A stretch of 30,802 nucleotides of DNA from a virus, in the IMG/VR virus record IMGVR_UViG_3300020198_000067, positions 1-30,802 of that record; one strand, 5' to 3'. Under the pieces are notes generated by a model. The model made no database searches and was not told where the DNA came from. It saw only the letters and a list, made by a program, of their open reading frames with translations. Below, in pieces: positions 1-30,802 of the stretch (positions are counted from its first letter, which is position 1; every line of letters begins with the position of its first letter). The position numbers and the translations under genes are program-made.

Positions 1-2
1 AT

Positions 3-1319
3 GCGGATAAGATCAAGAAGATCAAGGGCTACTTAGAAGATCAGGGCTATAGCTCCAAAATGATTTTCGTGAATGCCAGCAATGAGATTTCTAAGCAGCG
101 CAATGAGGATCGTGGAAAACGCGGCGGGAGAATGGTTCCCGAGAAGATTCGTAAACAGAAATGGGATTCTTCTCAAGCAGCACTGCAACAATATCAGGAT
201 GTGTTCGAATCCGATTTGGTTGTGGTTGATAATTCTACTGATGCCTCTGACAAAGACCACACTAAAAATTTGAATCGTATCTGGAAAATAATGTCTCATT
301 TTACCAAGCAAGAGGTCGAGGACCCTGCGGCAAAACACTGGATCAATACTCAAACTGGAAAGAGTGTTGACCCGCATGAACCTGAGTTTGGTCAGAAACA
401 AGTTGTGGATAAGCACATCTCACACGAGGCCGCTAGTGAAGCTAAGGCATTGGGATTGGTCTATTATGGTTTTGGTCGATATGGGAAAAATGGTCATGTC
501 ACGCACAAGAGTCTTAATGGTCATTTAACAGAATTGCACCCTATCAATGTGGCCGCTACGTCAGCTTCTGGCAGTGGTGGTGTGGTCAAAAAGCCAGCGA
601 TGGAGGACTTCATGCATCAACACAATCAGACTTTCTCGGATATTGAGGAACGAATTGAGAAGGGCCTGGGCTACGAACTGCAACGTTTCAAATTAGATGA
701 AGAAGCTCTGAGCCATGTTCTCTCGAATCTAGAACAGAATATTGAGTATTACGATGCGTTTCCCGCGCCGATAGTCGAAACCACGTTCGGCTATGATGAT
801 CTGGGGGCACCACTAATGGGTCAGGCTCCACAGGATCAATGGGTTCAAGGTCAGACCACGAGCGGTACCAAGCCCACGCTGAAAGAACTGCGAAAGAAAA
901 ATAAAAATGGGCAGAAGCGTCTTACGACAGAACAACCGTCCTGGCCATCCGGAGCAATGTTGAGGATATCCGCTTTAGCTCGTGGTGAAGTAGACCAGAA
1001 ATGGTTAGATGAAGCAGCTAAACTTATAAAAGATTCTATTACTGCTCCGTATGTATCTACACAAATTAGCACCTTAGGTGGAGGTGCGGGCCCAGTGTTT
1101 AAACGGGCTGCTATATTAATTACAATTTCGTTACAACCCAAAAATGATTGGCCAAACGGAATATTAGAAAATTCTACATATGGCCGATTTAGTTTAGATT
1201 CTACTGGTGGACTAGAAATGTTTAGCGGACATGCCCGAATGAAATTTAGAAAAACAGCAGTCAAAACAGTCGAAGAAGCAATTAAAAAATTAAACAACTG
1301 GGTATTAGTAAATAAATGA
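3..1319 (+). CDS. Large protein with P-loop kinase-like N-terminal region (5' end outside window)
   Basis: The frame is open to the left edge, so the true start lies upstream; the first in-window ATG (60) is internal. About 438 codons are visible. The first ~90 residues (MIFVNASNEISKQRN, then GRMVPEKIRKQKW, then a hydrophobic DLVVVDN strand) resemble the C-terminal half of zeta-toxin/polynucleotide-kinase-like P-loop proteins seen in T4-like phages, but the Walker A motif would be upstream and is not seen. A middle segment (AKALGLVYYGFGRYGKNGHVTHKS) resembles conserved T4-like phage proteins. The last ~120 residues (from about 950) form another apparent domain encoded in clearly more AT-rich DNA. 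The protein is followed after 82 bases by the small-protein cluster. The kinase assignment is a similarity judgement and moderate at best; existence of the gene is secure. Confidence 0.75.
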   Translation, partial: ADKIKKIKGYLEDQGYSSKMIFVNASNEISKQRNEDRGKRGGRMVPEKIRKQKWDSSQAALQQYQDVFESDLVVVDNSTDASDKDHTKNLNRIWKIMSHFTKQEVEDPAAKHWINTQTGKSVDPHEPEFGQKQVVDKHISHEAASEAKALGLVYYGFGRYGKNGHVTHKSLNGHLTELHPINVAATSASGSGGVVKKPAMEDFMHQHNQTFSDIEERIEKGLGYELQRFKLDEEALSHVLSNLEQNIEYYDAFPAPIVETTFGYDDLGAPLMGQAPQDQWVQGQTTSGTKPTLKELRKKNKNGQKRLTTEQPSWPSGAMLRISALARGEVDQKWLDEAAKLIKDSITAPYVSTQISTLGGGAGPVFKRAAILITISLQPKNDWPNGILENSTYGRFSLDSTGGLEMFSGHARMKFRKTAVKTVEEAIKKLNNWVLVNK

Positions 1320-1401
1320 GTCTAGAAGTAAGAGGAGCTAGGATCCTGTGAAACTTATTTGCGAATACGCAGGTAAGCCGAAACCAAAATAGGAGAGCAA
1401 C

Positions 1402-1866
1402 ATGAAAACAAAATCAGCCTTTCATAGTGTCATGACTGAGGGAAAATTGGATATAAAGAAATTGTTGGGTGAAGAACCCGATAATGCTCAGTTCACCAAG
1501 GAACTGAAGGCACAGCAAGATCGTGCCAGTCGGAAGGTGCAGCAATCGCTTTCCTCAGTTCCCGCTTTCACTCCCGCGAAAGACATAAAGCCAAAAGTGG
1601 GGGATGAAGTGGAAGCTGATCCTGCTGATCCCACGCCTGCGGATGGTGGTGTGACAGTGAGGAAAGAATCGATTGATGGAGCGGATCTTGCGGCTCTTCA
1701 CGGTAAGAAAAAGATGGAAGAGGGGCAAGCTGATTATATTCTCAAGAAACACATTGGTGGTGAAAAAAAGAAATCTCTTAGCGCGAAAGAGGCGAGCGAT
1801 TTTAAAGATTCGTTGAAGTCTTTCATGCAAACAAAGAAAATGCCTGTCGGCCTGGGCAAGAAATGA
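1402..1866 (+). CDS. Small protein with capsid-targeting-like N-terminus (candidate internal protein)
   Basis: 154 residues, not matched to a named family. It has a good ribosome binding site (AGGAGAG, 7 bases before ATG). The N-terminus MKTKSAFHSVMTEGKL is near-identical to that of the gene at 2201. It resembles the T4 internal-protein capsid-targeting sequence (MKTYQEFIAE|A) in length, the MKT start, an aromatic residue at about position 7 and an E-G/A junction. The rest is charged and Lys-rich with a Pro-rich stretch (residues 60-80) and no membrane segment. Its stop overlaps the next start (ATGA), so translation is coupled. Packaging into the head is inference. Confidence 0.8.
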   Translation: MKTKSAFHSVMTEGKLDIKKLLGEEPDNAQFTKELKAQQDRASRKVQQSLSSVPAFTPAKDIKPKVGDEVEADPADPTPADGGVTVRKESIDGADLAALHGKKKMEEGQADYILKKHIGGEKKKSLSAKEASDFKDSLKSFMQTKKMPVGLGKK

Positions 1867-2192
1867 AATCTTTTGCGGTTCTACGAGAAGATTTAAGACA
1901 GTGGTTCGATCCCAAGCATCCTAAAGGTGGTTGGAAAAGAATCAACAGTAAGGGTGAAGCAATTGGCCCCTGCACTCTCAAAGAGGGTGTGTGGAAAACG
2001 ATTAAGACGTTGCGAAAAGAAGCAACTGAACTGATGCAAGAAACTGACTTGACACCCGGCGAAGAAAAGAAAAAAGAAAAATACGTAAGGGGCATGAAGA
2101 AGAATATCGGTGATTTTCGTTCTCGATATGGTGAACGGAGCAAAGAAGTCATGTACGCTACAGCCACAAAAATGGCAAAGGAATCCGAGTAG
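1863..2192 (+). CDS. Small basic phage protein, MKSFAVLRED start
   Basis: 109 residues, translationally coupled to the gene before it by an ATGA overlap. It contains a Gly/Trp-rich segment (KHPKGGWKRINSKGEAIG) and a C-terminal helix (RYGERSKEVMYATATKMAKE). That combination recurs in small T4-like phage proteins of unknown function, as far as I recognise it. The start MKSFAVLRE|D resembles a capsid-targeting/prohead-protease site (L-x-E). Lys/Arg-rich, no cysteine pair, no membrane segment. Function unknown; presence of a real gene is well supported by coupling and composition. Confidence 0.8.
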   Translation: MKSFAVLREDLRQWFDPKHPKGGWKRINSKGEAIGPCTLKEGVWKTIKTLRKEATELMQETDLTPGEEKKKEKYVRGMKKNIGDFRSRYGERSKEVMYATATKMAKESE

Positions 2193-2200
2193 GAGCTATT

Positions 2201-2461
2201 ATGAAAACAAAGCCCGCATTTTATAGTGTCATGAGTGAGGGGAAACTCAATATAACGAAGTTATTGGGTGAACAATCCGGCATTCATGCTCCAGGAACTA
2301 AAGTGAATGTTCCGCATAAAGGTAAAATGACACCAGGTAAGATTGTTCGTCATGACAAAGGCGACAAACACGGAAGTCCCCTTTACGTGGTGGATGTGGG
2401 TGAGCGTGAATCGAAAAAAGTTCCTGCTCATGAAATAAGAAAAGAGAAAGTCGGGCATTAA
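2201..2461 (+). CDS. Small KOW-like protein sharing the N-terminal leader of the gene at 1402
   Basis: 86 residues, preceded by AGGAGC at good spacing. The first 24 residues (MKTKPAFYSVMSEGKL, then KLLGE) are a paralogous copy of the start of the protein at 1402, while the remainder is unrelated. That is a leader-swap pattern. Residues ~30-80 (GTKVNVPHKGKMTPGKIV then LYVVDVG) look like a small beta-barrel of KOW/SH3 type. Two candidate prohead-protease sites are visible: VMSE|G and LLGE|Q. Function unknown. Confidence 0.75.
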   Translation: MKTKPAFYSVMSEGKLNITKLLGEQSGIHAPGTKVNVPHKGKMTPGKIVRHDKGDKHGSPLYVVDVGERESKKVPAHEIRKEKVGH

Positions 2462-2482
2462 AATACTTACGGGAGACTATCA

Positions 2483-3268
2483 ATGGAAATTCACGGCGAG
2501 AGAATGACAATCGAAGATGTCCATGCACCTCATAACTTAAAAGTGGGCGATAAAGTCAAACCGAAAATCGGTCCCCATAAAGGACAAACGCACGATGTTA
2601 TGTATGTACATCCTGATGGTCGGGTGCTAATTCGTCCGTCACATCCAATTAAGCGTTCACGAGTTTCCTATCGCCTCGGCGCGGTGAATGCTCAGCCGCA
2701 TCAATTAGATTTGGTGGATGACCCGAAGAACGCACGAGATGTTGTTCATCGGTATGCTCCGTATTTGGAAGAACACTCAGACCCGTTCAGAATGACACAG
2801 CAGCTAGTTCGGGAATCCATTGGTAATAATCCCCCCAGTCATCTTATGGCAAAGTATGGAAAAGATGGCAAGACATATCATCTCTGGCAAATGGGCAATC
2901 ATCGATATGAACTGACGATGCGTGATCCGCACCGAAGGGAACGACAATTCAAATCGGTTGAGACTTTTCCAGACGATTCACTAGAAGATGTCAAGGCGCA
3001 ACTGAAAAAGGATGGCTACAAGGAACTTGAGTTGGAAGAACACTCAGACCTGTTCAGAATGACACAACAGCTAGTTCGGGAAGCTAATGAGAAAGAGGAA
3101 AAGAAGGATTCAGAGAAAAAAGACACTGAGGACAAAGATTCAGAGGAGAGTTCGAAGAAAGAGAAGAAGCCCGAAGAAAAGAAATCGGGAAAGATTGAAC
3201 TATCAGCCAAGAAAGATGTCTTCAATGCCGAGCCGACTACGACTCCCAATGTATGGCAGCAGACCTAA
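2483..3268 (+). CDS. KOW-like protein with internal duplication and charged tail
   Basis: 261 residues with a GGGAGA ribosome binding site. Residues ~18-60 (KVGDKVKPKIGPHKGQTHDV) look like a KOW domain. A 17-residue segment (LEEHSD-x-FRMTQQLVRE) occurs twice, at about residues 95-111 and 184-200, and flanks a small domain (HLMAKYGKDGKTYHLWQMGN). After the second copy comes a very highly charged Lys/Glu tail (~205-240). Each copy ends in LVRE followed by S or A, which resembles a prohead-protease junction. It could be a fusion of two small packaged proteins. Function unknown. Confidence 0.75.
   Translation: MEIHGERMTIEDVHAPHNLKVGDKVKPKIGPHKGQTHDVMYVHPDGRVLIRPSHPIKRSRVSYRLGAVNAQPHQLDLVDDPKNARDVVHRYAPYLEEHSDPFRMTQQLVRESIGNNPPSHLMAKYGKDGKTYHLWQMGNHRYELTMRDPHRRERQFKSVETFPDDSLEDVKAQLKKDGYKELELEEHSDLFRMTQQLVREANEKEEKKDSEKKDTEDKDSEESSKKEKKPEEKKSGKIELSAKKDVFNAEPTTTPNVWQQT
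2765..2815 (+). repeat. 51-base direct repeat, copy 1
   Basis: Copy 1 of an in-frame direct repeat inside the gene at 2483. It matches 3032-3082 at 49 of 51 bases; both differences (CCC/CTG region and CAG/CAA) lie in codons of the segment LEEHSDxFRMTQQLVRE. The offset of 267 bases is 89 codons, so the frame is kept. Confidence 0.9.
3032..3082 (+). repeat. 51-base direct repeat, copy 2
   Basis: Copy 2 of the repeat at 2765-2815. Near-identity at the DNA level suggests a recent duplication or gene conversion. Confidence 0.9.
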
Positions 3269-3311
3269 TTGGACGATGTATCCCTTATAAGCGAGCCTTA
3301 CAAGGTGTAAT

Positions 3312-3968
3312 ATGCCATCTAAACAATTATCAGATTATAAACACGATCCTCCTACATACCACATGCTTAAAATAGCTTCGGATACAGTAAAGCATCCGAT
3401 GAAAGCCCTATTAGGCGGGCCATCGGTTGAACAGGCGCGTGAAACCTTAACGTCACACGGAATTACCGAAGCAGAAGCACCTATGATTTTCGTTGATATG
3501 GATGGCGTACTCGTCGATTTCAATGCAGGGGCGATGTCTGTGTTCGGTCATGACGAATTGCGAAAGCGGCAAGCGTCCAAGAGCGAGACTGATAAGATTA
3601 TGGCCCTGGGAGAAAAGTTCTGGCGTGACTTGCCCCCGATGCCAGGATTTGATACGCTCTGGAATTGGGTCGATAAGCATGATGCCCATATTCTCTCGGC
3701 TCGTGCGGCCTGGGAAGCTCCTGGTCAGAGTTATTCCTATGCGGGGAAAATGAAGTGGATCAAGCAGCATCTAAACATTTCGATCTCACGGGTGCATATT
3801 GTCAGACGATCAGAGAAACAAATATTCGCCACGGCTCATAATACGAGCAATATCCTGATCGATGATCTGACGAAAAATATTCGTGAATGGGAGGCACACC
3901 GTGGAATTGGTATCCACCACAAGACCGTGCCAGATACGATTCAGCAATTGAGGAAACTTGTGAACTAA
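3312..3968 (+). CDS. HAD-family 5'(3')-deoxyribonucleotidase-like phosphatase with N-terminal extension
   Basis: 218 residues. HAD motif I is IFVDMDGVLVDFN (D62, D64), motif II is HILSA, motif III a Lys in the KMKWIKQHL helix, and motif IV ILIDDLTKNI (DD). These match the NT5C-type HAD nucleotidases common in phages, which dephosphorylate (d)NMPs. The catalytic domain starts near residue 58. The preceding ~53 residues are an unrelated helical extension ending in GITE|AEAP, which fits the T4 prohead protease consensus (L/I-x-E|A). The gene is 44 bases after its neighbour, and its start has only a weak ribosome site (AAGGTG). Nucleotide salvage is the likely role; packaging in the head is an alternative suggested only by the extension. 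Confidence 0.82.
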   Translation: MPSKQLSDYKHDPPTYHMLKIASDTVKHPMKALLGGPSVEQARETLTSHGITEAEAPMIFVDMDGVLVDFNAGAMSVFGHDELRKRQASKSETDKIMALGEKFWRDLPPMPGFDTLWNWVDKHDAHILSARAAWEAPGQSYSYAGKMKWIKQHLNISISRVHIVRRSEKQIFATAHNTSNILIDDLTKNIREWEAHRGIGIHHKTVPDTIQQLRKLVN

Positions 3969-4010
3969 ATACTATGAATATCTACCACACTTAATCGAAG
4001 GAGAATGAAT

Positions 4011-4565
4011 ATGTCACTTTGGGGAAACACAGATGCCGCTGGAACAGCACCGAAATCTTCACCTGCGATGGGAACGGGTGTCGCAGGAGCAGGGACATCC
4101 ACGCTCTATGGGAATACGACCTATGGCGTTCAGGCCACGAATCAAGTGGTCGGCGTGTTTGGTGTCTCGACGCTTGAAATGGCAAACACACAGGGCGAGG
4201 GAAAGAAAGTGCAGAGCGCGGGTTGGAATCTTCGGAGAGCGGGGACGGGGCCAGTAACGACCCTGACGATCAGCACCGCGGGAACTAACTATGTCAATGG
4301 ATTTTTGACCTTCACTGCAACCAATGGTGGGAGTGCGAATGCCTCGTATACCTGCAATAGCGCCACGGGTGGGATCAATTCGGTCACACTGATTAATGGT
4401 GGGGCAGGCTATACGGTTGCGCCCACGATCACAGGAACCAATGGCTCAGGATGCAGCATTGTGGCAACAGTGGGCGGACGTGCGGGGCGAGTGCATTATG
4501 AGTGCTTAGTAGCCCAGGGCAGTCAGAATGATGGAACATCAGATGATGCAATCCTGCCACAATAA
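4011..4565 (+). CDS. Probable small virion protein (MSLWG family), Gly/Thr-rich
   Basis: 184 residues beginning MSLWGNTDAAG. The ATG at 4011 is preferred over 4005 because AAGGAG then lies 7 bases upstream instead of 1. The MxLWG(N/K)xD start followed by Gly/Ser/Thr-rich beta-type sequence recurs among T4-like marine and freshwater phages as a virion-associated protein; I recognise the pattern but not a fixed name. Repeat-like strands (LTISTAGTNYVNGFLTF and VTLINGGAGYTVAPTITG) suggest a beta-sandwich. A sequence resembling a late promoter (CTAAATACT, about 3965) lies upstream but is degenerate. Confidence 0.75.
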   Translation: MSLWGNTDAAGTAPKSSPAMGTGVAGAGTSTLYGNTTYGVQATNQVVGVFGVSTLEMANTQGEGKKVQSAGWNLRRAGTGPVTTLTISTAGTNYVNGFLTFTATNGGSANASYTCNSATGGINSVTLINGGAGYTVAPTITGTNGSGCSIVATVGGRAGRVHYECLVAQGSQNDGTSDDAILPQ

Positions 4566-4587
4566 TTATTGAGAGAGGTGAATTAAC

Positions 4588-5001
4588 ATGGCATTATCAC
4601 AATTTCCATTGGATGAAGATCATAACCTGACCTTCACTCCTCAAGCCGATGGAGCCTCAGAGAACGTGCTTGAGGAGTTGATGGATGACTTGTTTGTGGA
4701 GTTTGAGCAGCCCGTCGAATCGGTAATGCGAGGGTTCCTGCTGCTACGATTGATTTTGCAGAATCATGGTTTCACGATTCCTGATTTGCCTCATGACCCC
4801 ACTGAGGGCGAGGAGATATATGGAATCAAGGTTCATAATGAGGAGTGGTATTTGTACGTAGGCTACGGTCCCTTGAATGACGATGCGGACGATGCTGCTG
4901 CGGGATTTGATTTCTATGTCGATATCATGGATGAGGAAACTCTGCATGACTTTCTAGAAGGAGATGAAACGGACGAGACAGACGTTGAAGATGAACAATA
5001 G
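4588..5001 (+). CDS. Acidic protein of unknown function
   Basis: 137 residues with ribosome site GAGAGG. The protein is strongly acidic, especially the last ~25 residues (FLEGDETDETDVEDEQ). A hydrophobic helix (RGFLLLRLILQNHGF, ~48-62) is probably buried, not membrane-spanning. No family recognised. It lies in a tight plus-strand run with the genes at 4011 and 5012, consistent with one operon. Confidence 0.7.
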   Translation: MALSQFPLDEDHNLTFTPQADGASENVLEELMDDLFVEFEQPVESVMRGFLLLRLILQNHGFTIPDLPHDPTEGEEIYGIKVHNEEWYLYVGYGPLNDDADDAAAGFDFYVDIMDEETLHDFLEGDETDETDVEDEQ

Positions 5002-5011
5002 GTGATGGTGC

Positions 5012-5404
5012 GTGGTTCCTCTGACTGAGAAAACCGTGATTCTGTATGCAAGCAAGGCGTATGATCGTCCTGGGTGCATTCAGAGTGAATTCCGAAAGGA
5101 TTTGCAACGATTTCGATATCTGAATCGATTGCTGAGGCGGTATCATCGGACAGGGAAGATTCGAGAGCGATTGGTTCTGAATCACCTCGTGGTCTTGTAT
5201 AATGTGTTTGGGGTGAGTGCGACGACGAGGTTAGTGTTCTTTTACGTAGAGCCGGCATATCATGGGGCGCTGAAAACGTTTTTACTGTTTCTGAGCTATA
5301 TGCCCGAACGTATTGAGAATATTAGAGGAACCACGATTCATAGTGCATCTATTCAGTTAGATATGACCATAGCAGAAATTTTGCGGGGTATACGTCATGC
5401 CTGA
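5012..5404 (+). CDS. Conserved T4-like phage protein of unknown function (GTG start)
   Basis: 130 residues. The frame is closed by a TGA at 5003, leaving GTG at 5012 as the only sensible start, behind AGGTGA. The sequence RFRYLNRLLRRYHRTG, then RERLVLNHLVVLYNVFG, then LKTFLLFLSYMPE follows a pattern I recognise from many T4-like myoviruses, where it sits next to structural genes. Its biochemical role is unknown. It overlaps the next gene by 8 bases. Confidence 0.8.
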   Translation: MVPLTEKTVILYASKAYDRPGCIQSEFRKDLQRFRYLNRLLRRYHRTGKIRERLVLNHLVVLYNVFGVSATTRLVFFYVEPAYHGALKTFLLFLSYMPERIENIRGTTIHSASIQLDMTIAEILRGIRHA

Positions 5405-5777
5405 ACAGCAAAAGCAAATGGGCCGTCAGCAAGCGAATACTGCTATTCAGCAAGAGGATGCGGCTGTCAATGCCGCAGGTAGTGGAGCGGTGGCTGGATT
5501 AGGAGTTGGACCGCAGGGTGAACCAGGGTCTCCTGCACGATCCATGGTCCGTCGAAAACAGTTTGGCGGCGTTGAGGTCTTTGAAGTGAATTGCGAGTGG
5601 TTTCATAAAGCTCGCATGGGTAAGCGCAAACACGCAAAGTATGAACACTACGTTGGAACAGATGAAACAGGTCAGGCGATACGGGACTATGGTAACGCGG
5701 ATTATTCGCGGCCCATTATCATTCAGGATGAACGAACTGGGGCCATGATGTACTTGAGGTACGGAAAGGCCAGATAA
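5397..5777 (+). CDS. Conserved hypothetical phage protein
   Basis: 126 residues, overlapping the gene at 5012 by 8 bases. The N-terminal ~50 residues are Gln/Ala/Gly-rich and look disordered. The C-terminal ~75 residues form a compact domain (GVEVFEVNCEWFHKARMGKRK, then YVGTDETGQAIRDYG, ending GAMMYLRYGKAR). This type of short domain is familiar from T4-like phages but I cannot name a function. Confidence 0.75.
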   Translation: MPEQQKQMGRQQANTAIQQEDAAVNAAGSGAVAGLGVGPQGEPGSPARSMVRRKQFGGVEVFEVNCEWFHKARMGKRKHAKYEHYVGTDETGQAIRDYGNADYSRPIIIQDERTGAMMYLRYGKAR

Positions 5778-5778
5778 T

Positions 5779-6306
5779 ATGTCAGCAGATTTGCACGATT
5801 TACAATTATCCCTGGGCTTGCTTAACAAGGATGTGGAGCAAGTCGTGGTGAACTATAACCGCTTAACACAAACAATAGAGCGAATGCACGAGACGAACAT
5901 GGAGATTATCAGTATGTTCAGAGCCTACGAAGAAAAGCACGAGAATCTCAAACAAGCCGAAGTCACACTCAGCGCGAAGGTGGATGATTTGCGGGATCGT
6001 CTAGATTCGATCAAACCAGAAGTCACTGCGGCGATGCGCGAATTACTAGATCAGCATACTGAGGACGAGCGAAAAATACATGCTCTCGCCCAGCAGAACC
6101 TGAAAACAATGCTGGATGAATATGTCAAGAACGAAAAGAAAAACAAGCAAGAGAGCTTCTTCAATGATATCACCTTCGAGGCCATCAAGCAGTATGGCAA
6201 GATATTTGGATTTCTTTTCATTGTGGTCTTTTTTGCAGGATACTATCTTTCTCATGCCTTTACCTTCATTAGTTCCTTGGTGACAAGCCCTTTTCATAAG
6301 CCCTAG
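5779..6306 (+). CDS. Coiled-coil protein with C-terminal membrane anchor
   Basis: 175 residues, starting 1 base after the stop of the preceding gene. Residues ~5-125 are heptad-like and charged, predicting a long coiled coil. Residues ~142-164 (KIFGFLFIVVFFAGYYLSHA) form one hydrophobic transmembrane segment followed by a short tail. The architecture, a cytoplasmic or periplasmic coil with a C-terminal anchor, fits an i-spanin or a membrane-tethered phage factor, but no lysis genes are adjacent, so function stays open. Confidence 0.7.
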   Translation: MSADLHDLQLSLGLLNKDVEQVVVNYNRLTQTIERMHETNMEIISMFRAYEEKHENLKQAEVTLSAKVDDLRDRLDSIKPEVTAAMRELLDQHTEDERKIHALAQQNLKTMLDEYVKNEKKNKQESFFNDITFEAIKQYGKIFGFLFIVVFFAGYYLSHAFTFISSLVTSPFHKP

Positions 6307-6313
6307 CTAGGAC

Positions 6314-6342
6314 TTGACAGGCTGACCTCCTTATGCTATAGT
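6314..6342 (+). promoter_or_regulatory. Strong sigma70-type promoter for the primase-thyX-nrdA module
   Basis: TTGACA (6314-6319), 17-base spacer, TATAGT (6337-6342). Predicted start about 6349, giving a ~50-base leader before the primase ATG at 6401. It lies directly after the stop of the coiled-coil gene, with a CCTAGCTAGG palindrome just before it. Confidence 0.75.
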
Positions 6343-6400
6343 ATGTCCTTGTGAAGTGATAAATCTAATTAAGTCATAAATTTCATTCTGTTTCTGTGAT

Positions 6401-7435
6401 ATGTTGTACCTCGATCAAAAATATCTGCTTTTGATTTCCTCGCAGTTGCAGGGCTTTATTCGCAAGTCGGATCGGCTCTACAATTGCCGATGTTTTCAGT
6501 GTGGTGATTCACGGAAAAAACAATCAAAGAAACGTGGGTACTTTTTTCCGTTTCAGAATCGTCTGGTCTACAAGTGTCATAATTGCGGACTAACGTGTAG
6601 CCTTCGATCAGTTCTGAAAAAAGTTAATCCTGAACAAGCCAAAGCGTACGGACTCGAATGGCTCAGGGAACAACGATCTTCTGCGACACTTCCGATGCGT
6701 CCCGTTGCACCATCTGTACCTGATGCCGCAAACTTGATTTCAGCCGATAAAATTCTGCTGGATGCGGGGGCTATTCCATGTAGTGAATTACCTGTAGGAC
6801 ATCGTGGTCGTTTATACTTAGAGAAACGACAATTGCCTGCTATGAAATGGTCTCGATTGTGGTATGCGAATAACTTTCGTTCCTTTGTGCGAGAGATTGA
6901 TCCCGTACTTGCCAAGACGATTCCCTGTGATGAGCCACGATTGGTGATTCCTGCGATTGATCGTCAGAACCATTTGATCGCGGTGTCGGGTCGTGCTATT
7001 TTACCTGAGTCGAAACTACGCTACCAGACGGTGAGAATCAAGGAATCTGCGACTCGTATTCTCTTTGGTCTGAATGAAATGGATCAGTATCAACCGCTCT
7101 ATGTTTGCGAGGGACCACTGGATAGTTTGTTTTTACCAAATGCTATCGCAGTGGGAAATTGTCAGCTAGGGGCTGCTGTGCCTGATATCAAGCATAGTAA
7201 TATTACGCTGATTTTCGATAACGAACGGCGTAACAAAGAACTGGTTCAGTCGATGCTGAAGGCCGTGAAAGAAGGCTATGCGGTGGTCTTCTGGCCTGAG
7301 ACGATCAAAGAAAAAGATATCAATGATATGATTCGGGCGGGATACGATTTAGATTATCTGCTCCGTATCATTAAGGATCATACCAAGGTTGGATTAGCAG
7401 CCTATACTGAATGGTCGTTTTGGAAGAAAACATAA
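6401..7435 (+). CDS. 61: DNA primase (T4 gp61-like)
   Basis: 344 residues, close to T4 gp61 (342). The N-terminal zinc-binding region has CFQC (C31/C34) and CHNC (C59/C62). The toprim catalytic core shows LYVCEGPLDSLF (acidic motif) and ITLIFDNERRN (DxN-type motif), with a final KEKDINDMI segment typical of the family. It would synthesise short RNA primers for lagging-strand replication with the gp41-type helicase, which is not in the window. The ATG at 6401 has a weak ribosome site (CTGTGATAT); no better in-frame start is apparent. It is followed after 9 bases by thyX. Confidence 0.88.
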   Translation: MLYLDQKYLLLISSQLQGFIRKSDRLYNCRCFQCGDSRKKQSKKRGYFFPFQNRLVYKCHNCGLTCSLRSVLKKVNPEQAKAYGLEWLREQRSSATLPMRPVAPSVPDAANLISADKILLDAGAIPCSELPVGHRGRLYLEKRQLPAMKWSRLWYANNFRSFVREIDPVLAKTIPCDEPRLVIPAIDRQNHLIAVSGRAILPESKLRYQTVRIKESATRILFGLNEMDQYQPLYVCEGPLDSLFLPNAIAVGNCQLGAAVPDIKHSNITLIFDNERRNKELVQSMLKAVKEGYAVVFWPETIKEKDINDMIRAGYDLDYLLRIIKDHTKVGLAAYTEWSFWKKT

Positions 7436-7444
7436 GGAGGAATC

Positions 7445-8083
7445 ATGCTAGTTGAATTACGTAGTATCAGCCGAACGGACAATATGACACCAGAGGAGTT
7501 CATTGTCTACTGCGCTCGGGTCTCGAATCCTGCGAATCAGTATAACAATGAGACAGCCCCGAAGCTCCTGCAATATCTGATTAAGAATCAGCACTGGAGT
7601 CCCTTTGAAATGGTCTCCATGACGCTTGAAATAAATAGTACCAGGGATATTATTCGGCAGATTCTTCGTCACCGTAGTTTTTCATTTCAAGAATTCAGTC
7701 AGCGATATGCCGATCCCACAGCAAACTTCGGGTTTGTGATTCGGGATGCACGACTCCAAGATAAGAAAAATAGGCAGAACAGCTTAGTCTGTGATGACCA
7801 GCAATTGCAAGACGAATGGGCACAGCGTCAGCAAGAGGTGATTGAATTAGCGAAACTTACGTATTTCTGGGCTGTCTCTCACGGAATTGCCAAGGAACAA
7901 GCCCGTGTCGTGCTACCTGAGGGCAATACACCAAGTCGTATCTATATGACAGGCACGATTCGGAGTTGGTATCATTACTGTGAAGTACGCTGTAAGCCCG
8001 ATACACAATTGGAGCATCGGGAAATTGCTAATGCGGTCTGGGATATTTTGCTTGAGCAGATACCATCATTATATTTTGTGTGA
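7445..8083 (+). CDS. thyX: Flavin-dependent thymidylate synthase ThyX
   Basis: 212 residues, with strong ribosome site AAGGAGG. The ThyX signature RHRSFSFQEFSQRY (R75-H76-R77...S...Y88) is complete, and WSPFEM and the substrate-binding LPEGNTPSRIYMTGTIRSW segment are present. It makes dTMP from dUMP with FAD/NADPH and methylenetetrahydrofolate, instead of the T4-type td (ThyA) enzyme. Its neighbours are primase and ribonucleotide reductase, a DNA-precursor operon. The coding end is duplicated immediately after the stop (see the repeat at 8053). Confidence 0.95.
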   Translation: MLVELRSISRTDNMTPEEFIVYCARVSNPANQYNNETAPKLLQYLIKNQHWSPFEMVSMTLEINSTRDIIRQILRHRSFSFQEFSQRYADPTANFGFVIRDARLQDKKNRQNSLVCDDQQLQDEWAQRQQEVIELAKLTYFWAVSHGIAKEQARVVLPEGNTPSRIYMTGTIRSWYHYCEVRCKPDTQLEHREIANAVWDILLEQIPSLYFV

Positions 8084-8098
8084 GCAGCTACCATCATT
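8053..8098 (+). repeat. 18-base tandem-like repeat across the thyX stop
   Basis: TGAGCAGATACCATCATT (8053-8070) recurs as TGAGCAGCTACCATCATT (8081-8098), 17 of 18 identical. The second copy begins with the thyX TGA stop, so the 3' end of thyX is echoed in the spacer before nrdA. Confidence 0.85.
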
Positions 8099-8140
8099 TG
8101 GAGACTTAACTGCATAACATGCGCGCTTATGAGGAGGACT

Positions 8141-8677
8141 ATGAAATATAAAACCACGATTGATTCGACCCGCGATGCCCTGTTTGATGAACTAGGATTC
8201 AAGCGAATGCGCGAATCCTACATGACCGAGACAGAATCATCCCCGCAGGAGCGATTTGCTTTTGTGGCTAGTGCCTTTGCCAGCAATGAGGAACACGCTC
8301 AACGACTCTATGATTATGCCTCACAACATTGGCTAAGTTTCGCTACGCCCATTTTGTCATTTGCTGCCAAGAAGCGGCAATTGCCGATCAGTTGTTTTAC
8401 TGGCGACACTCTAGTTGACACTAAACGAGGAATGATTCCAATTTCTCAGCTTCAAGTTGGCGATCTAGTTTTGTCGCATGACGGAACATATCAACCAGTC
8501 GTAAACATTCAAACGCAAACCAGCGATGATCTATATGAACTAGAATTTAGAGGTGATGTTTTCCATGTGACAGGTAATCATTTAGTTCTGACCAAAGAGG
8601 ATGGCTGGGTTCGGGTAGACGAACTTGATTCAAAGAAGCACAATATTGAGTACGTTCAGGATGATTCTTCGGAATGA
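8141..8677 (+). CDS. nrdA: NrdA N-terminal extein fused to N-half of a split intein
   Basis: 178 residues. The ATG at 8141 is chosen because GAGGAGGA lies 5 bases upstream; an in-frame ATG at 8129 overlaps that ribosome site. Residues 1-84 are the start of a class I ribonucleotide reductase large subunit (WLSFATPILSFAAKKRQLPIS). There is no ATP-cone, so this is a short NrdA/NrdE-like form. At residue 85 the intein begins with Cys (CFTGDTLVDTKRGMIPISQL, block A), with block B VTGNHLVLTKEDGWVRVDEL (TxxH). The ORF stops at codon 179 without intein C-terminal blocks. The matching C-half starts at 9557. Splicing in trans is needed to make active enzyme. The last 131 bases are overlapped antisense by the endonuclease gene. 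Confidence 0.92.
   Translation: MKYKTTIDSTRDALFDELGFKRMRESYMTETESSPQERFAFVASAFASNEEHAQRLYDYASQHWLSFATPILSFAAKKRQLPISCFTGDTLVDTKRGMIPISQLQVGDLVLSHDGTYQPVVNIQTQTSDDLYELEFRGDVFHVTGNHLVLTKEDGWVRVDELDSKKHNIEYVQDDSSE
8393..8674 (+). other. Split intein N-fragment (IntN) coding segment
   Basis: 94 codons from the nucleophile Cys1 (TGT 8393-8395) to the stop. Hint-fold block A (CFTGDT, ISQLQVGDLVLS) and block B (VTGNH with the conserved Thr and His) are intact. There is no DOD or HNH domain within the reading frame, so the endonuclease function is separated into its own gene. Confidence 0.9.
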
Positions 8678-9500
8678 AATCGAAACCTAAATCTTTCGGT
8701 GTACATCCGATGACCATTTTGTTGACATAGGGATTTTTCTTTACGCTATGAATGGTGAAAGGTTTTGAGGAGTTTCTACAATAGTTTCGATATATGCCTT
8801 GCAGACCAGTAAAATTACCAAAGGGCGTGATATAGATTCCGCAGTATGTTTTCTTTAGTGACGCTCCTGATTGCCGAAGATTGTTGTAATATTCCTTTAT
8901 GCCTTTTGATATATTGTGATTGTGTTTCAATGGTCTATTTTGAGAATAGATACTCATATTGAGGGTATTGATTCGTTTAGACCCTATGCAGGCAATACTA
9001 TGTTTTTTGCGATTCTCTGGATTTGAATATAATTCTTTTTTCTGTTGAGACAATTTTCGTCGGGTGTCTTCTGATACATTAGGAGTGCCGTCTAAATTGT
9101 ATCCTCTCACAAAAACGCCTCGTCTGAAATTGGAAAGTTGGATTTTTGCATTTTCGATGAATCTACTGTTGACTGATTTTAGTTGAAAATTTTTCACATG
9201 TACTTGCCCCGATGTTCTTAGAATTGACAAGATTTGAGACTGTGTTCCAAATACTTTGTAGAGAAGAATATGAGCAATGATGTGTTGCCTGTATGTTAGA
9301 ATCGAGCGATTCCAAGGATGCAATGCGAGATTTTTGTATTCTGGGAACATATCTTTAGCTTTAGGGCAAATATGATGTTGTTCCATGTATTGAGATGGAT
9401 TAGTCGTATTGTACGCTTGACAACGCTGGATAAATGATATATACCTGTTCAGATAGTGACTGTTATGCTTTCGCGCAGAGAGAATGATATGGATGTTCAT
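8547..9500 (-). CDS. HNH homing endonuclease between the split nrdA halves
   Basis: 317 residues on the strand opposite to nrdA. Ribosome site GGAGAA is 4 bases before the ATG. The HNH core is YMEQHHICPKAKDMFPEYKN (H42, H43), then WNRSILTYRQHIIAHILLYK (N64, H73, H77). This ExHHIxPK...N...LTxRxHxxAHxLL layout is typical of phage HNH endonucleases. A Lys/Asn/Tyr-rich DNA-binding tail follows. The final ~43 codons overlap the intein N-fragment antisense. DNA is more AT-rich than the flanking nrdA. A consensus late promoter lies 32 bases upstream of its start. It probably cleaves intein-free nrdA alleles and spreads the split-intein insertion; that role is inferred from position. Confidence 0.88.
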   Translation of the reverse strand: MNIHIILSARKHNSHYLNRYISFIQRCQAYNTTNPSQYMEQHHICPKAKDMFPEYKNLALHPWNRSILTYRQHIIAHILLYKVFGTQSQILSILRTSGQVHVKNFQLKSVNSRFIENAKIQLSNFRRGVFVRGYNLDGTPNVSEDTRRKLSQQKKELYSNPENRKKHSIACIGSKRINTLNMSIYSQNRPLKHNHNISKGIKEYYNNLRQSGASLKKTYCGIYITPFGNFTGLQGIYRNYCRNSSKPFTIHSVKKNPYVNKMVIGCTPKDLGFDFIPKNHPERTQYCASLNQVRLPEPSHPLWSELNDYLSHGKHHL

Positions 9501-9531
9501 AGTGTTCTCCGTTTCTTCGTGCTTTCTATCT

Positions 9532-9539
9532 TATTTATA
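9532..9539 (-). promoter_or_regulatory. T4-type late promoter for the homing endonuclease
   Basis: Minus-strand TATAAATA, an exact match to the T4 late promoter box, 32 bases before the endonuclease ATG (9500). It lies between the endonuclease and the IntC half of nrdA, so the endonuclease can be transcribed late and against nrdA. Confidence 0.75.
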
Positions 9540-9556
9540 CGACTGGAGGCGTCAAA

Positions 9557-9664
9557 ATGAGTTTTTCACTGAAAAAAATTAACAAAACTGCTCTGGTATA
9601 TGATATTGAGGTGAAAAACACTCATACATTCACCGTCGGTAATAGTAGAATGATTGTTCACAAC
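9557..9664 (+). other. Split intein C-fragment (IntC) coding segment
   Basis: 36 codons. Block F is ALVYDIEVKNTHTFTVGN and block G MIVHN, followed by Cys+1 (TGC 9665-9667). The penultimate His and terminal Asn needed for Asn cyclisation are present. Fragment sizes (94 + 36) match natural split inteins. Confidence 0.9.
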
Positions 9665-11200
9665 TGCTACCTTCCCTATCTGGCTGACACCGCTGAGGGA
9701 TTAGTTGATACACTCTCTGAGGTCAATTGGCTCTCGATGCTTGGCGGTGGGATTGGCATTGGAATTGGTATTCGTTCGAGTGATGAAAAGTCCACGGGAA
9801 TCATGCCGCATCTTCGTACCTATGATGCCTCATGCTTGGCCTATCGTCAGGGACAGACACGGCGTGGTAGTTATGCGATGTATCTAGATATTACGCATCC
9901 CGATATTCTTCTGTTCTTGGAAATGCGAAAGCCCACTGGTGATCCGAATATGCGATGCCAGAATCTGCACCATGGCATTCTGATTCCTGATACTTTCATG
10001 CAGTTGATTGAGCGATGTATGCTTGATCCTCATATCGATGATACCTGGGAATTGAAGGATCCCCATAGTCAAGAAGTTCGTGATAAGATTTCCGCGAAAG
10101 AGTTGTGGCAGAGGATTCTAGAGACACGAATGCAAACAGGCGAGCCTTATATTCTGTTCATCGATACTGCGAATAAAGCCTTGCCAGAACCGCAGAAGCA
10201 GCTAGGACTGAAGGTTAATCAGTCCAATCTTTGCGCCGAGGTGGTCTTGGCAACAAATAAAGATCGAACGGCGGTCTGCTGTTTGTCCTCTGTGAATCTT
10301 GAATATTACGATCAATGGAAAACGGTACCTGAATTCATTCCAGACATTGTGGAAATGCTTGATAATGTCCTTCAGTATTTTATCGATCATGCGCCTCCAA
10401 CGATTTCTCGTGCGGTGTATTCAGCCTCACAGGAACGCAGCATCGGAATTGGCGCCTTGGGCTTTCATGCGTTTCTCCAGAAGCACAATGTACCCTGGGA
10501 ATCGTCTACTGCGGTCTCCTATAATAAATCTATGTTTCGGCATATCAAAAAACGGATCGATGAAACAAATCTAAAATTGGGGAAGGAACGTGGTGAAGCT
10601 CCTGATATGAAGGGTACGGGCAAACGATTTGCTCATACCACGGCAATTGCGCCGAATGCCAGCACCAGTCTGATTATGGGCAATAGTTCGCCCTCAGTAG
10701 AACCCTTTCGAGCCAATGCTTACCGACAGGATACGCTCTCGGGGATGTACGTAAACAAGAATCGATTCTTGGATGCTGTAATCAAGAAATTGTGCGAGAC
10801 TGATAAGCGTCTAGACTACAATGAAATTTGGTCCTCTATTATTGCCAATGACGGATCGGTGCAGCACCTGACTTGTCTGGATGATACTACTAAAAAGGTC
10901 TTTAAGACCGCAATGGAAATCGATCAAAGATGGATTATTCAACATGCCGCAGATCGCCAGGAGTTTATTGATCAGGCGCAATCGATCAATATTTTCTTTC
11001 GGCCTGATACGAATATCAAGTATCTCCATGCGGTTCATTTTCAAGCCTGGAAAGAGGGTTTGAAAACACTCTACTATTGCCGTTCTGAGAAGTTGATGAA
11101 GGCTGATAAAATCGCCAAGAAGATTGAACGCGAGGCGATCAAGTCCATTGACCTGAAAGCCCTGACAGAAGGTGAAACGTGTCTGGCTTGTGAGGGTTGA
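9557..11200 (+). CDS. nrdA: Split intein C-half fused to NrdA C-terminal extein (catalytic barrel)
   Basis: 547 residues with its own ribosome site (TGGAGG). Residues 1-36 are the intein C-fragment ending MIVHN; the +1 residue is C37, which is the N-terminal member of the active-site cysteine pair (E. coli C225 equivalent). The barrel has NLCAEV (N224, C226, E228; E. coli N437/C439/E441) and AVCCLSS (C241; E. coli C462). A YY pair lies in LKTLYYCRS, and the C-terminal redox pair is in CLACEG (C542, C545). All catalytic residues are present, so the spliced 595-residue enzyme should reduce ribonucleotides with an NrdB partner that is not in this window. Confidence 0.93.
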   Translation: MSFSLKKINKTALVYDIEVKNTHTFTVGNSRMIVHNCYLPYLADTAEGLVDTLSEVNWLSMLGGGIGIGIGIRSSDEKSTGIMPHLRTYDASCLAYRQGQTRRGSYAMYLDITHPDILLFLEMRKPTGDPNMRCQNLHHGILIPDTFMQLIERCMLDPHIDDTWELKDPHSQEVRDKISAKELWQRILETRMQTGEPYILFIDTANKALPEPQKQLGLKVNQSNLCAEVVLATNKDRTAVCCLSSVNLEYYDQWKTVPEFIPDIVEMLDNVLQYFIDHAPPTISRAVYSASQERSIGIGALGFHAFLQKHNVPWESSTAVSYNKSMFRHIKKRIDETNLKLGKERGEAPDMKGTGKRFAHTTAIAPNASTSLIMGNSSPSVEPFRANAYRQDTLSGMYVNKNRFLDAVIKKLCETDKRLDYNEIWSSIIANDGSVQHLTCLDDTTKKVFKTAMEIDQRWIIQHAADRQEFIDQAQSINIFFRPDTNIKYLHAVHFQAWKEGLKTLYYCRSEKLMKADKIAKKIEREAIKSIDLKALTEGETCLACEG

Positions 11201-11232
11201 TAAGCTATTGATTTCATAGAAGAAAATTGCTA

Positions 11233-11261
11233 TTGACTAGGGGTATAGATTTATGTATAAT
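11233..11261 (+). promoter_or_regulatory. Strong sigma70-type promoter, near-leaderless
   Basis: TTGACT (11233-11238), 17-base spacer, TATAAT (11256-11261). The first ATG of the downstream gene is at 11271, only 9 bases after the -10 box, so the transcript would begin at or within a few bases of the start codon. The motif TATTGATTTCA at 11206-11216 is shared with the promoters at 27857 and 28989. Confidence 0.75.
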
Positions 11262-11270
11262 TGATCTATC

Positions 11271-11687
11271 ATGACTTCTATACAGGATAAAATTTCGTGC
11301 CGTGTGCGCCGCATTACCAGAACGTTTACCCCAGGTTATTATCGATTCCGAGAGATTTACGCTACTTGTAAACGTATTCTTCCTCTTTCAGTACGACATA
11401 CTCTCAAAATTGATGTAGTTTGTACACCGCGCGAGTCTGCGTTTGCTGGAGGGGTTTTCGATTTCACTATTGCCATGACCGCAGGGGGAAAAATAACCAC
11501 CCATGAGACTCGTGAAGTTGACTCCCAAGCTGATCGTTATTACCTTGAAGTTTTGGCTAAGATTTTTTATAACATGGCTCACGCCATGGATGAAGCGGGG
11601 TTTGAGGAATCAATTTCTCCCATGACGCTGAAGAAATCACAACAACTACTGACCAATATTCTCTCGCAATCGCTGATGAAATCATGA
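11271..11687 (+). CDS. Unknown protein, possibly from a leaderless mRNA
   Basis: 138 residues, no family recognised. The N-terminal ~45 residues are basic (RVRRITRTFTPGYYRFREIY). A beta-type middle (IDVVCTPRESAFAGGVFDFTIAMT) and a helical C-terminus (YYLEVLAKIFYNMAHAMDEAGFEE) follow. There is no ribosome site; the promoter places the transcript start almost at this ATG. The stop overlaps the next start (ATGA), so the two genes are coupled and likely cooperate. Confidence 0.65.
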   Translation: MTSIQDKISCRVRRITRTFTPGYYRFREIYATCKRILPLSVRHTLKIDVVCTPRESAFAGGVFDFTIAMTAGGKITTHETREVDSQADRYYLEVLAKIFYNMAHAMDEAGFEESISPMTLKKSQQLLTNILSQSLMKS

Positions 11688-12259
11688 GTAATATTCACAA
11701 TATGATTAATGCAATAGTAAAAGTAGTCAGGAAAGACGCACTCACGATATACATATATGAAGATCCTCAGGGTCACTTTACGCAAATTGTGATCGATGAT
11801 TCGGAAGCGAAGTCCATCATTGAAATGACTCGATTCTGTTTGCCGCTCGCGCGCCCCGTTTCACAAAGTCGTTCTAATCGGTTGCTGGAGGGATTTATCA
11901 ATGGTGGGGGAGGCTATGGCCTTCGTTATTCATCTGAGCAAGAAATCCCTCAGTTAAAACATTCTATCTTGGATGTATTTCATGTACTTAGTATTCAACG
12001 ACTCAGATACAACATTTCTGGTTTGATAGAATTACGTATTCAAACGGGAATTCGTGATGGTTGCATTATCCATTTAAGCGTGAGCGAACTAATAGATCGT
12101 CATATACCATCCGAATTTCATAAGTATCCGTTAGCCATAGGGACCACTATTGAATCGATGTTTAAGAATTTGATGCCTGAACATATATCACTGCAAGATT
12201 CATCATTGATGGACTTGATGCTCACCCATACCCAAAAGAAGAAATTGGCAAGAGCTTAA
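11684..12259 (+). CDS. Unknown protein coupled to the gene at 11271
   Basis: 191 residues, ATGA overlap with the preceding stop. It has a beta-rich N-terminus (DALTIYIYEDPQGHFTQIVID), a Gly-rich loop (INGGGGYGLRYS) and an alternating hydrophobic C-terminal half (LIELRIQTGIRDGCIIHLSVSEL). No known motif is seen. The Gly-loop DNA contains a 21-base sequence repeated exactly at 30676. It is convergent with iscU, 35 bases apart. Confidence 0.65.
   Translation: MSNIHNMINAIVKVVRKDALTIYIYEDPQGHFTQIVIDDSEAKSIIEMTRFCLPLARPVSQSRSNRLLEGFINGGGGYGLRYSSEQEIPQLKHSILDVFHVLSIQRLRYNISGLIELRIQTGIRDGCIIHLSVSELIDRHIPSEFHKYPLAIGTTIESMFKNLMPEHISLQDSSLMDLMLTHTQKKKLARA
11907..11927 (+). repeat. 21-base exact repeat, copy 1
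   Basis: GGGGAGGCTATGGCCTTCGT plus T is identical to 30676-30696, 18.8 kb away. Here it encodes the Gly-rich loop of the gene at 11684. Confidence 0.85.
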
Positions 12260-12294
12260 ATTTTTGCTATTAAAGAAACAGAGGCCGATGTAGC

Positions 12295-12678
12295 TCAATG
12301 CCCATCTTCTTTCTTCTTATAATCGTTCAAAGCGGCCTTAATCGCATCTTCCGCCAGCACCGAGCAGTGAATCTTCACGGGCGGCAGATTGAGCTCCTGC
12401 ACGATCTCGGTGTTCTTGATCTTTTCCGCTTCCTGCAGGGTCTTGCCCTTCAGCCATTCAGTTGCAAGGCTTGAGCTTGCGATGGCCGAGCCGCAGCCGA
12501 ATGTCTTGAATCGGGCATCGACGATGCGGTCCTGCTCCACCTTGATCTGTAACTTCATAACGTCACCGCACTCCGGTGCGCCCACGATCCCAGTGCCGAC
12601 GTCCTCATCTTCCTTCTTGAAGGACCCCATGTTCCTGGGGTTGTTGAAATGATCGAGCACCTTGTCGCTGTAAGCCAT
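12295..12678 (-). CDS. iscU: Fe-S cluster assembly scaffold IscU
   Basis: 127 residues, the full length of bacterial IscU (E. coli 128). The start MAYSDKVLDHFNNPRN and all functional residues are conserved: C37 and D39 (GAPECGDVM), C62 (TFGCGSAIASSS), H104 and C105 (KIHCSVL), and the HscA-binding LPPVK (98-102). It would accept sulfur from IscS and iron to build [2Fe-2S] clusters, so it should function with host IscS/HscAB. No other isc gene is beside it. GC content (55-63% in sampled 60-base lines) is clearly above neighbouring genes, suggesting recent acquisition from a host. It lies downstream of gp23 on the same strand, beyond the capsid terminator; ribosome site is weak (AGAAAG). Confidence 0.95.
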   Translation of the reverse strand: MAYSDKVLDHFNNPRNMGSFKKEDEDVGTGIVGAPECGDVMKLQIKVEQDRIVDARFKTFGCGSAIASSSLATEWLKGKTLQEAEKIKNTEIVQELNLPPVKIHCSVLAEDAIKAALNDYKKKEDGH

Positions 12679-12704
12679 AGCTGATTTTTCTTTCTACATG
12701 TCTT

Positions 12705-12797
12705 ATGTATGATGTGGGGTTCTTCGCTAGTCTCTATGTCTTGGTTATAGCTGTGGTATTGATTATCACTCTGATTATGTTGGTGATTTCCAAATAA
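12705..12797 (+). CDS. Possible 30-residue single-span membrane peptide
   Basis: MYDVGFFASLYVLVIAVVLI continuing to ITLIMLVISK and a TAA at 12795. It is almost wholly hydrophobic after the first four residues, with a terminal Lys. It sits between iscU (opposite strand) and the gp23 terminator. No ribosome site is visible, so it could be a chance reading of T-rich sequence. Confidence 0.3.
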   Translation: MYDVGFFASLYVLVIAVVLIITLIMLVISK

Positions 12798-12821
12798 AAA
12801 GGGGAGCCGAAGCCCCCCTTT
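12791..12821 (-). terminator. Rho-independent terminator after gp23
   Basis: On the minus strand, AAAGGGGGGC-TTCG-GCTCCCCTTT forms a 10-bp stem (one G-U pair) with a UUCG tetraloop, followed by TTATTT. On the plus strand the same site has an A-C mismatch, so it favours leftward termination. It separates capsid transcription from iscU. Confidence 0.85.
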
Positions 12822-12845
12822 CCATGATTGCTTGATGCAGCAAGA

Positions 12846-14177
12846 TTACATCAAGTTGGCAATCTTGAAGGCCCTGTAATACATATTGGTCATCGCATTG
12901 ATCGTCCCCTCGCCCTGTGTCGTTCCTTCCGCAAACGGGTTGTTCACAAGACCGTAACGTGTCTTGAACCCGATCTTCGGTTGGAATGTGGACGTATCAA
13001 CTGCACGAACCATCTGGAGTGGCACGTAGGGGCAATAGAACAGCCCTGCATCATAAGCATTGCTGCCCTTATAACCCACTACGGCAAACTCAGAGGTATT
13101 CGAGGTAGCGAAGTACGGATCAATGTATACCTTGAACCGTCCGAGCAATGTACCCGCGAAGGTATTGCCCGTATCGTCCACTGCGAGATTGACGTTATCC
13201 TTCATGGCAGAAGAGTAATCGAGAATGCCGTATGTCGCCAAGGCAGAGGCCACGTCACTGGAGACGATGACCACATTACCCTTGCCCCGACGTGTATCCT
13301 TGGCAATTCGATTGGCTTCACGCTCAATCTGGAACACAAGGCCCTTCACCTTCTCTGCCATCCACCGACCGTTTGAATCGGTATCGAGATCGAAGGTACC
13401 CACTGTCGATGTCCCTGTCTGACACCCCACCTTAGAAGTGTAGTAAATCTTACGCAACACTTCGCGGTTGATTTCAGCCAAGATTTCCGCAGAGAGAATA
13501 TTCGACAATTCTGACTCAGCATCCAGACCATGCACAGCCTTCAGGTCTTGAGCCAATTCCATCGTGTATTCAGCCTTGAGGGCGCGAGTCTTTGCAGTCA
13601 CCGTCACCTTCTCAATGTTGAATGCCATTTCACCCCAGCTCGTTCCCGACAAGCCTTCTGCTGTGGCTGTGGTCATTCCTGAACCCGTGGACACTGTGGA
13701 GGCAAACACGTTCCCACTACCCAGGGCTGTATTCGCAGCCATTGTGATATCAGTCTGTGAGCCTGTGCCCGCCCAGGCCGTATTCGCTTCATTATAGAGA
13801 GCTTCCCCTATACGCGCGGTGGCATTGGCGTAGTTGCTCCGCATGGCGAAAATCAGGCCAGTCGGACCACTCATTGGCTGGACGCCGCACACGTCATACG
13901 CAATCAGGTTCGGCAAGGAACGCCGAATCAAGCTGATAAGAATCGGATCAAAACCAGCCATCGGGCCTGTTGAAGTCGCGGTGCCTGTCAAGCCACCACC
14001 CGTCGCGTTGACTGGAGCAGCTTCACTCAACACTTGGCCCTCTTCCTTCTGGGCCCGAAGCATATTCTCCAAGATCACCGCGGTGACGGCTCGGCGATGA
14101 CGATCCTTAATCGGCGGCAAGGCCTTGTGATCTAGAACCCCGCCCCACTTTTCCTCTAGTTTCTCTGTTAAGTACAT
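12846..14177 (-). CDS. 23: Major capsid protein (T4 gp23-like)
   Basis: 443 residues, shorter than T4 gp23 (521). The start MYLTEKLEEKWGGVLDH and the region SLIRRSLPNLIAYDVCGVQP are diagnostic of gp23. A maturation site for the prohead protease is visible at VLSE|AAPV (after E52), matching the T4 LTE|AE site in gp23. Internal LKAEYTMELAQDLKAVHGLDA is a conserved capsid segment. Ribosome site AGGAGA. It is downstream of gp22 with a 34-base gap and probably shares its late promoter. It ends at a strong terminator. It forms the hexameric shell lattice. Confidence 0.95.
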   Translation of the reverse strand: MYLTEKLEEKWGGVLDHKALPPIKDRHRRAVTAVILENMLRAQKEEGQVLSEAAPVNATGGGLTGTATSTGPMAGFDPILISLIRRSLPNLIAYDVCGVQPMSGPTGLIFAMRSNYANATARIGEALYNEANTAWAGTGSQTDITMAANTALGSGNVFASTVSTGSGMTTATAEGLSGTSWGEMAFNIEKVTVTAKTRALKAEYTMELAQDLKAVHGLDAESELSNILSAEILAEINREVLRKIYYTSKVGCQTGTSTVGTFDLDTDSNGRWMAEKVKGLVFQIEREANRIAKDTRRGKGNVVIVSSDVASALATYGILDYSSAMKDNVNLAVDDTGNTFAGTLLGRFKVYIDPYFATSNTSEFAVVGYKGSNAYDAGLFYCPYVPLQMVRAVDTSTFQPKIGFKTRYGLVNNPFAEGTTQGEGTINAMTNMYYRAFKIANLM

Positions 14178-14211
14178 TTCGTTATCTCCTCTGTTAATTC
14201 GACGTTGATTG

Positions 14212-15339
14212 TTACTGCCTCATTCCTCGATCTAGTGCGGCAGCAACGGCCTTTACTTGAGTATCGAAGATTTTCTTTTCCTCTGCTGTCTCCTCAATTT
14301 GTTCTGTGAGTTGTTCAGCTTGCACAGCCTTCTTCTCCGCAGATAGAAAATAGTTTTGACGCAAGCCCTGAATCTGCTTGCGAAACTCTTCCTCTCCAGA
14401 AAATTCAACTCTCTCTGCGAGAGTGCGAATTTTTTCTTTCTGCGTGTCCGTGAGGCCATCCGACACGGACTCGACGATCTGACCGCGTGTCACGGTCTGC
14501 ATCTGAGAATTGATTTCAATGTTCCGAGCCAAGGAGTCATTAAGGTCACGTTGCAGAGTTTCCACCTTCTCTGTCAACTCCTTCATGACATCAATCTTAT
14601 CCTCAGGAATGTCAATGTAATGTTCAGCAAAGAGGGTTTTCATGCCAGCGATGAAATCCTCTGTAATCTCAGTGCGAAGGCCAGTCTGAATGGCCACTTC
14701 ATTTTGCTTCATCCATTCCTCGACAACATAGGCCAAGAAATTATCTGTTCGCTCAGCCAAGGACGTGGTGATTTCTTCTGTTAGTTCCTTGAGCTTGGCT
14801 ACATACTTCGCTTCGATTTTCTCAGTAATCTGTGCGATCTTATCCTGAACGCGAGCTTCGTAAATCGTGGCGACCTTCGAGCGGAAGTCCTCAGACAAAT
14901 TCTTCTCTGAGGCGAGAATGGCATTAACATCTTCCTTTATCTTTTCCTTCTCGTCCTTTTTGTCCTTCTCGTCCTCCTCGTCCTCCTCGTCCTCGTCCTC
15001 TGTGAGATCGTCCTCGTCTTCCTTCTCGTCATCTGTGAGATCATCCTCGTCTTTCTTCTTGTCCTTCGCCTCAACCTCTTCTTTCTTCAATCCACCAAAA
15101 TCCTTGACCACTTCGGGCTCTTCGGCCTTCTGAAGCGGCTCGGCTGCGACATTGGGAGACTTGCCAGGAGCAGTGGCTTTCTTGGTATTCTTTGCCACTG
15201 GTGCGCTATCAGGAATACGCTCCATGGGCGTCACTCCCCCCAAATCTTCTGGGGCCTCAGTCTTGTGCATTTCCTCTTTGGGTGCGCGGGACTGAGAACC
15301 ACTGAGAACCTCTGCTGCGGCTTCTAACAATGTTTTCAT
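14212..15339 (-). CDS. 22: Prohead core scaffold protein (T4 gp22-like)
   Basis: 375 residues from the MKTLLEAAAEVLSG start at 15339, which has a GAGGAG ribosome site; an upstream in-frame ATG adds 12 residues but has no support. There is a long low-complexity Lys/Asp/Glu tract (about 90-133), then helical coiled-coil sequence to the end. Position between gp21 and gp23 plus this composition identify it as gp22, the major scaffold that is degraded by gp21 during maturation. The N-terminus contains LLE|A, a possible protease site. Confidence 0.88.
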   Translation of the reverse strand: MKTLLEAAAEVLSGSQSRAPKEEMHKTEAPEDLGGVTPMERIPDSAPVAKNTKKATAPGKSPNVAAEPLQKAEEPEVVKDFGGLKKEEVEAKDKKKDEDDLTDDEKEDEDDLTEDEDEEDEEDEKDKKDEKEKIKEDVNAILASEKNLSEDFRSKVATIYEARVQDKIAQITEKIEAKYVAKLKELTEEITTSLAERTDNFLAYVVEEWMKQNEVAIQTGLRTEITEDFIAGMKTLFAEHYIDIPEDKIDVMKELTEKVETLQRDLNDSLARNIEINSQMQTVTRGQIVESVSDGLTDTQKEKIRTLAERVEFSGEEEFRKQIQGLRQNYFLSAEKKAVQAEQLTEQIEETAEEKKIFDTQVKAVAAALDRGMRQ

Positions 15340-15378
15340 AACAGTCTCCTCAATTAAGATAGAACAGCCTAACAATAG

Positions 15379-15386
15379 TATTTATA
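15379..15386 (-). promoter_or_regulatory. Late promoter for gp22-gp23
   Basis: Minus-strand TATAAATACT, exact T4 late consensus, 39 bases before the gp22 ATG and after the gp21 stop. It would boost scaffold and capsid expression. Confidence 0.8.
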
Positions 15387-15411
15387 TTTTTTGAAACGTC
15401 TCTCAGCGTTA

Positions 15412-16065
15412 TTACCGAGAAATTCGTCTCAAAAAATTCTCAAAGAGTTGAAGGGCCGTGGCTTCAATCTCTCTTGACGATGCCTTCCGAACTTGACGCT
15501 GCGCCCGTGCAATATCCTGCTCCATATACTTACCATTCACAAACACCCACTCCCGATTCTCCATGAGTCCCGACACCCAGGCTCCTGGTGCCGATGGATC
15601 AGCCACAATATCCACAGTGGCCAATTTGAAATCGTCCTGCACTTGCTTGACTCCATTAACCTCGGCTAATGAGCCAATGCCACGTGAGGATACGCCCAGT
15701 TTAATTCCCTCATCGATAAAACTCTTGGTGATCTGACCATTCGGCGTGGGAAGAATCTTAGCTTTTCCCACAATGTTATTCCCATCAAAATGCAACTCAG
15801 TAATCAGATGGGAGACCTTATCGAGATTGATTGTGGGTGTATCGGGATGACCCAGTTCGCCCAGGGCGCGGCGATCCTGAATCAATTGTTGAAAATTGAC
15901 AAGTTCGACTTCCAAGATCGACTTGGGATACACACGACCATTTCGATTCTTTTCCTCGGCTTGCATGAACACGCCCGAGATATAGTAATTCTTGGACCCT
16001 GTCTCGGTGCGCTCGACCAAGACTTGTGTGTCGTTGCCTGCGTGATATTCCGTTAACAGTTTCAT
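15412..16065 (-). CDS. 21: Prohead core protein protease (T4 gp21-like)
   Basis: 217 residues, ribosome site AAGGAG. Catalytic His is in LGELGHPDTPTI (H73) and the catalytic Ser in GVSSRGIG (S126/S127), the signature of the T4 gp21 serine protease family (herpesvirus-assemblin-like fold). DIVADPSAPGAW is also typical. It cleaves core and shell proteins after (L/I)-x-E during head maturation. It sits 72 bases upstream of the gp22 ATG and 9 bases after the small ORF at 16075. Confidence 0.95.
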   Translation of the reverse strand: MKLLTEYHAGNDTQVLVERTETGSKNYYISGVFMQAEEKNRNGRVYPKSILEVELVNFQQLIQDRRALGELGHPDTPTINLDKVSHLITELHFDGNNIVGKAKILPTPNGQITKSFIDEGIKLGVSSRGIGSLAEVNGVKQVQDDFKLATVDIVADPSAPGAWVSGLMENREWVFVNGKYMEQDIARAQRQVRKASSREIEATALQLFENFLRRISR

Positions 16066-16074
16066 ACTTACTCC

Positions 16075-16422
16075 TTACACTGGATTCGTGTAGGTAACTT
16101 CCTTCGTACATTCCAGGACGCAACTACCATCGCCCGTAATCGTGACCACCACATTCGCTGTGCCACTATTCGCAACACTCACACCACTATCAGCAAATAA
16201 CATGAAGCCGCTATCGTACAATGACAACACAGTAGTGGCACCACGAGCAATACTGATATTGTTATTGGTACTCCACCAGACACGAGAAATAGCAACCGAG
16301 GTGACCGTTTCATTGCTTGCATTGGCAGTCACAAACGCGGAGGGAACCACAGTGACAGTACCTGCACCCACCACACGGAGAACAGATCGACCTCGAAGTT
16401 TATTCAACAGTTCATACGCCAT
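16075..16422 (-). CDS. Small structural protein candidate between gp68 and gp21
   Basis: 115 residues, start MAYELLNKLRGRSVLRV with AAGGAC ribosome site. Thereafter it is almost all beta-type Val/Thr/Ser sequence (GTVTVVPSAFVTANASNETV, then SISRVWWSTNN-like strands), which looks like an Ig-like or jelly-roll decoration domain. T4 has no gene here. Other T4-like phages carry similar small inserts, but I cannot name the family. Confidence 0.75.
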   Translation of the reverse strand: MAYELLNKLRGRSVLRVVGAGTVTVVPSAFVTANASNETVTSVAISRVWWSTNNNISIARGATTVLSLYDSGFMLFADSGVSVANSGTANVVVTITGDGSCVLECTKEVTYTNPV

Positions 16423-16439
16423 AGTAGTTTGTCCTTATG

Positions 16440-16844
16440 TTATCGAATACCCATTGCCTTGCGTTTTCGTAAACTGAACTTACGCTTTCTGAGAATCGTC
16501 TGCATCTTTGCCTGTCGCTTCCGTGCCGCTTTGCGAGCCTTCAACTTCATCTTGATTCGCCGTGACGCGGGAATTCGAGTCAAACGACCAGCTTTTAAGG
16601 TGAATCCCTTGATCGCGGACCTACGAATATTTCGCTGAACTTGCCCTTTCCGAATACGCCGACGAATCAGGAGTGTTCGTCCACGCTTCAGGACATCACC
16701 TTCGCACAGGACCTGACCCAGAACTTCACGTTCTTCTTGAAGTTTCTGAGCTACACGATTTGCCATCTCTTGTTGAAAGAGTAATTTGGCTTCCGTGAGA
16801 TTACCCACAATCAGGGCCTGGACGAGTTTAGACATCAACGACAT
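16440..16844 (-). CDS. 68: Prohead core protein (T4 gp68-like)
   Basis: 134 residues, close to T4 gp68 (141). It has an acidic/neutral helical N-terminus (SKLVQALIVGNLTEAKLLFQ) and then an extremely basic tail (KMKLKARKAARKRQAKMQTI, ending KFSLRKRKAMGIR), as in gp68-type core proteins. The ATG at 16844 sits 3 bases after AAGGAG and the ATG at 16835 12 bases after, so the exact start is uncertain. Its start overlaps the stop of the ORF at 16828. Confidence 0.75.
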   Translation of the reverse strand: MSLMSKLVQALIVGNLTEAKLLFQQEMANRVAQKLQEEREVLGQVLCEGDVLKRGRTLLIRRRIRKGQVQRNIRRSAIKGFTLKAGRLTRIPASRRIKMKLKARKAARKRQAKMQTILRKRKFSLRKRKAMGIR

Positions 16845-17289
16845 TATCTCCTTCGGTATAGGGAATCGACAAATACCGATCTAGCTTTTCGTTATAGTAC
16901 AAGGCCACTTTCGTCTGATCGGGATACTGACGAAATGCTTTTCTCCGAAACAGTAAAATTGTCGGTGGCTGACCAGGAACTAAATGGCCAAAATCATCAG
17001 CACCTGTATGCTCGGTCTGCAAGGTCCGCTTCATCAATTGCGTAATGTTTTGATGATCGGTCACCACCTGCAAGAGCTTTTCTAAAATAGCCAACAAGAC
17101 CGTTCGATCTTGTAGAGTGAGTGTTTCTTGATTCAGGAGCTTCAGAACAACTCGATTGACCTTGGCTAATTGATGCGAATCATAGAGTCCCGCACGAACT
17201 AGCACCCCCAACTTTTGCATCTGCTTTTTCTGTTCAGCAGAATCACTCATTTCCCCTATAGCTTCTCGAAGCATCTCTAGTGTTTTCAT
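16828..17289 (-). CDS. Extra prohead-region protein with capsid-targeting-like start
   Basis: 153 residues from MKTLEMLREAIGEMSDSAEQ at 17289. This start is preferred because it lies 4 bases after the gp67 stop, whereas a longer frame would run through gp67. MKTLEMLRE|A closely parallels the T4 internal-protein leader MKTYQEFIAE|A. The middle is helical (VLVRAGLYDSHQLAKVNRVV, LLAILEKLLQVV) and the end is a mixed domain (TILLFRRKAFRQYPDQTKVA). T4 has no gene at this spot. It is perhaps a prohead core or packaged protein; function unknown. Confidence 0.8.
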   Translation of the reverse strand: MKTLEMLREAIGEMSDSAEQKKQMQKLGVLVRAGLYDSHQLAKVNRVVLKLLNQETLTLQDRTVLLAILEKLLQVVTDHQNITQLMKRTLQTEHTGADDFGHLVPGQPPTILLFRRKAFRQYPDQTKVALYYNEKLDRYLSIPYTEGDNVVDV

Positions 17290-17293
17290 GAGC

Positions 17294-17464
17294 CTAGCCT
17301 TCCATTGGTGAATGTTCCACACCCTTAAAAATATCCCTTGCGAGTGTTTGTTTTCTTTGATCCAGTGCATCTATCATCATGCTACCAAGGCGATCATGAA
17401 TCTGCTCAGTGGCCTGGACTAAATCGTTTTGTATCACTGATTGAACAATATCAGAAGAATTCAT
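17294..17464 (-). CDS. 67: Small prohead core protein (T4 gp67-like)
   Basis: 56 residues: MNSSDIVQSVIQNDLVQATE, then QIHDRLGSMMIDALDQRKQT and LARDIF, ending GVEHSPMEG. It has ribosome site AGAGGTGA. The pattern, a short helix, NDLVxA, basic/acidic amphipathic helices and LAR-(D/N)-xF, matches T4 gp67 (80 residues), as does its place directly downstream of the portal gene gp20. A TATAAATA late promoter sits 18 bases upstream. It helps assemble the scaffold core. Confidence 0.75.
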   Translation of the reverse strand: MNSSDIVQSVIQNDLVQATEQIHDRLGSMMIDALDQRKQTLARDIFKGVEHSPMEG

Positions 17465-17481
17465 ACGTCACCTCTTGTTAG

Positions 17482-17489
17482 TATTTATA
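17482..17489 (-). promoter_or_regulatory. Late promoter for the gp67 prohead-core operon
   Basis: Minus-strand TATAAATACT, exact late consensus, 18 bases before the gp67 ATG, in the gp20-gp67 gap. Confidence 0.8.
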
Positions 17490-17507
17490 ACAATTCACTT
17501 GTTCTGA

Positions 17508-19214
17508 TTACTTCAAACCCTTCTTATACTTCTCGACTTCTTGATCTAAATCAGGCGTCAGACTTTTGTTTTCCTTAGCCGCTTCTTGTTCTGGATCAGG
17601 GGTCGGACCACCTTGATCGGGTTCTTGGGGAGCTGCCCCCGTATCGATGGGTTGACCAGGCATCGGGGCACCTTGGGATTGTGCAGCGAGCGAGGCTTGG
17701 GTGTCACCATTCGCTTGAATCTCCTTGTCTATTTGTGCGATTTCGTCCTCAGTCAATTGCAAAACATGCCGTTTAACCCAGGCCGTGGAATAATACTTAC
17801 CCACAAATGGATCAATGGATGCAGCTAATTGAATGCGACTCTGAAGGAGATCGGCATCCCGCAATTCAAAAAACTGATTGTCTGAGGCGAAATCATAGGT
17901 AATGTTTTGCTTGAGTTCGAGCCATTCTTCTTTGCTACAAATACCCTTGAGCGAACATTGTACTTTCAGGGCCTCATCAAACATCACCGTGAACTTTTTT
18001 CGGAGTCGTTGAATGAACTTGAAAAATTTGACCTCATCACGAGTAATCTCAGTGGTGCGGCCTAATCCCATCAATCCACCGCCCTGTGAATCTTCCATAC
18101 GAGAGACAGGCACATTCAATGATTGATAGAGCTTCTTGCGGAAATAGACCACATCCTCAATTTGTCCCAGATTTTGACCTGGGGGAAGGGTACTGATCTC
18201 AGTTCCTTTGCTCCCCTCGCGGCGGGGCAAAAAGAAGTCTTCCAGCATACTCAAATGCCTTCTTTGATCTTCTAACTCTCCAGTGGCCGCATTGTACACC
18301 AACTTGTTCCGATACTTCACCATGATATCCTGAATATACTGTTCAGCCTTGTGCTTGGGCAAATTACCGACATCGATATAAAACACTCTCCGCTCAGGTG
18401 CACGGCTTAACCGATAAATGACCACCGCATCTTCGATCATTCGCAATTGATTCAGTGGCTTGATGGCTTTGTGCAAATGACCAATGACCATCACTGATTT
18501 GGCATCCAGAAGACCACTGGGTGCATAGATGATCGAATCAGCGGCAATCTTCATACCCTGATTAACAGAGGCCGTATATGTACTCGCCACCATGCCACGA
18601 TCATTGAACACAAAGTATTCATTGACAGCCTTGATGACTTCATTGGACAGAATGCCCCCACCACCAATAGCAGTATTACGATCCTTAAGAATCTCCCGAA
18701 CTTTTCTGATCTTGCGAGGATCGATATACCGAAGTTCCTGAATACCATCCTTGGGATTATCTTTATCTACCATGATCTGGAAGTAAATGCGGCCATCGAT
18801 ATACCACCGACGGAACATTTCATCACTGAGGGTTTTGAAATTGTAGAGCTTATAGACTGTATTGAATTCATCCTCAATTTTCTTTTTGATCGCGCTGCCG
18901 ACATTCAACTTTTCAAGATTCAGCGACATGATATTGCCATCGGTATCCTGAGAAAGAGCCTCAGAGACAATATCTTCAATCGCCATCGAGCATTCTGGAT
19001 GCAGAGACATTTCCCGATACCGAGAAATCAATTCAAGTTCGTTGCGAACCGAGCCTTCAAGATCAATATAGGAGCCATAATGCGCTCCCTGTGTGATTGT
19101 AACGGCTCCGTCCTCAATCGCGGCATTGGGAAGAACAAGTGCGGGGTTGTTCGGGGGCTGTTCGACGCGAGAATCTTTTTTACCGAGAGAAAACCCAAAC
19201 AGTTTTAATGGCAT
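17508..19214 (-). CDS. 20: Portal protein (T4 gp20-like)
   Basis: 568 residues (T4 gp20 is 524). Diagnostic segments: ELISRYREMSLHPECSMAIE, FRRWYIDGRIYFQIMVD, LRYIDPRKIRKVREI, RLSRAPERRVFYIDVGNLPK and RMEDSQGGGLMGLGRTTEIT. It forms the dodecameric portal at the head vertex that nucleates head assembly and through which DNA passes. The C-terminal ~60 residues are Gln/Pro/Asp-rich and probably disordered. It follows gp19 after 77 bases containing a stem-loop. Confidence 0.95.
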   Translation of the reverse strand: MPLKLFGFSLGKKDSRVEQPPNNPALVLPNAAIEDGAVTITQGAHYGSYIDLEGSVRNELELISRYREMSLHPECSMAIEDIVSEALSQDTDGNIMSLNLEKLNVGSAIKKKIEDEFNTVYKLYNFKTLSDEMFRRWYIDGRIYFQIMVDKDNPKDGIQELRYIDPRKIRKVREILKDRNTAIGGGGILSNEVIKAVNEYFVFNDRGMVASTYTASVNQGMKIAADSIIYAPSGLLDAKSVMVIGHLHKAIKPLNQLRMIEDAVVIYRLSRAPERRVFYIDVGNLPKHKAEQYIQDIMVKYRNKLVYNAATGELEDQRRHLSMLEDFFLPRREGSKGTEISTLPPGQNLGQIEDVVYFRKKLYQSLNVPVSRMEDSQGGGLMGLGRTTEITRDEVKFFKFIQRLRKKFTVMFDEALKVQCSLKGICSKEEWLELKQNITYDFASDNQFFELRDADLLQSRIQLAASIDPFVGKYYSTAWVKRHVLQLTEDEIAQIDKEIQANGDTQASLAAQSQGAPMPGQPIDTGAAPQEPDQGGPTPDPEQEAAKENKSLTPDLDQEVEKYKKGLK

Positions 19215-19234
19215 AAGTAGGATTCCTCATAATG

Positions 19235-19271
19235 AAAAGAGGGGGGAGAGTGATATTGCTACCACTCTCCC
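19235..19271 (-). terminator. Stem-loop (partial terminator) between gp19 and gp20
   Basis: Minus-strand GGGAGAGTG-(10-base loop)-CACTCTCCC, a perfect 9-bp stem, followed by CCCTCTTTTC. The U-tract is weak, so it probably attenuates or stabilises the tail-tube message ends without fully ending transcription. Confidence 0.65.
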
Positions 19272-19291
19272 GATTGAGAACCACGAGAAAA

Positions 19292-19849
19292 TTAGACCAC
19301 CAATGGAGAATTTTCGCCCACGGTTTGCCAGAATTGATAAGCCAGTGTGACGGTGAATTCTTCAATAGTGTCGTTGGAACCCCAGTCCAAATCAATTTGA
19401 GCCAGGTCTGTGGGAAACGCTCCAATGAGCTTATAGGACTTAATCACGTTCCCTGTCTTGCCATACTGCGTAACAATCGCATCAGCCGTGTATGCGAATG
19501 AAGACGTGGCTCCCCCTAGACGCAGGTTGGTGGAGTGTGTATTGATACCGCCCATCCAACGCTCAAAGGCTTTTCGCACCAAGAAATCTTCATCATTGAT
19601 AACCGTCAGCGACCAATCTGCAAAGGTTCTATTGCCCGCTAGTTTCACTTCACGGCCAAAATATTGCAGATTGACCATGCCCAATGTAGACCCAGGCAAG
19701 GCTGAAGTTTTACAAGTGAAGGTAAGCTGCTTGGAGGCATCACCCGCGACACCGAAGATCGTAGGAAAAGCCATTGTGACATCGAATAGATTCGGTCTGG
19801 CCCCATCCTGTGCTAACTGAGCGCGGAAATCTGATACATTAAACGCCAT
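19292..19849 (-). CDS. 19: Tail tube protein (T4 gp19-like)
   Basis: 185 residues (T4 gp19 is 163). RPNLFDVTMAFP, CKTSALPGSTLGMVNLQYFG, FADWSLTVINDEDFLVRKAFERW and EEFTVTLAYQFW are characteristic of T4-type tube subunits. It polymerises inside the gp18 sheath to form the DNA conduit. Ribosome site GGAGAA. A late-promoter-like CATAAATACT lies ~50 bases upstream. Confidence 0.95.
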   Translation of the reverse strand: MAFNVSDFRAQLAQDGARPNLFDVTMAFPTIFGVAGDASKQLTFTCKTSALPGSTLGMVNLQYFGREVKLAGNRTFADWSLTVINDEDFLVRKAFERWMGGINTHSTNLRLGGATSSFAYTADAIVTQYGKTGNVIKSYKLIGAFPTDLAQIDLDWGSNDTIEEFTVTLAYQFWQTVGENSPLVV

Positions 19850-19899
19850 GTTATTTCTCCTTCTGTGGCGGGGCTATCCCCTTCTCTGTTCGTATCAAG

Positions 19900-19907
19900 T
19901 ATTTATG
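19900..19907 (-). promoter_or_regulatory. Late promoter (one-base variant) for gp19
   Basis: Minus-strand CATAAATACT, one change from TATAAATA, in the 133-base gp18-gp19 gap, ~50 bases upstream of the gp19 start. Confidence 0.55.
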
Positions 19908-19982
19908 CTGCGGTCTGCTCCTGCTCACTGAGTTTCCTGCATTGTCCATTGATTTTATTCGTTGCCTTGTAAATCGTATACA

Positions 19983-21878
19983 TCAGAACTTGCCTACGAC
20001 CTCTTCAAAGGAGACGCCCGTTCTCACTGCAACGAAGTTCAATTTTATAAAATTAATGCTTCGAGCGGGCTTCACGTAAATATCTCCGATGAACTCATTG
20101 CGATCAATGACCTCAGGAGTATTGTTCGAGGTATCGCAAACCACGCGGTAGTCAAAGATACCACGACGACCCTTGACATCCCTCAAGAATGGATCAACCA
20201 TCGAGACGAACTGGGCTCGGGTGAACTCATCGTTGAATTCAAACAGCGAATACTTCGAGGCTTTCGCAATAGCCTTTTCTAGTACAATGAACAACCGACG
20301 CACATTGATACGATCAAAGGCACTGGGCTTGGTCTGCATGGTCTTGTCGCCATACAGCACTGATCCCTCACCAGGGAACGTGACGATGGGATTGATCCCA
20401 TTCTTATACAATGTATCACGCTCAGTCTGACTCGGCGACCAAGACAGCTTAATGACATTCTTGATATGACCACGATTGAAACCCGCTGGCGAGAACCAGG
20501 GATCGCGGGTGTTATCAGTACGTACACAGAGTCCCGCAGTATCACCATTGCAGGGCACGTATCGATACACATCATTGTACTTATCGTATTGATACTTCCA
20601 TCCGCTATCGATCACGGCATAGGATGAAGAAGTCAGCAGATTACGATAGGTGACAATATCATCAGCCTCGCTGCCTGCGTTATCCACAGCATCTTCATAT
20701 AGAGGCGAAATGAACGCCACGCAATCTTTTCTCGATCCCGAAATGTTATCGATAATATAGGTGGCGACAGTCTGATTGCACGGTCCACCTAGCACCAGTG
20801 AGATATCCACGGCATCGGGATCAGTGAAGTACCCGTAGGCTGTTTGAATATTGCCTGTCGTAGCATCCACATCGATTCCACCACTCAGGGAACTATAGAT
20901 TGGCTTGACCACGGATGTGAATGTATTCGAGGCCGCGGCGCTTCCCCAATTGGTGCCTGCGGTATCATGATCGCCCCAATAAATCCACTTGGAATTCTTG
21001 AACAAGGACATTGGATAGTAAATCGAAGTTCCATCCGCAGACTTGGCATCACTGGCTTTCGAGAGGAACGGGTACTTTTCAATGACGGTGCCAGGCACCC
21101 CAGAGATACCACCATCCTGATCGACCACGATCACATGGATTTCGTCATTCGCGCCGCCAACGTTGTCGGCGTAGTCAGACGTTTCAGGTTCAGCCGTGAA
21201 CTCATCCGCATATTGCCACTTTCTGAGAATCGAGGTATTGGCAGAAACGTTCGCGGTCAGCGCGGAACCCAGTGTGAGGTTCGAGGCTGTCAGTGCGGTC
21301 ACAATCGTATAATCATTCGTGCCGAGCTTGACGAGATCGTTGACCTGGAGATATGTCGTGGTGTCACCGGACAATCCCACTACTGTATTGCCCGAGGGCG
21401 CCGCATTAGTCACATATCCACTCTGTGAGGTAACGTTCGAGCTAAACGCTGAGGATGAGGGACAGCTAGAAACCTTGAGATTATTTCCCAGGGCACCAGC
21501 ATACCGAGCGGCCCAATAACCAAATGTCCCTGAACCATCAAGATAACCATTCTCATAGTCATCTTCATGGGCAATTTGCAACGCACCTTGAGAGTTGGCT
21601 GTGGCATTGAGCGTGGCACTATTAGCAGCCCGCACAACCGTCAGGTTATTGCCATAGCTCAGAAAGTTTGCCGCCGTGAAGAAATACGTAAATGTGTTTG
21701 CGTTCGGCTTCCAGAACCGAGTGACCAGCGAGGTTTCACTATCAACGATCACTCGTCGGCTAATTGGACCCCACTGAAAGGGCCCAGCAAACGCCCCGCC
21801 TGTAGTGGCTACTGCGGGAATAACGGTTGTCAAATCAATTTCTGTTACCTGAACACCAGGTGATAGTAAAAATCCCAT
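19983..21878 (-). CDS. 18: Tail sheath protein (T4 gp18-like)
   Basis: 631 residues (T4 gp18 is 659). The N-terminus MGFLLSPGVQVTEIDLTTVI with GGAFAGPFQWGP is the hallmark of the contractile sheath. The C-terminal domain contains RRLFIVLEKAIAKASKYSLF and FTRAQFVSMVDPFLRDVKG. It contracts during DNA injection. Ribosome site AGGAGA. A perfect late promoter lies 54 bases upstream. Confidence 0.95.
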   Translation of the reverse strand: MGFLLSPGVQVTEIDLTTVIPAVATTGGAFAGPFQWGPISRRVIVDSETSLVTRFWKPNANTFTYFFTAANFLSYGNNLTVVRAANSATLNATANSQGALQIAHEDDYENGYLDGSGTFGYWAARYAGALGNNLKVSSCPSSSAFSSNVTSQSGYVTNAAPSGNTVVGLSGDTTTYLQVNDLVKLGTNDYTIVTALTASNLTLGSALTANVSANTSILRKWQYADEFTAEPETSDYADNVGGANDEIHVIVVDQDGGISGVPGTVIEKYPFLSKASDAKSADGTSIYYPMSLFKNSKWIYWGDHDTAGTNWGSAAASNTFTSVVKPIYSSLSGGIDVDATTGNIQTAYGYFTDPDAVDISLVLGGPCNQTVATYIIDNISGSRKDCVAFISPLYEDAVDNAGSEADDIVTYRNLLTSSSYAVIDSGWKYQYDKYNDVYRYVPCNGDTAGLCVRTDNTRDPWFSPAGFNRGHIKNVIKLSWSPSQTERDTLYKNGINPIVTFPGEGSVLYGDKTMQTKPSAFDRINVRRLFIVLEKAIAKASKYSLFEFNDEFTRAQFVSMVDPFLRDVKGRRGIFDYRVVCDTSNNTPEVIDRNEFIGDIYVKPARSINFIKLNFVAVRTGVSFEEVVGKF

Positions 21879-21931
21879 AGGTCAATCTCCTTTTATAGAG
21901 AACAAACGGTGGCAAAAGAAATCATCACAAG

Positions 21932-21939
21932 TATTTATA
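21932..21939 (-). promoter_or_regulatory. Late promoter for gp18
   Basis: Minus-strand TATAAATACTTG, exact late consensus, 54 bases before the gp18 ATG and just after the gp17 stop. Confidence 0.8.
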
Positions 21940-21955
21940 ATTTTTAAGATGTGTC

Positions 21956-23596
21956 TTAGAAGAACTCAGAGTTCACTTCTCGCCAAATAATCCTATCTCC
22001 ATTTTCACTCAATCCGATCTCAACAGGAGCAGCTTCGGCTTCTTTTTCATCTTCCAGGACAGTAGAAAAACCAAACGAGAGCCAATCAGATTCTTGTTCA
22101 TCGATCATGGATTTCGACATATTGACAGCGGTTTGTTCCTCACGGAAATACCGTTGCGCGGCCATCCATGCAAACGTTACCAGGGTCATGGCAATATCGT
22201 CATGATAGCCTTCATCCGCTTTATAGGTCTGGAGTTGTTGCGTAAAGGTCGTAAGTTCTGAGATGGTCTCAAAATCATGAATAATCAGCTTGCCACTTTC
22301 GATCAGAGTCTTGAGATTGGCGCATCCCACCTTTTTGACAGATTCGGTCATCCGAAGTCCCATCAAGACTCGGGGCTTAAACCCACTACCAAGTTTTATC
22401 TGCTGACGTTGGGGCATCGTTCGGATCAAATTATCATACTCTAATTCATAGTGGAGAGCCTCGGCGATCTGATTGCCGATATCATTAACCTCAACCAGGA
22501 GCAGCGCATTATTATAGGCTGTTCCGATCTCATATAAAATATTCGGGAGCAGCAAGGGTGAGATATACACATTATGATACCGAGCCACTTGTTGATACGG
22601 CACCGAAGTGACATCAAAGACACTCGCCGCAGTAGCATCCTGACCGATTCCGTGCGCTACATCGCAGGTCATGGCATATTTTCGTCCTGGCTTGGGATCC
22701 GCATAGATAGCTAGATTCTGTTCAGTACGTATTGGAGGCTTGTAGCTATTCTGTAATTTGGTTAGCATCTCACCTGAGATGAGCGTATTCGATGAACCGA
22801 TGAACTGGCACAACACCTCCTGGTTGAACTTCACCTCACCGAGAGCCTTCAACTGTGCTTCCTTCCAGACTTCATCACGTTCAGGATGAGCATCCCAGGG
22901 AAAGAACAAGGGCACAAAGCCATTTCGACCTTGTTCCGCATCCACCCAAAATTTATAGAAGTGATTCATGCCCTTGGGTGTACTGGCAATGATGATCTTG
23001 GTTTCTTTACCTGAAGAAATAGTGGGGAACATTGAGGTAAAAAATTCTTCAGCAATGTTATTATGCACATGGGCAAACTCATCCAGGAAAATGACTGAGA
23101 AGGACCAACCACGAACGGCCGAGGATGAGGTCGAGGCCGCAATGACACGCGAACCATTCTCCAGAGCAATTGAGCCTTTGTTCCATTCTAGAACACCCTG
23201 TTGTAACCAAAGCGGCAATCCCTCAAACGACATTTTCAATCGTGATAAGATTTCTCTGGCAGTAATGGCTTTATTCGCCAGAATGCCACAGACCTTTTGC
23301 TCATTGAATAAAATGTACCAGAGTAAAAATGCAGCAGTGGTAATAGTTTTACCACTTTGTCTCGGCAGACGAACAATCAGATTTCGATTATCTTTATACT
23401 TAGTTAGAAGTTCAGACTGAAAATCATAAGGCTCAAAGGGAATCCGCCCACGATCCACATGAATGATCTTGACATAGTTCCGAACAAAATAACCAATATC
23501 CTGGCTACATCGAACATACTCCTCCACTTGTTCTTTGGTGAAAGGAATCGGTACGCCAGCATGTTTTAGATTCGGATTATTGAGGTAGTTTTCCAT
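21956..23596 (-). CDS. 17: Terminase large subunit (T4 gp17-like)
   Basis: 546 residues. The ATPase has Walker A RLPRQSGKT (76-84), Walker B VIFLDEFAHV (from 168, catalytic E173) and coupling motif ASTP (204-207). The RNase H-like nuclease has the acidic triad in MTCDVAHG (D312), LLVEVNDIG (E369/D372) and HDDIAM (D466/D467). It is the headful packaging motor with gp16 and docks on gp20. The start overlaps gp16 by 20 bases. It is slightly shorter than T4 gp17 (610), mainly at the N-terminus. Confidence 0.97.
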   Translation of the reverse strand: MENYLNNPNLKHAGVPIPFTKEQVEEYVRCSQDIGYFVRNYVKIIHVDRGRIPFEPYDFQSELLTKYKDNRNLIVRLPRQSGKTITTAAFLLWYILFNEQKVCGILANKAITAREILSRLKMSFEGLPLWLQQGVLEWNKGSIALENGSRVIAASTSSSAVRGWSFSVIFLDEFAHVHNNIAEEFFTSMFPTISSGKETKIIIASTPKGMNHFYKFWVDAEQGRNGFVPLFFPWDAHPERDEVWKEAQLKALGEVKFNQEVLCQFIGSSNTLISGEMLTKLQNSYKPPIRTEQNLAIYADPKPGRKYAMTCDVAHGIGQDATAASVFDVTSVPYQQVARYHNVYISPLLLPNILYEIGTAYNNALLLVEVNDIGNQIAEALHYELEYDNLIRTMPQRQQIKLGSGFKPRVLMGLRMTESVKKVGCANLKTLIESGKLIIHDFETISELTTFTQQLQTYKADEGYHDDIAMTLVTFAWMAAQRYFREEQTAVNMSKSMIDEQESDWLSFGFSTVLEDEKEAEAAPVEIGLSENGDRIIWREVNSEFF

Positions 23597-23987
23597 TGCG
23601 AGCTTGGGCCATTAGTTCCGCGGTTGTGCCCACAAACACCGCAGCCTTTTCAACATGCACCGTGGGAGATGAAGCCGGGGGCGAATCAACTGAGAGCTTT
23701 CGTTCTTGTTCATGAATACTCAGTAAGTCTTTATTGATATCGGACATTGTTTTCATCAACTGCCCCACGACTTCCAGAGCCCTGGGATGTTGTGAACCTT
23801 CAGCCACGAGAATAGCCGTTTGGAGAGCTTGACTTCCGTTATCAATCACTGCCCGAATATTTCTGCGGGCATATTCAGCATCCTCTTCCACACTGACCTT
23901 GGTTGCAGCGGGCACAACCAGGGCCTTGGTTTCTTGAGTGGTGATCGGTGTGGCTAAAATCTCTATGATCTCGTCATCATTAGGCAT
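23577..23987 (-). CDS. 16: Terminase small subunit (T4 gp16-like)
   Basis: 136 residues from ATG 23987 (MPNDDEIIEILATP). A longer form would need a TTG at 24002. It contains a central helical pair (DNGSQALQTAILVAEGSQHP and ALEVVGQLMKTMSDINKDLL), the conserved gp16 oligomerisation core. It recognises DNA and stimulates gp17 ATPase. It overlaps gp15 by 8 bases and gp17 by 20 bases, so translation is coupled. Confidence 0.9.
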   Translation of the reverse strand: MPNDDEIIEILATPITTQETKALVVPAATKVSVEEDAEYARRNIRAVIDNGSQALQTAILVAEGSQHPRALEVVGQLMKTMSDINKDLLSIHEQERKLSVDSPPASSPTVHVEKAAVFVGTTAELMAQARNGKLPQ

Positions 23988-24963
23988 AAGGGAATTCTTC
24001 AATCGTTGTAATGTACCCGAATGTACCTGCAGAGTTGGCGGTCAGTGGATCAACATTCGAGGTGGTTGCGACTGCAGGTATTAATGAAGTATTCGAGGCG
24101 GCCACAGTCCAGAGAGCCCTTGAATCATCACCCCGAAGGACATCATCCACAATGATCGCGTCGGTGGCGTCCGTGACCGTCAGACTCAATACACTATTAG
24201 ACCATTCACTTACCGTGGCCGTGATATCTTCTCCCACCACTCGCACAATTTCACCGACCCGAAAATCACTGATACCATTGGCAGCCATGGTCATTCGTTG
24301 CACCGTGATCGTGGTGGGATCCTCAAAGAGATTCGTGATGGCCGATTTAATCACTGAGGTATTAGCGACAGGACCAAAGAAAAATCCCTGTAAGGTAAAT
24401 TGAAAATCCCAGACAATCAATCGAGTCGAATCAAACGTCCCTTCGTAGTCAATGTTCTGATTGACAGAATCCAGCGTGATCGCAATATCTTTTCTGAGAT
24501 TTGCGGTGGGTACTAGCAATGCCGTGATTGTGAAATCGGGCTGAAAGTATGGGAAAATCTGCTCGGCGATCTGTGTTCCATCCTCAACATTTCGCACAAA
24601 GACCGACATTGAATAACCAATGTTATAGGGTACTCCTTGATAGACACTATAGTTCGTAGTATTACTAACAGGTGGTCCCTGAACTCGAAGCAACGTCTGC
24701 TGTTTTCGTGAGGCATCATAGGAAATGCTGGAGACCTCAAACGAAATTCTGGGTAATACTATGCCCACACTTTTGGTGAGTTTGGGATCGCTTTTTATTC
24801 TGGTGAGAAACTTTTCCTTGGGACCATAGGCCAGCGGAACTTTTAATTTATCTGTAACAACACCCGCGCTGGTATATCGAGACAAGTAAATGTTGTTGAA
24901 CAATGTCCCAAAAACGATGGAATATTTTCTTATAAGCCTGTGGTAGAAATGAGTGCTAAACAT
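23980..24963 (-). CDS. 15: Proximal tail sheath stabilizer (T4 gp15-like)
   Basis: 327 residues (T4 gp15 is 272). FYHRLIRKYSIVFGTLFNNI, KVPLAYGPKEKFLTRIKSDP, IVLPRISFEVSSISYDASRK and QIAEQIFPYFQPDFTITALL align to the gp15 pattern. It caps the tail tube and sheath and joins the neck. The C-terminal ~90 residues are an added beta-type domain. Its ATG overlaps the last codons of the GIY-YIG endonuclease, which supplies the AGGTGA ribosome site. Confidence 0.92.
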   Translation of the reverse strand: MFSTHFYHRLIRKYSIVFGTLFNNIYLSRYTSAGVVTDKLKVPLAYGPKEKFLTRIKSDPKLTKSVGIVLPRISFEVSSISYDASRKQQTLLRVQGPPVSNTTNYSVYQGVPYNIGYSMSVFVRNVEDGTQIAEQIFPYFQPDFTITALLVPTANLRKDIAITLDSVNQNIDYEGTFDSTRLIVWDFQFTLQGFFFGPVANTSVIKSAITNLFEDPTTITVQRMTMAANGISDFRVGEIVRVVGEDITATVSEWSNSVLSLTVTDATDAIIVDDVLRGDDSRALWTVAASNTSLIPAVATTSNVDPLTANSAGTFGYITTIEEFPYA

Positions 24964-25696
24964 TGGTCATCACCTGTTGAGCGGGATATACATAACAATG
25001 CGTACCATCAGCACGGTAGACTCTTTTTCTTCCAGTGTTCACTTGACGCATTTTCTCAACACTTTCACGAGTTCGTTTCTTTCCAAGTTTAGCTTGACGC
25101 ATTTTCTCTTTAGCTTCAAAAGAGATTTTCTGACCAATCAATGCTTGTCGTATTTTTTCTTTAGTTTCGGGAGAGTGTTTTCTTCCTGCATTCGACAATT
25201 TTATTTTCTCTATAGTCTCAGGAGATACTCGCCGCCCTTTGCCATAATTTGGATCGTTTGCTTTAGCTATAGCTCTAGTTATAGCTCTAGATTGTTCTCT
25301 TTTCTCCACATGCTCAGGAGAGAGTTTCTTCCCACGCTTAGCCACAGACATTTTTTTCTTGGCCTCATCAGTGACTTTATATCCCAGAGTACCTTCTCCG
25401 CCAAGGGTCATATTGTACCCTTGCTTATTTTGATGGAAACTGTTATACTCTCGAATAAAATAAGGCTCCATTTCTTGCAACAAATGTTTTCCGTTTTTAG
25501 ATTGACAAATTACTTCCCACGCAAACGCATCAAGGCCGTGGGCCCGAATAGCGCGGTGAAGTAAATTTTGCGAACCTCTTTCAGCAGCATGAATATGATC
25601 GTTCATTCGCCGCGGCCATTGCGAATCAAATCCAATATAGACTTTACCATTAACCGTATTGACGACTTTATAGATGGAATAAATATTTCCTGTCAT
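24956..25696 (-). CDS. GIY-YIG homing endonuclease with NUMOD3 repeats (Seg-like)
   Basis: 246 residues from MTGNIYSIYKVV at 25696 (ribosome site AAGGAG); a longer upstream frame runs through the structured leader. The GIY-YIG module has IYSIY-(10)-KVYIG, Arg in WPRRMNDH and the metal-binding Glu in LLQEMEPYFIREYNS. The GIY triplet reads SIY. Then follow about five NUMOD3-type DNA-binding repeats (GKKLSPEHVEK, GRRVSPETIEK, GRKHSPETKEK, GQKISFEAKEK, GKKRTRESVEK). It is inserted between gp14 and gp15 and is more AT-rich than both. It is free-standing and would home into phages lacking it. Confidence 0.92.
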   Translation of the reverse strand: MTGNIYSIYKVVNTVNGKVYIGFDSQWPRRMNDHIHAAERGSQNLLHRAIRAHGLDAFAWEVICQSKNGKHLLQEMEPYFIREYNSFHQNKQGYNMTLGGEGTLGYKVTDEAKKKMSVAKRGKKLSPEHVEKREQSRAITRAIAKANDPNYGKGRRVSPETIEKIKLSNAGRKHSPETKEKIRQALIGQKISFEAKEKMRQAKLGKKRTRESVEKMRQVNTGRKRVYRADGTHCYVYPAQQVMTNV

Positions 25697-25732
25697 AGCT
25701 GGCACTCCTTCTCTAAAGGGTTCGGTGCTAGA

Positions 25733-25762
25733 GTGGGTGGGGATTGCAGTCCCGCGACCCAC
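25733..25762 (-). promoter_or_regulatory. Structured leader of the GIY-YIG gene
   Basis: A 6-bp outer stem (GTGGGT/ACCCAC) encloses an inner GGGA...TCCC stem around TGCA. It lies ~37 bases upstream of the endonuclease start and just downstream of AATAAATA (25768-25775, a one-base variant of the late promoter). It could modulate translation or mark the element's 5' boundary. Confidence 0.5.
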
Positions 25763-25793
25763 ATTATTATTTATTCCTTTCACTCGCTATATT

Positions 25794-26696
25794 CTATAAT
25801 CCTCCTTCGCTGAACGGGTTTGACTCTGAGAAGTCAATTATAGCATCCGCTTCAGTTTGCACAATCTTGGTATCGAACAAATCTTCCACGGCGGTATCGA
25901 TATTCGTATCAACATCCGTAGTAGTCAAAGCCCATTGTGCATTACTGAGCGAACCGATGACATTCGCGGTCGACCAGGTACCGACGCTGCGAATAACATC
26001 CAAAATTCGGGTAGTTGAATCCCAGCCACGAACCAGAGCTTTCGCCGTGGCCGTGGAGACATTTGCACCCTGGTAGACGATTTCATTATTCGCCGCATCA
26101 TACGTACCTGTTCCACCTACGGTCAGGATGAGATTGGTGCCACGGTACGCATCGATGATCTGATTATCTACCTCAGGACGGCCCGTGAAGATATATTCAT
26201 CCGAGAACGCAAATTGCCGAACATGGAGAGAAAAGACATAAACATTTCCACCACGACCACGACCCAGGGTATAGAACATAGCCTGATTGTTCTCATGTTC
26301 GACATGGGTAATCTCGAAGAAATTTTCTACCAGAGGTACGTATAAGAGGTCGCCCTCACGTGGACGAGTCATCGTGGGAAAGGTCATCTTGAATCGTTGT
26401 CTTGAGACTAAGAAAGTGCTTTCATCACGAATATCCAACCCAAACTTAGAAATAAAATCGCCCTCACCTTCCATGGCCTGAGTATTTTCCAGGTACATCT
26501 CCATTTGTCGTGCCGAGACGTATTGTTTGTTTGTGTCCTCACCATAGAGAAGGTCTTCACTACCGCCGGAAGTGCGAGGCAAATAATATACGTCCATACC
26601 GTGAATTTGCATCGCCTCAATACACAAATCCTCGACCAGAAGCTGTTCAGACGTAACGTTGGTTGGGGTGAAGTTGAAATAAGGATTTGTGGTCAT
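25794..26696 (-). CDS. 14: Neck protein (T4 gp14-like)
   Basis: 300 residues (T4 gp14 is 256). NPYFNFTPTNVTSEQLLVED, IQIHGxDVYYLPRT-type start (AMQIHGMDVYYLPRT), LLYGEDTNKQYVSARQMEMY and REGDLLYVPLVENFFEITHV follow gp14. With gp13 it closes the packaged head and accepts the tail. An inserted beta-type domain (residues ~190-280) is not in T4. There is no strong ribosome site; it starts right after the relic element at 26697. Confidence 0.93.
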   Translation of the reverse strand: MTTNPYFNFTPTNVTSEQLLVEDLCIEAMQIHGMDVYYLPRTSGGSEDLLYGEDTNKQYVSARQMEMYLENTQAMEGEGDFISKFGLDIRDESTFLVSRQRFKMTFPTMTRPREGDLLYVPLVENFFEITHVEHENNQAMFYTLGRGRGGNVYVFSLHVRQFAFSDEYIFTGRPEVDNQIIDAYRGTNLILTVGGTGTYDAANNEIVYQGANVSTATAKALVRGWDSTTRILDVIRSVGTWSTANVIGSLSNAQWALTTTDVDTNIDTAVEDLFDTKIVQTEADAIIDFSESNPFSEGGL

Positions 26697-26770
26697 GTTA
26701 TGCTACCGCTACCATTTGTTGAGTTGGATATGCCATATATACGCTACCGTCCCGCGATCCACATTTTTAT
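26697..26770 (-). pseudogene. Deletion relic of a homing-endonuclease element between gp13 and gp14
   Basis: The 5' part (ATAAAAATGTGGATCGCGGG) matches the leader of the intact GIY-YIG gene (25768 downward), and the 3' part translates as DGSVYMAYPTQQMVAVA-stop. That parallels the intact protein's end DGTHCYVYPAQQVMTNV-stop with identical spacing from DG to the stop. The two parts join at GGGAC/GACGG and are in different frames. So an element's ends remain and its body is lost. Confidence 0.7.
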
Positions 26771-26776
26771 ATATCT

Positions 26777-27748
26777 CTAACCTATAAAAATCCCCTCTGC
26801 TGGCAGTACGCTCAACTGATGAACGGATTCTTCCAGTTCTTTGAGTTCCGCCACGGCCTCATCAAAAAGCACCTGACCATTCAACATCACCCCACCAGGC
26901 ATTTGGATTCCAGAAAATTTTTTCAAATTCGCCGACCACTGACGCTTGATAAGAGCCGTGGCATATTTTTTCAGGAAGCGATCATTCCATACATCGGAAG
27001 TATCAGGCAGAAAAATCACCAGGCTATTCGCCGTATTCTCAAACGTGCTATAAGTATTCATCATCAATGCTGAATCAACGGTATTGACAGTCAGGGGCTC
27101 CGAATTCACCCCACTCGTTTGCACCACAATCAAATCACCAGACACGACTTCTTGATCCAGAGTGCTGCTTGTCCCGATGATTGTATTAGAATTAGCAGTA
27201 GTGGCAAATGCACCTGTTAAGCGACGAGAATCCGCATCGAGCCGTCGGTAACATTCAATGATTACCCAATTGCCAACCGCCAGGTCTGTGGACCAATTGA
27301 CATCCAGCATCAATCGATTTTGTTTTCGATTGAACCTAAATTGCGGTGCCCCACTGAATAGTAAGTTCAGGGTCCGAATATGCTGCATGGTCATTTCATA
27401 AGATACATAGGAGACGGAGGTAAAATCATAGAGGTCATGGAGACGTAGTTGATACCGTAGGTCAAACATATTGATCGAGGCATTAGACTGATCGAAGGGA
27501 AACACGCTCTTGACCCCAATGATCGCATCGGGGCAATAAATCCATCGCCGAGCCGCGTCCTCTGCCGTGATCTTGTGCTTCATGAAGATTTTGGCTGATC
27601 CATCGAAATGATAATCTTCGTAGAATGCAACAGCCTCATCGATCCGATCATCAACCTGATCGTCATCGACATTAATCTGAATCACAGGATGGCCGAGGAC
27701 ACGAAGGCAGTAGTTTTTGAATTGGGCACGAGTAGTTGGTTTTGACAT
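26777..27748 (-). CDS. 13: Neck protein (T4 gp13-like)
   Basis: 323 residues (T4 gp13 is 309). RAQFKNYCLRVLGHPVIQIN, DDRIDEAVAFYEDYHFDGS, NMFDLRYQLRLHDLYDFTSV and ALIKRQWSANLKKFSGIQMP are gp13 hallmarks. It forms the neck collar under the portal. It is the first gene of the leftward late block, with ribosome site AAGGGGAG and a perfect late promoter 20 bases upstream. Confidence 0.95.
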   Translation of the reverse strand: MSKPTTRAQFKNYCLRVLGHPVIQINVDDDQVDDRIDEAVAFYEDYHFDGSAKIFMKHKITAEDAARRWIYCPDAIIGVKSVFPFDQSNASINMFDLRYQLRLHDLYDFTSVSYVSYEMTMQHIRTLNLLFSGAPQFRFNRKQNRLMLDVNWSTDLAVGNWVIIECYRRLDADSRRLTGAFATTANSNTIIGTSSTLDQEVVSGDLIVVQTSGVNSEPLTVNTVDSALMMNTYSTFENTANSLVIFLPDTSDVWNDRFLKKYATALIKRQWSANLKKFSGIQMPGGVMLNGQVLFDEAVAELKELEESVHQLSVLPAEGIFIG

Positions 27749-27767
27749 AATACGCTCCCCTTTACTA

Positions 27768-27775
27768 TATTTATA
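27768..27775 (-). promoter_or_regulatory. Late promoter at the head of the structural block
   Basis: Minus-strand TATAAATA, exact late consensus, 20 bases before the gp13 ATG. It is back-to-back with the rightward early promoter at 27857. Confidence 0.82.
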
Positions 27776-27856
27776 CGTGTGGAAATGTCATTCCAAAGGA
27801 TTTAGGTGCCAAAAAGATGCAGTTCTAAGTTATTGATTTCAAAGCAAATATAGTGC

Positions 27857-27885
27857 TTGACATTATCATGAAAAAGGTGTATTAT
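27857..27885 (+). promoter_or_regulatory. Early sigma70-type promoter for the RNA ligase
   Basis: TTGACA (27857-27862), 17-base spacer, TATTAT (27880-27885). It belongs to a ~78-base cassette (27823-27900) repeated at 28954-29034. The upstream box TATTGATTTCA ends 15 bases before the -35. Confidence 0.85.
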
Positions 27886-27921
27886 TAAACGATGATGACC
27901 GACAAAAAGGAGAACAGAAAG

Positions 27922-28851
27922 ATGTACGATTCCTGGCATTCGTATCCCTCAGCCTATGCGCTGGGACATCCCAATCTGAAAGGCCTGCTGGGCGACCCTG
28001 TACTGGTTGAAGAAAAGATTGATGGCTCTCAATTTTCGTTCGGAGTGTTTGAATCTGGGACTGGCTTGGCTACAGCTACACATATTCGATGCCGATCAAA
28101 GGGTGTTGACTTGCAGATATTGACACCAGAAAAAATGTTTGATCAAGCCGTTCGTACCGCGGTGTCTTTGCAGGATAAACTTCGTATTGGATGGACGTAC
28201 CGAGCCGAGTATCTTGCAAAACCCAAGCATAATGCGCTGGCGTATGATCGAATTCCCAAGGATCATTTGATTCTGTTTGATATCAATATCGAACTTGAAA
28301 CCTATCTGACGTATGAGGAAAAGAAAGCCGAGGCTGAACGATTGGGTCTAGAAGTGGTCCCCAAGATATTCGAGGGGATAATCACGGATATCAATTTATT
28401 CCGTGAACTGTTAGACCGAGAATCATGTCTGGGCGGTCCGAAGATTGAGGGAGTCGTTATTAAGAACTACCATCAATTCGGTCGTGATAAAAAGATACTT
28501 CTGGGAAAATTTGTCTCTGAGGCATTCAAAGAAGTTCATCGAAAGGAGTGGAAAGAAGCGAATCCAACCTCTCGTGGTATCGTCGAGAATCTTGGTGAAA
28601 TGCTTCGGACTCCTGCCCGATGGAACAAGACGATCCAGCATCTAAAAGAAGCAGGGACGCTCACTGATTCGCCGCAGGACATTGGGTTGATTATGAAAGA
28701 AGTGCCTCTGGATATTCTGAAAGAGGAAGAAGATTTTATCAAGGAGAAATTATTTCAATGGGCCTGGCCGCATCTTAAGAGAGCATCCGTTCGGGGTATT
28801 CCTGAATGGTATAAAGAAAAATTGGTGGAGAAACAGTTCGATCATGATTGA
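27922..28851 (+). CDS. ATP-dependent RNA ligase (Rnl2-like)
   Basis: 309 residues from the ATG at 27922, which follows AAAGGAG by 10 bases; an in-frame ATG at 27892 sits right at the predicted transcript start. Nucleotidyltransferase motifs: I is VEEKIDGSQ (K32, AMP acceptor), then IRCRSKG, III is TYRAEYLAKPKHN, IV is IEGVVIKNY and V is KILLGKFVSEAF. The remaining ~110 residues are a helical C-terminal domain. It would seal nicked RNA, for example tRNA cut by host defence nucleases, as T4 ligases do; the substrate is inferred. No separate Pnkp is adjacent. Confidence 0.9.
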   Translation: MYDSWHSYPSAYALGHPNLKGLLGDPVLVEEKIDGSQFSFGVFESGTGLATATHIRCRSKGVDLQILTPEKMFDQAVRTAVSLQDKLRIGWTYRAEYLAKPKHNALAYDRIPKDHLILFDINIELETYLTYEEKKAEAERLGLEVVPKIFEGIITDINLFRELLDRESCLGGPKIEGVVIKNYHQFGRDKKILLGKFVSEAFKEVHRKEWKEANPTSRGIVENLGEMLRTPARWNKTIQHLKEAGTLTDSPQDIGLIMKEVPLDILKEEEDFIKEKLFQWAWPHLKRASVRGIPEWYKEKLVEKQFDHD

Positions 28852-28945
28852 CCAACAAATTCATGATAAAATTCGGGTCGCCTGGAATCAACGGAAACAG
28901 CAACGACACGGGCTCTTGTGTCTCCCTCACCAGAAATTGCAGTAA
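28844..28945 (+). CDS. Possible 33-residue basic peptide
   Basis: MIDQQIHDKIRVAWNQRKQQ and then RHGLLCLPHQKLQ. It overlaps the ligase stop by 8 bases, suggesting coupling, with GGTGGAG 13 bases upstream. Short and unassigned. Confidence 0.4.
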   Translation: MIDQQIHDKIRVAWNQRKQQRHGLLCLPHQKLQ

Positions 28946-28988
28946 AAAAACTCTTCTAAGTCATTGATTTTCAAAGCAAATATAATAC

Positions 28989-29017
28989 TTGACATTATCA
29001 TGAGGGGGGTGTACTAT
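28989..29017 (+). promoter_or_regulatory. Duplicate early promoter
   Basis: TTGACA (28989-28994), 17-base spacer, TACTAT (29012-29017). The cassette 28954-29034 repeats 27823-27900 including the upstream box (CATTGATTTTCA) and the leader ATGATGAC...AAAAAGGAGAAC. Confidence 0.85.
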
Positions 29018-29097
29018 TAAACCATGATGATGACTAACCAAAAAGGAGAACAACACAATGCGTTATTTTGCTGAAAATCCAGAATTGTTAGATGACC
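29018..29097 (+). repeat. Tandem gene-start duplication, copy 1
   Basis: TAAACCATGATGATGACTAA through the first 13 codons of the 29058 gene. It matches copy 2 (29217-29293) except for one extra ATG triplet. Confidence 0.9.
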
Positions 29098-29219
29098 CCT
29101 CATCTGACCCTCATGAAATCCTTCGTGAACATTTTGCGAGTATGCTCGCGGCGAGTATAATCGAGAAAGCGCGCGCGAAAGCGCGGGAAGCGTATATCGA
29201 ACAAAGCGATGTCATATAA
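29058..29219 (+). CDS. Small early protein, tandem paralogue 1
   Basis: 53 residues: MRYFAENPELLDDPSSDPHE, then ILREHFASMLAA, ending AREAYIEQSDVI. Ribosome site AAAGGAGAAC. Compared with the next gene it carries a ~9-residue Ala/Lys/Arg insertion encoded by a GCGCGCGC-rich stretch. Acidic N-terminus, helical C-terminus. Unknown function; it is a typical early T4-like small protein. Confidence 0.75.
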   Translation: MRYFAENPELLDDPSSDPHEILREHFASMLAASIIEKARAKAREAYIEQSDVI

Positions 29220-29293
29220 ACCATGATGACTAACCAAAAAGGAGAACAACACAATGCGTTATTTTGCTGAAAATCCAGAATTGTTAGATGACC
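29217..29293 (+). repeat. Tandem gene-start duplication, copy 2
   Basis: Copy 2 of 29018-29097. It begins within the TAA stop of the first paralogue, so the duplication unit spans the leader, ribosome site and coding start. Confidence 0.9.
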
Positions 29294-29436
29294 TATCATC
29301 TGATTACCATGATATCCTTCGTGATCATTATGCGAGTATGCTCGCGCAAGCGCGGGAAGCGTATATCGAACAAAGCGATATCATAATTGATATCATGGAT
29401 CGTCCACGTAGTGGACGTGCGGAAGGTGGACTATGA
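29254..29436 (+). CDS. Small early protein, tandem paralogue 2
   Basis: 60 residues. The first 13 residues are identical to the gene at 29058, and the middle (ILRDHYASMLAQAREAYIEQSD) is closely related. The C-terminus differs (IIIDIMDRPRSGRAEGGL). A 7-bp hairpin (CGTCCAC-GTA-GTGGACG, 29401-29417) lies near its 3' end. The stop overlaps the next start (ATGA). Confidence 0.75.
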   Translation: MRYFAENPELLDDLSSDYHDILRDHYASMLAQAREAYIEQSDIIIDIMDRPRSGRAEGGL

Positions 29437-29501
29437 CCACGATGACGGTCTTGATCGCGCTGTTGGGCTGGATCCTTCTTCGAGGCGGCATATGCCGGTG
29501 A
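29433..29501 (+). CDS. Possible 22-residue membrane peptide
   Basis: MTTMTVLIALLGWILLRGGI then CR. It has an ATGA overlap with the previous gene and GGAAGGTGG upstream. A hydrophobic helix with a basic end suggests a micro-membrane protein. It overlaps the next small frame by 10 bases. Confidence 0.4.
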   Translation: MTTMTVLIALLGWILLRGGICR

Positions 29502-29602
29502 CGACCTACCCGTTGCAGTTTAATCGTCCCACTACTACAGCCCTAGAACAACTTCACCTCATTATGAATCGGCTGAGTCATCTGGCGAACAACCTGAAGT
29601 AA
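29492..29602 (+). CDS. Possible 36-residue protein overlapping the membrane peptide
   Basis: MPVTTYPLQFNRPTTTALEQ then LHLIMNRLSHLANNLK. Its start ATG lies inside the 22-residue frame. The frame runs upstream to 29387 without support. Helical C-terminus; function unknown. Confidence 0.4.
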   Translation: MPVTTYPLQFNRPTTTALEQLHLIMNRLSHLANNLK

Positions 29603-29615
29603 GGAGAATTAAATC

Positions 29616-29894
29616 ATGAAAACCAGTATTTACCGAGGAGGAAGACATGAGCGTGATGCGAGGAGATTCCAGAAGGGAACAGGCGTCTACACCTGCGCGG
29701 CGTGTGGAAAGAGTACGCGGTCGACAGGTCGATGTGATAACGAGAATGTTGGATTGTGCGCCAAGTGCTATGACCAGGGAGGGCTAGAGAATGAGCATTC
29801 AGATAGCGGCGGCAATCACGAACTCGATCTGGAAGGGAAACGCGGTCCTCATCCTGACTGCCCAACCTGCAAAGAAGATGGCCATGTCTGGTAA
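29616..29894 (+). CDS. Small zinc-ribbon-like early protein
   Basis: 92 residues, ribosome site AAGGAG. Two paired Cys motifs (CAAC and CAKC) span a compact basic segment, then an acidic linker and a third pair (CPTC) near the end. It is likely a zinc-binding protein of unknown target. The leader AAGGAGAATTAAATC-ATGAAAAC is repeated before the genes at 29936 and 30225. Confidence 0.75.
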   Translation: MKTSIYRGGRHERDARRFQKGTGVYTCAACGKSTRSTGRCDNENVGLCAKCYDQGGLENEHSDSGGNHELDLEGKRGPHPDCPTCKEDGHVW

Positions 29895-29935
29895 CGTGTG
29901 AAGTCAAACGGGGATATGATAGGGAGAATCAAATC

Positions 29936-30208
29936 ATGAAAATCAACGTGAATAGAATCGCCAGTGTCTACTCGGGAAGAGAAGGGGCCTGTTGTTGCGG
30001 CTGTGCAGGAAAGCATTACTACGCCAGACGATGGGCTCGATGGTCGTCTGAAAGGCGCGGGTATCGTGTCACGGGCCAGGAGATTTCTGATCGTATGGTC
30101 AAGAAAGTTTGCAATATCGTGAACAGCGGGCGAACTCAGACAACTGGCGACCACATTGTCTCGGTCGTGGTCGGCAAGAGAATTTACGTAGCTTACCTCA
30201 GAGACTAA
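29936..30208 (+). CDS. Small conserved early protein with Cys-rich motif
   Basis: 90 residues, ribosome site AGGGAG. MKINVNRIASVYSGREGACC, then CGCAGKHYY, is a Cys/Gly cluster recalling small early proteins of marine T4-like phages. The C-terminus is a beta-type fold (HIVSVVVGKRIYVAYLRD). No function known. Confidence 0.75.
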   Translation: MKINVNRIASVYSGREGACCCGCAGKHYYARRWARWSSERRGYRVTGQEISDRMVKKVCNIVNSGRTQTTGDHIVSVVVGKRIYVAYLRD

Positions 30209-30224
30209 GAAGGAGAATCGAATC

Positions 30225-30578
30225 ATGAAAACAGTATTTACAGCGAATCAATTCACACCCACCAAATTCGATACCGCAGAGGACAAGGCCAGGTTTGCCA
30301 ATCACTTTGTTCGATTTATTGAAAAGGGGTTTCCACGAACCCTATTTCCGAAGTGGTTTTATCGGAGACTGAGTAGTACGTTTCGTCATACGGCCCATTA
30401 CAATATCGATGGATTTTACGGAATGTGGTTTGGGGGTCCCGAGAGACAGCAAAACTTTCTGCAACATACCCGTCTCGTTGAGATTTATGGTGATCCTGCC
30501 TTTACGTACAGTGATGTAGAGAAGGCTTTACAGAACTGGGCTAAGGAGCGCATGCTTCTCGCGCAATACTGCCGATAG
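30225..30578 (+). CDS. Small early protein of unknown function
   Basis: 117 residues, ribosome site AAGGAG. It is aromatic-rich (PKWFYRRLSSTF, HYNIDGFYGMWFGG). No family recognised. It is last in the run before a strong terminator. Confidence 0.75.
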   Translation: MKTVFTANQFTPTKFDTAEDKARFANHFVRFIEKGFPRTLFPKWFYRRLSSTFRHTAHYNIDGFYGMWFGGPERQQNFLQHTRLVEIYGDPAFTYSDVEKALQNWAKERMLLAQYCR

Positions 30579-30621
30579 CGATTTTTTAGGTTTTCGATCA
30601 GAGCAAAACGGGGCGGATAAG

Positions 30622-30661
30622 AACCCCAGTAGGTACTCCATTCCTACTGGGGTTTCTGTTT
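30622..30661 (+). terminator. Strong rho-independent terminator
   Basis: AACCCCAGTAGG (30622-30633), a 9-base loop, CCTACTGGGGTT (30643-30654), then TTCTGTTT. This 12-bp perfect stem ends the early rightward unit. Confidence 0.9.
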
Positions 30662-30675
30662 ATCGCGCGGATCCA

Positions 30676-30696
30676 GGGGAGGCTATGGCCTTCGTT
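30676..30696 (+). repeat. 21-base exact repeat, copy 2
   Basis: Identical to 11907-11927 but here in non-coding sequence between the terminator and the next gene. The rest of 30662-30756 shows no other recognisable feature. Confidence 0.85.
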
Positions 30697-30756
30697 TGCC
30701 CCTCGTCTTGGTATCGCTGGAGATTGTAAGCCAACCCCAGTTTCGAGAGGGAGAAA

Positions 30757-30802
30757 ATGAGCCACTTGGAAGGGTCAAAGTTATACCACTTGGGGCCGTT
30801 GC
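30757..30802 (+). CDS. Start of a gene running off the window
   Basis: MSHLEGSKLYHLGPL, with GAGAGGGAG upstream. Too short to assign. Confidence 0.45.
   Translation, partial: MSHLEGSKLYHLGPL

What the first reader, a model, noticed from the sequence alone, without database searches (positions are those of the whole stretch)
8141..11200. Fractured nrdA: split intein halves separated by an opposite-strand HNH homing endonuclease
Seen: NrdA residues run into a Cys1 intein block A/B that stops at 8677. A second frame at 9557 with its own ribosome site starts with intein blocks F/G and continues at the exact extein junction (LPIS|C...HN|CYLPYLAD). An HNH gene on the minus strand fills the gap. 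Known: fractured genes with split inteins and interposed endonucleases were described from marine metagenomes (gp41, IMPDH, NrdJ/NrdA), mainly with Vsr-like endonucleases. Here the endonuclease is HNH-type and antisense. The insertion sits exactly at the catalytic Cys (E. coli C225 equivalent), so trans-splicing gates ribonucleotide reduction. A compact 94+36 residue intein may also be useful as a fast natural trans-splicing pair.
Basis: partly seen in the sequence, partly recalled or inferred. Interest (0 to 1): 0.92.

Follow-up and report, generated by a model that had tools for sequence, protein, structure and literature searches.

The report
Phage enzyme gene split by intein
In an uncultured T4-like phage, the gene for the DNA-building-block enzyme NrdA is cut in two by a self-splicing protein element (a split intein) wrapped around a DNA-cutting gene that lies on the opposite strand behind the phage's own late-gene switch; relatives of the same insert sit at the same spot in other phages, intact, decayed or missing, so it behaves like a jumping parasite of a conserved cysteine codon.

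Summary
nrdA is split into an 84-aa N-extein plus 94-aa IntN (8141-8677) and a 36-aa IntC plus 511-aa C-extein (9557-11200). A 317-aa HNH gene lies antisense between them (9500-8547). Joining the exteins gives a 595-aa NrdA that aligns without a gap at the junction to intact 596-599-aa NrdAs of related phages. The insertion precedes the Cys codon equivalent to E. coli C225.

The window is a T4-like phage fragment. HNH genes 42-55% identical lie antisense beside the same intein halves at the same nrdA site in five other lineages. Alleles with a decayed HNH, a re-fused intein or no insert also exist. Intein identity stays at 48-71% while extein identity falls to 30%, which indicates horizontal spread.

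The HNH gene has a perfect T4-type late promoter, one of only five in the window; the other four precede late structural genes. Its last 43 codons overlap IntN antisense, and this overlap is conserved. Several relatives carry a second split intein at the next catalytic cysteine.

It belongs to the known 'fractured gene' kind, as a variant with an antisense, late-promoted HNH. Splicing and cleavage are inferred.

The parts
8132..8137 (+). ribosome-binding site (gaggagg region) of the nrdA N-part
   Evidence: sequence
8141..8392 (+). N-extein of NrdA, 84 aa, ends ...QLPIS
   Evidence: Pfam Ribonuc_red_lgN 2.6e-14; alignment to intact alleles
8393..8677 (+). IntN, 94 aa, Cys1 (CFTGDT), block B TGNH, plus stop codon
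   Evidence: Hint_2 5e-10; profile hits to solved inteins 2lwy and 6qaz; family alignments
8547..9500 (-). MobE-like HNH homing endonuclease gene, 317 aa, antisense to nrdA
   Evidence: phrog_655 1.3e-17; T4 MobE similarity; invariant H42 H43 N64 H73 H77 in A1
8547..8677 (.). 131-bp antisense overlap of the HNH C-terminal tail with IntN
9507..9510 (-). GGAG ribosome-binding site of the HNH gene
   Evidence: sequence
9532..9539 (-). T4-type late promoter TATAAATA, 39 bp upstream of the HNH start
9545..9549 (+). GGAGG ribosome-binding site of the IntC/NrdA C-part
   Evidence: sequence
9557..9664 (+). IntC, 36 aa, ends ...MIVHN (penultimate His, terminal Asn)
   Evidence: alignment A6; Pfam Intein_splicing C-end
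9665..11200 (+). C-extein of NrdA, 511 aa, starts at the +1 Cys (C225 equivalent), plus stop codon
   Evidence: RNR barrel 9.6e-107; gapless junction with intact alleles
15379..15386 (-). TATAAATA upstream of the scaffold gene (comparison late promoter)
17482..17489 (-). TATAAATA upstream of a minus-strand late-region gene (comparison)
21932..21939 (-). TATAAATA upstream of the tail sheath gene (comparison)
27768..27775 (-). TATAAATA upstream of a minus-strand late-region gene (comparison)

Best explanation
A mobile split-intein/HNH element has fractured the phage nrdA gene. Early or middle plus-strand transcription makes two polypeptides, NrdA-N:IntN and IntC:NrdA-C, which associate through a Hint-fold intein and are joined by protein trans-splicing to give full-length NrdA with its C225-type cysteine as the +1 residue (inferred from conserved motifs, not shown). 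The HNH gene is transcribed from the opposite strand by a T4-type late promoter, so the nuclease should appear late, together with the structural genes. It should cut intein-free nrdA of co-infecting phages near the insertion point, and repair would copy the whole IntN-HNH-IntC unit (inferred from the distribution of alleles). Over time the HNH decays while the intein must stay, because it is needed to rejoin NrdA. Shown here: anatomy, gapless empty site, conserved recurrence, allele series, late-promoter match. Inferred: splicing, cutting, timing.
For: Domains. Gapless junction with intact 596-599-aa alleles. HNH homologues antisense at the same site in L018/19, L020-24, L025, L034, L046 and a contig binned with a Prevotella MAG, L095. 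Decayed HNH in L047, L049/L053 and a fused 127-aa intein in L093. Inteins 48-71% identical while exteins range 30-84%; in the extein tree the window groups with intein-free L003/L004 (0.98) and other intein-bearing alleles scatter among intein-free ones. The fused homologue folds as an intein at pLDDT 97, Z 20.6 to 2lwy and 18.7 to gp41-1. TATAAATA five times in the window (expected 0.89), all minus strand, each within 120 bp upstream of a minus-strand ORF. Late-promoter-like boxes upstream of all six intein-resident HNH genes examined (exact in 3, shuffle P 0.00065).
Against: No splicing, cleavage or expression data. The record is a 30.8-kb fragment without nrdB in view, so another nrdA elsewhere is not excluded. 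The homing site is unknown, and no similarity was found between the empty site and the HNH promoter region. The relaxed promoter motif used for three of six relatives was chosen after seeing them.
Confidence: 0.88

Rival explanations
1. Genes in pieces without splicing: the two NrdA fragments assemble non-covalently, as in Aeromonas phage Aeh1, and the intein halves are inert remains.
For: Aeh1 nrdA split by mobE works without an intein (PMC2988022). The T4 MobE family is the nearest characterised nuclease.
Against: Cys1, TGNH, penultimate His, terminal Asn and +1 Cys are invariant across lineages whose inteins differ by 29-52%. The intein persists where the HNH has decayed. The break lies exactly at the intein junction.
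Confidence: 0.06
2. The locus is a dead allele: nrdA is broken, and a working copy exists elsewhere in this phage or is supplied by the host.
For: The record is a fragment.
Against: No frameshift or stop in either half; both have ribosome sites; a near-identical second assembly exists; relatives of 165 and 202 kb have a single nrdA.
Confidence: 0.04
3. RNA-level element: the gap is a self-splicing intron that restores an mRNA.
For: HNH genes often sit in group I introns in phages (PMC2988022).
Against: No Rfam match anywhere in the window. Both halves carry intein sequence with their own stop and start codons and ribosome sites.
Confidence: 0.01
4. The HNH is not a homing enzyme for this site but a late gene that landed in a pre-existing split intein, and the whole unit is inherited vertically.
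For: Cleavage untested; free-standing HNH relatives sit elsewhere in other phages.
Against: Same site in exteins only 30% identical with inteins 56% identical (L047), and intein-bearing alleles scattered among intein-free ones.
Confidence: 0.12

Closest known systems
Fractured genes with split inteins from Global Ocean Sampling data (Dassa et al. 2009, doi 10.1093/nar/gkp095; full text not held)
   Same: Conserved DNA-metabolism enzyme, nrdA included, broken by a split intein with an endonuclease gene between the halves. PMC3653736 cites this work for 7 nrdA and 2 nrdJ cases interrupted by inteins.
   Different: As recalled, about half of those endonucleases are Vsr-like. Here the nuclease is MobE-like HNH, antisense, behind a T4 late promoter, and overlaps IntN. 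Whether any of their loci share these traits could not be checked.
Aeromonas phage Aeh1 split nrdA with mobE (Friedrich et al. 2007; described in PMC2988022)
   Same: HNH homing endonuclease interrupts nrdA of a T4-like phage.
   Different: No intein there; the fragments work without being joined. The reviewed controls for Aeh1 mobE are an RBS hairpin with promoters, and RNase E-like processing.
NrdJ-1 and gp41-1 split inteins (PDB 8ubs, 6qaz)
   Same: Same Hint fold (Z 18.3 and 18.7 to the fused homologue); gp41-1 also a sequence hit.
   Different: Only 26-29% identical. Recalled from memory, NrdJ-1 sits at the SEI site, which matches the second fracture site seen in relatives, not the site in this window.
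ShiLan-type hidden HNH endonucleases in phage methylases (PMC11855218)
   Same: HNH homing gene overlapping a host reading frame.
   Different: Same-strand alternate frame, no intein or splicing domain detected.
T4 segD (PMC2988022)
   Same: Antisense homing endonuclease gene in a T4 phage.
   Different: The review assumes vanishingly low segD transcription; this HNH has its own late-promoter match.

Membership tests
Fractured gene with split intein | Conserved enzyme gene broken into two ORFs at an intein junction | tested here: met
Fractured gene with split intein | IntN carries blocks A/B, IntC carries F/G with its own start codon | tested here: met
   fused homologue L093 folds as an intein
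Fractured gene with split intein | Endonuclease gene between the halves | tested here: met
Fractured gene with split intein | Halves trans-splice | not testable with these tools
   needs co-expression and mass spectrometry
Fractured gene, Vsr-like subgroup | Vsr-like endonuclease | tested here: not met
   HNH by PHROG and MobE similarity
MobE-like HNH homing endonuclease | HNH motif and similarity to phage homing endonucleases | tested here: met
   phrog_655 1.3e-17; T4 MobE 31% over 158 aa, E 3e-6; motif invariant
MobE-like HNH homing endonuclease | HNH fold of the catalytic domain | tested here: inconclusive
   AlphaFold model poor, pLDDT 51
MobE-like HNH homing endonuclease | Cuts intein-free nrdA and drives its own copying | not testable with these tools
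   only distribution evidence
Aeh1-type genes in pieces | No splicing element at the break | tested here: not met
   intein halves present
Group I intron | Intron RNA structure | tested here: not met
   no Rfam match in the window at gathering threshold
T4-type late promoter | TATAAATA shortly upstream of the gene | tested here: met
T4-type late promoter | Transcription starts there late in infection | not testable with these tools
   needs RNA end mapping

The most novel reading that the evidence does not exclude
The antisense HNH gene has overprinted the intein: its last 43 residues are encoded on the reverse strand of the essential IntN, so nuclease and intein are locked together. Late antisense transcription from the HNH promoter would run into the nrdA N-part and could reduce NrdA synthesis when late genes switch on. 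The element would then be both a homing parasite and a timed off-switch for nucleotide synthesis.
Probability: 0.25. Interest if true: 0.75.

Novelty: new variant of a known kind. Interest (0 to 1): 0.55.

Why it matters
It gives a comparative series for one mobile split intein at one site: empty, fractured with an HNH gene with or without the antisense overlap, HNH decayed, and apparently re-fused. How natural split inteins arise and disappear is an open question that this series makes testable. Relatives with a second split intein at the next catalytic cysteine would build NrdA from three separately made chains, natural examples of tandem trans-splicing. The 94+36 pair and its orthologues are candidate ligation tools, still untested.

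Tried and rejected
AlphaFold of the HNH protein (5 sequences) gave pLDDT 51 and was not used. PDB sequence search with the HNH profile found nothing useful. A test for an I-TevI-style operator, similarity between the empty nrdA site and the HNH promoter region, was negative. Rfam found no intron. No intrinsic terminator was found at 7400-9700. The Dassa 2009 paper is not held. The reading that the antisense overlap is proved to be under HNH selection was not adopted: overlap codons are more conserved than the rest of IntN (0.744 vs 0.498, P 0.0002), and L095, whose HNH lacks the tail, shows no clear excess (0.513 vs 0.434), but alleles with a decayed or lost HNH show the excess too (0.797 and 0.707). 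Shared ancestry is therefore not excluded. Six related sequences also make the permutation P optimistic.

Full report
What is there. The window is a 30,802-base IMG/VR virus record. Its right half holds T4-like structural genes on the minus strand: gp23 capsid, scaffold, protease, gp20 portal, sheath, terminase, gp15, neck. Its left half holds replication and nucleotide genes on the plus strand, including a primase-like gene and thyX. nrdA follows thyX and is in two pieces. The first ORF encodes 84 aa of NrdA and a 94-aa IntN; the second encodes a 36-aa IntC and 511 aa of NrdA. Between them, on the minus strand, lies a 317-aa HNH ORF.

The junction. Joining the exteins gives 595 aa that align without a gap at the junction to intact NrdAs of 596-599 aa in L003-L016, 68-76% identical in the C-part. 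The intact alleles read PIS|C at the insertion point. The phage NrdA aligns with solved class I NrdA structures, and its LPISC cysteine matches the LPISC of 6dqw. That this is the E. coli C225 equivalent follows from established knowledge of RNR active sites. L002 is a second assembly of the same phage, 99.96% identical over 11.5 kb.

The intein. IntN has Cys1 and TGNH; IntC ends in HN followed by the extein Cys. A relative, L093, carries the same intein as one continuous 127-aa element in one reading frame. A model of L093 built with fragments of the family, the window's included, reaches pLDDT 97 and matches solved inteins and intein-like domains at Z up to 20.6. This supports the Hint fold for the family; the window's own two-chain complex was not modelled.

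The nuclease. It matches PHROG homing endonuclease and HNH families and T4 MobE weakly (31% over 158 aa, E 3e-6). No phage in the annotated collection carries a close relative (best long match 29% identity). In IMG/VR, homologues of 53-55% identity occur in L018/19, L020-24, L025 and L034, and one of 40-42% in L046. L095, a contig binned with a Prevotella genome, has one of about 35%. All lie antisense to nrdA between IntN and IntC; in L046 the contig ends before IntC.

Mobility. The family shows empty sites (L003-L016), full elements, elements with only a 52-75-aa remnant of the HNH (L047, L049, L053) and a fused intein without HNH (L093). L093 still reads openly in the antisense HNH-tail frame, which suggests that it was re-fused after HNH loss; this is an inference from one sequence. 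In the extein tree the window groups with intein-free L003/L004 (support 0.98), and L034 and L049 with other intein-free alleles, while the intein tree is poorly resolved. Window and L047 share 56% of the intein but 30% of the extein. Sporadic occurrence plus this mismatch points to horizontal movement. For the second site, L020/L028 (HNH insert) and its sibling L021/L029 (no insert) share 99-100% identity over most of their length; identity drops to 0.73-0.88 next to the insertion, as co-conversion would leave, although other low-identity patches also occur.

Timing. TATAAATA, the T4 late promoter core, occurs five times in the window, against 0.89 expected, all on the minus strand. Each lies 11-119 bp upstream of a minus-strand ORF start, a zone that covers 2.9% of strand positions. 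Four precede genes of the late region; the fifth is 39 bp upstream of the HNH start. Of six intein-resident HNH genes, three have the exact box within 60 bp (shuffle P 0.00065) and the other three a variant (CATAAATA or CTAAATA) chosen after inspection. Late expression is the known habit of T4 intron endonucleases such as I-TevI (PMC2988022). An antisense gene with its own late promoter would be separated in time from early nrdA transcription; this is an inference.

The overlap. The last 43 HNH codons lie antisense to the IntN end, and the tail is conserved in protein sequence. Codon choice in IntN is more conserved inside the overlap than outside it (0.744 vs 0.498). L095, where the HNH stops at the IntN end, shows no clear excess. 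Alleles with a decayed or lost HNH keep the excess, so active selection on the tail is suggested, not established.

Second fracture. L018/19 (GIY-YIG gene), L020, L034, L093 and L095 (HNH genes) and L025 (no nuclease) carry a further split intein at NLC|SEI, the C439 region, so that their NrdA would be made from three chains, or two in L093 where the first intein is fused. This is outside the window.

Verdict. The kind is known (Dassa et al. 2009, cited in PMC3653736 for seven intein-interrupted nrdA cases). The antisense MobE-like HNH, its late promoter and its overlap with IntN make it a variant; I could not check whether the 2009 loci include such forms.

Noticed in passing
L018 2088-4945, L020 1728-4774, L025 2824-4944, L055 1410-4431, L093 3305-6896, L095 116-1972: A second split intein at the NLC|SEI site (C439 region) of the same nrdA, with GIY-YIG, HNH or no nuclease in the gap: NrdA in three pieces (two in L093, whose first intein is fused).
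   Followed up: partly
L028 2711-4095 versus L029 5248-5253: Insertion polymorphism of the second element between near-identical phages, with lower identity flanking the insert.
   Followed up: partly
L049 and L053, 4472-6372: NrdA C-part ends in an intein-N-like tail (...EGDELKI) after EAPDA and resumes in another ORF: possible third fracture site without an obvious Cys1 or IntC.
   Followed up: no
window 12295-12678 (-): Phage-borne IscU/NifU-like iron-sulfur scaffold gene (Pfam NifU_N 4.5e-54); a 73% relative lies in L006.
   Followed up: no
L036, L037, L039, L043 upstream of free-standing HNH genes: Shared leader (GTCGCGGTA...AATACCCACTAA in L036, L037, L039; diverged in L043) that can form a hairpin, with TATAAATA about 80 nt upstream in L036. 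Folding is not clearly better than shuffles (z -0.5 to -1.2).
   Followed up: partly
Salmonella phage S16-like and Proteus phage PM2 records (H101-H110): IntN-like match inside UvsW helicase genes, in the Salmonella phages spanning two annotated ORFs: possible fractured or intein-bearing uvsW.
   Followed up: no
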